A stretch of 64,000 nt of DNA, taken from positions 24,925 to 88,924 of IMG/VR virus record IMGVR_UViG_3300034106_006471; one strand, given 5' to 3'. Positions 1-64,000 of the stretch are shown here, in pieces. A program made the translations under genes and the position numbers. Numbering within the stretch: position 1 is the stretch's first letter; every line of letters begins with the position of its first letter. The stretch is from a virus. The notes under the pieces were generated by a model, which did not search any database, was not told the origin of the DNA, and saw only the letters and a list, made by a program, of their open reading frames with translations.

Positions 1-1
1 T

Positions 2-2401
2 AGTAATACTGTGCCTAAATTAAAAGAAGCTTTTCCTGGAGGGGCCGGAAAATCTTATTCAGCAACTGCTGATCAACTATTAAGTTTACTGCCATACAAT
101 ATTGACACAAATAAACAAGTTGGAGGGGGCGCTAAATCTTTTGCTTGGACATCAGCACAAACTTCTAGGAGCCCTTTGCTAGAAAAACAATTAGCATCAG
201 CACAAGCATCATTTAGCGACAACAATGCGCCTCCAATAAAGGTTGTTGCACAAGCTAAAACAGACGACCCAAGATTTCAATTTAGCTATAGCGAAGTAGA
301 AGCCCCACTCTTTGATCCTAATTCTAGAAATTTAGGAAACGACATCAACAAGTATATAATGATATCTGCTGCTAAAGGATCTGAAGCTACTAATCCATTC
401 TCGTTAATTCCTGAAAATAAAAAAATATACGCTCAAAATATAGATTCTGTTATAGAGATGTTAAATAATAATATGCCTAATGGAGAAGAATTACAAAAAA
501 GAATAGACTCTGGCGAAGATATGAAAAATTTAGCATTTTCTTTTCCATTAACTGGAGATAATTTAGGATTATCATTTATACCTTCCGATGCTTTGAATTT
601 ATTTAAAACAACATCAATTGGACAATCATTAGGAGATAATATTAACTTTTTAGCACCAGGATCTGGTACCAAACCAACTTTAGAAAATTTTACTCTATCA
701 GGAGAATTAACTAAAGCATATACACAAGCTAGATTAGATAGAATTAAAAAGAGGGGAAGTGAAATATCACAAATTAAAACAGAAAAAGCAGAAGGATTTG
801 ATAAAATTAAAGATGTAAAAACAGACTTTGAAGTTGAAGAAGTAAGAATAGCTATAGCCAAAGTTGCTCAAAGACTAGCCCTAAAAGAATTTCAAAATGC
901 TAATTTACCAGTATCATTAAAAGACCCAAACAGCTTAGCAGATGTTGGTGGTTTAGCTAGTGGTATTTTTAGTATACAGCCAAAATTTGATAATAGAGGA
1001 GCATCATACTTATTATTAGATTCTTGGAGAGGTATATTTTCAACTCTTTATAAACCAGACAATGCACAAAAAGAATCATTATATTTCAAGTCATCTGGCA
1101 TAGATTTAAGTAGTGCAGCAGCAGCAGCTAGCACAGCAGAATCTGGTTTATCAGACCTGATAAGAAGAGAAAAAACTATTAGACAAGCTAAAAATAGTAA
1201 TGTTAGCACAGCACTAACATCACAACAAAAAGAAAGCTTAGAATTTGAAGGAGGTAAATTATATACCATAGGAGCAGACGGTAAAAAAACAGAAACTAGT
1301 CCAGAAGCTAGAGAAAGTCCAACAACAGTAGCTCAAGTAGAAAAAATAGCACTAGTACCAGAAAATATTTTTCCTGAACAAAAAACTAGACAAAATTATT
1401 TAGATGTATTAATAGACTATTATAATAAAGCTAAACTTAGTGATGCAGCTAAGAGCGCGATGGCTCTAAAAACTTGGTACGGCGCTCAAGATAATTATTT
1501 AAATACAAGCTTATCGCCAGAACAGCTATCAAGTAATATACCAAAAGTTGAACAAGATATTACACTAAATGATAGAGATAGTTTTCAAAAATCTCACTTT
1601 TTATTAGCCGGGCAGAAGTACGGAGAACTACCAACAATACCTAAAATAGTTGAACTAATTAAGGTTAGAGCAGAAGAAAAAGCTAAAGAGCCAGAAAAGA
1701 AGGAGACAAGCGCTGGTGCAGACATTGCGAATAATTATGCTACTGGAGGTTTAGTATATGCTAGTAAGGGTAAACTAATTAATTTTCAACCACGAGGAAC
1801 AGACACTGTTCCTGCCATGTTAACTCCTGGAGAATTTGTGATCAATAGAGAATCTACAAATAAATATAAGCCAGTTTTAGAGGCTATTAATAGTGGTAAT
1901 TATAATCAAGGAGGTATAGTTAAATATTTGAATAATGGTGGAATAGTATTCCCTAATTATTATCAAGATGCTGGAAATGTATCTGGTAGAAATGCCTCAT
2001 TTGATTTTGCTGGCTTTATGCAAAATCTTACTGGAAAGCTTATTAGTACTATTCCGGAAGCTATAAAACAAGCTTTTAGTGGCTCCTCAACCACAACCCA
2101 AACAACCACAAATGGTGTATCATCTATTGATAGTGGAGCTTTGGATAAATTAAATCAGTTTACAAATAGACTAAAGAGTGTGGCTGATACTTTGGCCGGT
2201 TTACAAGCTATTCCTTCAGAAATTAATATTACAGGAAAACATGATCTCAATATTATTATCAATGGAGATAGCGCATTGAATCAACTAAAGCCAGATTTAC
2301 AAAATATAGTATTATCTAAAATGAGAGATGCTTTTAAATCATTAATAGATAAAAATACACAAAGTGGTGGATTACTTAAGAATATGCCGGATTTAATTTA
2401 A
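2..2401 (+). CDS. Tail tape-measure-like protein, C-terminal part (5' end outside window)
   Basis: The frame is open back to the left edge, so the GTG at 11 is probably internal and the gene is partial. About 800 residues are visible. Residues about 575-655 carry the Gly-rich pattern with GTDTVPAMLTPGEFVINRES followed by GG(I/L)V repeats, which is typical of the C-terminal part of phage tape-measure and related long tail proteins. The preceding region is long, charged and helical, rich in Ala, Lys and Glu, as expected for a rod-like ruler inside the tail tube. It is the first of a run of tail genes on the same strand, which fits. The function call rests on the motif and position; a different long tail-lumen protein is possible. 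Confidence 0.7.
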   Translation, partial: SNTVPKLKEAFPGGAGKSYSATADQLLSLLPYNIDTNKQVGGGAKSFAWTSAQTSRSPLLEKQLASAQASFSDNNAPPIKVVAQAKTDDPRFQFSYSEVEAPLFDPNSRNLGNDINKYIMISAAKGSEATNPFSLIPENKKIYAQNIDSVIEMLNNNMPNGEELQKRIDSGEDMKNLAFSFPLTGDNLGLSFIPSDALNLFKTTSIGQSLGDNINFLAPGSGTKPTLENFTLSGELTKAYTQARLDRIKKRGSEISQIKTEKAEGFDKIKDVKTDFEVEEVRIAIAKVAQRLALKEFQNANLPVSLKDPNSLADVGGLASGIFSIQPKFDNRGASYLLLDSWRGIFSTLYKPDNAQKESLYFKSSGIDLSSAAAAASTAESGLSDLIRREKTIRQAKNSNVSTALTSQQKESLEFEGGKLYTIGADGKKTETSPEARESPTTVAQVEKIALVPENIFPEQKTRQNYLDVLIDYYNKAKLSDAAKSAMALKTWYGAQDNYLNTSLSPEQLSSNIPKVEQDITLNDRDSFQKSHFLLAGQKYGELPTIPKIVELIKVRAEEKAKEPEKKETSAGADIANNYATGGLVYASKGKLINFQPRGTDTVPAMLTPGEFVINRESTNKYKPVLEAINSGNYNQGGIVKYLNNGGIVFPNYYQDAGNVSGRNASFDFAGFMQNLTGKLISTIPEAIKQAFSGSSTTTQTTTNGVSSIDSGALDKLNQFTNRLKSVADTLAGLQAIPSEINITGKHDLNIIINGDSALNQLKPDLQNIVLSKMRDAFKSLIDKNTQSGGLLKNMPDLI

Positions 2402-2424
2402 TATCACAAACATAGGTTTATATA

Positions 2425-5400
2425 ATGAAAATATTTGATAATGTTGGTTGTGAATTTATTTATAACAGTAATAATACTTTTACGTTATTAGGTCCTCTCT
2501 CAGGATATGCATCATTATCAATACAAGACTATGGATTTTCTATTCCTTATTTGGCTAGAAATATTGATGGTAAAAATATAGAATATGAATTAGGAGTAGG
2601 ATATTTAGATAAAGTTGATAATAAATTAGTTTTAAAAGATAAAAAAATATCAGTTTCTTCAAACAATAATCAACACGTAGACTTTAGCAAAAATGGAAAC
2701 AAACAATTCTACATTTTTGTACATAATGTAAACTTTAATAATGCTTTTAATAATGTATTTATCTGCAATAAAGATTTTAATATCGAACCGCGTAAAAGCG
2801 TTTATATAGTTGATGTTTCTAGCGGTTATGTTACAGCATCCCTTCCAGACCCAGTTCTATGTGAAGCTGTAGAGCTAGAATTTAAAACTTTAGGAGATTC
2901 TGGAGTTCTAAGCCTAAACTGCGAAGAGTTTAAACTAGCTATAGATAGTAATAAATATACAAAATTAGTATCTACGGGTAAAGATTGGATTGAATTAAAA
3001 GATAATAATACTAATAATATATCATCATTATCTTTATCAACTGATGACTCTTCTTTTCGGGTTTTGGGCGATCCAACAGGAGCGGATAGATCTTTACAAT
3101 TTAATAATAATGGTTCTTTTGATGATTCATCACTATATCAAGGGAATAATGACAAATTACTTTTCGGATCTAGTACAGAATCAGCCGCTAAAAATATTAT
3201 TCCTAGTAGTGGAGATCATGATTTAATATTAAATCAAACAAAAGACGGATCTAATTTTATAGTTTATGGCACCGGAAATGCTCCGGGCTATCCAGCTAAA
3301 AACTTATACTTTAGTTATGACGGAAGACTAGGCATTAATATGCCATCAGGAGTAAATACAGGATCTATAGTAAAACCATCAACAATATTACACGTATTTA
3401 ATACATTATGTAGAGAAGGTATTCGTTTAGAGAACAGAGCTAATTGTTATCCAGCTGATATTACTCTATATGATAACCCCTTCACATCTCCTAGATCAAA
3501 TGGTAGTAGTATAGCCAGAATAGTTTTTGCTGGAAAAGATAATGCTTCTAATAAAATAGATTTTGCTACCATAGAAACTAAAATAAAATCAGCTTCATCT
3601 AAATTAGGACAGCTGGATATTTCTGTATCTAATGGCGCCTCATCTAAAACAACAATATCAACCAGCTCTGATAGAACAAAAATAGAATCTAATAATGCAT
3701 TAATAGACGTTAATACTTCATCAATTAGACTAAGTGGAACACACATCAGTATTACTGGAACCAATGTAGGAATAGCTGCCTTATCAAGCGTTAATTTAAC
3801 AGGTACAGCTATTGTTAGCACAAGTCTTAGATTACCATATATATCGTCAGTAAATTCATTACTATCTATTGATTCTTCTAATAGAGTTATAGCAGCTACA
3901 GGTTTTAAAATCCCTGGATTAAGTGGCGGTTCCGAAGAAAGACTATTAAGCGTTAAAACAGATGGCACTGTTGTTGGACAAATACCAAAAGATGGAGTTT
4001 GGCCCTATGAGACAGGACAAAAAATAGGCGGCAAAGATGTGATTTGGGATAGGTATCCTTATAGAACCGCCCAGGTTTGCTTAAATAAAATAACACAAGA
4101 GATTGAAATAGAAAATACTCCTCTGGAGGAATTTAGTATTGGTGATCAAATAGCTATTTTAAATTTGTCAAACAATACTACTATTTATAGAAGAATTAGA
4201 GATTTAACAATCAATAATGATATTATCACTAGAATCTTAATAGATCAAGATGTTTTATTTACTGGATCAACCGTAAATCTCAAAGTATATTCAGTATCCA
4301 AAGGTGGAATATTAACCAATACAATATATACCTCCGAAACCATATCAGACGCTACTGCTATAGTTTTAAGTTCTAGACCACAAGCTAATACGGTATTTAA
4401 TACTAAAAAGAAAAATATTGATTTTACAGTATTTGGTTCCGAAGATAAGCCTGCTTTTAATATATTAGCTAATGTAGGAAGTAATCAAAATATTACCGGA
4501 GCTTACTTTAAGTACGCCACTCATGTATCAGGCTCTCCACCTACCCAGTCCAAGATAGATTCGGATGGAAATGGCTCTATTAATAGTTCAGCTAATAATT
4601 CAGCTAATTTTGCCGATGCTGCTGATCCTGTTTGGTCTGGAAAAGTTACTGTGGTTGGGAATAATGGAAAGCCTAGTTATTATAAAACATTTGATCAAAA
4701 TGGGAATGTTGCAGAGTGGGTGGAAGATGAGAATAAACAGTATTCATATGCTAGCTATCAATATGTTTGTGGCGGCTCTTGGAGAACAGCCAATAATAAT
4801 AGTTTAAGAGGATATATTGCAACGCCAAGATATAGTGGTTTGGACGATATTGGATTTAGAATTTGTTCCAAAGCAGGATATTCTCACAATTTAGAAAATG
4901 CTTTATCAATAGATTTTGTTAGAGTTGATGATATTAATAATCCTTCCGATACTAGCCCTATATATGAAGAAGCTTGGACAAACAGATTTAATGATACTAA
5001 CGACGACCCGTTACCTATTACAAAATCTGATCTGGGTGTAGTTTCATATCCATTCAGAATTAGCTCATATGAAGTTACTAATGGTCAGTATTTAGCATTT
5101 TTAAACAGTGTGGCGACAGGAGTATCTTCAATTAGTGGATTATATAAGTCAAGTATGACTTCTAGTCCAGTTGGAGGAATATCAGTTTCTGGTAATGGAA
5201 CATCAATACCGTTCACTTATTATGTTAAAAATAATATGGAGAGTATGCCTGTCGTATTCGTGGACTATGTAAGCTGTATCAGATATATAAATTGGTTAAG
5301 CAATGGAGCCCCAACCGGCAATAACATATTGCCTGGAATTACAGAATTTGGTGCATACAGCATACAGTCTGGTCCAGGAGGCACCGATCAAATTACTAAA

Positions 5401-8265
5401 AATAGAGATCAAAATTATTGGTTACCTAGCTTAAACGAATGGCATAAAGCAGCATATTACTATCCAGCTAATGAAGAAAACTCCTCCCCTTACTCTGCTA
5501 TTACTATTAGAACAGATACTCCATTTGAGTACAAGCAAGCAGAGCCTTTTGTGTCAGGAACAGGACAAATAGCTTCTGTAACAATTAGTGGTTTACTTTA
5601 TGCTGATTATTTAAAGATTAATCCTCTTGTTATAAAAGATTTAGATAGGAATTATACAACAGCTATTGATCCGACAGAAACGGTTGTTTCTGTAAAAGGC
5701 TTAACATATTTTATTAATCAGACAGGAGAAGATACTGGTAGATTGATCTTAAGGCCAGACAAAACAGTATTTACTCAACCAGTATTAGTAACTACAGGAG
5801 TAGCAAGCACAGTTGATAAATCTGCTGGGATACTAATAGAATCTAGTGGGATTAGTTATGTAGACAGTCAAGGCAAAAAAATTCCTGGAGGCTTATTTCC
5901 AGGGCCAAACGGTGGCTACTTATTTAAGGATCCCAATGGCAGTAATATAATATCTTCCTCTGGCAATTTGATATCTAAATCCGTTAGTGGAGAATATTTA
6001 GCATCTATAACCAGTATTCCTAATAATAGCATTGTTTATCAAGACAATAGATCCGTTTTAGTTGGAAGCTCTTGGTTTAGTGTTGGTAATCCTCCATCTA
6101 ATTTAAAATTCGAAGGAGGAGATAAAGTTGTAACGATATCGTCGTCCTCAACATCAGAATCAACAACAGAACAATCTGAAGAAGATCAAAAACAAAAAGT
6201 ATTATTATATACCGATAATTTAGCCATCGGCCCTGTTTTAGAGTCATATTCTGGCAGCTTATTAACTCATGGAGGTTCTAATATTGCTTATTGGCAACCA
6301 AATGAATTTTTAAGATTACCAGGAGCGATTTGGGAAAAATATCCTAGACGAGCAATAGAGTTTAGTCTAGATCCTGAATCAGATTATACCCAAATTGATT
6401 CTTTTAGATTTGTTGATATAGAACCATCAGATGGAGGAACAGGACCAGTAACTGTTGGTGAACTTAAAAATGAATTTGCTATTAATGAGACTATAGCTAT
6501 ATATAATCAAAAGAGAAATGTAATATATGTTAAAATATCTAATAAAGGATTAGTAGATTCTAGAGGTAGAGTAGTAAATAGTGGATTATTTACTGATGAA
6601 AGTAATTTGGTAATGAATGTTTGTCCACCAATACCAGCAGATTTTGCAAGACAATCTAAATTAGAATTGGCACCAGATAATACAAATGATGGTAGACTAA
6701 TAGCGTATGCTTTTTCTGTTCAAAAGGGTGGTTATTTGGATATGCTCATGGAGCCACAGGCTACTGGAGTTTTTTCTTGCGAAGGACTAATTACATCTCC
6801 CACAACCACATCTGAATACAAATTTAAACCAGGAACATCTAATACTATTAGTTTGCGTCCAGAGATCCACACAGCCTTCAATAAGCTTGCTGAGAATATA
6901 GACTTTGTTGTGTATGGACATAGACCAACTTTATTTACCAGATATGAAAATGACTGGTTTGATAAAGATAAGTCTGGATTGCCCACAGGATTGACTCCAG
7001 CATTTAGAATTAATACAAAAATAAATAACAGCGTAATTGGATCGTTAGAGAGTGGCGTTCTGGTTCAAACCATAGGAGAAACAAGCTCTATAGCAACTGG
7101 TATACTTCCTGATTTTAATCCTAAAATAACAATAAATACTAAAGAACCATATAGAATAGCCACACTAAATAATATTAAACAGGGTATTTTGCTACCTAAT
7201 AGTAATCCAGCCTTAAATTTGGAACTTGAAAAAACGTATGGAACTACAATTCCTATAACCGGTGTTGCAATATCAGGTACGAAAGATTTATCAAATTATG
7301 CTGATTTGACTATCGGAGGAACAACATATACTGATCAATTAATTACAAAAGATGTAGTATTAGGTCCATTATGGAAGGGAGTGATTCCTATACCATATGA
7401 ATTATCATTAACTCAAAAAGTTTATGCTCCTAATTATCCTTTGACAATTAATAATCTTGGTCAAATTGTTTCACTAATACCTCCTCCAGCACCAACAGCG
7501 CCATCTGCTCCCTTAGACTTAGTAGCAAATCCAAAAAATAATTCAGTAATACTAACATGGAATCCCCCTGAGAATGACGGTGGAGAGCCAATTATTGGTT
7601 ATGTGGTTGAATTCTCTATTGACGATGGAAATGTTTGGATAATTGCTGATCAAATAGACGAACAAACATTATTGCCCAATAATCCTGATAAAAATACTAT
7701 AAGAATATTAAATAGTCCAACTGTTACTAACAATATAGGCTATATATTTAGAGTAAGATCTTATAATAGTATTGGTTTTGGTGCATACTCTCAAATTTCT
7801 ACTAGCGTTACCCCATCATCTTCTTTATCCCCAGCTTCTGTTAATAATTTAAGAATCTCTCAGGGAGAAGATTTTGACGGCATAAGAAATTCTACTAATA
7901 TAGTATTGTCTTGGGACCCAGTTGTTTCATTACCAGATGACACAACTCTTCAAAATTATATTGTAGAATATTGGATCTATAATACATTAGATAATAAAGA
8001 TCTAAAATTAGCAACCTGGACAACAGCAGCCAATAGCCCTGTTAGTCCCACAAGCACATCTATATCAATTGGAGGAATAAATACTACATCATTATACTAC
8101 TTTAGCGTATCTACTCTAGCTTCTAATGGTAGTTCTAGCAGTAGATCATTATATGCTAGTTTAGGTAGCGATCCGGATCCAAGACCAATAACTAATCGTC
8201 GAATTAGAAATAATCCTAATAGCTACAACTTCGGATCTATTATATTCACAGGATCATGCTCATAA
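2425..8265 (+). CDS. Giant tail fibre/adhesin with permuted FGE-sulfatase domain and two FN3 domains
   Basis: 1946 aa. Visible parts in order: an N-terminal beta-rich attachment region; a fibre-like segment near residue 220 containing LQFNNNGSFDD; a module at about residues 530-690; an FGE-sulfatase-like domain at about 720-1020, with the half containing NGNVAEW, GGSW and IGFR before the half containing EVTNGQY and LPSLNEWHKAAYY; a second copy of the 530-690 module at about 1295-1535; and two fibronectin type III domains at about 1686-1795 and 1800-1915. FN3 and FGE/C-type-lectin folds are common in phage receptor-binding proteins, so a role in host-surface binding is inferred. No signal peptide or membrane segment is seen. 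It follows the tape-measure gene by 23 nt. No strong Shine-Dalgarno is visible before the ATG. Confidence 0.75.
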   Translation: MKIFDNVGCEFIYNSNNTFTLLGPLSGYASLSIQDYGFSIPYLARNIDGKNIEYELGVGYLDKVDNKLVLKDKKISVSSNNNQHVDFSKNGNKQFYIFVHNVNFNNAFNNVFICNKDFNIEPRKSVYIVDVSSGYVTASLPDPVLCEAVELEFKTLGDSGVLSLNCEEFKLAIDSNKYTKLVSTGKDWIELKDNNTNNISSLSLSTDDSSFRVLGDPTGADRSLQFNNNGSFDDSSLYQGNNDKLLFGSSTESAAKNIIPSSGDHDLILNQTKDGSNFIVYGTGNAPGYPAKNLYFSYDGRLGINMPSGVNTGSIVKPSTILHVFNTLCREGIRLENRANCYPADITLYDNPFTSPRSNGSSIARIVFAGKDNASNKIDFATIETKIKSASSKLGQLDISVSNGASSKTTISTSSDRTKIESNNALIDVNTSSIRLSGTHISITGTNVGIAALSSVNLTGTAIVSTSLRLPYISSVNSLLSIDSSNRVIAATGFKIPGLSGGSEERLLSVKTDGTVVGQIPKDGVWPYETGQKIGGKDVIWDRYPYRTAQVCLNKITQEIEIENTPLEEFSIGDQIAILNLSNNTTIYRRIRDLTINNDIITRILIDQDVLFTGSTVNLKVYSVSKGGILTNTIYTSETISDATAIVLSSRPQANTVFNTKKKNIDFTVFGSEDKPAFNILANVGSNQNITGAYFKYATHVSGSPPTQSKIDSDGNGSINSSANNSANFADAADPVWSGKVTVVGNNGKPSYYKTFDQNGNVAEWVEDENKQYSYASYQYVCGGSWRTANNNSLRGYIATPRYSGLDDIGFRICSKAGYSHNLENALSIDFVRVDDINNPSDTSPIYEEAWTNRFNDTNDDPLPITKSDLGVVSYPFRISSYEVTNGQYLAFLNSVATGVSSISGLYKSSMTSSPVGGISVSGNGTSIPFTYYVKNNMESMPVVFVDYVSCIRYINWLSNGAPTGNNILPGITEFGAYSIQSGPGGTDQITKNRDQNYWLPSLNEWHKAAYYYPANEENSSPYSAITIRTDTPFEYKQAEPFVSGTGQIASVTISGLLYADYLKINPLVIKDLDRNYTTAIDPTETVVSVKGLTYFINQTGEDTGRLILRPDKTVFTQPVLVTTGVASTVDKSAGILIESSGISYVDSQGKKIPGGLFPGPNGGYLFKDPNGSNIISSSGNLISKSVSGEYLASITSIPNNSIVYQDNRSVLVGSSWFSVGNPPSNLKFEGGDKVVTISSSSTSESTTEQSEEDQKQKVLLYTDNLAIGPVLESYSGSLLTHGGSNIAYWQPNEFLRLPGAIWEKYPRRAIEFSLDPESDYTQIDSFRFVDIEPSDGGTGPVTVGELKNEFAINETIAIYNQKRNVIYVKISNKGLVDSRGRVVNSGLFTDESNLVMNVCPPIPADFARQSKLELAPDNTNDGRLIAYAFSVQKGGYLDMLMEPQATGVFSCEGLITSPTTTSEYKFKPGTSNTISLRPEIHTAFNKLAENIDFVVYGHRPTLFTRYENDWFDKDKSGLPTGLTPAFRINTKINNSVIGSLESGVLVQTIGETSSIATGILPDFNPKITINTKEPYRIATLNNIKQGILLPNSNPALNLELEKTYGTTIPITGVAISGTKDLSNYADLTIGGTTYTDQLITKDVVLGPLWKGVIPIPYELSLTQKVYAPNYPLTINNLGQIVSLIPPPAPTAPSAPLDLVANPKNNSVILTWNPPENDGGEPIIGYVVEFSIDDGNVWIIADQIDEQTLLPNNPDKNTIRILNSPTVTNNIGYIFRVRSYNSIGFGAYSQISTSVTPSSSLSPASVNNLRISQGEDFDGIRNSTNIVLSWDPVVSLPDDTTLQNYIVEYWIYNTLDNKDLKLATWTTAANSPVSPTSTSISIGGINTTSLYYFSVSTLASNGSSSSRSLYASLGSDPDPRPITNRRIRNNPNSYNFGSIIFTGSCS

Positions 8266-8277
8266 AAGGAGAAGTAA

Positions 8278-8829
8278 ATGTCAGCACCTCTTATTCTTAA
8301 ACACTGTTACGAAAATTTAAACGCCCCCAGCCCAGATCAATTAGAGGTTGGCGAACTAGTTATTAATTCTAGAACAGGGAAATTATATACTAGGTTAGCA
8401 TTAGATAATAAAAATCCACCAACCCCAGGACCTATTATAGAATTTATTGGTAAGCAAGTTTGCTATGCAAAAATACCGTCAATTACATTTGATAGCGTAT
8501 CCGATTTTTGTTGCAATGAGGATATTCTTAAAGTTAAGGTTATAGATTTACTTAAAGATACTGAATATAGATTCGAACTTGAAGATATTAGTGGAAATAA
8601 TATTGACTATACTATTAATAGCCCCTTATACACTGATTATACTGTTAGTGATTTAGGAAACTCTTCTGTCGAGTTAAGAGAAGCCGTAATACCTATTACT
8701 TTAAAAATATTGGGATCAAAAAATATTACAATACTTAAATTTAAAATTTTAGGCGGCAGTGTTGATATTAATAGAGAATTAACTAGTAGAACTATAACTA
8801 TTTCTTGCAATAATTGTGATGGACTATAA
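8278..8829 (+). CDS. Small fibre-base/baseplate-like virion protein
   Basis: 183 aa. A strong AAGGAG Shine-Dalgarno sits just before the ATG. Near residues 20-38 the sequence LEVGELVINSRTGKLYTR matches a short motif (P..GELA.N..TGKLY) widespread at the N-termini of phage fibre and baseplate-attached proteins. The rest is beta-rich with paired cysteines (CCNED, CNNC). It lies between two giant adhesin genes, so it may be an adaptor that joins them to the tail. I do not recognise a named family. Confidence 0.55.
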   Translation: MSAPLILKHCYENLNAPSPDQLEVGELVINSRTGKLYTRLALDNKNPPTPGPIIEFIGKQVCYAKIPSITFDSVSDFCCNEDILKVKVIDLLKDTEYRFELEDISGNNIDYTINSPLYTDYTVSDLGNSSVELREAVIPITLKILGSKNITILKFKILGGSVDINRELTSRTITISCNNCDGL

Positions 8830-8830
8830 A

Positions 8831-11800
8831 ATGTTTATTCAGGCAAAAAGATATGGAGTATTAGAAGCTGCTTGTGGAATACAAGTATTTTTTGAAAAAA
8901 TAATACCAAGACCTACTAAAATAGCAAATATTATTAATGCTACTAGAGTTAATAGCGTATCAACTATAACTTTGAATAGACTAATAGAGTCTGTAAGTAA
9001 GAATCAGAGAATAACAATAGCACAATCGACTAATGCTCCATCTGACATTATTCCTATACCAGATTCATTTATTGGGGATTTTACCACTACATCTTCTATA
9101 GAGGTAGTAGAGTCTAATAATCTATCATTAACATTTGATCAAAACCTACCTAATACTCAAGGACTATCAGGACAGGTTATGACAGGAGATCTGTACAAGC
9201 AGTCAAACATAGCACCATCTGATCAGTATTTAATACAATTTTTTATAGAAACAAAAACACCTTCTAGCGCTGAAGCCACAGTAAATCCTTCGTCTTATAT
9301 TGTTGGAGGTTATGAGAATTTTATTCCCTCAACGGTTCTTAATGTAGTATCAAGATACAGTAAATCTGTAAAAATTTTATTAAAAATGGTTATCAAAGAC
9401 TATAAAAGTAATACTCTTCTTAGAACGGAATATCAAGAAATTATAGTATCAGATGCTTCTTCCAAACCATGTGAAATTATATACGAAAAACCTATTGATA
9501 CTAATTTTTATGAATTAAATAAAAAAAATAATTGGAGTTATTTTCATGATGGATATTTGTTAGCAGAATTTATTCCAGATAAGTATCATAAAGATATTAT
9601 TATTAAGCTTATTAAAAAAAATAATCGGTTATTACCTAATAGAAGCGACAAAGATAGAATTCGTATTATTGCTGATCCTATAAAACTACAAGATAAACAG
9701 ACTACAATAGATAAAATTAGAAATGCAGTATTAGATATGTATGGTACTATTAGTAATAGTATTGCTATAGCTAATTTAGGAAATAAATCATACGATATTA
9801 TCGTAGAAAATAAATTGGCTAAGCCTGAAGACTTTCAAGATCTTATAGTAGATATTGTGCCCCCAGTAACAGGAACAAACATTAAATTTTCTGAAGTAGC
9901 AACCGCAGAAAACTATACTCAAGATTTAGCTAGTATTCCTAAGATTAGTATATTAAAATGGAATAATTATGGTATTGGAGAATTACATTATAATAGTAGA
10001 ATATATGATAATGATAGTATATTAGTTAATATTTCTGGAGATATTACTGCAAGTTTATCCGGAACTATATCTGATATTACTAATGGAGTTAATTATTTAT
10101 CTACATTATATATTCAACCTACTCCTACTCCATCTAATACTACTACTCCTACTGTTACTCCAACCATAACAGCTACATCGACAACTACTCCAACAATTAC
10201 TCCAACGATCACTCCTACAGAAACAATAACCCCTAGTCCAACAGAAACGATTACTCCTACTCCTACTGAAACGATAACTCCGACTCCAACAGAAACTATA
10301 ACACCAACTCCTACCTCAACAGAATTACCTATTAGTATTAATGTTGTTGTTCATGACGAAAGTAGAGATGGACCGTTATCAAACTCACCTAATTCGCCTA
10401 CTTCTGTTTTTCTTATTAGTGGAAATAGTAGAGTAGTAGGATCTGTTGGTGGAAATAGTGATTATTTTAATTTTCAAATAGATTCAAATCATATATTAAA
10501 TTCTATTTCCTTAGTAAATTATGTATCTCTTGACAGTATTGCTTGGATAGGTATTCAATCAGGACTATCATGGACGGCCGGAGATAATCCTAATTTAATG
10601 TTGGATCAACAACATTTTGGATCAGATGATATTAATAATAATATTTTAACCAACGCTACTCCGTTAAGCTCTGGAGTTTATGTTATAAGAATTCAACAAC
10701 TAGGCTCAGAGGCTTTGTATAATCTTAATTTTGAATTAGTAGCTGCTCCAACTTCTACTCCAACAATCACTCCAACCATTACCTCTACTCCCACGACAAC
10801 ATTAACAGTTACCCCAACTAATACAATTAGTCCAAGTTTAACTCCAACAAATACTATTACATCAACACAAACCCCAACCAACACACCTACTTTAACAACA
10901 ACTCCCACCCCTACTACTAGCTCAATGATTAATGTATTGCCTACTGTTACTCCAACTATTACCCCAACCTCTAGCTTAACAAATACGCCTACGATTACTC
11001 TAACAACCACTCCAACCATAACTCCTAGTGTTAGCTCAATAATTTTTAGAACCAGTAATACTGCTAATTATAATAATTGTGCTAGTTGGGATAATTTAAG
11101 TGGTAATGTAACGTCGGTTGGAACTAATGGAAAAGGATCGTCGTATGGAATTCATGATATGAATGGTAATGTTTGGGAATGGACAGAAAGATTGTGGAAT
11201 GCTGGAGCGCGAGGAGTTAAGGGAGGTAGCTGGAATAGTATAGATAACAGATTATTAAGAACATATGAAGGTATTCAACAGCCAACAACAGTATTAAACC
11301 AGATAGGTTTTAGAGTAGGTTCATTTGTATTAAATAATTTAAATAATTTTATTGTAATTTCAGATAGTGAAAATATTAATGATGATTCTGGAATAGGTAA
11401 TGTTGATTATATATATAGTATTGGTAGATTTTTAGTAACAAATAGCGAATATGCTGAATTTTTAAATAATATAGCAGCACTAGATACTTTTGAAGTATAT
11501 GATATTAATATGAATGGTAATAGAGGAGGCATAATAAGGTCAGGAATTTCGGGATCATACATTTATACAGTCAAAAATAATTATCAAAATAAACCGGTTG
11601 TTTTTGTAAATTGGTATAATGCTGCAAGATATTGCAATTGGTTACACAATAGCAAGCCAACAGGAAATCAAAATAATAGTACTACAGAGAACGGAGCTTA
11701 TCAGTTGACAGGAAATACAAATAGTCCAAATAGAACAATAAATGCTCAATTTTTTATACCAAATGGAAACGAGTGGCAAAAAGCTGCATTCTATAAAGCA

Positions 11801-11893
11801 GGCGGAACTAGTTCAGGATATTGGAATTATGCTACAGCTAGTGATTCTTTACCCACTTGTGTTTTATCAAATAGCTTAGGTAACGGAATTTAA
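8831..11893 (+). CDS. Adhesin-like virion protein: Thr-Pro linkers, PPC-like domain, C-terminal permuted FGE domain
   Basis: About 1020 aa. GTG 8816 and ATG 8819 are also in frame, but ATG 8831 comes directly after the upstream stop and avoids overlap, so I chose it. Order by nucleotide: a structural N-terminal region (8831-10110), a Thr-Pro linker (about 10117-10325), a beta-sandwich resembling bacterial pre-peptidase C-terminal domains (about 10330-10740), a second Thr-Pro linker (about 10742-11035), and a C-terminal FGE-sulfatase-like domain (about 11040-11893). In that domain the half with MNGNVWEWTE, GGSW and IGFRV precedes the half with VTNSEYAEFLN, PVVFVNWYNAARYCNWL and EWQKAAFY. Its last domain closely matches the - strand gene at the right edge. 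Inferred role: host recognition at the end of a flexible stalk. Confidence 0.7.
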   Translation: MFIQAKRYGVLEAACGIQVFFEKIIPRPTKIANIINATRVNSVSTITLNRLIESVSKNQRITIAQSTNAPSDIIPIPDSFIGDFTTTSSIEVVESNNLSLTFDQNLPNTQGLSGQVMTGDLYKQSNIAPSDQYLIQFFIETKTPSSAEATVNPSSYIVGGYENFIPSTVLNVVSRYSKSVKILLKMVIKDYKSNTLLRTEYQEIIVSDASSKPCEIIYEKPIDTNFYELNKKNNWSYFHDGYLLAEFIPDKYHKDIIIKLIKKNNRLLPNRSDKDRIRIIADPIKLQDKQTTIDKIRNAVLDMYGTISNSIAIANLGNKSYDIIVENKLAKPEDFQDLIVDIVPPVTGTNIKFSEVATAENYTQDLASIPKISILKWNNYGIGELHYNSRIYDNDSILVNISGDITASLSGTISDITNGVNYLSTLYIQPTPTPSNTTTPTVTPTITATSTTTPTITPTITPTETITPSPTETITPTPTETITPTPTETITPTPTSTELPISINVVVHDESRDGPLSNSPNSPTSVFLISGNSRVVGSVGGNSDYFNFQIDSNHILNSISLVNYVSLDSIAWIGIQSGLSWTAGDNPNLMLDQQHFGSDDINNNILTNATPLSSGVYVIRIQQLGSEALYNLNFELVAAPTSTPTITPTITSTPTTTLTVTPTNTISPSLTPTNTITSTQTPTNTPTLTTTPTPTTSSMINVLPTVTPTITPTSSLTNTPTITLTTTPTITPSVSSIIFRTSNTANYNNCASWDNLSGNVTSVGTNGKGSSYGIHDMNGNVWEWTERLWNAGARGVKGGSWNSIDNRLLRTYEGIQQPTTVLNQIGFRVGSFVLNNLNNFIVISDSENINDDSGIGNVDYIYSIGRFLVTNSEYAEFLNNIAALDTFEVYDINMNGNRGGIIRSGISGSYIYTVKNNYQNKPVVFVNWYNAARYCNWLHNSKPTGNQNNSTTENGAYQLTGNTNSPNRTINAQFFIPNGNEWQKAAFYKAGGTSSGYWNYATASDSLPTCVLSNSLGNGI
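10217..10312 (+). repeat. Four degenerate 24-bp tandem units coding for a Thr-Pro linker
   Basis: Units at 10217, 10241, 10265 and 10289 each encode the eight-residue pattern TETITPxP. They differ mainly at third codon positions, so the repeat looks conserved at the protein level rather than freshly expanded. Confidence 0.8.
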
Positions 11894-11895
11894 TT

Positions 11896-14800
11896 ATGCA
11901 ATATAATAACTATGCTCATATAGAATTAAAAATTATTTCTAAAAATAAAAATACTATCGGAAATAGTGCAAATTATAAAAATTTAGCAAAATGGAATGAT
12001 TCGTATGAAGGGAATGTTACTTCTGTAACATCTAATGGAGATCCTAGCTATTATGGATTATATGATATTAGTGGTCAGGTATATGAATGGACAGAAACTA
12101 GTAGCACAGAACATAAAGAATTAAAAATATGCAGAGGAGGATGCTACGCTGACACTAATCCAGCTTCTTTAAGTAAAAACAATAGAAAGAAATTTCATTA
12201 TGACAGTATGTTAAATGAAGGATTTTTTGGTTTTAGAGTAGCATCAATCAATACTTCTGATATTAATATATTAAATTATTTGGTACCAGTAGCTGATGAA
12301 CAAAATATTCCTGATAATTGTGCAAATAATTCTATTGGTCAAGTTAATTATACTTATGGAATAAGTAGTCGTTTAATTGATAATTCTAGATATTGCGAAT
12401 TTCTAAATTTTGTAGATCCAGAAGGATCCAATAACTATCAGTTATATGATGAAAGAATGGGATCAAGTCCAATAGGAGGAATTTTATATATAAAATGTAA
12501 TGAGATCGGGAATAAGTATATTGTGAAAAGTATGATGACAAATAAACCAGTAACTTTTATTAAATGGAAAATGGCAGCAAGATATATTAACTGGTTAAAC
12601 AATGATTTATCCTCTATAAATCTTGATAATGGAACATATAATTTATTATCAGACAATATAGTGCGTAGTCCTGATGCTAAATATTTTTTACCAAGTGAAG
12701 ATGAATGGTACAAAGCGGCCTACTATGATCCTAATAAGAATGGACCAAATAAGCCAGGATATTGGAATTATGGAACAAAAAGTGATAATGACCCTTTAGC
12801 TATTCTGTGTAATGACTACGGAGATCCTACAGGGATAGAAGGTCTTCAGGACTCTGTTAAAACTTTTCCTATATTTGTTAATAAAAATTATGATATATCT
12901 AAAGATAATCTATGTCCCAGTATAAGTATTTCTGGACAAAATATTATACCATCAGGACATATCCATACTGTAAATAGTACAATTACAAATTTAAAGTATG
13001 GTATGGCTTACTCTTATAATTTTGCCTCGTCTTTTGCTAATTGGCCATGCAAAATTACCCCATTATCAGGAATTTTTACAGCATATGGGGACACTCAAGA
13101 GATAAATGCTATTTTAGAATTTTGTCCTAAAAATTATGATGATATAACTATTTGTAATAGTAATTTAGCCTACCATAATGTTAATGAAAAAACCAATAAT
13201 AGTTTAATTAATTTAGAACTTAAAGTTGTTAGTAATAATTGTATTGATGGATCTAGGTCCAACCTATTGATAGAGTCTAGTGGATTACCATCTATTGTTT
13301 CTAGGAATAAATATCTTAATATTAAATTTTTAGATTCTGAAGATAATACAATTACAGTTTCAGGTAACTTATGCTGTGAACCAATACCTATAGTAGTTAG
13401 TATGAGTGGACATAAACCAGGAGATCTATATACTTATGAATTATCATCATCCTCTCCTAGTGTTAAATTAATTCCTCATACAGGAATAGTTTCTTTTGGT
13501 AGCGGAATTGGTAAAATAACATCTTTTGCGATAGGTTTAAATAATAACGTATCGGTACTCTCGGCCAGAGTAAATAAGAAGAACAGTGCGGATATAGCTA
13601 GTTCTGATCAGGTATTATTACAATGCATAAGAGATTGCGCCAAGAGTTGCGATAATCATGCTAATTTTGACAATAAAGCTAAGTGGGGTATTTGCGTCCC
13701 AGATTGTTCTAATGTTTATAATTCTCCAGTAAGAAATTCTGCTAGTGTTACTACTGTAGGGACTAACGGAGGACCTAGTGAGTATGGAACATACGATATG
13801 GATGGTAATGTTTGGGAGGCGGTACATTCAGCAAATCTTAACGCTAATCCTGCTTCTTTTAAACTAAGAGGAGGTCATTTTGGCTCATCTCAAATAGGGA
13901 AAAATGTTAGTTCAGTATACAACAACCTAAGTGCTGATAATATTAGTTTTAGAGTAGGATCATATACCAATCCTTATAATTATGTTAATATGGTTCATGT
14001 TGCAGATATAGGAAGTTTACCATCTGGAAATAAACCTGATTCCAATGGTTTTGGTAGTGTTCCATATACATTTAAGATGAGCAAGTACCCTGTAACAAAT
14101 GATGATTATGTATCATTTCTTAATAATGTGGCATCAACAGGAATAACTTTAACTCAATCAAATTATGTTTATGATAGCGCTATGAGCGGTTGTTATGGAG
14201 GTATAAATAGAGTTCCAAATGGGAATAATTTTTCATACTCTGCTCAACCATGTATGGGTAATAAGTCTGTGAGATTTGTTAATTCATATGGTATTCTTAA
14301 ATATATTAATTGGTTGAATAATAATAAACCCAACGGATGGAATACTTCCAATAGTGGAACATATTTACTTAATTCTGATGGAGTAATAACTTCTGGAAAC
14401 AGATCTACTTGTGCCGAATATTTCTTACCTAGCGAAAATGAATGGTATAAAACAGCTTATTATAAGGGAGGAAATACTAATAATACTAATGCTAATTATT
14501 GGACTTATGCAACAAGATCTAATGTGGATCCAGAATCTGTAAGAGCTTCTGACTGCGGAGATGGTATCAAAGAAGATTGTGAACCCGAACCCATTCCAAC
14601 AACTACTGTTACTCCAACGAAAACAGAAACCCCAACAGTTACTCCAACAAGAACAGCAACCCCAACAGTTACTCCAACAAGAACAGCAACCCCAACAGTT
14701 ACTCCAACAGTAACGACAACCTCAACAGTTACTCCCACAGTAACGACAACCTCAACAGTTACTCCCACAGTAACGACAACCTCAACAGTTACTCCCACAG

Positions 14801-15642
14801 TAACGACAACCTCAACAGTTACTCCCACAGTAACGACAACCTCAACAGTTACTCCCACAGTAACGACAACCTCAACAGTTACTCCAACAGTAACGACAAC
14901 TCCAACCAATACTGTTACTCCAACTAAAACGCTAAATTGTAATAATTGTAGTAATAATCTTATATTGAATGGAGATTTTGAACAAGGATCTCTAGGAGGT
15001 CCTACGGGTATAGGAGGAACAGTAACTAGTTGGTCCCTAAGCGATTATTCTGTAATTCGCTCATTATCCTATAGTCTTTCACAAGAACCATTAAATAGAT
15101 GGATAGCCTTGGGCAAGTGTGAATTATTGGTTGTAGCTGATCAAAATCTGGTCCAAATACGAAAGGGATCTATTCAACAATCGATAAGTGGTCTTACTAC
15201 AGGACAATCGTATATTATTAATTTTAAATTAACAGGGTTTCTTTATAGTAACCCAGAACTAAGTGGACCTTATTCATCACCACCATCATGTTTACTATCG
15301 GTAATAGGAAATAACACAGTAAGTCAAAATTATACTGTTAATTCACCTTGTGGAGTAAGCACGCCGCAATCATATCAGAGTATGGGTTGGCTTGATAAAA
15401 GTTATGTCTTTACAGCAGACAGGTCATTCATAACAATCAAATTTGAAAACTCGAACTCGTGTTCTACTAATTGTGATTGTTGCATGCCCGCTATAGACTG
15501 TGTTTGTATAACACAAATAACACCAACTGCTACTCCAACTAATAGTGAAACTCCTACTACTACTCCAACTAATACTCTTACTCCATTTTTAACGCCATCA
15601 ATTACTCCAACAAATAGTTTGACTCCCACAAAAATAAATTAA
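11896..15642 (+). CDS. Adhesin-like virion protein: two permuted FGE domains, Thr-Pro repeat, jelly-roll domain
   Basis: 1248 aa, starting 2 nt after the previous stop. Domain order by residue: FGE-sulfatase-like domain 1 at about 20-310; a beta-rich Ig-like middle at about 315-585; FGE-like domain 2 at about 585-890; a Thr-Pro tandem repeat at about 900-1012; a Cys-containing jelly-roll-like domain at about 1013-1208 that opens with LILNGDFEQG, the usual opening of CBM4/9- and DUF642-like carbohydrate-binding domains; and a short Thr-Pro tail. In both FGE domains the (GxVxE)-(RGG)-(FR) half comes first and the LPSExEWYKxAYY half second. The combination of lectin-like folds and mucin-like linkers points to a surface-exposed binding protein. 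There is no Shine-Dalgarno of note, so translation may depend on the upstream gene. Confidence 0.7.
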   Translation: MQYNNYAHIELKIISKNKNTIGNSANYKNLAKWNDSYEGNVTSVTSNGDPSYYGLYDISGQVYEWTETSSTEHKELKICRGGCYADTNPASLSKNNRKKFHYDSMLNEGFFGFRVASINTSDINILNYLVPVADEQNIPDNCANNSIGQVNYTYGISSRLIDNSRYCEFLNFVDPEGSNNYQLYDERMGSSPIGGILYIKCNEIGNKYIVKSMMTNKPVTFIKWKMAARYINWLNNDLSSINLDNGTYNLLSDNIVRSPDAKYFLPSEDEWYKAAYYDPNKNGPNKPGYWNYGTKSDNDPLAILCNDYGDPTGIEGLQDSVKTFPIFVNKNYDISKDNLCPSISISGQNIIPSGHIHTVNSTITNLKYGMAYSYNFASSFANWPCKITPLSGIFTAYGDTQEINAILEFCPKNYDDITICNSNLAYHNVNEKTNNSLINLELKVVSNNCIDGSRSNLLIESSGLPSIVSRNKYLNIKFLDSEDNTITVSGNLCCEPIPIVVSMSGHKPGDLYTYELSSSSPSVKLIPHTGIVSFGSGIGKITSFAIGLNNNVSVLSARVNKKNSADIASSDQVLLQCIRDCAKSCDNHANFDNKAKWGICVPDCSNVYNSPVRNSASVTTVGTNGGPSEYGTYDMDGNVWEAVHSANLNANPASFKLRGGHFGSSQIGKNVSSVYNNLSADNISFRVGSYTNPYNYVNMVHVADIGSLPSGNKPDSNGFGSVPYTFKMSKYPVTNDDYVSFLNNVASTGITLTQSNYVYDSAMSGCYGGINRVPNGNNFSYSAQPCMGNKSVRFVNSYGILKYINWLNNNKPNGWNTSNSGTYLLNSDGVITSGNRSTCAEYFLPSENEWYKTAYYKGGNTNNTNANYWTYATRSNVDPESVRASDCGDGIKEDCEPEPIPTTTVTPTKTETPTVTPTRTATPTVTPTRTATPTVTPTVTTTSTVTPTVTTTSTVTPTVTTTSTVTPTVTTTSTVTPTVTTTSTVTPTVTTTSTVTPTVTTTPTNTVTPTKTLNCNNCSNNLILNGDFEQGSLGGPTGIGGTVTSWSLSDYSVIRSLSYSLSQEPLNRWIALGKCELLVVADQNLVQIRKGSIQQSISGLTTGQSYIINFKLTGFLYSNPELSGPYSSPPSCLLSVIGNNTVSQNYTVNSPCGVSTPQSYQSMGWLDKSYVFTADRSFITIKFENSNSCSTNCDCCMPAIDCVCITQITPTATPTNSETPTTTPTNTLTPFLTPSITPTNSLTPTKIN
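14611..14910 (+). repeat. Ten 30-bp tandem units coding for a Thr-Pro-Val linker
   Basis: The 30-bp period runs from 14611 to 14910. The five units from 14731 to 14880 are identical, the unit at 14701 differs from them by one base, and the two at 14641 and 14671 form an identical pair of a variant. Each unit encodes ten residues (TPTVTTTSTV or close). Exact copies inside a gene whose other repeats have diverged suggest recent slippage or unequal recombination. Confidence 0.95.
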
Positions 15643-15786
15643 AATATTATGCATTCTTCTAAAATAAATAAAAATAATATATACTATATCAGAGAAGTGA
15701 GTACAGATTTTTTGCTAAACAATAGTGATATTGTAACCATGATGATATCATAAATATACGAAGAAACCCACACAAGATTAAAAAAT
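15643..15786 (+). other. Intergenic gap with a doubtful 34-codon ORF
   Basis: A possible reading frame runs from ATG 15649 to TAA 15753 (34 aa, starting MHSSKINKNN). There is no convincing Shine-Dalgarno and no recognisable motif. The region is very AT-rich. I see no clear terminator hairpin or promoter in it. Confidence 0.2.
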
Positions 15787-17646
15787 ATGCATATTAACAA
15801 TCTACTCAATACTGATACTTTTTTAGATGATTTTTATGCATTCTCGGCTGGAAACAGACCTGTTGAGATTAAGTGGAATAATACATCTATTCACACTATA
15901 ACTGGACCAACTCCTTTTGTTGATATTTCTAGAACTTTCGAAGATAGTAGTTCTACAGTTCCTAGTATTGTTATTGATAATATTACTTTAAGTGGTAAAA
16001 TTATCAAAGAGTCTGGAGCTGGTATCTCTTATGTTATGAGCGGTATTAGTGGGTTACAAAATCTATTTAGTGGATGCCCCACATCAAAATTAGATATTAT
16101 TTGTGATTCTAATACTTTATTTAGTATAAGTGGAGCTAGAGTAAAGGATATTTCTTTTAGCAAAACAGAAGATAATTGGGTTAGAAGTGCTGATTATACT
16201 ATTTCACTAGAGCGTAGAACAGCAATTAATAGTCAGGAACAAGTAGAAGATAAATCAGAATCTTGGAGTATAGAACCACTAGATGATATAATATATACAA
16301 ATTTTACTAGATCTGTTGATGCTAAAACAGAAAATACTCCAAGTCCTTTTCGTAGTGCGGGCAGTAGTAATGCTGTTGGAGGAGGTCGTTTTGGGGGTAA
16401 TTCTTTACAAATATTTAATTTACCACAATACAGAATATCCAGAAGACTATCGGCTAAGGGAATTCCTATCGCAACAGGATCGAATTGTTCAACTAGTTCT
16501 ACTGAAGTTCTTAAAGTTGCCCTACAGTCTGCTAAAAAGTGGGTACAACAACAAAGTTCTGGTACATTTAGTGCTAGTGGTTCTATTTATTTAGTTAATC
16601 CATATGCAAATACTTGGCTATATAATCATGTTAGAACCGTAAATGCTGATGTATATAATTCTACTTACGAAATAAATGATTCTTGGCTAGCAATGCCGTC
16701 TGGCATACCATATACAGAAACTTTTACTATAGATGCTTCAACTGATGCTGAAAATAATAAAACGGTCAGAGTTGCTGGGAATATTCAAGGATTAAGCTTA
16801 ATGCCATCCGGAAACATGAACCATTCACCATTAAGCGGCACTAATTCAAATGAGATCAATTTATCTTATAGCATGAATGCTGGAACTAGTCAATCTTTAT
16901 CTTATCCAAATGCTGGGGCAGGAAATAGTCAAATAACAACTATGGATGATTTTAAATACAACAATGCTTTACAGGCTTGGATGAAAGATATTAAACCATA
17001 TCTTTATAGACGAGCATGTTCAGCAATAAATAGCGAAGACAGAACATATGAACCTATTAATAATTTGGAACCATCAAACCCTCCTCCTAATCCAATTTAT
17101 ACCAGAGAATCATTACTAAATGTTACACCAACAAGTACCAGCGAAGGACACGATCCTATTAAAGGAACTATTTCTTATAGTCACGAATTTAATAATAAGC
17201 TACAATTGATTGCAGGAACCCTTAGCGAAAATATAAGGATAAGTAATACCGCACCCACAGACAGCATACAAGAAATACAAGTAATAGGCAGAGCTTTAGG
17301 TCCTATATTATTTAGCGCAGGACGAACAAATGCTAGAAAAACAATTTCGGTGGATATTGTTGTATCTAAACCAACAGGCATAAAAGGCACATTAATGTCA
17401 GAGACTGTTTGCCCTATGTATACTGGAGGTTTTCTTTGGACAACAGTAAATCAATTAATAAGCGGAAATGCTCCATTTGCTAATAGAACAACTAGTTTTT
17501 TTGATAATGCTACAAGCCAAACAGATGGATCAGTATTTAAGGAAAGTGATAGCGAAGATTGGAGTCCTACAGATGGAAGATATAGCAGAAGCGTAAGCTG
17601 GATTTATCAGCAATGTTCAACAAATAAATTTTATTTAGATCATTAA
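15787..17646 (+). CDS. Virion structural protein (tail/baseplate, unassigned)
   Basis: 619 aa with a beta-rich, Ser/Asn-rich composition and no signal peptide or membrane segment. About residues 15-160 read like a compact beta domain (including VEIKWNN, SYVMSGISGL and NWVRSADYTISLERR). A Gly-rich stretch (SAGSSNAVGGGRFGG) near residue 195 may be a flexible linker. The C-terminal half contains PIKGTISYSHEFNN and a likely second beta domain. Its place between adhesin genes and two giant tail proteins, on the same strand, supports a tail or baseplate role. I do not recognise the family. Confidence 0.5.
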   Translation: MHINNLLNTDTFLDDFYAFSAGNRPVEIKWNNTSIHTITGPTPFVDISRTFEDSSSTVPSIVIDNITLSGKIIKESGAGISYVMSGISGLQNLFSGCPTSKLDIICDSNTLFSISGARVKDISFSKTEDNWVRSADYTISLERRTAINSQEQVEDKSESWSIEPLDDIIYTNFTRSVDAKTENTPSPFRSAGSSNAVGGGRFGGNSLQIFNLPQYRISRRLSAKGIPIATGSNCSTSSTEVLKVALQSAKKWVQQQSSGTFSASGSIYLVNPYANTWLYNHVRTVNADVYNSTYEINDSWLAMPSGIPYTETFTIDASTDAENNKTVRVAGNIQGLSLMPSGNMNHSPLSGTNSNEINLSYSMNAGTSQSLSYPNAGAGNSQITTMDDFKYNNALQAWMKDIKPYLYRRACSAINSEDRTYEPINNLEPSNPPPNPIYTRESLLNVTPTSTSEGHDPIKGTISYSHEFNNKLQLIAGTLSENIRISNTAPTDSIQEIQVIGRALGPILFSAGRTNARKTISVDIVVSKPTGIKGTLMSETVCPMYTGGFLWTTVNQLISGNAPFANRTTSFFDNATSQTDGSVFKESDSEDWSPTDGRYSRSVSWIYQQCSTNKFYLDH

Positions 17647-17670
17647 TTAATTTAACTTTATAAAGTATAG

Positions 17671-17676
17671 TATAAT
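17671..17676 (+). promoter_or_regulatory. Possible -10 element (TATAAT) before a giant tail gene
   Basis: A perfect TATAAT lies in the 41-nt gap, just ahead of a GAGG Shine-Dalgarno and the ATG at 17688. No good -35 hexamer is visible at 16-18 nt spacing and the leader would be very short, so this may only be AT-rich chance. Confidence 0.22.
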
Positions 17677-17687
17677 AGAGGACAATT

Positions 17688-20600
17688 ATGCCCCAGTGCT
17701 CAAATAGCTCTAATAATATTTTAGCTCAACAAATGTTTTTAGGAGCTAGTATTAGTTCTTTTTCTTGTAATAATGGGTGGGGTGGAAGCACATCATCGTT
17801 AAATATTGAACTAGTTAATGATTTTGGATCAGCAGGAATGTGTTATGCAACAAATACAGATATTCCTGATCGAAATGTTATTGTAGTTAGTGGATCTGGG
17901 TTTGATCAGGATGATCATTTTTATACCTGTGAAGGAGACAATTGTTATGTTGATGAAAAAGGTAACGCTTATGACGAAAATGCTGGAAGCAAACAGCGTA
18001 TAATTCCTGGAAAAGTTTATCATTTTTTAGGAGCTGACGGCTTAAAGGCCAGATACTGGCGCAAACATGATCCTGGTTTTTTTGGAGATGCTACATTAAT
18101 AGATACAGAAGGAGTATACAATCCTAGTATTCGTAATAATCCATTTAAATATAATATTATAGGAGTTCCAGCTTATTTTCGTTATGGATATTTTACATTT
18201 GGAGGAATTATTCAATCTTGGGAAAAAACTCTTAATACCGGACCAGGAACATATACTGTTAATTTAGTTTCTGCTGATGATCTTCTTAGTCGTTGTTACA
18301 TGATTTTAGATAATTATATTGGATCTATTTTCAGTAAATTTACTAGCAGTACTGTTAACATACCAGGATTTAGTGCTGTTCAACCAGGAGTACCTACTAA
18401 CTATACTGGTAATATGGCAACTTTTCTTGGAAATTTAAAAGAAGGTAATATTCCTAATGTTTTTAATGTATATGGGTTTTTAGAAAACTATGGTTTTGGA
18501 GTTTCAGAAAAAAATGACCAAGGAATTCCTATATCTTTTATTATAAAATCTTTGTCTGTTCTTACATCATCTAATAATAAAGATTTGTCTAATCAAGCAG
18601 CTTTTTCTCCTTTTGGAAGAATAATAGCTCCTATTCCTTTAACAGACAATGGTAATCCTATTCCTATTGATCAAACTTTTAATAATTATGGTTTTGGTAT
18701 ATGTGATATTGTTACTAGCAATGATAACATAAATCGTTGCGAATTTATTCTTGATCTTTCAGAATTACCGGTGCCTCCCAAAGATGTTAGGTTAGACACT
18801 AGCAATACACACATTTCTGTATTAGATTTCATCAGGCAAGTTTGTGATAAGACTGGTAGAGATTTTTATACTACAATTATTAGAAAAAATAGTTTAAACG
18901 TGATAAAAATCAAAACTATCAATAGAACACAACCAGTACAGTCTAATTCTGTATCTTCTATAATCCAAAGTTTAACTAATTCAAATATTCCAACAACAGC
19001 AGCATCAGTAGGACAAGAACACAATACAGCAACACCAAAAGTTCTATACATAGGAGCTAAACAGCAAAGATTGTATCAGACTAAAAATTATTTGTTGGGA
19101 TATTTACAGTCTAGCTATGTTTATAATCCAATATCAGGAGATTTTATTAAATACAAAGATATAGGAAGCTGTAAAATCCCTTCAGCATATTCTACGAGAA
19201 ATGTTACTTTATCAGAAAAAATTTTTCAAGATAATCCAGATATATCGAATATTTTTACTCAGGAGCAAAAATTTACAGAATCCGATCCTGATCTTAGTGA
19301 TACTCTATTTTTCGATAACGACGTGTCTGACAACCCTACTGAGCCAAGAGTAGGCAATTATGATGTAACTATAAAATATGATGATAATAGTTTATCTTCT
19401 GATAGTAATATTAGATATATTCCACTAAATAAAAATAGTATTAGTCCATTTTTTGGCTATACTTTTGATCAGTCTATTGATATAGATATGTCAGATGGTA
19501 ATACTTACAGATTTATTAGGCCAGTATATTATGATATTTGGACAGGACAATTGGCTGTTAATATGTCTATCTCAGAGTTGCCCGTGTTGTCAATAGGAAG
19601 AATGCCACCCGTAGGTACATACCAACAATCTGCTGGTTTACCATCTTCTACAGGTTCTGGAGTGGTAGGAGCAGAAAATGGACAAGGAATCGCATCAGGC
19701 TCAAATCAATTGGATCCACCGTCACAAGACCAAGTTAGAATAGAAGATGATGCAATATCAACAACGCCTTCAAGAACAGTAACTCGTCCAGTTATTGATT
19801 TTATTATTACAGAAAGCGAAATGAGAGCAGCAATGAAAGGGTGGGAAAATTATTTAGCTTACTGTACCGCAAAATTAAGTTTTACCAAACCAGACTTATT
19901 TTTAATGCTTGTATATACTTATACACGTATGGGTAAGCTTATAGGTCCTACCAATCCTGTTGTTGATATTAATATTGGTAATGGAGTTCTTGGAAGTAGT
20001 TCTCAACCAGTATCAAATCTTAATGTTTCTGGGGAAGCAAAACAACCTTCCGGAAATGATCCTCCAAAATCAACATATAAACAATTGGGAATAAATTTTA
20101 ATTTGATGTTAAATCATGAATTTATTAAAGATTTGCAAATTATCTCAAATTTTATTGCACAAATAGGAGACGAATACTATGGTAAAAAATATTTGGTAAG
20201 ATTACCAACCGTTAGATCTTATAGAGATAGACAAAATCCTGATATTCAGATTCCTGCTGGGAGCAATAATATTTCTGTATATCAAGGTAGTGGAAAAATT
20301 TATTTTGATTACGAACCAGTAGATGGGGCTTGGGAGGAACATGGTAATTATATAGATGGAGAAATAGAAGTAGGAAGTGCAAATTATTATAAATTAATAG
20401 ATAATAATAATCTTATTAAGCCTCTGCTAGGATATAATGCTTCTTATAATAAGGATTTTGCTACAACAGCATGGTGTAATGTTAGTCTCGAAGATAAGAA
20501 AAAGGCTATTTTAGCTTCTATGCTTCCAACAACGCCTCTAGGAGAAGCTATAGCTTTAAGAAATAGAATAGGTCGCGCTCTCGGAGAATGTGGTACTAAA

Positions 20601-23396
20601 TTAGTTCCTTCATTAAACTTCTCAAATCTATCTGATTATTTATTAACAGATGTTAGTGGAACAGTTAAAGACGCTTTTGATGAAGATGTTCCTGATGCCA
20701 TAAGACAAAAGTTATACTTGCCATGTAGTTTGACAAATCAAATGGCTTTTTTAGATCCTATTAATTTAATTAATCCTGTAGCAATTATGGATGCTGGACA
20801 AGGAATTGATTTATATAGTTCTAGTTATTCTTATACAGAAGATCCTAATTTGACTGTCATATCTAATGCGGCTTCCGAAGATTTTGCGTACATATCTAAG
20901 AATGAGCAGGAAGTGCGCAGATTCTTAAATAAAATTCCAAATAGCAATATCAATATCGATAAACTTAAAGAAATTTTATTAAATAGTATTATCCCTATTA
21001 ATAGTCAAGGATATCTGGTATCGGAAGGAGATACTAGCAATCAACAAAGAAAACACATAATGATTAGTCCTAAAAAAGCCCACCCAATTTATGCTGGCGT
21101 CCCTTTAAAATCGAATGTGAATTGCTACGGTCCTTGGACAAATTATCCATCTCTAGCGGATCAAACTGTTTTATTTCCTGGTATCAACGATACAAACAAT
21201 CTTTTAGAGCATATGATATCTGATGTAAAAATAGAACAAAAAGATGATTTAAATCCTTGGACTTATGGAGGCATGGCATTTTTAGATAAGGTTGTGGTTT
21301 ATGATATAATTAATAATTTAACATATCAAACTAGATTAGAACAGGGTTCGTTGTCTGTAGCATCTTTACCTATTTTTGGTTTGGCTGGCAATCTTAGTAT
21401 TCAACAAACAGATAGTGATTTTCATACTCTAAATAATACAAACACGTTTTTGGGATATGAATACTCAACTATAGATGCTCCATCGTATAATGGATTAGTA
21501 ATTTCTAGTTTAAATATTAGTGTTTCTAGCAATACTCTTAGTACATCATATACATTTAGAACATATTCTCCAAAATTAGGTTTATTTAGCAAAGAAAATT
21601 CTGACAGGGTTAAGAATTTTACAAATTCTATTTCTGTTGTTAATCGTAAAATAGCTCAAACTACTAAAAATCTAGAAAATTCTGTTCGAAAACAATTAAG
21701 TAGTATTATCGAAAGCTCTAAAACCAATAGAAAATCTACTAGTCTTTCGGAATATGAATCTAAAATTTACGCGGCTAGTCCTACACAATTACTTATTGGA
21801 AAAGCATCACATTATATTCCAAATCAAACAGGAGTTATTAACAATACTGGTATCTCCACTAGTTGGGCGGGAATGTTTGTTCCTGATGAAGCTCTATCTG
21901 AGCTAAGTAAACAATATAGTTCGAAGGCCGTTATGAGTATGGATGGCTTGTTTTCTCCCGTGTCTTTATATCCTACAGAAGATAATTCAACTTTTGCAAT
22001 ATCTTCTCGTGCAATAACATCTAATTTAGCATCAAGATCTATTACTTGTCCAAGATGCAATAATACTGGGAAAATTACTGGAAGCAAAAAGTCTATAAAT
22101 ATAGCAGGACAGCCTACTGATATAGAATACCCTTGCCCATTATGTTCTAAAAGTAAAGTATTTGGAGAAAAACCATCCGGTTCGGTCGATACTAATAATT
22201 CTAGTCCTATTATTAATTTAATAACATTAAATCCGTTATGTTTATCCAGTGGAGAATTTAGAAATTTTAATTCACAATCTGGAGATCCTAGTAGATATAA
22301 TATTAGAGTTGTTGGAAGATCGGATATTATGCCAACAGGAACAGATCATAGTTTAGATAGCTTTCTTAATATTAATAGTCCAGAGATAACAGATTTAAAT
22401 TTTGGAGAAGAGGATAAGGCTTATCAACAGATATACTCTAGTGGTAGCAATACAATAAAAATATTAAATAATCATAGATTTTTTGCTCATAGAGGACCAC
22501 TAATGCTTCACGGATGGGGCTACGACCAGGATGGATATCCAATTCCTAATGAAGCGGATGAGGTAAAAGAAGTAGATGGTGAAGGTAGGCCAAAAAGATT
22601 CTTTTTGACAACATCAGGAACAAATGATCTTACTCTTGATGGTGGTTTTCTTCCAACATCTACTCAAAAACTAGGAGATATTATAGGTAAAGGATGGAAA
22701 AAAGAAAATGGCCAATGGACAAGAAAGCCGTCTAAGAAATTTTATATGAATTGGTCAGAAAGACCGGATTTATGGCCAATAGGTCCGGTTGATCTTAGGT
22801 GGGATTATGAGAATAAAATTTGGACGGGAGGCGGAGGAGGTTGTAATAATGCCGATCCGCCATATATTATTGCTTCTGGTACTAATAATAGTATTTTATC
22901 AGAATTTATATCTGAAGCTAGTACTCCTAAAAAGAAATGCTCTTATAAAATGGTCTATGGTATTTTAGAACAAGATTTAGTTAAAATAGATAATTATATG
23001 GAAACTTCACCAACACGAGCATTTTTAGATGATTTAGAATATGGTTTAAAACCATTGCCAGAAAATATTAGAAGATTAATATATATTGTTGATAGAACAG
23101 GATATAGTGCTCCTAGAGGAGCAAAAATGTTATTGAGATACAACACAGATACTGGATTTTATGAACCAGTTAGTAAACAACAATACATAGTATTTGGAAC
23201 CATCAACAGTAATAATTCTGCTACGGTAGAATTTAATTATATGCCAGGATTTAGAGCAGGAGATGCCACATACCGAGGAATAATAAATTATGCGAACCCC
23301 CTAAATCTGCAACAGACTAGTAATGCGACAGGATCAACAAGGCGCGGTGCTTTTATGTATGATAATTCTAGATGGAATTTAATAGCTATAGGATAA
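17688..23396 (+). CDS. Giant tail/baseplate protein with an internal zinc-finger-like motif
   Basis: 1902 aa, preceded by a clear GAGG Shine-Dalgarno. It is largely beta-rich, with no membrane segment. Around residues 1450-1490 (nt about 22036-22155) there are two Cys-x2-Cys pairs (CPRCNNTG and CPLCSK) separated by about 27 residues, which looks like a DnaJ-type zinc-binding hairpin inserted in a virion protein. An N-terminal region with FGGIIQSWEKTLN and YTVNLVSADDLLSR resembles tail hub or baseplate proteins only loosely. It lies immediately upstream of an even larger structural gene (1-nt gap). The assignment as a baseplate or tail-tip component rests on size and context. Confidence 0.5.
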   Translation: MPQCSNSSNNILAQQMFLGASISSFSCNNGWGGSTSSLNIELVNDFGSAGMCYATNTDIPDRNVIVVSGSGFDQDDHFYTCEGDNCYVDEKGNAYDENAGSKQRIIPGKVYHFLGADGLKARYWRKHDPGFFGDATLIDTEGVYNPSIRNNPFKYNIIGVPAYFRYGYFTFGGIIQSWEKTLNTGPGTYTVNLVSADDLLSRCYMILDNYIGSIFSKFTSSTVNIPGFSAVQPGVPTNYTGNMATFLGNLKEGNIPNVFNVYGFLENYGFGVSEKNDQGIPISFIIKSLSVLTSSNNKDLSNQAAFSPFGRIIAPIPLTDNGNPIPIDQTFNNYGFGICDIVTSNDNINRCEFILDLSELPVPPKDVRLDTSNTHISVLDFIRQVCDKTGRDFYTTIIRKNSLNVIKIKTINRTQPVQSNSVSSIIQSLTNSNIPTTAASVGQEHNTATPKVLYIGAKQQRLYQTKNYLLGYLQSSYVYNPISGDFIKYKDIGSCKIPSAYSTRNVTLSEKIFQDNPDISNIFTQEQKFTESDPDLSDTLFFDNDVSDNPTEPRVGNYDVTIKYDDNSLSSDSNIRYIPLNKNSISPFFGYTFDQSIDIDMSDGNTYRFIRPVYYDIWTGQLAVNMSISELPVLSIGRMPPVGTYQQSAGLPSSTGSGVVGAENGQGIASGSNQLDPPSQDQVRIEDDAISTTPSRTVTRPVIDFIITESEMRAAMKGWENYLAYCTAKLSFTKPDLFLMLVYTYTRMGKLIGPTNPVVDINIGNGVLGSSSQPVSNLNVSGEAKQPSGNDPPKSTYKQLGINFNLMLNHEFIKDLQIISNFIAQIGDEYYGKKYLVRLPTVRSYRDRQNPDIQIPAGSNNISVYQGSGKIYFDYEPVDGAWEEHGNYIDGEIEVGSANYYKLIDNNNLIKPLLGYNASYNKDFATTAWCNVSLEDKKKAILASMLPTTPLGEAIALRNRIGRALGECGTKLVPSLNFSNLSDYLLTDVSGTVKDAFDEDVPDAIRQKLYLPCSLTNQMAFLDPINLINPVAIMDAGQGIDLYSSSYSYTEDPNLTVISNAASEDFAYISKNEQEVRRFLNKIPNSNINIDKLKEILLNSIIPINSQGYLVSEGDTSNQQRKHIMISPKKAHPIYAGVPLKSNVNCYGPWTNYPSLADQTVLFPGINDTNNLLEHMISDVKIEQKDDLNPWTYGGMAFLDKVVVYDIINNLTYQTRLEQGSLSVASLPIFGLAGNLSIQQTDSDFHTLNNTNTFLGYEYSTIDAPSYNGLVISSLNISVSSNTLSTSYTFRTYSPKLGLFSKENSDRVKNFTNSISVVNRKIAQTTKNLENSVRKQLSSIIESSKTNRKSTSLSEYESKIYAASPTQLLIGKASHYIPNQTGVINNTGISTSWAGMFVPDEALSELSKQYSSKAVMSMDGLFSPVSLYPTEDNSTFAISSRAITSNLASRSITCPRCNNTGKITGSKKSINIAGQPTDIEYPCPLCSKSKVFGEKPSGSVDTNNSSPIINLITLNPLCLSSGEFRNFNSQSGDPSRYNIRVVGRSDIMPTGTDHSLDSFLNINSPEITDLNFGEEDKAYQQIYSSGSNTIKILNNHRFFAHRGPLMLHGWGYDQDGYPIPNEADEVKEVDGEGRPKRFFLTTSGTNDLTLDGGFLPTSTQKLGDIIGKGWKKENGQWTRKPSKKFYMNWSERPDLWPIGPVDLRWDYENKIWTGGGGGCNNADPPYIIASGTNNSILSEFISEASTPKKKCSYKMVYGILEQDLVKIDNYMETSPTRAFLDDLEYGLKPLPENIRRLIYIVDRTGYSAPRGAKMLLRYNTDTGFYEPVSKQQYIVFGTINSNNSATVEFNYMPGFRAGDATYRGIINYANPLNLQQTSNATGSTRRGAFMYDNSRWNLIAIG

Positions 23397-23397
23397 T

Positions 23398-26300
23398 ATG
23401 AGCGTATCTCACTCTTGTACATTTTACGATAGATTTTTTTTAGAAGACTTACAACCATATTCTATCATTAGTGAAAATTCAGATTATTATATTAAATATG
23501 ATAATCAATTATCTAGAAAACCAATAACTATAAATCTACACAATATCGATCTAGCTCCGGCTCAATTAGATAATAATATTTGGCAACCGATAATAGTAGA
23601 TTTACCAACAGTAGAATCTTCTAGAGCGGTTTCTAGTAAATATATATTTGGTAGAGGTTCTAGCAATTCTCCTAATCTAGGCATAGAAAATGTTTTATTT
23701 TTTGAACCACAATTACAAAATTGGACTATTAATGGTTCCGTTACTATGTCTACAGATTGGATACTAACATCGGTACTCACACCCTTTCTTGCTCAATATG
23801 GTATATTGTGTTGGTCAAAACCTTCTTTTAATTATTCCTCAAATAGTAATTCTTTAGATAAAATTCCTTATAATACTGTTGTATATTCTCAACAATCATG
23901 GTCATATACTATTGATAATCAAACCATATCAATAGGCCCTGGTACTAAATTACTAAAAAAAACAGATAATGTTTTATTGATTCTAGATAATGACAAAGTT
24001 ATTAATAATAGCTCAAATATATTTCCAAATACTCAAAATAAATATTTTATATTGGACGATTTAATTCGATATGGTAATTCTTCTAGCACATTAACTAGAG
24101 ATAGTATTTTATTTTCTTTAGATAATACCACTAATTCATATATCACACATATTTCTATGGGAGAAGCTTATTCCTACTTCGATTCTGAAGGATCAAAAAT
24201 CATAGATTTACAAAATGGGGTTTATTCAAAAACCTATTTATCGCCAGTATTAAATAATATTTATAGAGAAATTTATCATCATTTAACCTTACGCTATCCC
24301 AAAAAAATTAATACTGATACAAAATTACCACAACCTTTATTTACAAGAAAACAAGGAAGAAGGTTTAAAAAGCTATGTTATTTTTTAGCAACTCATCCTC
24401 AAATAGATAGAACAACAGTTTCTATTCTACAACATCCGGGGATATATGATATAGTAAATGAATATATTAATAATTCTGCTGTTAGCATTAGTATATCGGA
24501 TGAGATAAATGAAATAAAAAATACTTTAAGTCAGATTGGAAACTATTTCAAAGATATATTAATTGATGATACTATCTATTATGATAAAACATATTTACCA
24601 AAAAAACTTATAGAAAAATATGGAACAAAATTAAGATTTACCGGAGATGCGTCATTAATATATAATGCGCCATTACCTAATGGACCTCATGTTAAAGTAT
24701 CTTCTGATATTAGATCTTTGGTAGATAAAAATATTACAAATTCAGTAGTATATAATAATACTAAAATAAATGTTGGTCTATTTATTGCTGAAACAATTAT
24801 TACTAATGATAATTCACAACTCAAATTAAGTAGTACGCTTTCAGAAAATAATGATTCTAATATAATTCCTTTATGGGATATTTCTAAAAAAGAATTAATA
24901 AATGCTGAGCTTAAATTTAGTCTTGGTCCTGATATCACTGTGAATTTTAATAATCCTAGACCAGGAGAAGGTTTTGATGTTATAAAAAAAACTTTTACTA
25001 AAAGAATATCAGAAGAACTAACTGATACAATAGAAGAACTAACTATTACATTAAGAAATGCAAAATTTAGTATTGATCCGCAACTATCTGTACTGAGAGA
25101 TACTGATATTTCTTTTGCCTGGTCCGTTTTACAAGGATCCAGGTGTTTAAAATTTAGCGATAGTAGCGCTTTTAATCCAGCAGATGGTTTAGAAGCTGCT
25201 GGAGAGGAAGTTAGGTTTAATACTAGTCAGGACGAATCACCAAATATATACATACAATCTCCGGGCAAATATATAGTTCAGTGTGTTTTAACAACACAAT
25301 ATGGTGTTTTTGCTGATACTCTTATTATATATGTTACTGGCAGCAATTCGGATGTTTCATATAATAAACCAACAACTGAACCTGTTAGATCAATTAGAAA
25401 TATAAATCTGATACCAGAAGATAGAAATGCTACTATGGTAGCAAACATAAAAGAATTTGCTATTGGTAAACAGGGAATTTTTTGGCCAATATATAGCGAT
25501 CTGAATATTTTAACACCAAAAATAGGCAGACTTAGATTAGCTAGAGTACCAACTGTTCAGCCTTTTGGTTTTATGTCAGATAAATATTTAATTCCATTTA
25601 ATCAAGATGATCCAGAATATATCTCGCAGATAGAGACTCAGGATCATTATTTTTCATTTTCTTTTAAATGTAATAATACTATTATTGAGATAGGAAAAAT
25701 TGCTTTAACTAATTTATATAGCGATAATTATCCTAATTGTCAATCCCTTTATAAAGAAGCTATAGACTACGAGGGTGTGGATGTAGAATTAGGACAGACC
25801 AAAGTTATAATAGATCCTATATCTGGAAATCAAGTTGAGATAAGACGAGCACGAAATAACGTAGCTGTTAAAAATCTAAACCTAGACAGTCCTCCAGCAT
25901 CAGGATTGTCTGAAATTATATTAAATAGCTCTGAATCTTTAAATTTTCCAGATTATACATATAATGGAGATATATATTCATTATATGCTGGTGAAGGGTT
26001 GAGCACCTCTTCTGTGCCGGTTGTTTGTTATGAACATATTCCTAATTCTACCAAATTAACTGAACTGAATAATTCTATTACTGTTAATATGAAAAAGGGT
26101 TATTTTCATCCTCATTCTGGTTGGTTGGACCAATCCCTTATTGCTACTAATTCTAATCTTAATAATAGAACATCTATTATGATAGGAGATAGTTCTAAAA
26201 GATATCACAAAACATTTAGAGGTTTAGGATTTAGTGAATTATCTAATGATTTTTCAGACGAAAACGTAAAGATATATAGTAGTAGCATTGTTTTGTCAAT

Positions 26301-29300
26301 GGCTGGTGAAGCCCACGATTATGTTACCAAAGAGGGGGTTGATAATAGAGCTCGTAAAAAAGAACACGAAAAAAAAGAAGCAAATGATCATATTAGTCTC
26401 TATGGATATAGAGATCTTAATTCCTTACCTACACATGTTTATAGATATAACGATGAATATATGCAGTCTGTCAGCTCTTTTGGTGAAACATCTACATCTG
26501 TAAGTCCACTAGAATATTGTAAATATGCTGATCCACTATCTATCGATTCCGAACAAAACGTAACAATGGTTTATGCATATCCTAAACCAGGCCCAATCAA
26601 AGCTGTTAATGGAGATATCTTTAGAGAAGAAAGATTTGATAGAACATATGGTAGAAATCTTGGAGATCTTTCTGTTGATTTAAGATTTTTAAATTATATA
26701 AACCCTAAAGAATTAGTAGTGTGGCTAGAAATTAACCCCTGCACAGAAGTAGCTGCTAGGACGAATCCGGATCCAGAGCAAAGAAAAGCTCCTGCCGATC
26801 CTTATGATTTTAATGGTAAAACAATAGCATTGGCTCAGGATTGGATTGATAGCCTATTAAATATTGAAACTAAAAATTATTTTCAAAAATTATTAAATTT
26901 AAATAAAAATACAAAAATAAATAAGACAAGATTTAATCCTACTTATTATTTATATTTATTAAATCAGGATTATATAAATTTTTCTAATTTTAATAATATT
27001 ATTAAATTTACAGACCACACTCAAAATACTAATAATTTAAATATATCAAAATACATTAATAATGACATAGAATATGCTCGACCAAGAAATTCAATAATAG
27101 AATTAAAACCAACAATATCAGCACCAGACGCCAGCGATATAGATGTAAGTAAATATTATCAGATTATAAAAACCAATAATTTACAACCCCATATTAGATG
27201 CGATTTTAGTAAATTTAGTGGATTACCATTATTTAAACCATATGTTGATCCACAATCAGCTCCATCACCTCCTGAAAATAGCTCAAGTACCACATTCACT
27301 TTAAAAATTGCAATTGTATCAGAATCTGACGATGGAAAATCATATGATAGATTATTTACTACAGACAATAATTTGGGGTTAAACGATATTACTAATAAAT
27401 CTTTATCAAATATTACAAGTAATAGTTTGTGTTCTTGGGATTTAAATATTAGTAACGGTTCTAGTAATTTAAATTTTGACGATAAAGACGCTCTTGGAAA
27501 AATTGATTATACGAACAATCCGCCTATATGGGAAGGATATAATTTTATTAGTCAAATTCCATCTCATATTATTCCTCCTATTAATTTAAATGCGCCTAAT
27601 ATATCTGTTGTTGGTCAATCTCAAACCCCATGTTTCTATGCGTCAGAAGCATTAACTGTTCCTAAAGCAACACTACTTGATGTTCCGACACTATATACTC
27701 CTCCATTCATACCACCTGACTTACCAACGTTTTTAGGAGACTGGAGGAATGTTGGAGCTTATGGTACTGACGTTTATGCTTATTTTAATGTTTTGGCTAC
27801 TCAAAGAAGAAAAGAAGCTTATTATAAAGAAATTTATTTACCTAATTTTGAAAGAAACGGAACTGGTAGACCAGATAAAGCATTAGTTAGCATATCTAAA
27901 GACAATAAATTATGGTTTAAGTTAGAAGCTGGTATATGTAGGTATAATAACTGTCCAGTATTAAAAAATAAAAAATACTCATATAAACACATTCATTACC
28001 AAAATGAATTTGCAGATTTAGCAAAGTTGAATCTGTCCAACATTGAAAATATTTTTGAATTAATAAAATCAAAAGAAATAATTACTATAAATTCAGAAAT
28101 TGTATCAGAATATAATTTATCTGCTAACGATATATTAAATAATATTTTTCAACATAAAAATAATGCATTAGTAGAATTAGTAAAACAAAAACTATCAAGT
28201 CTAAAAATAAGGATTGATAATCTAAATGAACAAATAAAACAGCAAAATCCACCTCAGCAAACATCTTCAAATGAACTACAAGAACTCAATAAATTATATA
28301 ATCAATATGAAACAATATATTCTAGCATAGGGCCAGAAGGATTACAAGAGGACGATATTATATTGTTAGCATCTTCGTATTATACTATCACAAGACAAAA
28401 TTTAGTCAATGATGAAGAAGATGAGACTAGCGACAGTAATTTAATTACACAAGAATTTACCAATAACATTTCTATACTATTAAAATATAATAAATTTCTA
28501 TTAATTAATAATAATTTATTAAATACTACTGAATATCTAACTGGGGCAAGTGTAGGATATCTTGTTACTACTGAAAGTGTAAGAGCATATTCTATATATA
28601 ATAAAGATGACTATGTAGAAACTTGTTCACCTAATAATAATTTGACAGAGCGTGATAGACTAAACTTGTCTCGTCTTAAAGAGCAGTTACAATCATATCA
28701 AAACGACCTAGCTAAAGAATTAGCTAAATCTAAAGAAGATCAGTCTAAAGTAAGTATTTCAATTTTTAAAGAACAAATCACAGATAAATCCAATGAAATT
28801 TTTTCAACAGAGCATATTTTCATCAGGAATAAGATATTAGCTAAGGGAGTTATTTTTGATGGTAAAAACTATAAAACACTATTTGTATTAGAACAACCAA
28901 ATCCAGAGAATTCAATTTTGTTAATAACTCCATCTCAAAACAGATATATAATCTGTGATACAAGCTATATTAACGAAGTAGACAAGAAATATAATCCTTG
29001 GGGGTTTTCTAGTGAACAAATAAAACTAGATGAAGGAATTTCTTTAGACAGCAAAACCATCTTCAATAATGGACTATACGGCACAGGCATTGTTCATAAT
29101 AATCCCAAAATAACATATAGTCCTGATGTAGTAAATTACATTAAAGGTTTTATGCAATATTTACGAGATGAAATATTAAATAACCAGGATTTATCTATAT
29201 CTGGAACCATATTTAAACCAGAGAACGACGATGCTGCTATTAACAATAACGAAGAAAAGAAGATTGATGTGAGTAGGATTTATTCTTTTGATGTAATTAA

Positions 29301-30723
29301 AGACTTTGTAGTTAAATATAATAATATTATTTACATAAATCCATCAAACAGCAACTCTGCTATACTCAAAAATATCATGAATTATGATGAATATAATGCA
29401 TATATTAGAAAGCATAATCTAAAATTTATTTTAGAGGGTTCATTTTCTCCAGGTAAAATTAGCGATCCTGCAATATCCGATGAGTGGGATAATGGAAAAA
29501 TATTTTTAAATAATAATATAATTACTTCTACAATCTATGGACTAAAAGATAAAACTAAATTATCTCTTTTATTTTCTAGATTATCAGCTATACAGAATAA
29601 TATTACTAATTTACAAGATCAAATCAAAACAATACAAGACCAGAATACTAATGCTACTAATCCTAATTCAAATTATATAAATGAAATTAATAGTCGCAAA
29701 CGAGACATTAATAAACTACATACAGAATATAATCAAATTTATTTTTATTTAGACAAACTGAATGTTAATTTTGCTACCCAAAGCTTAATCGAACCGGACA
29801 TTTTACCACATATATCTTTGGATGTTAATCTAAACGGAGAAGTATTAAGCATTCAAGAGGTAGTCAATAACGATTATTACATTCTAAATATAGACGCTGA
29901 ACAGGGGTGTTCTATTGATGATGATTTATCTCCAAAAATCTTATGGAAAATAGTATACTACTGTTTACCAACGATTAATAATGCTACTCAATATTATGTT
30001 GCTCCTCATAGATTTTGTGGAGAAAATCCCAACTTCTTTGCTCCTTTAATGTCTAGACAATTTTCTTTAGGAGATTTATATAATGTAGATATTAATAAAT
30101 CTCCTCGTGAAATTACATATGAAATGCCACAAGAAAAGATTTTAGAATTACAACAACAATATAATAATATTAATGGCTTATTTTGGACAGACTCTGGCGG
30201 AAATTATAATGGAAAACTAGTAGAGAGAACATTTATGTTGGGAGGTAATGGTACCACAAAATCCGGCATTGTTAAAGCAGAGTACCATTATATTATAGCA
30301 AATTATAGAGATCCATTATCAAGATCTCCAGAAGGAGATATGAAGAATAAAGTTAAAGATATATTTAATCTAAAAAATACTAATGATTTATTTATTAGGT
30401 TTAAAATTATACCTCGCAACATTAGAGAATCTGACAGATATCATGATACATATGCTTTTAATCCCGATGGAACCCCGATAAAAATTGAGCTTCGTAGAAC
30501 CACAGGAACGGTGGACTCAACATTCAAAACCTGGAAGTGCTATAACTTGAAAACTGGACAAAATATGAACTTGCCTAAAAATTTTAAATGGGTAAATCTA
30601 ATGAAATATTTAGCACACTACAATAAATATTTAATTAATAATACAATATTTGATATAAATCATAATTCGATAGATATAAAAGTTAGGGATGACCTAGGAT
30701 TAATACCATATGATTACAAATGA
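23398..30723 (+). CDS. 2441-aa giant virion protein with PKD/Ig-like domain and coiled coils
   Basis: This is the largest gene in the window. The N-terminal third is beta-rich and Asn-rich. An Ig/PKD-like domain is readable at nt about 25060-25345 (ISFAWSVLQGS ... SPGKYIVQCVLTTQYGVFADT). Three charged helical stretches likely to form coiled coils lie at nt about 28150-28330, 28640-28810 and 29560-29750. The C-terminal part contains a beta-rich domain with NGLFWTDSGGNYNG. No catalytic motif, signal peptide or membrane span was found. The ATG follows the previous stop by 1 nt, with AGGA just before it. Inferred role: a long fibre, whisker or baseplate scaffold; the exact function is unknown. 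Confidence 0.5.
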   Translation: MSVSHSCTFYDRFFLEDLQPYSIISENSDYYIKYDNQLSRKPITINLHNIDLAPAQLDNNIWQPIIVDLPTVESSRAVSSKYIFGRGSSNSPNLGIENVLFFEPQLQNWTINGSVTMSTDWILTSVLTPFLAQYGILCWSKPSFNYSSNSNSLDKIPYNTVVYSQQSWSYTIDNQTISIGPGTKLLKKTDNVLLILDNDKVINNSSNIFPNTQNKYFILDDLIRYGNSSSTLTRDSILFSLDNTTNSYITHISMGEAYSYFDSEGSKIIDLQNGVYSKTYLSPVLNNIYREIYHHLTLRYPKKINTDTKLPQPLFTRKQGRRFKKLCYFLATHPQIDRTTVSILQHPGIYDIVNEYINNSAVSISISDEINEIKNTLSQIGNYFKDILIDDTIYYDKTYLPKKLIEKYGTKLRFTGDASLIYNAPLPNGPHVKVSSDIRSLVDKNITNSVVYNNTKINVGLFIAETIITNDNSQLKLSSTLSENNDSNIIPLWDISKKELINAELKFSLGPDITVNFNNPRPGEGFDVIKKTFTKRISEELTDTIEELTITLRNAKFSIDPQLSVLRDTDISFAWSVLQGSRCLKFSDSSAFNPADGLEAAGEEVRFNTSQDESPNIYIQSPGKYIVQCVLTTQYGVFADTLIIYVTGSNSDVSYNKPTTEPVRSIRNINLIPEDRNATMVANIKEFAIGKQGIFWPIYSDLNILTPKIGRLRLARVPTVQPFGFMSDKYLIPFNQDDPEYISQIETQDHYFSFSFKCNNTIIEIGKIALTNLYSDNYPNCQSLYKEAIDYEGVDVELGQTKVIIDPISGNQVEIRRARNNVAVKNLNLDSPPASGLSEIILNSSESLNFPDYTYNGDIYSLYAGEGLSTSSVPVVCYEHIPNSTKLTELNNSITVNMKKGYFHPHSGWLDQSLIATNSNLNNRTSIMIGDSSKRYHKTFRGLGFSELSNDFSDENVKIYSSSIVLSMAGEAHDYVTKEGVDNRARKKEHEKKEANDHISLYGYRDLNSLPTHVYRYNDEYMQSVSSFGETSTSVSPLEYCKYADPLSIDSEQNVTMVYAYPKPGPIKAVNGDIFREERFDRTYGRNLGDLSVDLRFLNYINPKELVVWLEINPCTEVAARTNPDPEQRKAPADPYDFNGKTIALAQDWIDSLLNIETKNYFQKLLNLNKNTKINKTRFNPTYYLYLLNQDYINFSNFNNIIKFTDHTQNTNNLNISKYINNDIEYARPRNSIIELKPTISAPDASDIDVSKYYQIIKTNNLQPHIRCDFSKFSGLPLFKPYVDPQSAPSPPENSSSTTFTLKIAIVSESDDGKSYDRLFTTDNNLGLNDITNKSLSNITSNSLCSWDLNISNGSSNLNFDDKDALGKIDYTNNPPIWEGYNFISQIPSHIIPPINLNAPNISVVGQSQTPCFYASEALTVPKATLLDVPTLYTPPFIPPDLPTFLGDWRNVGAYGTDVYAYFNVLATQRRKEAYYKEIYLPNFERNGTGRPDKALVSISKDNKLWFKLEAGICRYNNCPVLKNKKYSYKHIHYQNEFADLAKLNLSNIENIFELIKSKEIITINSEIVSEYNLSANDILNNIFQHKNNALVELVKQKLSSLKIRIDNLNEQIKQQNPPQQTSSNELQELNKLYNQYETIYSSIGPEGLQEDDIILLASSYYTITRQNLVNDEEDETSDSNLITQEFTNNISILLKYNKFLLINNNLLNTTEYLTGASVGYLVTTESVRAYSIYNKDDYVETCSPNNNLTERDRLNLSRLKEQLQSYQNDLAKELAKSKEDQSKVSISIFKEQITDKSNEIFSTEHIFIRNKILAKGVIFDGKNYKTLFVLEQPNPENSILLITPSQNRYIICDTSYINEVDKKYNPWGFSSEQIKLDEGISLDSKTIFNNGLYGTGIVHNNPKITYSPDVVNYIKGFMQYLRDEILNNQDLSISGTIFKPENDDAAINNNEEKKIDVSRIYSFDVIKDFVVKYNNIIYINPSNSNSAILKNIMNYDEYNAYIRKHNLKFILEGSFSPGKISDPAISDEWDNGKIFLNNNIITSTIYGLKDKTKLSLLFSRLSAIQNNITNLQDQIKTIQDQNTNATNPNSNYINEINSRKRDINKLHTEYNQIYFYLDKLNVNFATQSLIEPDILPHISLDVNLNGEVLSIQEVVNNDYYILNIDAEQGCSIDDDLSPKILWKIVYYCLPTINNATQYYVAPHRFCGENPNFFAPLMSRQFSLGDLYNVDINKSPREITYEMPQEKILELQQQYNNINGLFWTDSGGNYNGKLVERTFMLGGNGTTKSGIVKAEYHYIIANYRDPLSRSPEGDMKNKVKDIFNLKNTNDLFIRFKIIPRNIRESDRYHDTYAFNPDGTPIKIELRRTTGTVDSTFKTWKCYNLKTGQNMNLPKNFKWVNLMKYLAHYNKYLINNTIFDINHNSIDIKVRDDLGLIPYDYK

Positions 30724-31072
30724 TATATTCTGTGAATTTAAACTAGTATCTGAGAATCAGTACGTATGCATTAAATGTAATACAATAATAGAATCTATAG
30801 ATAGTATAAATGATATACCGATATTTCCATGTTTAAATCCTTTTGGGGATTCCATTGATTTAGATAAATTAAAATCTCAAATTTCCATAGAAGAAGACGA
30901 AGGTGATTTATGCTCGGATCAAGAAATAGAACATAGATATTCTATATGCTCTTCTTGTGAGTTTTTTCAAAATCAATCTTGTTCTAAATGCGGGTGCTTA
31001 TTGCAAAGAAGCAGAGTTTATATGAATAAGCTGGCTATTAAACAAGAAAAGTGTCCTGAAAAGAAGTGGTAA
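30710..31072 (+). CDS. Small zinc-ribbon protein
   Basis: 120 aa, starting 14 nt inside the end of the giant gene. Two cysteine clusters are visible: YVCIKCNTII near residue 18, and CSSCEFFQNQSCSKCGC followed by CPEKKW at the C-terminus. The second pattern (C-x2-C ... C-x2-CGC ... CP..KW) recurs in small phage proteins encoded next to large tail genes, and probably binds zinc. The overlap suggests coupled translation with the upstream tail gene. Function unknown: structural accessory or assembly factor are both possible. Confidence 0.6.
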   Translation: MITNDIFCEFKLVSENQYVCIKCNTIIESIDSINDIPIFPCLNPFGDSIDLDKLKSQISIEEDEGDLCSDQEIEHRYSICSSCEFFQNQSCSKCGCLLQRSRVYMNKLAIKQEKCPEKKW

Positions 31073-31396
31073 TTACTCATCTTTCTTTTGATATTTATGC
31101 CATCCCTTATTTGGTAGATAATTTCCGTTATCATCTTTTCTCTTTGGAAATAATGTTCCACCTTTTTTATGCTGTCCAAATGCTAAAACAGCACCGCAAT
31201 CCATACATCTAAGCTCATAGTAATCATTGCCTTCTACGCTTCTAACAATAAATCTTAAATTTGTGCTTTTGCACAAACCGCATTTTTCTTCTCCAAAAAT
31301 TTCTTGAATAAGAGCAAGTTCTTTAAAAATCTCTTTTTGTCCGCTTCCTTCAAGTTCGAAACTCAATTTATCATTAGCTTTGTATGTTACTTTCAT
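31073..31396 (-). CDS. Zinc-finger protein of phage recombination/replication region
   Basis: 107 aa from the second in-frame ATG (31396), which lies 2 nt after the upstream stop; an ATG at 31408 is also possible. Two Cys-x2-Cys pairs (CGLCKS and CMDCGA) frame a beta hairpin, followed by LAFGQHKKGGTLFPKR and WHKYQ. The pattern fits a single zinc ribbon with a basic tail. It is the last gene of the - strand block, after a candidate annealing protein, so a nucleic-acid-binding accessory role is inferred. Its stop codon abuts the stop of the convergent + strand gene with no gap. Confidence 0.55.
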   Translation of the reverse strand: MKVTYKANDKLSFELEGSGQKEIFKELALIQEIFGEEKCGLCKSTNLRFIVRSVEGNDYYELRCMDCGAVLAFGQHKKGGTLFPKRKDDNGNYLPNKGWHKYQKKDE

Positions 31397-31398
31397 AA

Positions 31399-32136
31399 TT
31401 ATTTCCATTCATTTGAGTATCCAAATACTTCTGCTGGTATTTCAGAAGGATTGGCTTGGTACTTTGATAACATTCTTATTATATCAACAGCTTTGTCATG
31501 AGTCAAACTATAAATATCTTTAGTTTCGATATTATTTGTTTCTAATAATTTATTGATATTAATATTAAGTCTCTGAGATATTACATCCATAAAATTAAGT
31601 TGATTATTGGTAATTTTATTTACCGTATTAGCATCTGGATGATCGTCGATCTCACTAGCCATTTCTTCAGCGGCGACTACTTTTCTAAGTCTTAAAGCTC
31701 TTCGCAAAGCTCTGCCTTCTGCTCTTGTTTCGGCCACCGCAACGGGATGATTTCTATAGATTTTATCGCAGTTACCCCAATAAACGTCTGCGGAGCCATC
31801 TACAGTATAGATATTTAAATCATTGGTATCTGACCCCTCAGACTTTAAACCATATGACAATGAATGTATAACCGTTGCTCTTTTTTCGTTATCTGGACTA
31901 GGAGATTGTACAACATTAGATGTTGATGATATTAATTTACAGTTTAGTACAACCTCAAAAATTCTTCTCAACCCATCTGTTGTTGGATTTCCTTTAATTC
32001 TTTCATCTTCTGATAATAAGCTTAAAACATAGTCGGTCCACTCTAAATCATGAATAGTTGGTACAGATTGAATTTGGTCACTTTCTGTCTCTATATTTGT
32101 TTTGACAACAATTTCTTCTTTTTTGGGTCTTGGCAT
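31399..32136 (-). CDS. Candidate recombination (ssDNA-annealing-like) protein
   Basis: 245 aa from ATG 32136, which has an AAGGA site 9 nt upstream. A central block contains a beta strand (DVYWGNCD) and then HPVAVAETRAEGRALRRALR, a short helix pattern seen in Rad52/ERF-type phage annealing proteins, where an (A)ET(K/R)A...RALR stretch follows the beta core. The C-terminal part contains a helical segment (QLNFMDVISQRLNI and following) like the tail regions of such proteins. The assignment is tentative: only this block matches, and I cannot run a profile search. The neighbouring zinc finger and nuclease genes fit a recombination role. Confidence 0.4.
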   Translation of the reverse strand: MPRPKKEEIVVKTNIETESDQIQSVPTIHDLEWTDYVLSLLSEDERIKGNPTTDGLRRIFEVVLNCKLISSTSNVVQSPSPDNEKRATVIHSLSYGLKSEGSDTNDLNIYTVDGSADVYWGNCDKIYRNHPVAVAETRAEGRALRRALRLRKVVAAEEMASEIDDHPDANTVNKITNNQLNFMDVISQRLNININKLLETNNIETKDIYSLTHDKAVDIIRMLSKYQANPSEIPAEVFGYSNEWK

Positions 32137-32138
32137 AA

Positions 32139-32942
32139 TCAAAAATCCTTAATAGTAATTTTAAAATCGGTAGTTTTATCGTCTTGTAAAGTACGAATAC
32201 TGTGTAATAATTTTGAATAAATCAAAGATGCTCTAGTGTTAGAAAAATCTTTCTCTTGCTTAATCCTTATCAATTTCCAACCTTTTCCTAATATCAACCC
32301 CTCCTTTTTTGCATCATATTTTTTATTTCTTTTTAGAGATTCAGAACCCCAAACCGGTTCGAAATGACTAGGACCATCAACTTCTATGGCTATATTAGAT
32401 TCTGGTAAAAAAAGATCAATCTGTAATTTTGTATTGAGTAGTGTTTGTTCTTTATGGAATTGAACTTTGATATTATCTTTTATTAAAGCATTTAGTAAAT
32501 ATTTTTCTAATTTGGAACCAGTTTTGCTACTAGCTCTTACAGCATCGTTGGCTTTTTTCAAAATCAATTCTTGATCATCAGGATTCATAGATTCCCATCT
32601 TTCCCTACTTTGATTTTTTCTTTTTTCTAGTTCGTCGTCAGACATATTGTCCCATGATTTCATAACGGAATTACCTATCTTATCCTTAACGCTTTGCGGT
32701 CTAGATTTTCCTTTGGTTGGGTGTTTATGAGATCCTGTTTGTATAGCATTTTTTTGAGCTTCGCTTTTGTCTCTAATTTTTATACCAAATTTCGTAGCAT
32801 CTCTTCTAAGCTTATTGGAATATGTATTATATTTTTCTGCTATACTAGCAAAACTTAATTTATTGATTATATATAATTTCTCTAGTAATTTTTTTTTGTC
32901 TATATCAGATAGATTATTGTACGAATTTACTGAACTGCTCAT
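32139..32942 (-). CDS. Free-standing homing endonuclease-like protein (Vsr-like PD-(D/E)XK fold)
   Basis: 267 aa. The start is ATG 32942, with GAGG 9-12 nt upstream; the longer frame would overlap the neighbour further. Residues 10-50 look like a helix-turn-helix (FASIAEKYNTYSNKLRRDA). Residues about 72-85 (GKSRPQSVKDKIG) match the NUMOD3-type DNA-binding repeat common in phage homing endonucleases. Residues about 182-225 carry IAIEVDGPSHF and GWKLIRIK, the core of Vsr/DUF559-like nucleases. This combination is typical of mobile phage endonucleases rather than repair enzymes. It sits at the edge of the glycosyltransferase cassette and overlaps the next gene's end by 29 nt. Confidence 0.65.
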   Translation of the reverse strand: MSSSVNSYNNLSDIDKKKLLEKLYIINKLSFASIAEKYNTYSNKLRRDATKFGIKIRDKSEAQKNAIQTGSHKHPTKGKSRPQSVKDKIGNSVMKSWDNMSDDELEKRKNQSRERWESMNPDDQELILKKANDAVRASSKTGSKLEKYLLNALIKDNIKVQFHKEQTLLNTKLQIDLFLPESNIAIEVDGPSHFEPVWGSESLKRNKKYDAKKEGLILGKGWKLIRIKQEKDFSNTRASLIYSKLLHSIRTLQDDKTTDFKITIKDF

Positions 32943-33369
32943 AATTAATATCCTCACATATGCCGATAGAATTATTCCATACCATATTATATATCTCATG
33001 CAGATAAGTGCTGTTTGCGATCACTTTTAATTTATCGTGTTTCATGATATTTTTCCAGTCAGAATAGTGACTATATGATATTTGCCACGGTATATTTTGA
33101 GCATAGAAATATAGATTTTTACATTTTATAGATCCTTCTGCTATTAATAGTGACTGTATATCAAATACGACTAAAGAACCATCAAAATATTTTGAATGAC
33201 TAAGTGGTAATATTGGTATATTTTTTGTATCTATTTTTTCTGAATATTGATTAAATAGTACTATATGTTGTTTGGGATGATTTTTAATATAAGAACCCAA
33301 AGTATCGCATAATTTTTCATGGAGCTGTATGTTCTCTAGTGTAATTGCAAAAAATCCAAGATCATTCAT
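32914..33369 (-). CDS. Hypothetical protein of the glycosyltransferase-like cassette
   Basis: 151 aa, joined by a short overlap to the gene before it. The sequence alternates hydrophobic strands and helices (HIVLFNQYSEK, GSLVVFDIQSLL, LKVIANSTYLHEIY), which is reminiscent of one Rossmann-like half of a GT-B glycosyltransferase. No nucleotide-sugar motif is identifiable. Its role is inferred only from neighbours. Confidence 0.4.
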   Translation of the reverse strand: MNDLGFFAITLENIQLHEKLCDTLGSYIKNHPKQHIVLFNQYSEKIDTKNIPILPLSHSKYFDGSLVVFDIQSLLIAEGSIKCKNLYFYAQNIPWQISYSHYSDWKNIMKHDKLKVIANSTYLHEIYNMVWNNSIGICEDINYEQFSKFVQ

Positions 33370-34091
33370 ATAAATAATTCCTTTAAAAAGCTAGCATAAT
33401 CTATAATCTCTTCTGAGATCTTTTTATTGATATTGGTATTATAATTTTTTATTTGATCCTGAATACTTTCTTTCGAATCTATATTTAGACACTTACAGCC
33501 AGCTATGACAGCTTCTCCTAAGTAGCTAGAATTATCCCCATGCAAATAATACTCTGATTCGTATAATATATCTTTTTTATCATACTCATTGACAAAACCC
33601 AGATTCAAAGGGTGTTCGAAATCAATACTGTTAAAAATTTTAATAGGTAAATTAGTTTTTGGATATAAAAGCTCGCTGATTTTATTTAAAGTTTCAGTAT
33701 CTTTTTCATAAAAATATACAATTTGATTAGCTTTATTTAAATTAGATTGGGAATATAATTCAGTATTAATTAAATATTTAGGCAATTCAATATATTTGAC
33801 GAAAGTATTCTGTAAAATATCTTTATTAAATAAGCTATCTATTAGAATATAAATCGGTAATCTGTTTCCTATGAAACTAATAAAATTATTAATTTCTTCA
33901 TTTATTATAGAAGAATTAAAAATAAAAATAGAGTTATTAGTTATATCATTACTATAGACATATTTATATATGCTATAATTATTTGGAATAATTTTTATAT
34001 CAAAATGTCTAGATTTTAATATTTCTAAATTTTGATTAAATTTATTACTGAGAAGATACAGATTTATATTTTTTATAATATTTTTTTGCAT
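33366..34091 (-). CDS. Hypothetical protein, possible GT-B-like fold
   Basis: 241 aa, very rich in Asn, Ile and Lys. The C-terminal part reads like the second domain of a retaining GT-B enzyme (YYLHGDNSSYLGEAVIAGCKC resembles the EG.G....EA...G pattern), but the key Glu and Gly residues are not all present. The first 47 nt overlap the end of the upstream gene, which is long for this region, so a later start cannot be excluded. No firm function. Confidence 0.4.
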   Translation of the reverse strand: MQKNIIKNINLYLLSNKFNQNLEILKSRHFDIKIIPNNYSIYKYVYSNDITNNSIFIFNSSIINEEINNFISFIGNRLPIYILIDSLFNKDILQNTFVKYIELPKYLINTELYSQSNLNKANQIVYFYEKDTETLNKISELLYPKTNLPIKIFNSIDFEHPLNLGFVNEYDKKDILYESEYYLHGDNSSYLGEAVIAGCKCLNIDSKESIQDQIKNYNTNINKKISEEIIDYASFLKELFI

Positions 34092-34758
34092 ATGCTAAAT
34101 CTTTTAAAGAATTAATTTTTATGGGACACATATCTTGAGATTGTAGTTGAATAAATTGTAATTTATCATTCGCTGACTTTATATGATTAATTAATTCAAA
34201 TAAAAATAACTTTGATAAAGATTGTATATTTTTTGCCTCACATAAGAAATTAGTATCTTGCTTTTCTAAAAAAAGCAGCTCAACCCACTTATAGTAAAGA
34301 TCATAAAATAAATATCCATCTTTCTCTATATTATTACTACCAATATCAAAATAGTTTCTACGATTTTTATTATCTATAAAATATGTACAAGAATGATTTT
34401 GTAGTTTAATTTTCTCGAAAAGCAATAACCCATTAGTTAATACTAAGGTATTGTTAGGATTAAATTCTTTAAGACACTTGATCAATGATCCTGCTTGATT
34501 ATCATTAGTATAATTATCATTACAATAATATTGTATATTTTTATATTTTTTAGTTTTTTGTGTAATTTTTTCATGATCAAAACCAGTACATAAAATAATC
34601 TCTATAGGATTATAATTTTTTTTTAGATATTGAATCTGATGATCTATGACTGTTATATTATCCTCAATAGGCAACAAGCTTTTGGATCCAATAGATTTCA
34701 TACCCTTTGTTATTTCTGATACTAATATTATGGCTGTTTCTGGTTTAGTATATTTCAT
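34045..34758 (-). CDS. Nucleotidyltransferase-like protein (sugar-nucleotide type, degenerate signature)
   Basis: 237 aa. The N-terminus TAIILVSEITKGMKSIGSKS has the layout of the MobA/RfbA-type nucleotidyltransferases (hydrophobic strand, loop, Lys, then LLPI), but lacks the usual Gly-x-Gly-x-Arg loop. TVIDHQIQYLKKN and IILCTGFDHEKI follow as in that family. The C-terminus PIKINSLKDLAYAKKYY matches the usual closing I.t..DL..A. The family normally makes NDP-sugars that feed glycosyltransferases. The altered loop makes catalytic activity uncertain. It overlaps both neighbours. Confidence 0.5.
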   Translation of the reverse strand: MKYTKPETAIILVSEITKGMKSIGSKSLLPIEDNITVIDHQIQYLKKNYNPIEIILCTGFDHEKITQKTKKYKNIQYYCNDNYTNDNQAGSLIKCLKEFNPNNTLVLTNGLLLFEKIKLQNHSCTYFIDNKNRRNYFDIGSNNIEKDGYLFYDLYYKWVELLFLEKQDTNFLCEAKNIQSLSKLFLFELINHIKSANDKLQFIQLQSQDMCPIKINSLKDLAYAKKYYKKYKSVSSQ

Positions 34759-35503
34759 ATGGCTGTAAATTAATATCCTTCATTATTTTTATTCCATTTA
34801 GTATATTATTAGATACTACGCTAGTTAAATACTTATATAATCCACAATTAAGACATAAGCCATGTAAACTATCGTCATTTATAAATCCTAAATTTGTAGA
34901 CTGCTGAATGATAATTTTTTGATGCAGATAGTCTGTGATGTTTGTTAAATTTAGTGTTGGGTTATTATTTTGTCTTTTAGATCCATCATAAAATAAAACG
35001 CACCATGAATCACAAGTAGATAAATTAGTATCTAAAATAATATTTATACAGTCGTTAAAAGATATAGAGTTAATATATACATGTATAGTCCATTTTTCGC
35101 ACGAAATATTTTTTCTTAATAATTGATAAAAGTTTTCTGATCTGTTGGGATCTATGATAATTGAGAGTTTTTTGGGCTTGATGTTAGAATTGTTAATATC
35201 GTCTATGATGGATGGAAGTTCGGAATCTTTGGCTTCTCTAGCGTCAATTAGCAAATAGTATTTTAGATTAGCTTTCTTTCTAACTAGTTCTGATATCTCT
35301 ATAGATTCTAAATCTTGAATATTAGCATTATATTGATTTTTACTGAATCCATATAAACAATTGTAATTATTAATTATGTTATAGTTATTATTAACAATTA
35401 TTTCCTTATGTTGTTTTATTTGATTAGGAATATCAAAATAACAATTTGGTTCTTCTGATACTGGTTGACTGAAAATACATTTATTGCAGTTAGTCTGTGT
35501 CAT
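34745..35503 (-). CDS. Cys-containing hypothetical protein, possible GT-A-like fold
   Basis: 252 aa. It begins with a CNKCIFSQP segment and further Cys residues (PNCYFDI, NCLYGF), a pattern that may bind metal. The middle has alternating strands and helices (KYYLLIDAREAKDS, KKLSIIIDPNRS, WCVLFYDGSKR) that resemble a GT-A fold with a possible D-x-D-like acidic loop, though this is not convincing. It starts directly after the methyltransferase-like gene and ends inside the nucleotidyltransferase-like gene. Confidence 0.4.
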   Translation of the reverse strand: MTQTNCNKCIFSQPVSEEPNCYFDIPNQIKQHKEIIVNNNYNIINNYNCLYGFSKNQYNANIQDLESIEISELVRKKANLKYYLLIDAREAKDSELPSIIDDINNSNIKPKKLSIIIDPNRSENFYQLLRKNISCEKWTIHVYINSISFNDCINIILDTNLSTCDSWCVLFYDGSKRQNNNPTLNLTNITDYLHQKIIIQQSTNLGFINDDSLHGLCLNCGLYKYLTSVVSNNILNGIKIMKDINLQPYEIY

Positions 35504-35504
35504 A

Positions 35505-35921
35505 TTATTTATTTTTAGTTATTGTAATAAAATGTATATATTCTTGATCATAATTAATATCAATTACATCTATGTGATTATTTTTATCTATATATTCCAA
35601 AATATCATCAAGCCCAATATGATTATGAATATTTTTTATATAATCAAAAAAATCTTTATTATTGATCTTTTTAGATAAGAAGTCTGAACATATTTTATTT
35701 AAACTCGCTACCCCAATAATAAGTTGTCCGTTCGGTCTAATTTTATCTATTAAGAGATCCAAGGCTTTTTCAGCATCGTGCTCCTCAAATATATTAAAAT
35801 ATTTACATACTAATAGTTCGCACGAATATGGGAAAATATTATTTATATTTTGTATGTTGATATTTTCTAAAGAATCTATTTTTTGTAAATCGCTACTAAT
35901 TAAATTAATTTTTTGATTCAT
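35505..35921 (-). CDS. Methyltransferase-like fragment (class I SAM fold, C-terminal half)
   Basis: 138 aa, short for the family. The segment CELLVCKYFNIFEE, then ALDLLIDKIRPNGQLIIGV and a closing hairpin EYIHFITITK, matches strands 4 to 7 of class I methyltransferases (the LRPGG.l.i.. region). The N-terminal Gly-rich SAM-binding loop (E/DxGxGxG) is missing, so it is either a truncated relic or a subunit lacking its own cofactor site. Confidence 0.45.
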   Translation of the reverse strand: MNQKINLISSDLQKIDSLENINIQNINNIFPYSCELLVCKYFNIFEEHDAEKALDLLIDKIRPNGQLIIGVASLNKICSDFLSKKINNKDFFDYIKNIHNHIGLDDILEYIDKNNHIDVIDINYDQEYIHFITITKNK

Positions 35922-35930
35922 ATTATCTTT

Positions 35931-36779
35931 CTATTTTAGTATTTCGTCTATGATTTGCTTTATAGAATTATTAAATTTATCAAATGGATATTTATTAGTA
36001 ATAGAATCATGGTTAGCTATGAATGTTTCTTTAGTTAGATTTGGTACTATACTATCCAGTAACCCTAACAACTCCGTACTACTACTTACGACATAGTGAT
36101 TAGCAATATCAGCTTGGTGTTTGGATGATATTGTTATGCATCCTTTTGATGCTGCTAACAATGTATTATATTCAGAATAAAAGTTAATACATATCTTATA
36201 ATTGATTAATTGATTAGTAATATAATTATTATTATTTTTAGCTACTAATATATCGGCATCTGGATATTTTTGTTTTATCTGAGAGAAAATAATATTATCA
36301 AAATTCTTTTCTTCTGCAATAAATAAAATAGATTTATTTTTATTAGTTATAGTATCAGAATTAATTTGTTTAAAACCATAAGATATATCATAAATATTTG
36401 AGATTATATTTTTTAGCGATGGAATAAAACTATATTTTTTGTAATTTTTAATTTTGGTATTGAATAAATAGAGGTCCTCTTTTTTCATAGTTACTATAGA
36501 TTCATCATGAAAAAATAACACCTTTGGAATATAATGCAAAAATTTATTTTGTATTTGGGAATATTCTACTGGATTATTAATAAAATATAAATTCGGATAA
36601 ATAGGAACATCATCACCTATGCTATCAGATATAAAATTAAATAAATTATCGGTAATACTATTCAACGAATCAGTGTACCAATCTCCAGATTGGGTATAGT
36701 AAATATTAATAGGAGCAAGGCTATTCTTATATAATAAGTCTCTATACAATCTTGAGATTTGCTTATTCTTTATTTGCAT
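35931..36779 (-). CDS. Glycosyltransferase-like protein (GT-B-like, divergent)
   Basis: 282 aa. There are two alpha/beta halves: an N-terminal half with IYPNLYFINNPVEY and VLFFHDE, and a C-terminal half with SILFIAEEKNFDN, DADILVAKNNN and ICINFYSEYNTLLAASKGCITIS. The last stretch resembles the nucleotide-binding region of GT-B enzymes (a surface loop followed by EA...G.). No exact family signature. It is flanked by other glycosyltransferase-like genes, which supports the call. Confidence 0.42.
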   Translation of the reverse strand: MQIKNKQISRLYRDLLYKNSLAPINIYYTQSGDWYTDSLNSITDNLFNFISDSIGDDVPIYPNLYFINNPVEYSQIQNKFLHYIPKVLFFHDESIVTMKKEDLYLFNTKIKNYKKYSFIPSLKNIISNIYDISYGFKQINSDTITNKNKSILFIAEEKNFDNIIFSQIKQKYPDADILVAKNNNNYITNQLINYKICINFYSEYNTLLAASKGCITISSKHQADIANHYVVSSSTELLGLLDSIVPNLTKETFIANHDSITNKYPFDKFNNSIKQIIDEILK

Positions 36780-37771
36780 AATAAACTATCTAATGTTGGA
36801 GTATTGTCATTATTGCGAATTGGTCTAGTATTAATACTACTGCTCATTTTTTCTGATAAATCAGATATATTTATTCCAGAATATATATTGTCTATATCCC
36901 AGATGTTATCTTCTACATTAAGATCTTGATTGATATCCATATTATCATTAGATATAATGCTATTATTATATAATTTTGGAAGATCAGAATTTAGGCCATA
37001 ATTGGTAAATCTTCTAAAATCTAGACAACAATCAAATGCTTCGTGAACACCAAGAATCTCAGACTCGAAACAATTAATAACCAAAGGCTTTATATAATTA
37101 TTCATATAATATAATTTAGTACTTTGTTGTAGCAAACTTATGTGTTTATTGATTTCCTGTACTATGTTTTTATCATAACAAACCATAAAAAGCATTGATA
37201 AATTAATTTTCTTTTTTAACAGAATAAATGCTGAGATGTACCTCTTAATATCCTGTATATTTTCTTTGCTAATAAATGTATAAAATTTATATTTTTTATT
37301 TTTTATTAACTTCTCCGGTTTGGTTGCATCTGTTATAGTTTCAGAATATCTAAAAGATTTAATGTTTTTACTATTTAAGTTTGTATTATTTTTAATAAAA
37401 GTGCTATCGTACTGACTGTCAAATAAAATCATATTAAAAGTTTTAAGCACTCTACTGTATGTAGTATTCATATAATTATTTTTTATATATGGAATAATTG
37501 GAATACAATAGTTTTTATTAGATACTAAGTTAAAAGGTATGATATAATCGATAGGGGCGTATTGAACAATAAAATCATATTTTTTTCTTAAAAAGATTTT
37601 TTGTTCTAGATCTAATAATTCTTGATCAATTTCGGGTATTGTGACATTATCAGATAAAAAAATAGGTCTAATAGTCAAAGAGCATTTATTTCTAAGAGAA
37701 TAAATATGATTCCTAGAAGATAAACCCAGAATAGATTTTTCTCGATACGGACCTATATATAAAGCATTCAT
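36770..37771 (-). CDS. Glycosyltransferase-like protein
   Basis: 333 aa. The start MNALYIGPYREKSILG is the type of opening seen in GT4/GT1-like enzymes (strand, Gly-rich turn, helix). YKFYTFISKENIQDIKRYISAFILLKK... resembles the core strand and helix that starts the C-terminal domain, and SEILGVHEAFDCCLDFRRFTNYGL replaces the usual EGFG..EA segment. The C-terminal 60 residues are Asn/Asp-rich and probably disordered. It starts 4 nt inside the end of the larger glycosyltransferase gene, so it is probably translated with it. Confidence 0.5.
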   Translation of the reverse strand: MNALYIGPYREKSILGLSSRNHIYSLRNKCSLTIRPIFLSDNVTIPEIDQELLDLEQKIFLRKKYDFIVQYAPIDYIIPFNLVSNKNYCIPIIPYIKNNYMNTTYSRVLKTFNMILFDSQYDSTFIKNNTNLNSKNIKSFRYSETITDATKPEKLIKNKKYKFYTFISKENIQDIKRYISAFILLKKKINLSMLFMVCYDKNIVQEINKHISLLQQSTKLYYMNNYIKPLVINCFESEILGVHEAFDCCLDFRRFTNYGLNSDLPKLYNNSIISNDNMDINQDLNVEDNIWDIDNIYSGINISDLSEKMSSSINTRPIRNNDNTPTLDSLLCK

Positions 37772-39435
37772 AAGCTGGCCTTTAATTTGGCATATTGAAT
37801 AAAGTCATCATCAAATGAGATATTATTAGCTCTGACATATTCTATTTGATTATGATTATTAATCATGGTATTTAGATTTCTAATTAATTCTGAATCTCCG
37901 AATGCATCAAAAGATGTTCCAGATTGCGTAAATCCATAGCTGGTATCTCTACACATATCTAAAAATGGTAGTGATTTTATCAAATCAATATTATTCATAT
38001 GATTGCCGCAAATATTGATCATTTCATTAATAACATACTTTGGATTGTCTATCTTTTTATCATAGGAGCGCATTAAATTTGGAGCATCATTCCAAGACTT
38101 TTTGGAGGTAAATAGCCAAGGAGAGGAGTCGAAGAAATTTTCCCATTTATCTGCTATTTTATCCCAAGAATAATGTAATTCTGTTAAGTATCTTATTCTT
38201 TTAGATTTGTTTAATTTTTCAATTTCTGGAAGATGGATATGGTTATGAATTATATCTACTAAACTAGTATTGCTTGGATAAACTCTAATAGCTTTAGTCT
38301 CTAATTCTTTAAAGTACGATCCTATTTCAATAGGATATGCTTCTAGTTTATTAATAATATCAACCATAGCACTATAATTAACTGTTGCTACGGGAATTCC
38401 ACAAGCCCCGGCTTCTATTTGCGGTAATCCAAACCCCTCGCATATAGAATACTGAACATATAAATCAAATAAGTTATATATATCTGATAAAGCTTCATTT
38501 GAAACACCAGCAGAAACGCTGATAAATCTACTAGAAAAACCAAAACACTTATTACATATCTTATTAGGACCAGTATAAAAACATGTTGATACATTATCGC
38601 ATTTATTACACTTATATGTAAAGAGCGTCCTATTGCTCATTCTTGTTTCTTTTAGTAGTTCTGGTATGTCCCATCCAGCATCCGGGTAGCTGGTATGCAG
38701 ATATAAATATATCTTATTCGCAAGAGGAGACTCTTCTTCATAAAGTCTATCTATAAGTTGTCTTACAGATGAAAGTAGTTCCGGTATTAACTTGCGCTTT
38801 TGATTACGCATAACAGAACCTATAATTATTGCATCGTTTGGTATATTGTATTTATTCCTTAATTCTTTTTTATTCTTAGGAATAAAAGTATTTAAATCAA
38901 CACCTGGAGAAACAGTATCAATGTAATTAATCTGATTGTCGCTTTGTTTTTTCAGAACATCTGCCGCCCAATCAGAATACGTAAAAATAGCATCAGCACC
39001 TATAAAGGTTTCTATCCACTGTTCTTGCTGAGGGGCCGAGTCTACTGTAGGCATTAAAACCCAATTAAAAAATGGTCTAACAGCAGAAAAACCTTGATAG
39101 TAACTCATCCAATAATCTCTTATATCGCAATTAACGTGGGGCTTAAAATCTATTATAACTTTATCGAATCTCCAACGACCAAATTGATTATCAGTCCTCG
39201 ACATATACTCTTGATATCGAGGATCATCTGCTCTAACAGCATTGGGGTAGTATTTCCATTTGATTTCGGAATCTCTTGGATCATTTACAAAACCATAACA
39301 CGCTAGTTCTGCTATGTCATATTTGTTTAATGAATGTAGTCTAGTAAGTAGTTCTCTGGTATAATTTCCAAAACCAGAATTTATAAAACTAGCTTCTGAA
39401 GTAAATAAGATTTTGAGTTTAGTTGATTGCGACAT
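37768..39435 (-). CDS. Glycosyltransferase (GT-B, GT4-like) with zinc-ribbon insert
   Basis: 555 aa from ATG 39435. A start 11 codons further up would fall inside a terminator-like hairpin, so I reject it. N-terminus: KILFTSEASFINSGFGNYTRELLTRL, the usual GT-B opening. DTVSPGVDLNTF and IIGSVMRNQKRKLIPELL mark the start of the second domain, and CEGFGLPQIEAGACGIPVAT (about 335-354) is the donor-binding signature of retaining GT4-type enzymes. Two Cys pairs at about 275-298 form a zinc-ribbon-like insert before that signature. It is the best-supported sugar transferase of the cassette. The substrate is unknown; virion protein or modified DNA are both possible. No Shine-Dalgarno is visible. Confidence 0.85.
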   Translation of the reverse strand: MSQSTKLKILFTSEASFINSGFGNYTRELLTRLHSLNKYDIAELACYGFVNDPRDSEIKWKYYPNAVRADDPRYQEYMSRTDNQFGRWRFDKVIIDFKPHVNCDIRDYWMSYYQGFSAVRPFFNWVLMPTVDSAPQQEQWIETFIGADAIFTYSDWAADVLKKQSDNQINYIDTVSPGVDLNTFIPKNKKELRNKYNIPNDAIIIGSVMRNQKRKLIPELLSSVRQLIDRLYEEESPLANKIYLYLHTSYPDAGWDIPELLKETRMSNRTLFTYKCNKCDNVSTCFYTGPNKICNKCFGFSSRFISVSAGVSNEALSDIYNLFDLYVQYSICEGFGLPQIEAGACGIPVATVNYSAMVDIINKLEAYPIEIGSYFKELETKAIRVYPSNTSLVDIIHNHIHLPEIEKLNKSKRIRYLTELHYSWDKIADKWENFFDSSPWLFTSKKSWNDAPNLMRSYDKKIDNPKYVINEMINICGNHMNNIDLIKSLPFLDMCRDTSYGFTQSGTSFDAFGDSELIRNLNTMINNHNQIEYVRANNISFDDDFIQYAKLKASL

Positions 39436-39440
39436 ATTTA

Positions 39441-39468
39441 AAAAAAATGGGGGGTATTTCACCCCCAT
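39441..39468 (-). terminator. Rho-independent terminator-like hairpin after ssb
   Basis: Read on the - strand, ATGGGGG and CCCCCAT form a stem of at least 7 bp around a loop of about 8 nt, followed directly by a run of seven T residues. It lies 32 nt after the ssb stop codon and immediately before the ATG of the glycosyltransferase gene. Confidence 0.8.
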
Positions 39469-39500
39469 CTATTTAGGCCCTTATGACAGATTAAGCCGGA

Positions 39501-39875
39501 TCAGAAAGCAACAGTCTCTGTACTTTCGGTTTTATTGGTCTTGGAGAGCTTAGTAATCTTAGAAAAATTATTAACTCTTACCTTTAAACTACTATGCTTA
39601 ACACCATCTTTTTCCCAGCTATCGTTCCTTAGAGATCCTTCTATCATTACTAAATCACCCTTTTTAAAAGAAGAACCAATAACCTCAGCACCTGTATCCC
39701 AAGCTTCGCAATTAATAAAAGAAGTAATCTTATCTTTTTCTCCGTTAGCCTTTGTATACTCCCTTGACGTAGCAACAGTAAAGTTTACTACCGAAGTTTG
39801 CTTGCCATTACTATTAATGACTCTAACTTCTGGATCACGAGCAAGATTACCCTTAATCAATGTAATATTCATCAT
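39501..39875 (-). CDS. ssb: Single-stranded DNA-binding protein
   Basis: 124 aa. The start is set by AAGGAG at 39882-39887 and the ATG at 39875; a second ATG follows directly. MNITLIKGNLARDPEVR, SVVNFTVATSREY, SFINCEAWDTGAEVI and KGDLVMIEGSLRNDSW are the classic OB-fold SSB strands. The tail after the OB fold is only about 15 residues and ends TESTETVAF, so it is not the DDDIPF-type tip of bacterial SSBs, though it is acidic and ends in Phe. It protects single strands during phage replication. It has its own promoter-like sequence upstream and a terminator downstream, so it is probably a separate transcription unit. Confidence 0.95.
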   Translation of the reverse strand: MMNITLIKGNLARDPEVRVINSNGKQTSVVNFTVATSREYTKANGEKDKITSFINCEAWDTGAEVIGSSFKKGDLVMIEGSLRNDSWEKDGVKHSSLKVRVNNFSKITKLSKTNKTESTETVAF

Positions 39876-39918
39876 ACAAATCTCCTTAAGTTCAAATTTA
39901 ATATCCAACCACCGACTT

Positions 39919-39946
39919 ATAATAGTTTGAGGAGGCCAAGAGTCAA
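39919..39946 (-). promoter_or_regulatory. Sigma-70-like promoter for ssb
   Basis: On the - strand, TTGACT (39946-39941), a 16-nt spacer, then TATTATAA (39924-39917). It lies 43 nt upstream of the ssb start codon. The -35 overlaps the last codons of the polymerase fragment. The same arrangement recurs upstream of the dCMP deaminase gene. Confidence 0.6.
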
Positions 39947-41067
39947 GATAAGGGAACAAAACACTTTTCCACTATAAAACCATCCTTGGACTTTGCTCTA
40001 CTTCCAGAAAAAACCAGAATATTTTCTTCAAATAAATGATGTTTATATTTTTGATAGGTTTCAGGAAATAATATAACCGAATCTAAACTACCTGTCTGAT
40101 CCTCTACTGTCAAAAAAGCCATCTCTTGACCAGGAGTTTTTCCGGTTTTAGTTTTGATAGCATTAATATAAGTTATTTCGCCAGCAAGTAAGATTTTTTG
40201 ATTAATATTAGAATGTTTAAAATCTCTACATGTACTATTGGTCATACTAATATCATAAGAGTCTAATTTAGAACAAGATATAGCAGTTCCCAGGTACGCC
40301 GCTTCGTTATCTGCTAACCATTCCACCTTATCTATTAAAGAATACGGTGGACTAATATATGTCTGTAAAAGATCTTGTATAATAAGTTTTCTATTTTTAT
40401 TTACTTTTGTATGATTAATTAATAAATTTAAACAATCCTTGAGCGTAGTTTTATTACTAATTAATATTGGTTTTAAATAATCAATTTCTTTGGTGGTTAA
40501 AGAGGATGATATTTCAAAATCAAATAATATTTCTGTTCTATTTTTGCCAAAATAGTCTATAGCTCCGCAACTAATAATTGCTTTAGATGAAGAAGAATTT
40601 ATTTTATGTAAAACCCCAAATAGCATTTGTAAATAATTCATTTTTGAAATACTATTATTAGTGTTTAATTCTAATAATTTATTATAAACACTTACTCCTA
40701 AGCCCTTAATATCTGTTAATCCAAAATATATTTTATTATTTTTGATTTCAAAAAGCTTATTCATTAATCTTAAATCAGGTAAACATATACTAATATCCAT
40801 CTCATTAGCATTTTTTACCAATTGTTTTATTTCTTGCTGAGGATCGACTTTGTCTTTAGCAAATCTAAGATAAGAGCAAAAAAAGGCTTGAGGAAAATGG
40901 GCTTTAGTATATGCAGATAAGTAGGCATTCATAGCATAGCTAACGCCATGAGAGTTAGAGGTGGCTATTCCATTACCAAAGAATAAATGCTGATTAGACT
41001 TAACTTCAATATCTACTGTTGGTTTTATTCCAACTTTCTCGATTTTTGTAATTTTTCTCGCTATCAC
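39943..41067 (-). CDS. dnaE: DNA polymerase III alpha, C-terminal fragment fused to C-terminal intein half
   Basis: 374 aa, starting at GTG 41067 (AAGGA 8 nt upstream) that overlaps the stop of the homing endonuclease. Residues 1-38 are a C-terminal split-intein half ending FFGNGIATSN, with the terminal Asn as expected; residue 39 is Ser, the first residue of the C-extein. The extein starts SHGVSYAMNAYLSAYTKAHF, matching the conserved SHa.sYa..sY..AylKahyP of DnaE. HhH-like and OB-fold regions follow (ILLAGEITYINAIKTKTGK, AFLTVEDQTGSLDSVIF-type strands). With the other fragments the spliced polymerase would be about 1161 residues, close to a normal bacterial DnaE. Confidence 0.9.
   Translation of the reverse strand: MIARKITKIEKVGIKPTVDIEVKSNQHLFFGNGIATSNSHGVSYAMNAYLSAYTKAHFPQAFFCSYLRFAKDKVDPQQEIKQLVKNANEMDISICLPDLRLMNKLFEIKNNKIYFGLTDIKGLGVSVYNKLLELNTNNSISKMNYLQMLFGVLHKINSSSSKAIISCGAIDYFGKNRTEILFDFEISSSLTTKEIDYLKPILISNKTTLKDCLNLLINHTKVNKNRKLIIQDLLQTYISPPYSLIDKVEWLADNEAAYLGTAISCSKLDSYDISMTNSTCRDFKHSNINQKILLAGEITYINAIKTKTGKTPGQEMAFLTVEDQTGSLDSVILFPETYQKYKHHLFEENILVFSGSRAKSKDGFIVEKCFVPLS
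40954..41067 (-). other. Split intein, C-terminal half (Int-C, 38 residues)
   Basis: Residues 1-38 of the C-terminal polymerase fragment. The pattern KPTVDIEVKSNQHLFFGNGI matches intein block F; the end ATSN then Ser matches block G, except that the usual His before the terminal Asn is Ser. The Ser+1 codon is at 40951-40953. The partner half lies about 0.9 kb upstream. Confidence 0.9.
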
Positions 41068-41960
41068 TGTTTTTTCCTTAAATAATTTTTTCTAGCTTGA
41101 ATTGTTGCTAGGTTTCTGTTTGGAAGCATGGGTACTAGATTTTTTGTTTGTCTTTCATTAATATGTTTCAATATAATAGCATCTTCTTTTTCGGTCCAAA
41201 ACTTATAATCTGAACTGATTTCTAAAAATTTATCATATTTTCTTTGTAGTTTAAAGGTGGCATCTTTATATATAACATCAAACAACTTGATGCAGTCTGT
41301 TTGACAGAACTTAAGTTCATAGTATTTTTTCTTTATTTTTTTAACATTGCCAAATCCTAAATAGTTATGAATATCATCTAAAATCTGTTTGGATACAGAC
41401 ACTATATTGGCATAGTAATAGTCTTTGCCTCTACGATGAAAATTCGTTTTCCATATCGACCCATCTCCATCAAAAAATCCACGAATAAAATGACTTATGT
41501 ATTTCTTGGGCATCTTTGGTAATTTTAGATTAAATGTTTTATTATGATCTATACCTAATTTAATTAATTTTTTGTGTATTTTTTTGGAAAATATACATAT
41601 TTGGCATTTATCTTTTGATACTCTGATTTTAGATTCTGTAGATATTTTATCTCTAATGTACTCTAGCATGGCTATGTCTTTTATGTGTATTCCAATAGTA
41701 ATATATGGTCTTTTTTCCCAAACATGGCCGTCTGATGCGATAAAACCTAGACAATAAGCTAGATCTATGGACCACTTAGTAAAAAATTTATCATTGGCAA
41801 AATATTTTATTTGAGCCCCACTGGATTTTTTAGGAATTCCATACTTTTCTATATAATTAAGAACAGTCGTTCTTCCAATATTTTTTATTTTGGATATTTG
41901 TATAGATCCAAGATTTTGAATAACATATAAATTATATAGTTCATTCTTATCAATTAACAT
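41064..41960 (-). CDS. Free-standing LAGLIDADG homing endonuclease between intein halves
   Basis: 298 aa. Residues about 1-60 have a helix-turn-helix (SIQISKIKNIGRTTVLNYIEKYGIP). Two LAGLIDADG-type helices follow: LAYCLGFIASDGHV (about 68-81) and FIRGFFDGDGSI (about 157-168), each ending in the catalytic acidic residue. The last 50 residues (FWTEKEDAIILKHI, LPNRNLATIQARKNYLRK) look like a Myb/SANT-type DNA-binding domain. It has no protein-splicing motifs, so it is a separate enzyme rather than an intein-embedded one. Its stop overlaps the GTG of the Int-C gene. It probably cuts an uninterrupted polymerase allele and so spreads this locus. Confidence 0.9.
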   Translation of the reverse strand: MLIDKNELYNLYVIQNLGSIQISKIKNIGRTTVLNYIEKYGIPKKSSGAQIKYFANDKFFTKWSIDLAYCLGFIASDGHVWEKRPYITIGIHIKDIAMLEYIRDKISTESKIRVSKDKCQICIFSKKIHKKLIKLGIDHNKTFNLKLPKMPKKYISHFIRGFFDGDGSIWKTNFHRRGKDYYYANIVSVSKQILDDIHNYLGFGNVKKIKKKYYELKFCQTDCIKLFDVIYKDATFKLQRKYDKFLEISSDYKFWTEKEDAIILKHINERQTKNLVPMLPNRNLATIQARKNYLRKKQ

Positions 41961-41996
41961 AAATTACACTGTAAATAGTTTAATAAATATCATAAT

Positions 41997-42293
41997 CTAT
42001 GCTATACACATAATTTCTAAATTGTTAAGCAAAATTTCTGATAATGGATGAACTTTATTATCGGAACATAAAAATTTATGCTCCATAGTACAGGTTATAT
42101 GATTTCCATTATCTAATGTTATTTTAAAGACTTCTTGTTTACCATGATCATATTTCTTAATAACTTCAATATATTTATTTTCATATGTATTGTCATTACT
42201 TATTACTGGAGAAAGTATCTTTTCTCCTATGTCTAGATCTTTTATTGTTTTTTCTCCTGATTCAGTCAGCACCACAGTTTCTTCTAGTATCGA
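41997..42293 (-). other. Split intein, N-terminal half (Int-N, 98 residues)
   Basis: The Ser1 codon is at 42291-42293, directly after FNK of the polymerase. Block A (SILEETVVLTESGEKTIKDL) and block B (GNHITCTMEH, with the Thr and His expected at the catalytic site) are visible. The insertion point is the conserved FNK/SH site of DnaE. Ser instead of Cys at position 1 is less common but known among inteins. Confidence 0.9.
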
Positions 42294-42890
42294 CTTATTA
42301 AAACTGTACCTTTGACTTTTTTCGATCCATCCGAATATTTCCTGGGCATCATTATCATTAACAATATTTTGTTTTTTACATCCCTCTAAAAATTTACCTT
42401 TAATTTCCGCCATAAGCTTAACATCTTTTTTTCCAATGCTTTTTCTTAAAGTATCGCTTTCTGATAATGTGAAACCAGCAATATCTTTTGCTATTTGTAT
42501 AGCTTGTTCTTGGTAAATTAATTCGCCAAGAGTTCCACTCAGGATAGGCTCTAAAGATGGATGAAAATAATCTATACTTTCATTATGATTTTTTCTATCT
42601 ATATAGTGATTTGTAACGCTTTTACCGTCTCTAATAGCTTCTAATGATCCTGGCCTTAAAATAGAAATCAAAGCAGACAACTGCTCCATATTTTCTGGTT
42701 TAAGTTTTTTGGCAATACTTTGACCCAAACGACTTTCTAGCTGAAATACTCCCTTAGTATTTCCATCTGAAATTAGATTCCATGTTTTTTTACAATTTAA
42801 ATTAATATTCTCTATTTTAGGAGAAAATATAATTCTATTGTCTTCAACACAAGAAAAAGAACAACCACAATCAAACTGTAATTTAGTCAT
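41997..42890 (-). CDS. dnaE: DNA polymerase III alpha, middle fragment fused to N-terminal intein half
   Basis: 297 aa. Residues 1-199 are the DnaE fingers-region segment: GNTKGVFQLESRLGQS, LISILRPGSLEAI, GELIYQEQAIQIAKDIAGFT, LRKSIGKKD and the end SQRYSFNK. The N-terminus has a Cys cluster (FDCGCSFSC). Residues 200-297 are a split-intein N-terminal half beginning with Ser (SILEETVVL). The protein therefore cannot complete the polymerase by itself: it needs trans-splicing to the Int-C fragment. The start ATG overlaps the stop of the upstream exonuclease gene. Confidence 0.9.
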   Translation of the reverse strand: MTKLQFDCGCSFSCVEDNRIIFSPKIENINLNCKKTWNLISDGNTKGVFQLESRLGQSIAKKLKPENMEQLSALISILRPGSLEAIRDGKSVTNHYIDRKNHNESIDYFHPSLEPILSGTLGELIYQEQAIQIAKDIAGFTLSESDTLRKSIGKKDVKLMAEIKGKFLEGCKKQNIVNDNDAQEIFGWIEKSQRYSFNKSILEETVVLTESGEKTIKDLDIGEKILSPVISNDNTYENKYIEVIKKYDHGKQEVFKITLDNGNHITCTMEHKFLCSDNKVHPLSEILLNNLEIMCIA

Positions 42891-43585
42891 TATGAGTTAA
42901 CAAAAGATCCTTTAAATTTAATTTTTTGACTTAAATTTCTGTGCAATCTTAAAAATCTAACAGCTATTTCTGCTGTGTCTTTTACATCTTTTAAAGCATC
43001 ATGAGAACCGTCTTTATTAATGCCTAAATAATCTCTTAAATTATCTAGAGTATAGTTTTTAAGTTCATTGTTTCCCTCAAACCAATAAAAGATAACATTC
43101 ATTATATCTAATATGTCTCTAGGATAGAATAATGATGATGACCCTTCTTTATTTAAGTTGCCATATTTTTTACTTAACCTATTGACTATCTTCATATCAA
43201 AGCGATTAATATTATATCCAGATGCTATTGGAGCACTAAAAAAACTCTTTTTGGTATTTCTGGTATGATACATATCTAAGTAGGATACAAATCTTTCCCA
43301 CCCATTTTTTTGATCTGGATAATTTTTCCAAGAAGAAAGAATATCTTCTTTAGAACATCCTCTAACTTTTGAATGAAAATCTAAAACATCACTGTCCCCA
43401 TAAGCATAGCTTTCATTATCTATTAATTTTTCTGGTTTTAAATTAATATTAAATTCTGAATCTGGTATAACTTCTAATTTTAGAGGGTCTACCATAATAG
43501 CAGCAATTTGAACGGGACTGCATGATTCTGGATCGGACCCGTCTGTTTCCATATCAAAAACACAAATTTTTTGTAGATTAGGCAT
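42890..43585 (-). CDS. DnaQ-like 3'-5' exonuclease (proofreading subunit)
   Basis: 231 aa. ExoI motif FDMETDGSDPE (residues 9-19) carries the Asp and Glu metal ligands. A middle motif includes SGYNINRFDMKIV, and ExoIII is HDALKDVKDTAEI (about 194-206) with the His and Asp of the DEDDh class. This is the family of DnaQ/epsilon proofreading nucleases that work with DnaE. The gene sits between two polymerase fragments, overlapping the 59-aa gene upstream and the middle fragment downstream, which supports a shared complex. Confidence 0.9.
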   Translation of the reverse strand: MPNLQKICVFDMETDGSDPESCSPVQIAAIMVDPLKLEVIPDSEFNINLKPEKLIDNESYAYGDSDVLDFHSKVRGCSKEDILSSWKNYPDQKNGWERFVSYLDMYHTRNTKKSFFSAPIASGYNINRFDMKIVNRLSKKYGNLNKEGSSSLFYPRDILDIMNVIFYWFEGNNELKNYTLDNLRDYLGINKDGSHDALKDVKDTAEIAVRFLRLHRNLSQKIKFKGSFVNS

Positions 43586-43757
43586 TTATTCCTACTTCCG
43601 ATGATGGTTGAACGTAAATGGTATTATTACTATCATTAGCCGAGCAGGCATTTACTGTTTTGCAACAACTTACTCTAACGTCGTTGATTTTAATAAACTC
43701 TTGACCATTCAATGTGAATCTATCTCCTACCGCTAGTTCTGAAAATACTTTATTCAT
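43578..43757 (-). CDS. Small conserved-type phage protein (59 aa)
   Basis: This gene is below the usual ORF cut-off. ATG 43757 overlaps the stop of the first polymerase fragment (ATGA), and its own stop overlaps the exonuclease start region, so it is coupled at both ends. The sequence begins MNKVFSELAVGDRFTLNGQE and continues FIKINDVRVSCCKTVNAC, a short beta-rich pattern (F..L.vG..F..NG..y.Ki) seen in small phage proteins of unknown role. The two adjacent cysteines are notable. Function unknown; a binding partner of the polymerase or exonuclease is a guess. Confidence 0.7.
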   Translation of the reverse strand: MNKVFSELAVGDRFTLNGQEFIKINDVRVSCCKTVNACSANDSNNTIYVQPSSEVGINA

Positions 43758-45634
43758 AATTCTACTCCTTGATTATATAGTATATCTGAAATATGCATAG
43801 CTTTATCTAGAAATGCTAATCCTAGTATATCAAATTTAATAACTCCCAAAGCTTCTAAGTCATTCATTTCCATGCCTGCGATCATTTGTTGATTTTTATT
43901 ATCATATATCATAGGACAAATATCTTCTAGATTATCTCTAGATATTACTACACCAGCAGCATGTTTTGATTGATTAGACTTGGTGCCTTCTAATCTTATA
44001 GCTTGTTCGAATCTTTTTGCAAGCGGACCTTCTAGTGTCTCATCTTCTTTTAAAGAACACCACTCTTTTAGCTTATCTGAACTATTTTCTAGAGCCCATC
44101 TAATAATACTAGATTCGCCTGTTTCTTCTTTCATTTCTTGAAGCTCGTCTGCAATTTTAGCTTCGTCAGGTATATTTTTGGTTATTTTATTCATCTCTTC
44201 AAAACTAATATTGCCATACACTCTTAAAACTTCTTTTAAAGCCCCTCTTCCTTTCATTGTATTAAAAGTTAACATTTGTGCTACTTTTTTAGTTCCATAT
44301 TTATTTTTGATATAATCAATAACATAATCTCTTTTATTAATAGGAACGTCTATATCTATATCTGGTAGAGATACTCTGTCTTTGGAGGATCTACCAATAT
44401 TGTAAAATCTTTCAAAAATTAGATGATAAGGAATAGGATTTACTCCAGTTATTCCTATAAGATATGAAACTAAACAACCGGCCGCACTTCCTCGACCAAC
44501 TCCAGCCAACCAATTATTTTTCTTTACATAATCAACAATATCCTGAACTATTAAAAAATAACTACTTAAACCAGCACCCTGAAGAACTTCTAGTTCATGT
44601 TTTATTCTATCTACATAAATATTTTCATCTTCTTTAGATACTTTATTTTGAATTTTATCTCTCCAGCCATTTCTACATAATTGTCTTAGATATTGATCAG
44701 GATCATATCCTTCCGGACAATCAAAAGTTGGAAGAACTGGTCTGCTAGTAATATCATAATTTTCGCATAAGCTATCTACAAAATTGGTATTTTCTAATTC
44801 TTCTTCTGTATGAATATCTAGCATTTCTTGAAAAGAAGGAATATGATACTTATCTGATTTAAAAAAGCATCCCATGGGTGCTGATTCGTCATTTAATATT
44901 TTTCTATTAACTTCTGGTAATGTTAATTTTAAATTATTACATATTAATACTCTTTGATCAACAGCATCTTCGCTTTCACAATAATGAGCATCTGGGGTTG
45001 CTATTAATTTTGTTTGTGTTTTTTGACCTATAGTTCTAATTAAGTTTGTTAAAGCAATTTGATCAGCATTGTGTTCTTGGTCTATTAATTGAGATTCTAA
45101 AAAGAAATTATCATTTCCAAACATACCTTTCATTTTACTAACAAATTCGCAGCCTAAATGAATAGGACTATCAGCTTTATGTAGTAGATTAGACAGTGAT
45201 GAACCTAAATGGCCACAGAAACCAATAATATTACCATCTAAAAGAGTTGATAAAGTATCAAAATCCAATCTTGGCTTATGATAGAACCTATCAGGATTAT
45301 TGCTAGCAGATATTATTTTTATTAAAGTTTTCCATCCATTATAGTTTTTAGCAAGTAGTAAAAAATGAGACAGTTGACTATTTTCTTTAGTTTTTAGTGT
45401 TGAGTTTTGATCACATACATATATTTCACAGCCTAATATTGGTTTAATTCCTGCTTTTTTCATATGAGAATAAAATTGCACAGCACCGCTAATAGAGCCG
45501 TGATCAGTTAGAGCACAAGAAGTTGCTCCTATTTTTGCACATCTAGCAGCTATTTGTGCTGGCTTACTTAAGCCATCTAGCAACGAGAAGTGGGAGTGTA
45601 CATGTAGGGGCGTGTATTTGCCTCCTGTTGTCAT
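43754..45634 (-). CDS. dnaE: DNA polymerase III alpha, N-terminal fragment (PHP and palm)
   Basis: 626 aa. The PHP domain is at the N-terminus (LHVHSHFSLLDG, ALTDHGSISGAV, KPILGCEIYV). The polymerase core includes GRGSAAGCLVSYLIGITG, the catalytic Asp pair in PDIDIDV (about 424-430) and the third Asp in IKFDILGL (about 600). Thus all three catalytic acids are on this piece, which ends soon after at ILYNQGVEL; the fingers, HhH and OB parts lie on two other genes. There is no intein at this end, so the first two pieces must assemble by contact. AAAGG precedes the ATG. Confidence 0.95.
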   Translation of the reverse strand: MTTGGKYTPLHVHSHFSLLDGLSKPAQIAARCAKIGATSCALTDHGSISGAVQFYSHMKKAGIKPILGCEIYVCDQNSTLKTKENSQLSHFLLLAKNYNGWKTLIKIISASNNPDRFYHKPRLDFDTLSTLLDGNIIGFCGHLGSSLSNLLHKADSPIHLGCEFVSKMKGMFGNDNFFLESQLIDQEHNADQIALTNLIRTIGQKTQTKLIATPDAHYCESEDAVDQRVLICNNLKLTLPEVNRKILNDESAPMGCFFKSDKYHIPSFQEMLDIHTEEELENTNFVDSLCENYDITSRPVLPTFDCPEGYDPDQYLRQLCRNGWRDKIQNKVSKEDENIYVDRIKHELEVLQGAGLSSYFLIVQDIVDYVKKNNWLAGVGRGSAAGCLVSYLIGITGVNPIPYHLIFERFYNIGRSSKDRVSLPDIDIDVPINKRDYVIDYIKNKYGTKKVAQMLTFNTMKGRGALKEVLRVYGNISFEEMNKITKNIPDEAKIADELQEMKEETGESSIIRWALENSSDKLKEWCSLKEDETLEGPLAKRFEQAIRLEGTKSNQSKHAAGVVISRDNLEDICPMIYDNKNQQMIAGMEMNDLEALGVIKFDILGLAFLDKAMHISDILYNQGVEL

Positions 45635-45645
45635 TTTTTAAACCT

Positions 45646-46686
45646 TTAGTGTGTTGAGCCAGGTGATTTATAAAACCCGACAGAGTGATTTGGTGCGCTA
45701 TAGTTTTGTACCACATGATCCATACCATGCAACTCTATTTCGTGACGAATTTGTTCACATTTTGTCATATGTTTACCAAATGGAGTAATTTGATTATCTC
45801 TATATTCAATAATTGGGTCTATATTTGTATTTTCAAAAGTAGTTTTACCAAAATGACACAATTTGGTACACATCCAACATTTATTTAGTTTAGGCTTTTT
45901 AACATTTTTTATAAGCTCAAATTTTTGTCGTAACATATCCTCCGTGCTTGCTAAATCTTTTTTATCAAAACAAATAGAAAATGGGCCACCGTCATTTACA
46001 AAATATATAGAAAAAATAATATGTTCTATTTCAGGATATAATTTACTAATAGCATAATGATAAATTTTTAATTGAGGATCTTTTTCTAATTTTTCTATTG
46101 TTTTTTCTTCTCCAGTAGCCCAGTCCAATCTTCTTCCAGTTTTCCAGTCTATGATTTCAATAGTTTTATTATTTGCCAGTGTGATTAAGTCTATTGTTCC
46201 TTTTAAGGCCAAATTACCAGATATTTCTCCAGACGGAGTTTTGAAGTTGTATTGGGCCCACTTCTTATCTATTGTAAAATCAAAATGCTGCTCAGGAGAA
46301 ATTATTTGTCTGTTTCTCGGATCAAACATACCATTATTAAATTCTATAGCTTTATAGACCCAACTATGACAATCTTTGTAGTCTTTATTAGTCCAATTAT
46401 GGTGACTATTAGCTGTTGAGTAGTAGTCGTATACTTTTTTAATAATAGAATCTAAACTATATGATGAACAACTAATTTTACCTACTACATCATCTTGGAT
46501 AAAATCTATATTGTCCTGTTGAGCTTTTTTGATTACTGCAAGTATTTCTAAAATTTTATGAACAGTTGTCCCTTTGTCTGCTTTAAGGCCGCTTGGACCT
46601 CTCCAGCCTAAAACATACTCGATAAAATATTGCTGTTCACAAAGAGAATGAGTATTGTACGAAGAGCTTCTGAAATATGTAGTAAT
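45646..46686 (-). CDS. PD-(D/E)XK nuclease (Cas4/RecB-like) with non-standard start
   Basis: About 346 aa. The frame extends 119 codons upstream of the first ATG (46329) and stays in the same reading frame: it contains TYFRSSSYNTHSLCEQQYFI and YVLGWRGPSGLKADKGTTVH, the conserved N-terminal block of RecB/Cas4-like phage nucleases. Just upstream is a stop, so the only possible starts are ATT (46686) or ATA (46689), with AAGGA nearby and TAATT overlapping the previous stop. The nuclease core is GTIDLI followed by IEIIDWKTG (about 162-180). A Cys cluster (CWMCTKLC, about 267-282) may hold zinc or an Fe-S cluster. Likely DNA-end processing in recombination. Confidence 0.8.
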   Translation of the reverse strand: MTTYFRSSSYNTHSLCEQQYFIEYVLGWRGPSGLKADKGTTVHKILEILAVIKKAQQDNIDFIQDDVVGKISCSSYSLDSIIKKVYDYYSTANSHHNWTNKDYKDCHSWVYKAIEFNNGMFDPRNRQIISPEQHFDFTIDKKWAQYNFKTPSGEISGNLALKGTIDLITLANNKTIEIIDWKTGRRLDWATGEEKTIEKLEKDPQLKIYHYAISKLYPEIEHIIFSIYFVNDGGPFSICFDKKDLASTEDMLRQKFELIKNVKKPKLNKCWMCTKLCHFGKTTFENTNIDPIIEYRDNQITPFGKHMTKCEQIRHEIELHGMDHVVQNYSAPNHSVGFYKSPGSTH

Positions 46687-47273
46687 TATGGTAGTAGTCC
46701 TTTATATTGTAAAAAATCTAAAATTTGTTTATTTTTAATTTCTATATTTTGATCTTTATTGTCTATAACCAAACTAAATTGATTCCAATTATATTTATCT
46801 GCATCTAATGCACTCTCACTATTTGATAATGAATGAAATGGGTCTAATGTTAGTCTAATAATATTAGCACCATGTTGAAGTAAAGTATCTACTTCATTTG
46901 GGAATCTACAATCTGGTATAATTGCTAGATCTGGCTTTTCTTTTTGTATTTTAAAGATTGTTGCTCTTACCCAAACATCATTAAATAATTGTCTAAAAAT
47001 ATCTGTGCCAATTACTTCCATAGCTCTTCTTGCCGTTAATTTCTCACCATTCCAAGATAAGTCTGTTAATGTATTTTTATCCATATCGGACCCATAACAT
47101 TGATCATATGTCATACCCAAAATATTCATACAAATATCTTTTTTAAGAGGATCGGCAAAATTATAAATTTTACAATTTAATTCTGGAAAATTATCTTTGT
47201 ATAAAGATTCTACATATTCAGCAGATGTGCTCTTGCCTGATTGTTTTCTTCCAGAAAATGCTAAAATATTCAT
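46686..47273 (-). CDS. Deoxynucleoside monophosphate kinase
   Basis: 195 aa. Walker A is FSGRKQSGKST at the N-terminus, followed by YNFADPLKKDI and a central DxxxW/ARRAMEVIGTDIFR region. AIIPDCRFPNEVD (Asp and Arg pair) matches the substrate loop of T4 gp1-type dNMP kinases. It phosphorylates dNMPs (for T4, dTMP, dGMP and hm-dCMP) and completes the dNTP supply pathway with the ribonucleotide reductase, dCMP deaminase and dUTPase genes. It overlaps primase at one end and the nuclease start at the other. Confidence 0.85.
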   Translation of the reverse strand: MNILAFSGRKQSGKSTSAEYVESLYKDNFPELNCKIYNFADPLKKDICMNILGMTYDQCYGSDMDKNTLTDLSWNGEKLTARRAMEVIGTDIFRQLFNDVWVRATIFKIQKEKPDLAIIPDCRFPNEVDTLLQHGANIIRLTLDPFHSLSNSESALDADKYNWNQFSLVIDNKDQNIEIKNKQILDFLQYKGLLP

Positions 47274-48433
47274 AGTATTTTTTCTAATTGAGGAACTATT
47301 TCATTCTTAATTTGATCTATATTCATTTCTCCAATATCATTGGTAGAAATTTTTAATTTATATATATTATAAATTTTTTGACATTTACTAGCAATAGTTT
47401 CGGATGCTTTAAGTCCAGCTTCATCGTTGTCCATTGCTACAATAATAGTCATAGCTCCACTAGTGTCTAGAAGCATTTTTTGATTATTAGATAAATTTGT
47501 TCCAAAAAGAGCTACAGAATTATGAATTCCTGCTTCTTCTAATTTCCAAACATTTCCTGGACTCTCTACAAGAATAACAGAGTGACTGGTTTTAATAAAT
47601 TCTTTAGCAAACCAGAAATTGTATAGATTGTCTTGTGATTTAAAATTAAAGCTATGTTTCCATTTACTATATTTATATAAATCTTCTTTATTTGGACATT
47701 CTCCATCATGATAATGATCGCACTCGTTACATTTATTACATAAACTTCTGCCTGAGCAGCCAATCATATATTTATATCCGTAGTCATAAACAGGAACCAC
47801 TGCCCTGCCTGACATTTCTTTATTGGAAATTAAACAATCCCCTACATCATATTTATCTAAAATTTCAGAAGAGAATCCTCTATCTAAAAAATATTGTGAT
47901 GGTATTTTTAATAAATTTCTCACTGATGATCTTAAAATACCTTTAAGGGATTTATCTTTGACTGTGTTATTGGTTGTTATAGTCTCTATAGTATTGGCGA
48001 AGTTATTTTTTTCTATATGCTTTTTATCTACTTTAATATCTGATAGTCTTTGATTTAGAAATTTTTCAGCAAATTTTATAGTCTCATCAAATGAATATGA
48101 TTTATCTCCGTTTTGTTTCCAACCAAAATCTTGGTGAGACAGTACCCCTCTAATAAATCCTAGAATAGAAGATTTAAATATCTCTTCACATCCATGCGAT
48201 CTACATTTCCAATTACCTCTATACTTATCTCCTTCTGGATATAAATTAAACGCAGAGGAATTATCTCCACCATGTATCGGACAACTCATAGTTATAAGTT
48301 TTCCGGCTCTTTTGTATTCTATATCAAAAAAAGATAATAATTCATCTATTTTATCACATAATCTATCTGATAAAATTTTAAGCTTATTTTGATTATGAGA
48401 ACGAGATTTGGTTTGCTTCATCATTGTTGTCAT
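47270..48433 (-). CDS. DnaG-like primase (zinc-binding domain and TOPRIM)
   Basis: About 387 aa from ATG 48433 (TTG 48436 and ATGs at 48424 and 48421 are also in frame). The N-terminal zinc domain has CPIHGGDNS and CRSHGC (about 50-80). A basic region and a second Cys cluster (CNKCNECDHYHDGECPN, about 230-250) follow. The TOPRIM part has VILVESPGNVWKLEEAG (about 286-303) and AMDNDEAG (about 331-338). This layout is that of phage primases that work with DnaB. The start lies inside the end of the helicase gene. Confidence 0.88.
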   Translation of the reverse strand: MTTMMKQTKSRSHNQNKLKILSDRLCDKIDELLSFFDIEYKRAGKLITMSCPIHGGDNSSAFNLYPEGDKYRGNWKCRSHGCEEIFKSSILGFIRGVLSHQDFGWKQNGDKSYSFDETIKFAEKFLNQRLSDIKVDKKHIEKNNFANTIETITTNNTVKDKSLKGILRSSVRNLLKIPSQYFLDRGFSSEILDKYDVGDCLISNKEMSGRAVVPVYDYGYKYMIGCSGRSLCNKCNECDHYHDGECPNKEDLYKYSKWKHSFNFKSQDNLYNFWFAKEFIKTSHSVILVESPGNVWKLEEAGIHNSVALFGTNLSNNQKMLLDTSGAMTIIVAMDNDEAGLKASETIASKCQKIYNIYKLKISTNDIGEMNIDQIKNEIVPQLEKIL

Positions 48434-49853
48434 CAATTATAAATCCATCTTTACGTTTAGAACTTTTGTGAGATATTTCCAACTTAGTTTGACCCTCAGT
48501 AATTTTCGCACACCAACCTTTCATATGAAAATTAATATAATCATTATCATCCAATCCTGCTCCATGACGACTAATAAGAGGAATTAATTTTCTATTGCCA
48601 GATTCTCCAGCATCTTCTGCTATTTCTTCATCACTTTTTCTTTTGAAAATACTAAAATTGCTACATAGCCATATAATACGATCAGATCCGCTAGCAGTAT
48701 CTGTGCTTTCTTTACTTATACCATCCCTATTAAGCTGTATAAAAGATAGTATTGGTAATTGGTATTTTACAGCAAAGTTGTGAAGTGCTGTCATCATAAA
48801 CCCTAATACTTGATATTCTTTCATATCTTGAGAAATCCCATTACTATCCATTAGTTTGAGATAATCATAGATTATTAAACAATCTTTCGCTGTTCCGTCT
48901 GAGTTTGTTCCAACGCTTTTATGTATCCATCTTTTCATTAGGCTCAATTGCTCATCAAAAGCTTTGCCGGCTATAGACTTATAATAAATTGGCATTTTAT
49001 TAAGATTTTTACTAGCTTCTTTAATTTTTTCATGCTGGTTGGGGGACTCTGCAAATTTTCCTGTTTCGATTTTATTAATTTCTATTTCCGTCATCATAGC
49101 TAATAATCTATGTATATGATCTTTGCTATTCATTTCTGTATCCATATTTAGAACAGGTATTCCTAATTTACCAGCCACATGCAAACTAACATTGTCGCAC
49201 CACAAACTTTTACCAACTTTTGGCCTAGCGGCTATTACGTTGATTGTTCCTTTTCTGAAGCCTCCTCCTATAGATTGATCGTATATTGGATACCCACTAG
49301 AAATTCCCATTTGCTGAATAGGATTATCTATTAAGTATTGAACATAGGATTCTGCATCTTTACCAAGCACAGTTGGTTCATTATCGCTACTAAGATTAGC
49401 TCCAAAATCGAATAAACTCTCTTCAGCAATACCTAAAATAGAAGATATAGGCTCAGATCCGGTAACATCTAGTAATTTTTCTTGAGCATTCTCTAATTCT
49501 TTATGGAGAGATCTTGCTATTTGTAGTTTTTTTATTTTAATAGCAAATTTTTTAATATTGTTTATGTCTGCCGGAAAATCTTTAATAGCCTTAAGATGCT
49601 GGGCTTCTTCTTTTTTTTGTAAAATATGACCAACACCCAGTTCTTGAGCAGCAGAGTATATGGATGCTATGTCTATTAATTTGGTATCTTCTTTATCAAA
49701 GATATGTTTTATACAATTAAAAATGATTTGATTACTATCTATAGTAAAAGTATCATTATTAATTAAATCATTAACTTCTAGATAAGCTGTATCTCCATAT
49801 TGCAAAATACAACTTAGAACAGCTCTTTCAGCTGATGGATCACATAAAATCAT
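48393..49853 (-). CDS. dnaB: Replicative DnaB-like helicase
   Basis: 486 aa. The N-terminal helical domain begins CDPSAERAVLSCILQYGD, a DnaB hallmark. The RecA-like core has GISSGYPIYDQSIGGGFRKG, Walker A ARPKVGKSLW (about 210-218), LNMDTEMNSKDHIHRL, and DCLIIYDYLKLM as Walker B, followed by LSFIQLNRDG and SDRIIW. It unwinds DNA at the fork and is followed by the primase gene with overlap, as in many phages. The acidic C-terminal tail (DDNNDEAN) may bind other replisome parts. Confidence 0.93.
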   Translation of the reverse strand: MILCDPSAERAVLSCILQYGDTAYLEVNDLINNDTFTIDSNQIIFNCIKHIFDKEDTKLIDIASIYSAAQELGVGHILQKKEEAQHLKAIKDFPADINNIKKFAIKIKKLQIARSLHKELENAQEKLLDVTGSEPISSILGIAEESLFDFGANLSSDNEPTVLGKDAESYVQYLIDNPIQQMGISSGYPIYDQSIGGGFRKGTINVIAARPKVGKSLWCDNVSLHVAGKLGIPVLNMDTEMNSKDHIHRLLAMMTEIEINKIETGKFAESPNQHEKIKEASKNLNKMPIYYKSIAGKAFDEQLSLMKRWIHKSVGTNSDGTAKDCLIIYDYLKLMDSNGISQDMKEYQVLGFMMTALHNFAVKYQLPILSFIQLNRDGISKESTDTASGSDRIIWLCSNFSIFKRKSDEEIAEDAGESGNRKLIPLISRHGAGLDDNDYINFHMKGWCAKITEGQTKLEISHKSSKRKDGFIIDDNNDEANQISFS

Positions 49854-49855
49854 AA

Positions 49856-50251
49856 TTAGCCTGGAACCTTAGCACATTTATTGCATTTATATCTATTTGG
49901 CGCTTCATGAACCAATACAGGATTAACCGACTCTTTTCTGCCACAAACTCTACAAATAACATTTATATATTCAAAGTCTCTTGATCTTTGAGTGGGGGGA
50001 TATTTAATTAAAAGCTGATCTATTTTTGAATCATCTTTATGCATATTATGCTCTGGCATGGCATCGAATTTATTATATGAAGAGACTCCGTCCTTGGAAC
50101 TCTTCTTTTTTTGTGGATTCGCCCCTTTTCTTTTTTTTGTTTTTGGTGTTTCTGTATCTGCTAATTCTACATTTTCGGGATGGTTTGCATCCGTAAGTCC
50201 TCTCTGTAGTATAGTTATTAACTGTCTAATATCGTCATTATTAAGAGACAT
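49856..50251 (-). CDS. Small basic zinc-ribbon protein upstream of helicase
   Basis: 131 aa. AAAGGTG precedes the ATG. The middle is Lys-rich (TKKRKGANPQKKKSSK); YNKFDAMPEHNMHKDD is a conserved-looking helix; the C-terminus has ICRVCGRKE and YKCNKCAK, a zinc ribbon. Position next to dnaB and the basic region suggest nucleic-acid binding in replication, perhaps as a loader or regulator, but this is inference. Confidence 0.55.
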   Translation of the reverse strand: MSLNNDDIRQLITILQRGLTDANHPENVELADTETPKTKKRKGANPQKKKSSKDGVSSYNKFDAMPEHNMHKDDSKIDQLLIKYPPTQRSRDFEYINVICRVCGRKESVNPVLVHEAPNRYKCNKCAKVPG

Positions 50252-50732
50252 GTTTCACCTTTGTTTTTTGAATGGCTAAAACAACATCAGAGAGATTTTT
50301 TATATTATTTGCTAAATATGATAATCTATCCATTCTTTGTTTAGCATATTTTTTAATTTGATTAATATTATTAGCTTTATCGTTATGTTTAATTGCTTGT
50401 ATAGACTTCTCTATATAGCCATATCCTTTATAATTATTAATATCGTCAGCAATAACCTCTTTGATTGACTCTTCTGCCCAATTATATCTTGCTATTTCTC
50501 TATTAAGGTTTCTTTGTATATGAAAAGCAAATTGCATTAATCTATATGATATTTGAGCACAATCTTCCGGATTTAATTTTTCAATAATATCTCTATTCAT
50601 AGTTAAATATTGATTAATTTCATCAGATGCAATACCTACATCAGATTTATACAAAGGAATAGCCAATGATGTTTCATATTCATCTAGAATTTTATCCCAA
50701 TGTTGTAATTCTTCTTTTGCTGATTTATTCAT
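50241..50732 (-). CDS. Helical hypothetical protein
   Basis: 163 aa from ATG 50732, which overlaps the upstream stop as ATGA. The protein is almost entirely helical with charged residues (NREIARYNWAEESIKEVIAD, QRMDRLSYLANNIKNLS). It has no recognised motif. Its last 11 nt overlap the zinc-ribbon gene. It lies between RecA/nuclease and helicase genes, so a role in replication or recombination is possible. Confidence 0.55.
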   Translation of the reverse strand: MNKSAKEELQHWDKILDEYETSLAIPLYKSDVGIASDEINQYLTMNRDIIEKLNPEDCAQISYRLMQFAFHIQRNLNREIARYNWAEESIKEVIADDINNYKGYGYIEKSIQAIKHNDKANNINQIKKYAKQRMDRLSYLANNIKNLSDVVLAIQKTKVKHVS

Positions 50733-51133
50733 TGTATTATCTTTTCTTTCCACTGATCTATTGATGTATTATAAGACAGATCTATATATTTAATATTATT
50801 AATTTCACACCATTCTTTTTTATCAGCATCTCTTTTTTTACTTTTAATAAAGTTCATAATGTTATTATGATAAAATGATACAAATTTAAAATGCTGTTCG
50901 CCATGTGTTTCTATGCATGTTTTTATTAATGGAAGATAAAAATCTAAATATAAGGTTTCGGATTTTCTGGGGTTAATGGGAACTTCTTCTAAAATTTGTA
51001 GAGTAGGAAATAATTCCAATAGTAAGTCTCTAGCTTGTATATGTAAAGAGGACTTGTTTTGTAATTTACCTTTGGCGATATAGCCTTTTAGATTCCAATC
51101 GCTGTAGTTTCCATCAAGGTCTACAACTTTCAT
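50729..51133 (-). CDS. Small Vsr-like (PD-(D/E)XK) nuclease
   Basis: 134 aa. YLDFYLPLI (about 60-68) and CIETHGEQHF (about 73-82) carry the metal-binding Asp and the Glu ... His pattern of Vsr-type nucleases. FIKSKKRDADKKEWCEIN and KYIDLSY follow as in that fold. There is no NUMOD or helix-turn-helix region, and it is embedded between recA and replication genes with 4-nt overlaps. I infer a resident repair or recombination nuclease rather than a mobile one. Confidence 0.6.
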   Translation of the reverse strand: MKVVDLDGNYSDWNLKGYIAKGKLQNKSSLHIQARDLLLELFPTLQILEEVPINPRKSETLYLDFYLPLIKTCIETHGEQHFKFVSFYHNNIMNFIKSKKRDADKKEWCEINNIKYIDLSYNTSIDQWKEKIIQ

Positions 51134-52146
51134 TTTACTCCCAATATTCCTTTAACTTCTTTTACTATTTTTGCATAAGCCTCTTTATTTTCCATTAGAT
51201 ATGCTCTAACTTTTTCTGTTCCTTGAAATTTAGGCTTGTCGTCTAATACATTAATAGTGTACCACGCTCCACCCTTTGCTATTACTCCAAAATCTGAAGC
51301 AAGATTAATAATTTCTGTATATTTATCAATACCTTGGCCGTATCTGATGTATGAGGTAGTAGTGGCTCCTGGTGGCCCTAGTGCTGAACACATAACTTGC
51401 CATTCAACTTCTTGACCAATTTGAATATTATCTGATCCTTGTAGCCATGGACTAAATTTTTTAACTCTTAATTTTACATCTGTTTGATATGCTATAGCTT
51501 GACCACTTTTTTCTTTAAATTCTGCTCCGTATCCTGTTGGATTACCCATTAAGTGAGTAATTCCAATAACTATATTTTTATTTACAGGAATAACGTTTGC
51601 TACTTTTCTACAGAATTTAGCTAATAATTTAGCTCCATCTGCTCTTTGCATTTTATCCATCTCACTTGTAATTTCTGCTTCTGTACATAGTGCAGAATAT
51701 GAGTCTATGATAACAACCGATCCTGGCTCCTGATTGATAATTCTTTCTGCTATTTGTAGATATTCTTCTGCATGTAAAATTTTACCTTCTTGACTTCCTA
51801 TAATATGAAATCTCTCAAGATCAAGATGAGGTATGCCTTCAATATCTCGTTTTTTCAATCTACCTTCTATGTTTAGATAGTACACATGACGACCATCTTT
51901 AAAAGATCCATGAGCATATTGTTTATCTTGAGCTGTCGCAGCAAAGTCTAGAGAGGTACAAGTTTTGCCCGCCTTGGGTTGACCGGTAAAAATTACAAAA
52001 CTTCCTTCTGGTATTCCACCACCCAAAGCTATGTCTAAAGCTGGACTAACAGGAATTGTTAAAACCTTTTTATCTATTAAAGCATTACCAGATAAAATAA
52101 TTTCGTCACCAAATTGTTTGATAACGTCGTCTTTAAGCTTCGTCAT
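51130..52146 (-). CDS. recA: RecA/UvsX-like recombinase
   Basis: 338 aa. Walker A FTGQPKAGKTCTS (about 52-64), Walker B SVVIIDSYSALC, and MDKMQRADGAKLLAKFCRKV as in the monomer-monomer and DNA-binding region. GITHLMGNPTGYGAEFKEKS corresponds to the L1/L2 loop region (RecA-like QxR..iG...G....). It forms filaments on ssDNA and drives strand exchange. It starts with an ATGA overlap after a small hypothetical gene and runs into the Vsr-like nuclease. Confidence 0.9.
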   Translation of the reverse strand: MTKLKDDVIKQFGDEIILSGNALIDKKVLTIPVSPALDIALGGGIPEGSFVIFTGQPKAGKTCTSLDFAATAQDKQYAHGSFKDGRHVYYLNIEGRLKKRDIEGIPHLDLERFHIIGSQEGKILHAEEYLQIAERIINQEPGSVVIIDSYSALCTEAEITSEMDKMQRADGAKLLAKFCRKVANVIPVNKNIVIGITHLMGNPTGYGAEFKEKSGQAIAYQTDVKLRVKKFSPWLQGSDNIQIGQEVEWQVMCSALGPPGATTTSYIRYGQGIDKYTEIINLASDFGVIAKGGAWYTINVLDDKPKFQGTEKVRAYLMENKEAYAKIVKEVKGILGVK

Positions 52147-52559
52147 TCTAGATCCTTTAGTTTAGATATAATATTATTAGACGGAATATGTTTACGAAAA
52201 TCTGTTTTTTCTGTTCGATCAAACTCTTTTGAGAGTGTTTTATTCTTTTTTTTGTTAGCTTCTGAGATTTCTTCTATAATAGGTTTCAAAAAGGGTGCTC
52301 GCAAAGAATAAATTTTTTGACCCCTAGCATCCCTCAAAGCTCCAATAATATCCTCAGCGTCGTACGATTTCAGCAGCTTAATGGATGACGCTATCTGATC
52401 CTTATAGAATTTACTCCAATAAGGAGTTGTCCAAAATCTGTAATGTAAATCTTTTTTATCTCTTATTGCTTTATGTTCACAAATAATTTCTGTAATATAT
52501 TGTGCTGCTGATACAGTTTTTCCATTAGAGTATTTGGATAAATATTTTTTAGTTATCAT
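52143..52559 (-). CDS. Hypothetical protein upstream of recA
   Basis: 138 aa, basic, helical. VSAAQYITEIICEHKAIRDK and LHYRFWTTPYWSKFYKDQI have no family I can name. The tail is Lys-rich and hydrophilic. ATGA-coupled to recA, so it may be a recombination accessory factor. Confidence 0.5.
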   Translation of the reverse strand: MITKKYLSKYSNGKTVSAAQYITEIICEHKAIRDKKDLHYRFWTTPYWSKFYKDQIASSIKLLKSYDAEDIIGALRDARGQKIYSLRAPFLKPIIEEISEANKKKNKTLSKEFDRTEKTDFRKHIPSNNIISKLKDLE

Positions 52560-52890
52560 TCTTTCTTGGCCTAAAAATTACGTCTTCTCTATTTGGCTTA
52601 GACGAGGTTCTACTTCGCATAGCATCATGTTTTTCTGAAGCCTCTTTTGTCATAACTGAGACCCCAGAGTTGCCTTTGCCAGCCGTTTTATTTATCATAA
52701 GGTTTGGCGGCTGAGATACTGGTTCGGATCCAGTTTTAACTGTGTTCTTATTGTTTATATGTGCTTTCTCTATAGCGCTCTTAACCTGTTCTATATTCAG
52801 GTTAAGTTCACCAGCTATAAAATCCTCATTTTTCCCTTCCTGATACAACCAATTAATAGCATATATATTTGCTTTGCTTAATCTTGACAT
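52549..52890 (-). CDS. Helix-turn-helix-like small protein
   Basis: 113 aa from ATG 52890, with GAGAGG 8 nt upstream, 1 nt after the preceding stop. Residues 1-45 (SKANIYAINWLYQEGKNEDF, LNLNIEQVKSAIEKA) look like a helix-turn-helix. The rest is Ser/Lys/Pro-rich and probably disordered, ending FRPRKNDN. A DNA-binding regulator or adapter is possible. It overlaps the next gene by 11 nt. Confidence 0.5.
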   Translation of the reverse strand: MSRLSKANIYAINWLYQEGKNEDFIAGELNLNIEQVKSAIEKAHINNKNTVKTGSEPVSQPPNLMINKTAGKGNSGVSVMTKEASEKHDAMRSRTSSKPNREDVIFRPRKNDN

Positions 52891-52891
52891 A

Positions 52892-53278
52892 TTAAAAATC
52901 CTCTCTTTCTGCATGATTAATCCATAAGTTATTTGATGTTCTTAAAAAATTAAGATAAAAATCAAAAACTTTTTTAGACACTTCTTTAAATGAATCACTG
53001 TTTGGAATAAATAAATCTATTGGTTTGTTTTTGCCCTTAGCTTCATTTTGAAGATTTGGGTTAAATAGTTTTTTATTATTATCTAGTCTAATTAGATACT
53101 TTGGTTGATTATTATCTTTAAATTTAATTTTTGCTATAACTTTATTATTATTTTCTTCTTTAATTCTAGGGTTATTTTCTTTATCTATGAAGTCTTGAAA
53201 TCCTATTTGACAATAGTAACAATTTTCTTGTATTGATTTTTTAGTATGCGATTGATTATAAATAAAAGATTGATTCAT
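52892..53278 (-). CDS. Hypothetical protein
   Basis: 128 aa. A single CYYC pair near residue 20 may bind metal. KVIAKIKFKDNN and KYLIRLDNNKK suggest beta strands; the C-terminal third is helical. The context is a chain of short overlapping genes. Confidence 0.45.
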   Translation of the reverse strand: MNQSFIYNQSHTKKSIQENCYYCQIGFQDFIDKENNPRIKEENNNKVIAKIKFKDNNQPKYLIRLDNNKKLFNPNLQNEAKGKNKPIDLFIPNSDSFKEVSKKVFDFYLNFLRTSNNLWINHAEREDF

Positions 53279-53652
53279 TTAATTTCCTCTTTATCTTTTG
53301 CGTCTTTATTTGTATCGTGTATAGTATCGATTATTTTTTTTTCTAGATACTCAAAAAAAATTTTCATATAACTATTATAGTCTTTATCTATTGGAACAGG
53401 AATGTGGTAATTTCTAGTAGAGATTTCTCTTGTGCCTGTTGTTTCGCCTTTTTCATTCTGCATTAATACATGTGCATCTATTGTAAAAACTATTTCATGA
53501 GGACAATCCATTAATTTTTTTATTTTTTCTTCTGGTGAATTGTCTAAAGCTTTTTTGGATTCCCAAATTTTATCTATATCTTCTTTTGATAGGCTTGCTA
53601 ATTCTTCTATTTGTTTTTGTAGAATTAGTTTTTCTTCATCTGTTAGGTCCAT
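53275..53652 (-). CDS. Hypothetical acidic protein
   Basis: 125 aa. Helical N-terminus (DEEKLILQKQIEELASLSKE), then a beta-rich middle (HEIVFTIDAHVLMQNEKGE) and a helical, charged C-terminus. No family recognised. It overlaps both neighbours by 4-10 nt. Confidence 0.45.
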   Translation of the reverse strand: MDLTDEEKLILQKQIEELASLSKEDIDKIWESKKALDNSPEEKIKKLMDCPHEIVFTIDAHVLMQNEKGETTGTREISTRNYHIPVPIDKDYNSYMKIFFEYLEKKIIDTIHDTNKDAKDKEEIK

Positions 53653-53990
53653 TTAATTTTTTTTCCTTTTGACATTCTAGTCATTCCTTTTGGCAGCGGT
53701 TTATCCACCTTATTTTCTTTATAATCATTATGTTTTTGATACATATAATTTTTTTCATCCTCACTCATTTTATCTCTATTACGATTTGCTAAATCTCCAA
53801 TAGTTTTAAGTTCATTATCTGATTTTTTAACAGACGCTGCTTGGCTAAGGATATCTCTAGTATATAACCTATAAGTTTCTTTTGAACTGAGACAATATTC
53901 GCATTTTGGTTGAGATTTATAGTCTTTAATATAAAAAAATAATTCGAAATCTTTATTACATTTATCGCAATAATATGAATATGTAGGCAT
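53643..53990 (-). CDS. FmdB-like zinc-ribbon protein
   Basis: 115 aa from ATG 53990, whose A is the last base of the HNH stop (TAATG). PTYSYYCDKCNKDFELFFYI followed by PKCEYC is the FmdB-type zinc ribbon (regulatory-protein family widespread in bacteria and phages). A long helical, Lys-rich tail ends MSKGKKIKWT. Exact function not known for phage members. Confidence 0.7.
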   Translation of the reverse strand: MPTYSYYCDKCNKDFELFFYIKDYKSQPKCEYCLSSKETYRLYTRDILSQAASVKKSDNELKTIGDLANRNRDKMSEDEKNYMYQKHNDYKENKVDKPLPKGMTRMSKGKKIKWT

Positions 53991-54580
53991 TATATTAAGT
54001 AAGAATCTGGTAGGTATGAAATCCATTCATCCGGTATACTATCTCTTATTTTATACAGAAGGTGGGTTACTGGCAAGTATTTAATATTTTTATTTGGCTC
54101 AATTGGGAAACTATGTAAATTCATATTGGCCTGTTTTGGTGTTTTATTTCCTTTCTTTCTATTACATCCTATACATGCTGTTACTATATTTGTCCAAGAG
54201 GTAGGTGAACCTTTATTGTAGTCCCATTTTGATTTTGGTATAACATGATCATATGTTAATTCATTATTATTAAATCTTTTATTGCAGTATTGACACGTAA
54301 AATTATCTCGTAAAAAAATATTTTTCCTAGAAAATAAAACGTGTTGTTTATTGATCTTAAAAAATCTTTTAGTTTTTGCTATTGCTGGAACAGGGTGTTT
54401 TTTATTTATTCCTATGATAAAATCATTCTTATAAAAATCGATAATCTCTATGCCATATTTTGGATTATCTTCATACTTAAAACTCCAAACCAGAGCTTTT
54501 TTCCATGTAATAATAGATAATGGAGTATAATCACAATTTAATAATAAACAAAGCTTATGATTGTCCGCTAGCATCTTCAT
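53990..54580 (-). CDS. HNH endonuclease
   Basis: 196 aa. I chose ATG 54580; TTG 54589 and ATG 54574 are in frame. Cys pair FTCQYCNKRF (about 97-106), catalytic block LTYDHVIPKSK with the Asp-His, and Cys pair ACIGCNRKKGNKTP (about 136-149), then W..... The N-terminal domain (LLLNCDYTPLSIITWKKAL) matches a conserved non-catalytic region seen in bacterial and phage HNH proteins of this type. It could be a resident nuclease for packaging or recombination or a mobile element; no NUMOD repeats are seen. It overlaps phoH by 26 nt. Confidence 0.8.
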   Translation of the reverse strand: MKMLADNHKLCLLLNCDYTPLSIITWKKALVWSFKYEDNPKYGIEIIDFYKNDFIIGINKKHPVPAIAKTKRFFKINKQHVLFSRKNIFLRDNFTCQYCNKRFNNNELTYDHVIPKSKWDYNKGSPTSWTNIVTACIGCNRKKGNKTPKQANMNLHSFPIEPNKNIKYLPVTHLLYKIRDSIPDEWISYLPDSYLI

Positions 54581-55289
54581 AAGATTCAATTTTCCCTAAA
54601 ATTTTAGCAATAATTGGATTTCGAACTATATCCACATCTTCCAGTTTTGCTATTCCTACTCCATCAATACCATTTAATAAATTTGATAACGTATAAAAGC
54701 CGCCTTGTAGGTGCCTTGATAGATCTGATTGATTTATGTCGCCTGTCAATACCATTTTGCTATTGCGTCCTATTCTAGTAAGTAACATTTTAATTTGCTC
54801 ATAAGACGCATTCTGACACTCATCTGCTATAATAAAACTTTCATGGAAATTACGACCTCTCATAAAACCAAGAGGAACAACTTCTATTTTATTATTAAGT
54901 TTTAATGATGCATTATATGCCGGCCCTATAAAATAGTTTATTTCATCTTCTATAGGAAGTAAATATGGAAATAATTTGGTATTAGCATCTCCTGGTAAAT
55001 ATCCTATTTTTTCACCAGCTTCAACCACCGGTCGTGTTATAATAATTTTTTTTACTTTATTTTCAAGCAAATATTCTAATCCTAAACCAACAGCAATATG
55101 AGTTTTTCCAGATCCAGCTTTTCCTTGACAAAAAGTAATCGTATTTTCTACAATAGTACGTATGTATTCGCTTTGATTATGAGTCCTAGGTTTTAATTTA
55201 TTTTTGCACGACAAAGAAGACTGTTCGTTGGTTTTATCCAAAGAATTAGTAGTTAAATCAATAACTTTATTTTTTTTCTTTTTTCTCAA
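54555..55289 (-). CDS. phoH: PhoH-like ATPase
   Basis: 244 aa. The start is a TTG at 55289 with AAGGA 7 nt upstream; no ATG is in frame nearby. Walker A GKAGSGKTHIAVGLGL (about 56-71), RPVVEAGEKIGYLPGDA, Walker B SFIIADECQNAS, and KMVLTGDINQSD are all PhoH signatures. PhoH genes are frequent in phages, including those from aquatic hosts; the precise role is unclear. Confidence 0.9.
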   Translation of the reverse strand: MRKKKKNKVIDLTTNSLDKTNEQSSLSCKNKLKPRTHNQSEYIRTIVENTITFCQGKAGSGKTHIAVGLGLEYLLENKVKKIIITRPVVEAGEKIGYLPGDANTKLFPYLLPIEDEINYFIGPAYNASLKLNNKIEVVPLGFMRGRNFHESFIIADECQNASYEQIKMLLTRIGRNSKMVLTGDINQSDLSRHLQGGFYTLSNLLNGIDGVGIAKLEDVDIVRNPIIAKILGKIESYEDASGQS

Positions 55290-55338
55290 TGCATAATCCT
55301 TATAGTGGTATTATGTATGCTCTACTATATACACCATA
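55290..55338 (-). other. Intergenic region upstream of phoH with shared 10-mer
   Basis: The - strand carries ATGGTGTATA (55337-55328), which recurs exactly in the gap upstream of the holin-like gene (62682-62673). It could be part of a promoter, but no -35 box stands out. Confidence 0.25.
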
Positions 55339-55764
55339 TTAAGAATTATCACTAGATCCAAATCCTTTATTTCCTCTTACAGTTGTGGACAATTCATCAA
55401 CTTCCTCAAAAGGAAAATTAAAATGCTGTTCAATTATCAATTGAGCAATTTTGTCTCCATATGTTACTTCAAAATCTTTTTCTGGATCTGTATTATGTAA
55501 AACTACTTTAATTTCACCACGATATGAACTATCGCAAACTCCCGCTAAAACATCGATTCCATTTTTTACCGCTAGTCCAGACCTAGGAGCAATTCTTGCA
55601 TAAAAACCTTCGGGAACTTGTATACGAATTCCTGTACCAATTAATTTGCGAGATAATGGAGGGATCGTTGTTTCTTCAACAGCATACAGGTCTGCTCCAG
55701 CGTCAGTAGAGTTGTTTCTTTTTGGAGTTATAGCTAGTTCGTGTATCTTTTGAATTTTAATCAT
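55339..55764 (-). CDS. dut: dUTPase
   Basis: 141 aa, the usual trimeric dUTPase length. All five motifs are visible: STDAGADLYA (1), PRSGLAVKNG (2), GVCDSSYRGEIKV (3, with the catalytic Asp), DKIAQLII (4) and RGNKGFGSSD (5). It hydrolyses dUTP to dUMP and PPi, keeping uracil out of DNA and supplying dUMP. The ATG directly follows the nrdA stop. Confidence 0.97.
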   Translation of the reverse strand: MIKIQKIHELAITPKRNNSTDAGADLYAVEETTIPPLSRKLIGTGIRIQVPEGFYARIAPRSGLAVKNGIDVLAGVCDSSYRGEIKVVLHNTDPEKDFEVTYGDKIAQLIIEQHFNFPFEEVDELSTTVRGNKGFGSSDNS

Positions 55765-57414
55765 TTATGCCTCACATGATGAACAGGTTAAAATACTTCT
55801 TGCTAATTCTTGAGCCGGATTACTAGATCTTTGATAATAGAATGTTTTGATTCCATTTTCCCACCCAAATATTAGTAATTCACTTACCTCTTTAGCTGGA
55901 CAATTGGGAGGAATCATAAGATTTAATGAAACAGCTTGGTCTATATATTTTTGTCTTTGAATGTTTTGGATGACTATTTCTTTTTGACTAATCTCTCCGA
56001 AGGTTTTAAATATATCTTTTTCTTCTTTGCTTAAAAAGCTTAGATGCTGTACACTTCCTCCTCTAACTAGAATATCTTTCCATATTTCTTCTTTATCTTG
56101 ATTTTTATCTTTTAATAATTTTTTAAGGTATGGATTTTTATATGTAAAACTACCTTTTGCTAATTTTTTAACAAAATAATTACTATTTAATGGCTCTATA
56201 CTAGGACTTACTTGACCCAATATAAAACTACTACTTGTTGTAGGAGCAACAGCTAATGTTGTAACATTTCTACGACCGTAGCCTTTTAATAAGTCTGGTT
56301 CGCCAAATAATCCAGCTAACTCAATAGAAGCTTTATCTGCTTTATTTTTGATTGTTTTCCATATTTCTATATTTAGATTCTTAGCAGCCATCGATTCAAA
56401 AGATACCATCTTAGATTGCAATAATGAGTGCCAACCTAAAACACCCATACCTAATGCTCTTTGATTTTTAGCAAAATTATGTGCTGATTCCATAAATTTA
56501 CTATTTGCTGTTTTACGAATAAATTCTTCATTAACAGCATCTAGAAAATAGATTAAGGTTTCTACAGCGTCTGTATCTTTAATCTCATCCCAGTGAAGTA
56601 GATTAAGACTGGATAGTACACAAACAAAGCTGTTACTTTCATCAGAAAATAATTCTATTTCTGAGCATAGATTGCTACTTTTAATTTTTAATCTTTTATC
56701 TTTGTATACTTGAGGAGCATTGTTATTCACATTATCTGCAAACATTAAGTACGGATATCCTGTTTGAAATCTTTTTTGAATAATTTTTGCCCAAATTTTT
56801 CTTTTTTCTTTATCCCCGGATATCATATGTTTCATCCAATCATCAGAAATAGTTACCCCAATACTCATGTTTTGAATATTATGACCTTCTGAACGTATTT
56901 GTAGAAACTCTTCTACATCTGGATGTTCAACAGGAATATATGCGGCAAAAGAACCTCTTCTTGCTGAACCCTGAGAAACAACTTCTGCAACTTTATCAAA
57001 TAATTCCATAAAATGAACTGGACCGCTACTTTCTCCACCTACGCTGATTTTGGCTCCTCGTGGTCTTAGATCGCCAAAATATCCACTTGTACCACCACCC
57101 AATTTGCTCATCATCCCGACTTCTGCCACTTTATTTAAAATACCATCCATAGTATCAGGAATATAAGAGTTAAAACAAGATACTGGCAAACCTCTGTCGT
57201 TTCCAAAATTTGTCCATACTGGGGTGGCTAATGAGTAAAAGCCTTTACTCATATAGTCTTCAAACTTATCAGCAAACCCATCTATATGCAAAATAGTTTG
57301 AGCTGTTTCAGCTATTTGTCTAATTCTAGCTTCTGGAGTAATTCCTTCTTTAAGGTATCCTCTCTCCAAGAAAATGCGACTATGAGAATTTAACCAGTAA
57401 TATTTTTTATTCAT
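55765..57414 (-). CDS. nrdA: Ribonucleotide reductase, large subunit (class I, no ATP cone)
   Basis: 549 aa, shorter than cellular NrdA. The N-terminal ATP-cone domain is absent, so dATP inhibition is probably lost. Active-site features: PVSCFNSYI, SARRGSFAAYI, SSNLCSEIELF (thiyl-region Asn-x-Cys-x-Glu), KTFYYQRSS (radical-transfer Tyr pair) and the C-terminal redox pair CSSC. It reduces NDPs with NrdB. 18 nt separate it from nrdB, in the same direction. Confidence 0.96.
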   Translation of the reverse strand: MNKKYYWLNSHSRIFLERGYLKEGITPEARIRQIAETAQTILHIDGFADKFEDYMSKGFYSLATPVWTNFGNDRGLPVSCFNSYIPDTMDGILNKVAEVGMMSKLGGGTSGYFGDLRPRGAKISVGGESSGPVHFMELFDKVAEVVSQGSARRGSFAAYIPVEHPDVEEFLQIRSEGHNIQNMSIGVTISDDWMKHMISGDKEKRKIWAKIIQKRFQTGYPYLMFADNVNNNAPQVYKDKRLKIKSSNLCSEIELFSDESNSFVCVLSSLNLLHWDEIKDTDAVETLIYFLDAVNEEFIRKTANSKFMESAHNFAKNQRALGMGVLGWHSLLQSKMVSFESMAAKNLNIEIWKTIKNKADKASIELAGLFGEPDLLKGYGRRNVTTLAVAPTTSSSFILGQVSPSIEPLNSNYFVKKLAKGSFTYKNPYLKKLLKDKNQDKEEIWKDILVRGGSVQHLSFLSKEEKDIFKTFGEISQKEIVIQNIQRQKYIDQAVSLNLMIPPNCPAKEVSELLIFGWENGIKTFYYQRSSNPAQELARSILTCSSCEA

Positions 57415-57432
57415 TGTAATCTAAGAGTGTAA

Positions 57433-58404
57433 TTAAAATAAATCTTCTGCATCAAAACTCTGAGAACATTTAGCATATTCAACAGGTCTGCTGTGGAAGA
57501 AATCTGTCATGTTATTTCCTAAGACTTGCTCATCAAACCATGAGGTTTTGGCTATTTCTTCTTCATTTACTTCAAAAATAGGATCATAACCTATTTGTTT
57601 AAGAGATTCATTCATTCTGTTCTTAATAAATTCTTTTAATAAGTTACTATTAAGTTTTTCATGACCATAACCATTTACTATCCATTCTATAATTTGACAT
57701 TCATATTTAACAGCGTCGTTGGCTTCGTGTTGGATCTTTTTTTGTAAATCTTCATCAAATAGTTCTGGGTGTTCCTCTTTAATAGTATTAATAAGTTTGA
57801 TACCTATCATGGCATGTAAATTTTCTTCACGAGAAGTATATTCTACTTGCTTATTTGTGTCTTTCAAAGTATTCTTATATCTACCAAAAAAACTAATAGT
57901 ATAAAATTGAGAAAATAAAGCAATGTTTTCTACAAATAAAGTGAACAGTATTAGTGAGTATATAAATTGTTTTTTATTATTGTCATGAAATTTGTGCAAA
58001 TGTTTTCTTAGATAATTGACTCTGCCTTTTATGATTTCTAGTTTTAGTATGTCGTCAAAAGCATCGTCTATTCCTAGAACTTCTAGTAATCGTTCATAAG
58101 CATCTCCATGAATTACTTCAACATTAGCCATGACGTAACCCATATCGTTAATACTTGGATGAGGAAGATTATCTCCTAGTTTAGCCCAAAACTTTTTAAC
58201 ACTAATTTCTAATTGACCTATTGTAGACAACGCTCTTGTAACAATTTGACGTTCTTGCTCAGTAAGATTTACTTTGAAGTCTTGAGTATCGCTACTAAAA
58301 TTAAACTCTTTATCTGTCCAGAAACCATTATGCATAGCAGATATAAACTCTTGGGTCCAAGGATAATTATCTGGCTTACGGCTGATTTGTTCATCAAAAA
58401 TCAT
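57433..58404 (-). CDS. nrdB: Ribonucleotide reductase, small subunit
   Basis: 323 aa. Ferritin-like helices carry the di-iron ligands: VEVIHGDAYERL (Glu, His, and the radical Tyr four residues after the His), FVENIALFSQF, and REENLHAMIG. The C-terminal tail ends AEDLF, suitable for docking to NrdA. It is placed just after a 47-aa membrane ORF and before nrdA. Confidence 0.96.
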   Translation of the reverse strand: MIFDEQISRKPDNYPWTQEFISAMHNGFWTDKEFNFSSDTQDFKVNLTEQERQIVTRALSTIGQLEISVKKFWAKLGDNLPHPSINDMGYVMANVEVIHGDAYERLLEVLGIDDAFDDILKLEIIKGRVNYLRKHLHKFHDNNKKQFIYSLILFTLFVENIALFSQFYTISFFGRYKNTLKDTNKQVEYTSREENLHAMIGIKLINTIKEEHPELFDEDLQKKIQHEANDAVKYECQIIEWIVNGYGHEKLNSNLLKEFIKNRMNESLKQIGYDPIFEVNEEEIAKTSWFDEQVLGNNMTDFFHSRPVEYAKCSQSFDAEDLF

Positions 58405-58406
58405 AG

Positions 58407-58550
58407 TTATTTGTCTTTCTTTAGTAAGATAGCTAACAAACCTAATATAACCAGATTAGTAAATTCTTTTCCAATCGGATTAAAGTTCTCTACTAGCCAT
58501 AATTGTAGATAATATATTATTGCAAATATACAAAAAAGTATATGCATCAT
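58407..58550 (-). CDS. Small membrane protein (47 aa) between deaminase and nrdB
   Basis: Too short for usual gene calling. ATG 58550 overlaps the deaminase stop (ATGA) and the TAA ends 2 nt before nrdB. MMHILFCIFAIIYYLQLWLV forms one hydrophobic segment; a second (LVILGLLAILL) ends in KKDK. The overlap and intact frame support translation. No function can be assigned. Confidence 0.6.
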   Translation of the reverse strand: MMHILFCIFAIIYYLQLWLVENFNPIGKEFTNLVILGLLAILLKKDK

Positions 58551-59017
58551 ATTACACCATGGAGCTGTCTCAGCCAATCAAGATTTGGTGTTATATAGTG
58601 AATTTTTATACCGCTCATTTCTACAAAAGTATCAAATCTTTTTTTAGCTTCATCATCGAATAGTTTTGTTCCGTGATCATCGATCATATAAACAGTATCT
58701 ATTCCTTCTTGCCACAAAGAAATAATACAATTATTACAGCATTGTCCGGTTACATACGCTGTGCCATTATCTGGTCTAACCACACAATTAGCTAAACTGT
58801 TAATTTCTGAATGTACCATCCAAAAATATTTTTCTGGTCTAGTTAATGGTAGTTTACTATCGTCTAGTCCTTTTGGAAAACCATTGTATCCGACACCTAA
58901 AATTCTATGATTTTTATCCGTAATTACACAACCGTGCTTGGTGTGTACGTCATGACTACGTTGAGCGACTACTTTAGCTAATCCTAAAAAATAGTCGGTC
59001 CATGAAGGTCTAGACAT
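58547..59017 (-). CDS. dCMP deaminase-like protein
   Basis: 156 aa from ATG 59017 (GTG 59023 also possible). Zinc/catalytic motif VHSEINSLAN (about 66-75, His and Glu) and GQCCNNCI (about 91-98, Cys pair). GVGYNGFPKGLDD is the typical dCMP deaminase substrate loop. It makes dUMP from dCMP for thymidylate synthesis. It is the first gene of the nrdB-nrdA-dut unit, behind a clear promoter. Confidence 0.92.
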   Translation of the reverse strand: MSRPSWTDYFLGLAKVVAQRSHDVHTKHGCVITDKNHRILGVGYNGFPKGLDDSKLPLTRPEKYFWMVHSEINSLANCVVRPDNGTAYVTGQCCNNCIISLWQEGIDTVYMIDDHGTKLFDDEAKKRFDTFVEMSGIKIHYITPNLDWLRQLHGVI

Positions 59018-59038
59018 ATTCACGTTTCATATAAAGAA

Positions 59039-59074
59039 TAAAGAAGCCAAAACAACATAGTATTGACTTCTTTA
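59039..59074 (-). promoter_or_regulatory. 8-bp inverted repeat in the deaminase leader
   Basis: TAAAGAAG (59039-59046) pairs perfectly with CTTCTTTA (59067-59074) around a 20-nt loop. It lies between the promoter -10 and the deaminase start codon, so it would be in the 5' leader. It might act as an operator or RNA hairpin; there is no T-run after it. Confidence 0.4.
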
Positions 59075-59076
59075 AG

Positions 59077-59107
59077 ATTATAATATCATGACCAGAAGCT
59101 GGGTCAA
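59077..59107 (-). promoter_or_regulatory. Sigma-70-like promoter for deaminase-nrd operon
   Basis: On the - strand: TTGACC (59107-59102), 16 nt, TATTAT (59085-59080) overlapping TATAAT (59082-59077). The -35 sits on the last codons and stop of the YeaQ-like gene. Same layout as the ssb promoter. Confidence 0.65.
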
Positions 59108-59358
59108 GAAACGTTTTTTGTGAGTTTATTATAAAGAACTAGCGATAGTATAGCGCCGACTACTCCAACCACTACGCCAGCAGGGGATACTGCATTATAT
59201 TGACCAAGCATATACATTATAGCGCCACCCATATAAGATCCTGCTACTCCCAGAGCCACAGTTTTAATGAAGCCGAAATTTTCTTCGCCAGGAACAAGAC
59301 TTTTAGCTATTGATCCAACAAATAGACCATATACGCACCATATTAAAATATTAAACAT
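59104..59358 (-). CDS. GlsB/YeaQ/YmgE-type small membrane protein
   Basis: 84 aa with three hydrophobic segments and Gly-rich turns: ILIWCVYGLFVGSIAKSLVPG, IKTVALGVAGSYMGGAIMYM and GVVVGVVGAILSLVLY. The spacing, with GSIAK and PGEENFGF after the first segment, fits the transglycosylase-associated (YeaQ/GlsB) family. The family name comes from association, and no enzymatic activity is implied. It is unusual in phages; here it lies in a membrane/lysis-like cluster and overlaps its upstream neighbour by 8 nt. Confidence 0.8.
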   Translation of the reverse strand: MFNILIWCVYGLFVGSIAKSLVPGEENFGFIKTVALGVAGSYMGGAIMYMLGQYNAVSPAGVVVGVVGAILSLVLYNKLTKNVS

Positions 59359-59740
59359 GAGCTGCCTCCATTAAAGTTATTGTTTCTGCTGTCGAAAGAT
59401 TGGAACCACACTCTAAAATAGCATTCATAAGTGACACACCGTATTTTTCATATTCTTCTGTTGTTAGTTCTTTTTTCAAAAGTTTTTTAATAGTTCGTTT
59501 TGTAAACCAACTTTTTTGTATACTAGAGCTTTTAATTTCTGTCATCATAAAAGAATATTTATCATTTTTATTTTTAAATAATTTTAATTTACTTTGACGA
59601 CATTCTTGTATGACTCTTACCAAAGTAATAATAATACTTATTATCATTAATATTGCTATAACACTACCAAAAGTTTCTGGAGCATTTGGTACTAGCGATA
59701 ATATCTTTTGAGCTAAAGCTTTTAATTTTTCATTATCCAT
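59351..59740 (-). CDS. Single-pass membrane protein, unknown
   Basis: 129 aa. One hydrophobic segment near residues 25-45 (VIAILMIISIIITLVRVI) followed by a cytosolic, Lys-rich helical domain. Neither catalytic motif nor signal peptidase site is seen. Context suggests a lysis or membrane role. Confidence 0.5.
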   Translation of the reverse strand: MDNEKLKALAQKILSLVPNAPETFGSVIAILMIISIIITLVRVIQECRQSKLKLFKNKNDKYSFMMTEIKSSSIQKSWFTKRTIKKLLKKELTTEEYEKYGVSLMNAILECGSNLSTAETITLMEAAHV

Positions 59741-59744
59741 ATTA

Positions 59745-60005
59745 TTACCTATGCAGAATTACTGATTGTGTTTCTGGTTCACAATATCCACAATCTACTT
59801 TTTTAATATTGTCTCCGCTAATATACCAACCTTTTCCTTTGCATACTGGACAGTTTTTACGTGGATATTTTTTTATACTTTCTGAATGAGTTGCTTTAAT
59901 AATAGCTCCACTCAAAACAACGGAAGCTAAAGTGGAACCCTGATAAGAATTAAAGCTAAACAAACCAATAGAACATATTAAAGAAAATGCTAATAATTTG
60001 TTCAT
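59745..60005 (-). CDS. Small secreted/membrane zinc-binding protein
   Basis: 86 aa from ATG 60005, which overlaps the upstream stop (ATGA). Hydrophobic N-terminus (LLAFSLICSIGLFSFNSY), likely signal peptide or anchor. C-terminal part has CPVCKGKGWYISGDN ... CGYC, a DnaJ-type zinc hairpin (CxxCxGxG). Small proteins of this form occur in phage lysis-like clusters. Function unknown. Confidence 0.6.
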   Translation of the reverse strand: MNKLLAFSLICSIGLFSFNSYQGSTLASVVLSGAIIKATHSESIKKYPRKNCPVCKGKGWYISGDNIKKVDCGYCEPETQSVILHR

Positions 60006-60160
60006 TTTTTTCTCCACCTAGGTTTCCATTTACGATCAGGCTTAACTATATCAATATCTGTTCCTGTTTTATGAGGAACAAATATTTTAATTAATGTTAG
60101 TATAAAAGATAAAACCATTGATAATGCTCTTTCTAGAGCTATTCTATCTAAGAGTTTCAT
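60002..60160 (-). CDS. Small membrane protein (52 aa) after peptidase
   Basis: Not in ordinary ORF lists because of its size. ATG 60160 overlaps the peptidase stop and its TGA overlaps the next ATG; both are ATGA type. One hydrophobic stretch (LSMVLSFILTLIKIFV) is followed by a basic tail (PDRKWKPRWRKK). The geometry resembles small phage membrane proteins in lysis regions. Function unknown. Confidence 0.6.
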   Translation of the reverse strand: MKLLDRIALERALSMVLSFILTLIKIFVPHKTGTDIDIVKPDRKWKPRWRKK

Positions 60161-61083
60161 AAATAATCCTCAAAACCATAAGAAGGAAGTTTTTGAACAG
60201 GAAAACCGTCGAAATTACTAAAAGCATAAGCGGCGTTACCATTTAACATTCCGGCAGCAACATCAGCAGTAATTAAAAATGAACCGTCGGGGATAGGCCC
60301 CCATTCTGGATGGCCACCACTATTCCATTTACCCCAACTATTTTGTACTAAAAAGGCTGGTTCTTTACCAGTATCATCACAGGCTATCCATGCCATAGCA
60401 TGAGCCCATTGTCCTTGTGGCTTTGCGAATCCTTTCTTATCTCTGGTACTACTAAATCCATACATACTACAAACACTAATACCATAACCATTAGCAAGAG
60501 CATCTCTTGCTTCTTCTATTGTACGAACCAAACTTACTGTTTTAATTTGATGATCATTGGATAGATCGATAACTTTATCTGGTAGTCCTCTGCCTCCCCA
60601 TCCCGCTCCTAGACTACCATTATATTTAGTTAAATCTACAATGCCTTTATATTCTTTTCTGACCAGTACTCCGCCGTGTTTACTTACAAATTCTGCTGCT
60701 CTGGCACAACTCATGCCTTCACCAGCATGACCCCTGGCGCCATAGATAGCTTCAGTAGCACCTCGTGCTATCCAACTCTCTCTATCATTATGCACATCAA
60801 TCTCGACAGCTCTTGTTACATCTATGGCGTTTCTTGTAGCATGGCTTACGCAATCACCGGTAGTTTGTCTTTCATTATAAGGATTTTTATCAAATTTATA
60901 AACACTTTTATATGGGGTGCTTAGTTTACCTTTACCACTACCGGCTATTCTTCTGCTACCATCACTGAAATAAGCATATTTAGATACTTCCATTAAATGT
61001 TCAAAGATATGGGGTTCCCACAAACATCCACCAAAACCATTCTTGTATAATTTTAATAATTCTTCTGGAGAATAACGTGGCAT
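60157..61083 (-). CDS. Papain-like (C1) cysteine peptidase
   Basis: 308 aa. Catalytic residues are readable in order: Cys in RQTTGDCVSHATRN (about 77), His in QWAHAMAWI (about 229) and Asn in VQNSWGKWN (about 250). No clear signal peptide. C1-like peptidases occur in phage lysis or virion-entry roles; cleavage of cell-wall peptide bridges or of host proteins cannot be told apart here. It is the largest gene of the - strand membrane cluster, joined by 1-nt TAATG and ATGA overlaps to its neighbours. Confidence 0.85.
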   Translation of the reverse strand: MPRYSPEELLKLYKNGFGGCLWEPHIFEHLMEVSKYAYFSDGSRRIAGSGKGKLSTPYKSVYKFDKNPYNERQTTGDCVSHATRNAIDVTRAVEIDVHNDRESWIARGATEAIYGARGHAGEGMSCARAAEFVSKHGGVLVRKEYKGIVDLTKYNGSLGAGWGGRGLPDKVIDLSNDHQIKTVSLVRTIEEARDALANGYGISVCSMYGFSSTRDKKGFAKPQGQWAHAMAWIACDDTGKEPAFLVQNSWGKWNSGGHPEWGPIPDGSFLITADVAAGMLNGNAAYAFSNFDGFPVQKLPSYGFEDYL

Positions 61084-61574
61084 TATTTACTTCCCTCATT
61101 ACAGGCCCAGGCTAATGCTTTAAAACCATCAACAGCTTTGGCTCTTAACTCTGCTGATAATAAAACCTGATCATCTCCAATAGATGCTACTATCACATCT
61201 TTAGCTTCTTTAGCCAAGTTGACATACTTATCTTTGATATCCAATCTTAGCATCACCCCAGCCAAACTATTAGCTTGACGAATTTCTTCTGTATTTTTAA
61301 CTACCTGATTTTCTCCGTCTAATGAAATTAAAGTTGATAAATCTAAATATAGATCTCTTAATTTGAGACTATCGTTTTTAACAGATGATCCAAAGGATTT
61401 TAGTAGTACTACTAGCTCGTCTGCTTCTTTTCTTATATTGGAGTCTAGTGGAGCTTCTATAATAACAGAATTTGTAGGATTGTTAGATGGTACTAATTTA
61501 GATAAGTCTGGTTTAACTAATCCAACTAGTACCAATAAGGCTCCACAAACTAATAAAATATATTTGAGTTTCAT
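61083..61574 (-). CDS. Membrane-anchored helical protein
   Basis: 163 aa from ATG 61574 (ATGA overlap). An N-terminal hydrophobic segment (LKYILLVCGALLVLVGLV) is followed by a helical periplasm-like domain (RKEADELVVLLKSFGSSVKN and so on). This layout resembles Rz-like spanins or other envelope proteins, but there is no firm motif. It lies directly upstream of the peptidase. Confidence 0.5.
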   Translation of the reverse strand: MKLKYILLVCGALLVLVGLVKPDLSKLVPSNNPTNSVIIEAPLDSNIRKEADELVVLLKSFGSSVKNDSLKLRDLYLDLSTLISLDGENQVVKNTEEIRQANSLAGVMLRLDIKDKYVNLAKEAKDVIVASIGDDQVLLSAELRAKAVDGFKALAWACNEGSK

Positions 61575-61960
61575 AGCTGTGTTTTTTCCTTGCAAGAATT
61601 AGGACTTAAAAATGGAAACATTTGATCAGCAACCTTAATAGCTTCATCACACTTCAATTGAGCTGCTAAATCTCTTGTTTGTTTCCAGCTTACAACAAGT
61701 TTAAAAAAAGTATCTTCTTGAGCAGAAGACTGGCTGTTGTTGGTTACTAGAGGCAGTTTTACTTCTGGTAAGGTATTTGTGTTCGATTTACCCAACAAAA
61801 CCTTGGCCTTATTGACTAAATCACTAACTACTCTTTGTACTGGACTCATTCTATCTTTAAATAAAACAAATAATACTAAAGCAGCACCGGCGTAGAGTGC
61901 TAAATCTGTGGGACCCAGTCTGCTTGCAAAATCACTAAAACTTTCTGTTGCGTAATTCAT
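61571..61960 (-). CDS. Single-pass membrane protein, unknown
   Basis: 129 aa. Hydrophobic segment near residues 20-34 (LALYAGAALVLFVLF), then a charged region and a helical C-terminus containing two Cys (KCDEAI, NSCKEK). It overlaps both neighbours by 4 nt. Envelope or lysis function inferred from context. Confidence 0.5.
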   Translation of the reverse strand: MNYATESFSDFASRLGPTDLALYAGAALVLFVLFKDRMSPVQRVVSDLVNKAKVLLGKSNTNTLPEVKLPLVTNNSQSSAQEDTFFKLVVSWKQTRDLAAQLKCDEAIKVADQMFPFLSPNSCKEKTQL

Positions 61961-62340
61961 GATAATTTAAATACTCCTGTATTTTTGAATATGGTCACAG
62001 TAGCATCAATAGTTGAGCTTACTAAACTCATCAATAATATCTTGATGTACTTTCTTATAATAGGTTGTAAAAATGAAGGTACAAACGGTACATTAACTAT
62101 AATAAAAACACTATCATAAAAAGTTGATAAAAATTCCATGGCTATAGTTTTTTTATCTTTACCAGCTAAATTTGGATAATTAACTTGTATAGTTTGTACA
62201 ATTTCTGCTACTGCTAATTGTAAAATTTTCCACGCTTGATCTAAAGCAACATTTTTAATGTTATTTAGATTTTCTTGGTTGCTTTTTACTAGCTCTTGTA
62301 GTTTTTGATTTAGATTTGGATTTTCTAGTTGTTGTAACAT
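61957..62340 (-). CDS. Membrane-associated hypothetical protein
   Basis: 127 aa from ATG 62340, with AGGTGG 8 nt upstream; GTG 62352 is another option. The first half is helical and amphipathic; the second half has a hydrophobic region (VFIIVNVPFVPSFLQPII ... ILLMSLVSSTI). Its first 80 nt overlap the end of the holin-like gene in another frame, which is unusually long for this cluster. Confidence 0.5.
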   Translation of the reverse strand: MLQQLENPNLNQKLQELVKSNQENLNNIKNVALDQAWKILQLAVAEIVQTIQVNYPNLAGKDKKTIAMEFLSTFYDSVFIIVNVPFVPSFLQPIIRKYIKILLMSLVSSTIDATVTIFKNTGVFKLS

Positions 62341-62650
62341 TATTATTGCCACCTATAAGATTTGTTTCTGTGTTAGTTGTTGTATTAATATTACTATTGC
62401 TATTATTTTGATCACCAATAGTGCCCCACCAAGTTTGTTTAATTTCTTTTCTACTGTTAATATATTTCCAAAGAATGATTAATTGACCGCCAATTAAAAT
62501 AACACTTTCTACTCCATGACTCACATCTCTTATTAGATCTTCTTTTTGACTATTATCTCCGATTAAACCTAATAAATATAATCCACTAAATATAAAGCTG
62601 ACAACTGTAAACCAAAATTCTGAAGTGCGATAACCCGGTTTAATTTTCAT
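62261..62650 (-). CDS. Holin-like membrane protein
   Basis: 129 aa. AAGGAG before the ATG. Opening MKIKPGYRTSEFWFTVVSFI is like phage holins of the type that begin GYKTSEFW. Two hydrophobic segments (TVVSFIFSGLYLLGLIG and SVILIGGQLIILWKYI), an Asn/Thr linker and a strongly basic tail (KSKSKSKTTRASKKQPRKSK). Holins permeabilise the membrane to time lysis. The assignment is by topology and position, not by a definite family match. Confidence 0.6.
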   Translation of the reverse strand: MKIKPGYRTSEFWFTVVSFIFSGLYLLGLIGDNSQKEDLIRDVSHGVESVILIGGQLIILWKYINSRKEIKQTWWGTIGDQNNSNSNINTTTNTETNLIGGNNNVTTTRKSKSKSKTTRASKKQPRKSK

Positions 62651-62708
62651 GTATTATATCTCCTTAATTAGGTATACACCATTAAATAAATATAATCAAT
62701 TTTTACAA
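62651..62708 (-). other. Gap upstream of holin-like gene
   Basis: Contains the AAGGAG site and the 10-mer ATGGTGTATA (62682-62673) shared with the phoH leader. AT-rich; no clear promoter boxes. Confidence 0.25.
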
Positions 62709-62954
62709 CTATAGGGATTCTGCAACTTCTAACAAGAGGTGATTATCTTTGTCGTAAATTTCTATTTTTTTAACTCCTTCGAAGGAAGATACTACTTGAG
62801 CTAATTCTATGGCTGTTTCTTGATTGTTTAAAGAAATCATATTATTTGCTATGGTTTCTTCGGACACTGTAGCTCCAGAGTAATCCGAGAAAGTATATAA
62901 ATTAATATTAAAGTTATTTAAAATAATGTTTTTTATTAGTACAAAATTATTCAT
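62709..62954 (-). CDS. Small hypothetical protein
   Basis: 81 aa with GGAG 8 nt before the ATG. Reads like a small alpha/beta protein (NFVLIKNIILNNFNINLY, VKKIEIYDKDNHLLLEV). No motif recognised. It lies between the adhesin and the holin-like gene. Confidence 0.5.
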   Translation of the reverse strand: MNNFVLIKNIILNNFNINLYTFSDYSGATVSEETIANNMISLNNQETAIELAQVVSSFEGVKKIEIYDKDNHLLLEVAESL

Positions 62955-62980
62955 GATTATTACTACTCCGTATTAAGTGA

Positions 62981-64000
62981 TTAAATTCCATTTCCTACGC
63001 TATCAGAAGATACGCAAGATGGTACAGTATTATTTTGGGTACTATAATTCCAATATCCAGCATTAGTTGATCCACCCTTATAAAAGGCTGCTTTTTGCCA
63101 TTCGTCTCCATTAGGGATAAAATATAAAGCGCCAATTTGTCTGGTTGGGCTATTAGTATTACCAGTTAGTTGATAGGATCCATTTTCTGTAGTACTATTA
63201 TTTTGGGAACCACTAGGTCTACCATTGTGTAACCAATTACAATATCGTGCTGCGTTGTACCAGTTAATAAAAACTACTGGTTTATTTCCATAATTAGGTT
63301 TTACAGAGTAGGTGTATGCTTCATTGGTTCCTGATCTGTTGATGCCCCCTCTGTCTGAACTCATATTAGTACTATACACACCATATAAATCTGTAGAAGC
63401 TATGCTATTAAGAAATTCAGCATATTCATTATTTGTAATTAAAAACTTATTAAGTGTAAATTGATATGATACTGATCCTATTCCAGAATCATCATTACTA
63501 TTGTTGATGTCTGATATTGTAACATAAGAGAACATAGGACTAGATAAACTAGATGCTACTCTAAACCCTATTTGATTAATTGTTGTTGTTGGTTGTTGTA
63601 TACCCTCGAATGTTCGTAATAGTCTATTATCTACACTACTCCAACTACCACCTTTAACTCCGCGGGCGCCAGCATTCCATAATCTTTCTGTCCATTCCCA
63701 AGCATTACCATTCATATCATAAGTACCATAAGTAGATTGATTACCGTTGCTACCTACACTCGTAACATTTCCACTTAAACTATCCCAATTAGCGCAATTA
63801 TTATAATTAGCTGTATTGCTGGTTCTAAAAATTATTGAACTAACACTGGGAGTAACTGTTGGCGTTGGAGTACTTGTTGAGGTGACCGTTCTAGTAACTG
63901 TAGAGGTTGGCGTTGGAGTTGGGCCTGGTAGCGGATTAGAGGTTTGTGTTGGCGTTGGAGTACTTGTTGAGGTGACCGTTCTAGTAACTGTAGAGGTTGG
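62981..64000 (-). CDS. Adhesin-like protein with Thr-Pro linker and permuted FGE domain (5' end outside window)
   Basis: The frame stays open to the right edge, so the gene is partial; a Met at 63715 is internal. From the edge inward: a Thr-Pro-Ser linker (64000 to about 63855), then the FGE-sulfatase-like domain (about 63840-62981), with NGNAWEWTE, GGSW and IGFRV first and ITNNEYAEFLN, PVVFINWYNAARYCNWL and EWQKAAFYKGG second, then the stop. The domain is very close to the C-terminal domain of the + strand adhesin at 11040-11893, with differences concentrated at third codon positions. Because nothing follows the N-half, the permuted order is real and not an artefact of reading across two domains. 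Confidence 0.8.
   Translation of the reverse strand, partial: PTSTVTRTVTSTSTPTPTQTSNPLPGPTPTPTSTVTRTVTSTSTPTPTVTPSVSSIIFRTSNTANYNNCANWDSLSGNVTSVGSNGNQSTYGTYDMNGNAWEWTERLWNAGARGVKGGSWSSVDNRLLRTFEGIQQPTTTINQIGFRVASSLSSPMFSYVTISDINNSNDDSGIGSVSYQFTLNKFLITNNEYAEFLNSIASTDLYGVYSTNMSSDRGGINRSGTNEAYTYSVKPNYGNKPVVFINWYNAARYCNWLHNGRPSGSQNNSTTENGSYQLTGNTNSPTRQIGALYFIPNGDEWQKAAFYKGGSTNAGYWNYSTQNNTVPSCVSSDSVGNGI
63857..63910 (-). repeat. 54-bp direct repeat, copy 1
   Basis: Identical to 63947-64000, with a 90-bp period. It encodes part of the Thr-Pro-Ser linker of the FGE adhesin. Confidence 0.95.
63947..64000 (-). repeat. 54-bp direct repeat, copy 2 (reaches the window edge)
   Basis: Identical to 63857-63910. 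The array may continue beyond the window. Confidence 0.95.

Follow-up and report, generated by a model that had tools for sequence, protein, structure and literature searches.

In phages, genes of DNA metabolism can be broken by a split intein whose halves, Int-N and Int-C, flank a free-standing endonuclease gene, and such fractured genes were described by Dassa et al. (2009, NAR 37:2560), a work taken here as it is cited in PMC7090010 and PMC3653736. The DNA polymerase III alpha (DnaE) locus analyzed here is of this known kind, and the fractured genes are its closest described counterpart. It differs from them in its target, which is the FNK/S bond of DnaE (the slash marks the insertion point), in that the polymerase was already encoded by two genes, and in that the endonuclease is a LAGLIDADG protein. 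The split intein of cyanobacterial DnaE (Ssp/Npu) is inserted at EY/CFNK and begins with Cys1. It splits the same segment of the fingers and is detectably similar to the intein described below (2keq, 4kl5); however, our intein lies at a different bond, begins with Ser1, and has an endonuclease gene between its adjacent halves. The cis mini-intein in the DnaE of Rhodococcus phage Grayson occupies the same FNK/S bond, followed there by SHSVAY, but it is contained in a single polypeptide, begins with Cys1, and has no endonuclease. The cysteine-less split inteins of the CL/Aes123 PolB1 type (PMC13014065) share Ser1 and Ser+1 at the junctions, whereas the putative Int-N found here retains non-catalytic cysteines.

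The locus is located in a window of 64,000 nucleotides, corresponding to bases 24925-88924 of an 88,924-base IMG/VR record of an uncultured virus. All genes discussed belong to a replication operon on the minus strand, whose upstream part encodes a DnaB helicase, a primase, a dNMP kinase, and a Cas4-like PD-(D/E)XK nuclease (45646..46329; PF12705, 3.7e-10), the last being the upstream neighbor of DnaE1. DnaE1 (43754..45634, 626 aa) carries the PHP, palm, and thumb portions of Pol III alpha (PF02811, 2.5e-34; PF07733, 1.1e-73; TIGR00594, 472 bits, above the cut-off) and keeps the full set of palm aspartates (PDIDIDV, IKFDILGL). It is followed by a 59-aa ORF (43578..43757), which overlaps the DnaE1 stop in an ATGA, and by a DnaQ-type 3'-5' exonuclease gene (42890..43585; PF00929, 4e-12; phrog_192, DNA polymerase exonuclease subunit, 6.6e-20). 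DnaE2a (42294..42890, 199 aa) codes for the first part of the fingers (PF17657, DNA_pol3_finger, 2.6e-44), ends its N-extein with ..RYSFNK, and continues in frame into the 98-aa Int-N (42000..42293). A separate LAGLIDADG gene (41064..41960, 298 aa) precedes the 38-aa Int-C (40954..41067), which starts at a GTG, ends in GIATSN, and continues in frame into DnaE2b (39946..40953, 336 aa). DnaE2b opens its C-extein with SHGVSYA and contains the remaining fingers, HHH, and OB (PF14579, HHH_6, 1.7e-08; PF01336, OB, 3.8e-05), and the SSB gene is next in the operon (39501..39875; PF00436, 8e-25). No piece contains a stop codon. Successive genes from DnaE1 through the 59-aa ORF and the exonuclease to DnaE2a overlap by a few bases, and the endonuclease stop and the Int-C start share a GTGA, which suggests translational coupling. 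The positions and lengths of the polymerase, intein, and endonuclease pieces agree with the original prediction, in which the 59-aa ORF and the exonuclease gene were absent.

Pfam and NCBIfam profiles assign domains to every piece, supporting the earlier claim of a DnaE in three genes. The features of a family-C polymerase, namely PHP, a palm with three Asp, fingers, HHH, and OB, were all found, spread over these genes. In profile mapping the combined pieces cover E. coli alpha from about residue 6 to 1054, and the C-terminal part of alpha is unmatched. Neither polA, polB, nor a second fingers domain was found in the 88.9-kb record, which may be incomplete. The lack of another replicative polymerase family there supports the view that the Pol III alpha pieces are the putative replicative polymerase of an uncultured tailed phage, another polymerase being possible if the record is incomplete. 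With regard to the host, the best matches in bacterial genomes fell on contigs of a Flavobacteriales MAG (57%) and of a Lokiarchaeota MAG (about 42%), both probably mis-binned phage DNA. One relative, L040, carries DUF1501/DUF1559 genes, which we take to be associated with Planctomycetes.

Judged by gene order, the break between DnaE1 and DnaE2 (break 1) is ancestral and fixed in a large clade of uncultured phages. The order DnaE1-exonuclease-DnaE2 was observed in all 175 records having all three genes, including relatives at about 40-46% identity, and a homolog of the 59-aa ORF occupies the equivalent place in most relatives. The exonuclease has the DEDDh residues of the DnaQ type (D11, E13, D130, H195, and D200), which are invariant in 15 aligned sequences. 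DnaE1 maps to E. coli/Taq alpha as far as the palm/fingers junction, and its C-terminus lies just beyond IKFDILGL, the region of the third catalytic Asp. DnaE2 picks up at E. coli alpha residue 584/585. The intact DnaE2 of L069 modeled alone by AlphaFold (pLDDT 88.5) matches Pol III alpha structures over fingers-to-OB. Among isolates, Rossellomorea phage phiT1 also has a two-gene DnaE (gp20/gp18), whose cut likewise falls on the palm/fingers junction and whose two genes are separated by an ORF of 49 aa; unlike the window, it has neither an exonuclease gene between the pieces nor an intein. The DnaE of Bacillus phage KLEB27-3 is cut slightly downstream of this position by an HNH gene, and several other sampled phages have DnaE in one gene. 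Since working two-piece enzymes are known in T4-like phages, namely NrdA and gp43 (PMC2988022), DnaE1 and DnaE2 are by analogy likely to assemble non-covalently.

The second break (break 2) is of another nature. The original prediction placed a split intein at FNK/SH, and this is borne out at the sequence level by profile matches on both sides, similarity to a solved split intein, and the catalytic residues. Int-N matches TIGR01445 (intein_Nterm, 6.6e-08) above its cut-off. Int-C alone scores 14.8 bits with TIGR01443, just below the cut-off of 15.6, and the joined intein scores 16.6 bits and so passes both NCBIfam intein-end models; with the Pfam model it is just under the cut-off (34.1 vs. 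35.8 bits). The joined halves match the gp41-1 intein, the nearest solved intein by sequence, along their length, including block F (6qaz, phmmer E=2e-12). The gp41-1 intein presumably belongs to the fractured-gene set. The residues expected of a split intein are all present: Ser1, the block B motif TMEH (TxxH), the terminal Asn (N38), and Ser+1. They are common to the window, L007, and L151, whereas L040 has Cys1. The penultimate residue is Ser, where His is usual. The AlphaFold model of DnaE2a-IntN, made with four sequences, was poor (pLDDT 51) and gives the intein no structural support.

The free-standing LAGLIDADG enzyme, also predicted, has its own ORF between the intein halves (PF14528, LAGLIDADG_3, 4.5e-09; phrog_4645, 4.5e-37). 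It contains two LAGLIDADG motifs with their acidic residues, CLGFIASDG and RGFFDGDG, which are invariant in three homologs, and it has a structure match to 2dch (1e-4). Full-length homologs were found only in L007 and L151, and a degenerate copy in L320. The dN/dS of the endonuclease is about 0.1-0.16, with dS near saturation, so that it is read as purifying selection and not as an exact value.

The search for intact alleles proposed with the original prediction was positive: FNK/S is uninterrupted in 98 of 102 non-redundant readable rows, the four interrupted ones being the window, L007, L151, and L040. A later scan added two carriers beyond the 102 rows, L320 and L322. On a tree of 108 rows built from DnaE1, the exonuclease, and DnaE2, the four intein-bearing rows need 4 changes, showing that the carriers do not group, and the site is empty in L069, the closest relative of the window (81% identical). 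L007 and L151 carry a Ser1 intein with a LAGLIDADG gene. Between the window and L151 the endonuclease, DnaE2b, and exonuclease are 79%, 55%, and 65% identical, respectively, and between the window and L007 the endonuclease and DnaE2b are 69% and 59% identical. L320 has the same intein as the window with intact halves, and its endonuclease lacks residues 33-128 and has changed frame, indicating that the intein can outlast the loss of the enzyme. In L040 and L322, a Cys1 intein is accompanied at FNK/S by a Vsr-like nuclease; that of L040 matches DUF559, and that of L322 is 66% identical to the L040 protein. A Vsr-like endonuclease is reportedly found at many fractured loci. L151 has a second split-intein pair in DnaE1 (GRG/C..HN/S), which leaves its DnaE in four pieces. 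With a free-standing endonuclease ORF between the halves and empty alleles in relatives, the FNK/S cassette has the layout of a fractured gene. These sequence patterns fit a recent mobile cassette that spreads by homing, in which the endonuclease may decay afterwards and the intein must stay. Thus, the three-piece DnaE of the original prediction does consist of three genes, but its two breaks are different in kind: an intein is absent from break 1, which is ancestral, and only break 2 is an intein event, so the polymerase is in two pieces by descent with one recent, putatively spliceable break added.

Other explanations of the two breaks were considered. The intein halves could be dead or unused, with DnaE2a and DnaE2b assembling unspliced like NrdA of Aeromonas phage Aeh1 or gp43A/43B of phage 25. 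Genes in pieces do function in T4-like phages (PMC2988022), break 1 of the same gene must operate non-covalently, and the penultimate Ser in place of His and the borderline Int-C score are compatible with an inactive intein. However, carriers with exteins 53-76% identical have retained both splice junctions as well as the catalytic residues, Int-N and Int-C of L320 are intact while the endonuclease decays, and the joined intein aligns with gp41-1 through block F; unspliced assembly at break 2 is accordingly considered unlikely. The converse idea, that break 1 is joined covalently too by an unrecognized split intein, trans-splicing, or a frameshift, draws on the need for palm and fingers together in a single active site. 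Against it, neither end of break 1 matched an intein profile in Pfam or NCBIfam, for which reason an intein there was dropped, the exonuclease gene sits between the ends in every relative, and the DnaE1 end and the DnaE2 start flank a domain junction (E. coli alpha ~570-585). We regard covalent joining at this place as very improbable.

Group I introns commonly carry LAGLIDADG genes, and break 2 might therefore be an intron or another RNA-level element. No Rfam match was obtained in the window, in its break region even with the E threshold relaxed to 1, or in the relatives L100, L139, L040, and L056, and an RNA element was rejected for both breaks. At break 2, moreover, intein profiles match both sides and, at the protein level, the junctions coincide precisely with the empty allele, which leaves this explanation hardly credible. 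With a single metagenome-derived record one might suspect misassembly, a sequencing error, or a pseudogene, and sequencing error had been named beforehand as a possible refutation. Two independent contigs, L007 and L151, show the same arrangement, and L320, L040, and L322 also have intein halves at FNK/S; the endonuclease and intein have low dN/dS, and the pieces are free of stop codons. As the order Int-N, endonuclease, Int-C recurs in L007, L151, and, with a degraded endonuclease, L320, neither chance nor sequencing error accounts for break 2, and we attach a negligible probability to such an artifact.

We consider it highly probable from these sequence comparisons that the two breaks took different routes, break 1 being old and non-covalent and break 2 carrying a trans-splicing intein and a homing endonuclease. 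DnaE1 (PHP-palm-thumb) and DnaE2 (fingers-HHH-OB) would be separate proteins that assemble non-covalently into one active site, and the exonuclease from the overlapping operon would proofread. To judge from motifs and conservation, DnaE2 would be made as DnaE2a-IntN and IntC-DnaE2b, which associate and trans-splice to give a protein of 535 aa. The LAGLIDADG protein most likely cuts uninterrupted FNK/S alleles of co-infecting relatives, after which repair would copy the whole cassette into the empty allele. Two alpha polypeptides instead of three would then make up the working enzyme, together with the exonuclease.

A separate observation concerns the dnaE1 gene of relatives, not that of the window. 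Directly after the PHP codons for HVHS, some relatives have an insert of 6, 7, 8, 9, 10, 11, or 12 nt (46 distinct alleles vs. 87 intact contexts). All inserts begin with TAA or TAG right behind a UCN serine codon. Together with the flanking codons they form a hairpin (median z -4.3 vs. +0.2 in intact alleles), except that the two shortest alleles (L041 and L042) have no stable hairpin. None of 500 shuffles reached the pairing/covariation score of the hairpin, in which 11 cells had changed on both sides. In the last triplet of the insert the middle base is always C, and in most cases the triplet is UCN, resembling the serine codon ahead of the stop; PHP coding then resumes. Because the insert lengths cover all three frames, no single frameshift can restore dnaE1. 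By its sequence, the insert fits best with a mobile short translational bypass like that of T4 gene 60, with which it shares a take-off codon, an adjacent stop, a hairpin, and a similar landing codon (PMC5009743); internal re-initiation is possible for alleles resuming at ATG. On the 108-row tree, the insert requires 21 changes. Directly upstream of it, 7 of the 29 insert-carrying rows have an HNH endonuclease gene or its remnant, compared with none of the 79 rows lacking the insert (Fisher p 5.6e-5, relatedness ignored), and the T4 gene 60 insert is also tied to a neighboring homing endonuclease (PMC5009743). Of the 68 hits to the bypass DNA pattern, 13 fell outside dnaE1; these lacked the hairpin and were attributed to chance.

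The literature searched contained no paper on a comparable split family-C polymerase, and a survey of 947 phage PolC proteins uses the word "split" only for its genome tree (PMC11348598). Relative to that literature, the fractured site at FNK/S of DnaE is new, although a DnaE case among the loci of Dassa et al. is possible. So are the pairing of a Ser1 split intein with a LAGLIDADG enzyme and the location within a polymerase that is in two genes throughout its clade. We lean towards a broader reading, in which the whole clade of uncultured phages replicates with a Pol III alpha permanently in two polypeptides, with palm and fingers apart and the proofreader gene between them. On the same reading, the operon is a hot spot of three ways of rejoining a gene: the pieces assemble non-covalently, they are trans-spliced by a split intein, or, in relatives, the ribosome skips a mobile stop-plus-hairpin. 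The bypass element may be a more surprising or larger result than the split intein. Our results indicate that the layout of a split intein with a free-standing endonuclease reaches the main replicative polymerase, and that endonucleases of two unrelated families, as well as both Ser1 and Cys1 inteins, make use of the FNK/S site, with L320 catching the endonuclease in mid-decay and the intein retained. The separation of palm and fingers across a large phage clade would offer a direct test of how far a Pol III active site can be put together from parts.

In relatives of this phage, dnaE1, the gene for the PHP-palm-thumb portion of Pol III alpha, carries a 6-12-nt insert 3' of the codons for HVHS, PHP-domain residues near the protein start. 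Carriers include the contigs L007, L069 (5252-5320), L005, L022, and L056. In each of the 46 distinct alleles the insert opens with a stop codon, and almost all of these inserts give a covarying hairpin, with similar codons to either side. These sequence features suggest that the insert is a candidate mobile translational bypass element, which ribosomes would skip as in T4 gene 60. The insert is absent from the window, where the dnaE1 start (45634 region) is uninterrupted. An HNH-type endonuclease gene or remnant lies immediately 5' of dnaE1 only where the insert is present, as genes at L007:7257-7979, L026:7262-7978, and L056:7267-7986, and as remnants in L126, L186, and L200. A further homing-type endonuclease gene (phrog_559/phrog_9084) is located at 32139-32999 on the minus strand of the window.

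The DnaE of L151 consists of four pieces with two split inteins (L151:824-3218 and 4066-7014), one in DnaE1 at the junctions GRG|C..HN|S without an endonuclease, and one in DnaE2 at FNK|S with a LAGLIDADG gene. Besides FNK|S, a second fractured site, PGRG|C..GVHN|S, lies in DnaE1 in L056:8028-11088 and L089:2041-5117, and the nuclease between its halves is a different one with weak likeness to Phage_endo_I. In L100:2108-5101, a free-standing LAGLIDADG gene breaks DnaE1 near residue 428, and no intein was recognised at this break.

The N-terminus of DnaE2, encoded in the 42890 region of the window, has a CGC motif (xCGCxF) that is kept in most of the clade. In L040:10725-13788, DUF1501, DUF1559/N-methylation, and ThyX-like genes separate DnaE2 from the exonuclease gene. 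Of these, the DUF1501 and DUF1559/N-methylation genes are a possible sign of a planctomycete host.

DnaE2 of relatives also contains cis inteins at two sites other than FNK|S, one of them with HNH, and the Cas4-like gene and DnaB helicase hold cis inteins as well (cis-intein regions in these three genes: L021:10720-13086, L053:12167-14857, L027:5295-7235, and L042:3175-5073). This concentration makes the replication operon a hot spot for inteins.

What the first reader, a model, noticed from the sequence alone, without database searches (positions are those of the whole stretch)
42890..43757. A second polymerase break without an intein, filled by a 59-aa gene and the proofreading exonuclease
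The first DnaE fragment holds PHP and all three catalytic Asp residues but ends just after the third one; the fingers start on a new gene. No intein remnant is visible on either side. So this polymerase must assemble non-covalently, and the exonuclease lies in the gap.
Basis: partly seen in the sequence, partly recalled or inferred. Interest (0 to 1): 0.65.

Follow-up and report, generated by a model that had tools for sequence, protein, structure and literature searches.

The report
Phage replicase split at palm–fingers junction
This virus makes its DNA-copying enzyme as separate proteins, with the break right beside the active site and the proofreading exonuclease gene in between, and all 222 related virus loci checked do the same, so this is a lasting multi-part enzyme and not a sequencing error.

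Summary
DnaE fragment 1 (F1: PHP, palm, thumb, all catalytic Asp; 45634-43754) ends 24 residues after the third catalytic Asp. The fingers begin on a new gene (F2, 42890). A 59-aa gene (sm59) and a DEDDh exonuclease (EXO) lie between. No intein, intron or conserved frameshift joins F1 to F2. The cut falls in a variable linker loop; no DnaE core sequence is missing.

The break is not private to this genome. In 222 of 222 loci holding both parts (157 distinct F1 sequences), F1 and F2 are separate ORFs with EXO in the gap; none is fused. The family is one clade (100/100). Catalytic residues are invariant in 168 of 168 F1 proteins. Sixteen records of 89-244 kb show no other DNA polymerase.

Best reading: a C-family replicase assembled non-covalently, with EXO as proofreader. 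sm59 is a lineage-specific accessory, replaced by other small genes in distant members. Complex formation is inferred, not shown. Split polymerases are known; this is a new variant. Cultured phage phiT1 has the same break without EXO.

The parts
43754..45634 (-). F1: DnaE N-terminal part, PHP + palm + thumb with all catalytic Asp, 626 aa
   Evidence: Pfam PHP E=2.5e-34, DNA_pol3_alpha E=1.1e-73; matches Pol III alpha structures; catalytic residues invariant in 168/168
43578..43757 (-). sm59: 59-aa gene; predicted small beta barrel with a conserved Cys-Cys
   Evidence: phrog_2183 (unknown function) E=1.6e-6; one copy per locus in 200 loci; pLDDT 94
42890..43585 (-). EXO: DEDDh 3'-5' exonuclease, 231 aa, with a conserved C-terminal tail (KIKFKGSF)
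   Evidence: RNase_T E=4e-12; phrog_192 DNA polymerase exonuclease subunit E=6.6e-20; DEDDh residues kept in 163-164 of 164; tail
42291..42890 (-). F2: DnaE fingers, residues 1-200 including the N-terminal Cys-Gly-Cys extension
   Evidence: DNA_pol3_finger E=2.6e-44; alignment across the boundary
41997..42290 (-). Intein N-half at the end of F2 (the other break of this polymerase)
   Evidence: Intein_splicing E=1e-7 at residues 206-285; DnaE intein structures matched
41064..41960 (-). Free-standing LAGLIDADG homing endonuclease between the intein halves
   Evidence: LAGLIDADG_3 E=4.5e-9
39943..41067 (-). Intein C-half + F3: DnaE C-terminal part with helix-hairpin-helix and OB domains
   Evidence: HHH_6 E=1.7e-8, tRNA_anti-codon E=3.8e-5; phrog_405 positions 793-1072
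45646..46329 (-). PD-(D/E)XK nuclease, conserved upstream neighbour of F1
   Evidence: PDDEXK_1 E=3.7e-10; present upstream in relatives
39501..39959 (-). Single-strand DNA-binding protein, downstream neighbour
   Evidence: SSB E=8e-25

Best explanation
The phage's DNA polymerase III alpha subunit is a natural multi-polypeptide enzyme. F1 supplies PHP, palm and thumb. F2 supplies fingers and, with F3, the helix-hairpin-helix and OB domains (here F2 and F3 are presumably trans-spliced by the separate split intein). The halves fold separately and associate non-covalently, completing the active site at the palm-fingers interface; translation from one overlapping operon would favour assembly. EXO, encoded between them, is the proofreading subunit and probably docks through its conserved C-terminal tail, as the tail of E. 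coli epsilon does on PHP (analogy from general knowledge). sm59 is a lineage-specific small accessory. Shown: gene anatomy, conservation of the break, invariance of catalytic residues, no joining signature and no other polymerase found. Inferred: physical assembly, activity, tail docking, role of sm59.
For: 222/222 loci with separate F1 and F2 and EXO in the gap, none fused; one clade, 100/100; relative frame 0, 1 and 2; the cut lies in a variable linker and no core is missing; catalytic residues invariant in F1 (168/168) and EXO (163-164/164); exactly one DnaE palm, no PolA, no PolB, and RNase_T only in the gap in 16 records of 89-244 kb; F2+F3 of L068 predicted to fold alone, pLDDT 93, matching Pol III alpha; conserved EXO tail outside the nuclease fold; no intein or intron at the junction. 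Precedent: split gp43A/43B co-purify and have polymerase activity, split NrdA is active (PMC2988022).
Against: No direct evidence of binding or activity; complexes could not be predicted with the tools. No F1-EXO or EXO-F2 fusion was found that would support contact. The scans keep the nearest 80 loci each, so intact members further away cannot be excluded. The large records may be incomplete. phiT1 has the same break without EXO, so EXO is not needed in every split DnaE.
Confidence: 0.8

Rival explanations
1. F1 and F2 are joined covalently after all, by a cryptic split intein, an intron, or programmed frameshifting across sm59 and EXO.
For: Another junction of the same polymerase does carry a split intein, and other phage DnaE genes are interrupted by group I introns (KLEB27-3).
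Against: No intein domain at this junction; no intron in Rfam; relative frames 0, 1 and 2 and varying offsets; the gap holds conserved, in-frame genes in all 222 loci.
Confidence: 0.04
2. The break is a decayed or non-functional polymerase, or an assembly artefact.
Against: 222 loci from many separate assemblies show it; catalytic residues invariant in 168/168; no other polymerase found.
Confidence: 0.03
3. The split in this family and in phiT1 comes from one ancient event, the exonuclease having been lost or never gained in phiT1.
For: phiT1 is cut in the same loop; AU tests do not reject a joint clade (p=0.15).
Against: The best trees put phiT1 among intact DnaEs (branch 98/96, 100/100). phiT1 F1 is 42.5% identical to an intact homologue but 33.6% to the window F1. 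Its gap has an unrelated 49-aa gene and no EXO.
Confidence: 0.2
4. EXO merely sits in the gap as an operon neighbour and does not bind the polymerase.
For: Gene position alone does not prove contact; no fusion was found.
Against: EXO is in the gap in all 222 loci and is the only RNase_T exonuclease found in 16 large records; it has a conserved tail outside its fold.
Confidence: 0.2

Closest known systems
Rossellomorea phage phiT1 DnaE (PV767480; gp20 / gp19 / gp18)
   Same: DnaE cut in the same palm-fingers loop, with a small gene in the gap
   Different: No EXO in the gap; unrelated 49-aa gene; falls outside the family in the tree, though a joint origin is not rejected
Minimal split Pol III alpha of group 2.2 jumbo phages (Iyer et al. 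2021, PMC7824862)
   Same: C-family catalytic subunit on two genes, proposed to reconstitute
   Different: Reported as lacking the other Pol III domains, on distant genes, with a family B polymerase; here PHP, HHH and OB are present, genes overlap, and no PolB was found
Split gp43A/gp43B of T4-like Aeromonas phages (PMC2988022)
   Same: Replicative phage polymerase on two genes; the halves co-purify and are active
   Different: Family B; linked there to a homing endonuclease or an untranslated insert in a few phages, not clade-wide
Split family A polymerase of OM43 phages MEP401/MEP402 (PMC10580990)
   Same: Polymerase on two genes with a small unknown gene between, seen in most of its group
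   Different: Family A with the exonuclease domain in the first part; the authors suspected an intron
DnaE split inteins / fractured genes
   Same: The other break of this same polymerase (F2/F3), with a free endonuclease gene, is of this kind
   Different: The break in question has no intein
E. coli Pol III alpha-epsilon
   Same: DnaE with a separate DEDDh proofreader
   Different: alpha is one chain in E. coli

Membership tests
C-family DNA polymerase III alpha (DnaE) | PHP domain followed by palm with three catalytic Asp | tested here: met
   Pfam PHP and DNA_pol3_alpha; Asp invariant in 168/168
C-family DNA polymerase III alpha (DnaE) | Fingers, helix-hairpin-helix and OB domains | tested here: met
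   DNA_pol3_finger, HHH_6, OB; L068 F2+F3 model matches Pol III alpha
C-family DNA polymerase III alpha (DnaE) | DNA polymerase activity | not testable with these tools
   needs biochemistry
C-family DNA polymerase III alpha (DnaE) | Sliding-clamp binding | not tested
   no clamp-binding motif search was made; no bacterial-type beta clamp family found in eight records
Split-intein (fractured) gene at the F1/F2 junction | Intein N and C halves at the two ends | tested here: not met
   no Hint match in F1 or at the F2 N-terminus
Intron-interrupted gene at the F1/F2 junction | Group I/II intron and exons in frame | tested here: not met
   no Rfam match, positive control found; frames vary
DEDDh proofreading exonuclease (epsilon-like) | D-E-D-H-D active-site residues | tested here: met
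   kept in 163-164 of 164
DEDDh proofreading exonuclease (epsilon-like) | Binds and proofreads for alpha | not testable with these tools
   position and conserved tail only suggest it
Minimal split Pol III alpha of group 2.2 jumbo phages (PMC7824862) | Lacks other Pol III domains, distant genes, PolB in the same genome | tested here: not met
   PHP and HHH present; genes overlap; no PolB in 16 records

The most novel reading that the evidence does not exclude
The exonuclease is an obligate assembly subunit: its tail (with sm59 where present) bridges F1 and F2, so that the polymerase is complete only when its proofreader is bound, coupling activity to fidelity in a clade of large phages.
Probability: 0.2. 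Interest if true: 0.8.

Novelty: new variant of a known kind. Interest (0 to 1): 0.6.

Why it matters
C-family replicases are studied as one alpha chain that binds a separate proofreader. Here a widespread family of large environmental phages appears to depend on an alpha subunit cut at the palm-fingers border. It offers a natural multi-piece replicase for testing how palm and fingers communicate, how the fragments assemble, and whether the exonuclease takes part in assembly. It also warns annotators: the two halves are real genes, although each read alone looks like a broken polymerase.

Tried and rejected
Trees: the branch separating phiT1 from the family is well supported, but AU tests do not reject a joint origin (p=0.15), so two origins are favoured, not proven. 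sm59 versus the F2 Cys-Gly-Cys extension: they co-occur in 123-124 loci, but phylogenetically independent pairs show no association. sm59 fold search: eIF5A/EF-P domains come first, E=0.06, not significant; no sm59 homologue in the phage records. Two other phages with DnaE on two genes were examined: KLEB27-3 (group I intron by Rfam, different position) and Jayan (break within the palm). Bacteroides phages DAC19-23 and SJC03 carry EXO-like exonucleases; in DAC19 the neighbours are terminase and ligase, not DnaE. Search for fusions among the fetched loci: none. Literature searches found no description of this family, within an open-licence library only; the 'Fractured genes' paper is not held. 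One query was in the wrong frame and two had terms that were too long.

Full report
WHAT IS THERE. The window is part of an 88.9-kb viral record (G000:C1:24925-88924). On its minus strand the order is: PD-(D/E)XK nuclease, F1 (45634-43754), sm59 (43757-43578), EXO (43585-42890), F2 (42890-41997), LAGLIDADG endonuclease (41960-41064), F3 (41067-39943), SSB (39959-39501). F1 holds PHP and the DnaE palm/thumb. F2 holds the fingers followed by an intein N-half. F3 starts with the intein C-half and holds HHH and OB domains. F1/sm59 overlap by ATGA, sm59/EXO by 8 nt and EXO/F2 by 1 nt, as in a translationally coupled operon. Primase (TOPRIM), DnaB-type helicase and dNMP kinase genes lie upstream.

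WHERE THE CUT FALLS. In an alignment with intact DnaEs, F1 ends in the helix after the third catalytic Asp motif (KFDILG), and F2 resumes before the fingers; intact proteins have a linker of variable length there. No core stretch of DnaE is missing. F2 adds about 25 residues with a Cys-Gly-Cys motif that the intact DnaEs lack. Most relatives share it; L065, L067 and L069, among the most distant, do not.

IS IT REAL AND GENERAL? Four viral scans and one genome scan gave about 235 loci. Profiles built from the first of them found F1 and F2 together in 222 loci. In all 222 they are separate ORFs with EXO between, in 187 with sm59 too, and none is fused. Some loci come from the same contig; there are 157 distinct F1 sequences. 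Each scan keeps only its 80 best loci, so intact members further away cannot be excluded. In nearly all of these loci F2 and F3 are one ORF of about 520-545 aa. The split-intein break of the window is thus confined to a few members (L006, L039/L092, L079), while the palm-fingers break is general. The family forms one clade with 100/100 support on a long branch.

NO JOINING SIGNATURE. F1 and F2 are in relative frame 0, 1 or 2 in different loci, and junction offsets vary (ORF starts were taken mechanically). Pfam finds no intein at this junction. Rfam finds no intron in the window stretch, while it finds a group I intron in Bacillus phage KLEB27-3, whose DnaE is interrupted at another place.

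SIGNS OF FUNCTION. The palm Asp, Lys, Arg and Ser residues checked in F1 are identical in 168 of 168; EXO DEDDh residues are kept in 163-164 of 164. PHP ligands are mostly kept, with a Cys-to-His change at one ligand position (Cys in 12 of 13 intact proteins). Sixteen records of 89-244 kb each hold exactly one DnaE palm, no family A or B polymerase, and RNase_T exonuclease only in the gap. The F2+F3 protein of L068 is predicted with high confidence on its own (pLDDT 93) and matches Pol III alpha. EXO ends in a conserved tail outside its fold (Phe224 99%, Phe228 97%), which deep members keep.

THE SMALL GENE. sm59 occurs once per locus in 200 loci and once in each of eight large records. It is predicted as a small beta-strand fold with high confidence; comparison with solved structures gives only a weak resemblance to eIF5A/EF-P domains. 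In distant members other small ORFs, or none, take its place, so it cannot be a general requirement for assembly.

MECHANISM. The best-supported account is an alpha subunit assembled non-covalently from F1 and F2(+F3), with EXO as its proofreader. Precedents exist in other enzymes: gp43A and gp43B co-purify and have polymerase activity, and split NrdA is active (PMC2988022). Physical assembly, EXO docking and the role of sm59 are inferences.

COMPARISON. Cultured-phage DnaEs are mostly intact across the boundary: of 1,220 records matched by a boundary-spanning query, 1,163 cover at least 80% of it in one place, and each of the 60 rows viewed is a single piece. The exception found is Rossellomorea phage phiT1, cut in the same loop around a 49-aa gene, without EXO. 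The tree favours an independent origin, but the AU test does not prove it. A split minimal Pol III alpha was reported in other jumbo phages, with distant genes and a family B polymerase (PMC7824862). A split PolA with a small gene in the gap is known in OM43 phages (PMC10580990). So splitting is a known kind. A DnaE with PHP, fingers, HHH and OB, split at the palm-fingers border with the proofreader gene in the gap, shared by a large clade and the only polymerase found, appears to be a new variant. The literature check covers an open-licence library only.

VERDICT. Observation confirmed; interpretation supported, with the order of the two breaks reversed and sm59 demoted. Interest 0.6.

Noticed in passing
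window 41997-42290 and 41067 downwards; L006, L039, L079: The other break of this polymerase is a split intein with a free LAGLIDADG endonuclease in the gap; the junction reads as FNK|S (intein start) and SN|SHGVSYA, four residues from the cyanobacterial DnaE split-intein site as recalled.
   Followed up: partly
L055/L057, L172, L201, L218 (F1 ORFs): In these relatives F1 itself is cut once more, its first part ending in an intein N-half near F1 residue 380, so DnaE is on three genes.
   Followed up: no
F1 residue 142 and equivalents: A PHP metal-ligand position that is Cys in 12 of 13 intact DnaEs is His in 154 of 168 split-family proteins: a signature of the family.
   Followed up: partly
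L065, L066, L067, L069, L078, L080: PHP ligands are largely lost in L065, L067 and L069, deep members that keep EXO; proofreading there may rest on EXO alone.
   Followed up: no
L071-L077: Family members lie in contigs of bacterial and archaeal MAGs (Chitinophagia, Flavobacteriales, Alphaproteobacteria, SAR202, Lokiarchaeota), probably binned phage contigs; the host is unknown.
   Followed up: no
G000-G003, G006-G009: No bacterial-type beta clamp found in eight records; what clamp, if any, this polymerase uses is open.
   Followed up: partly
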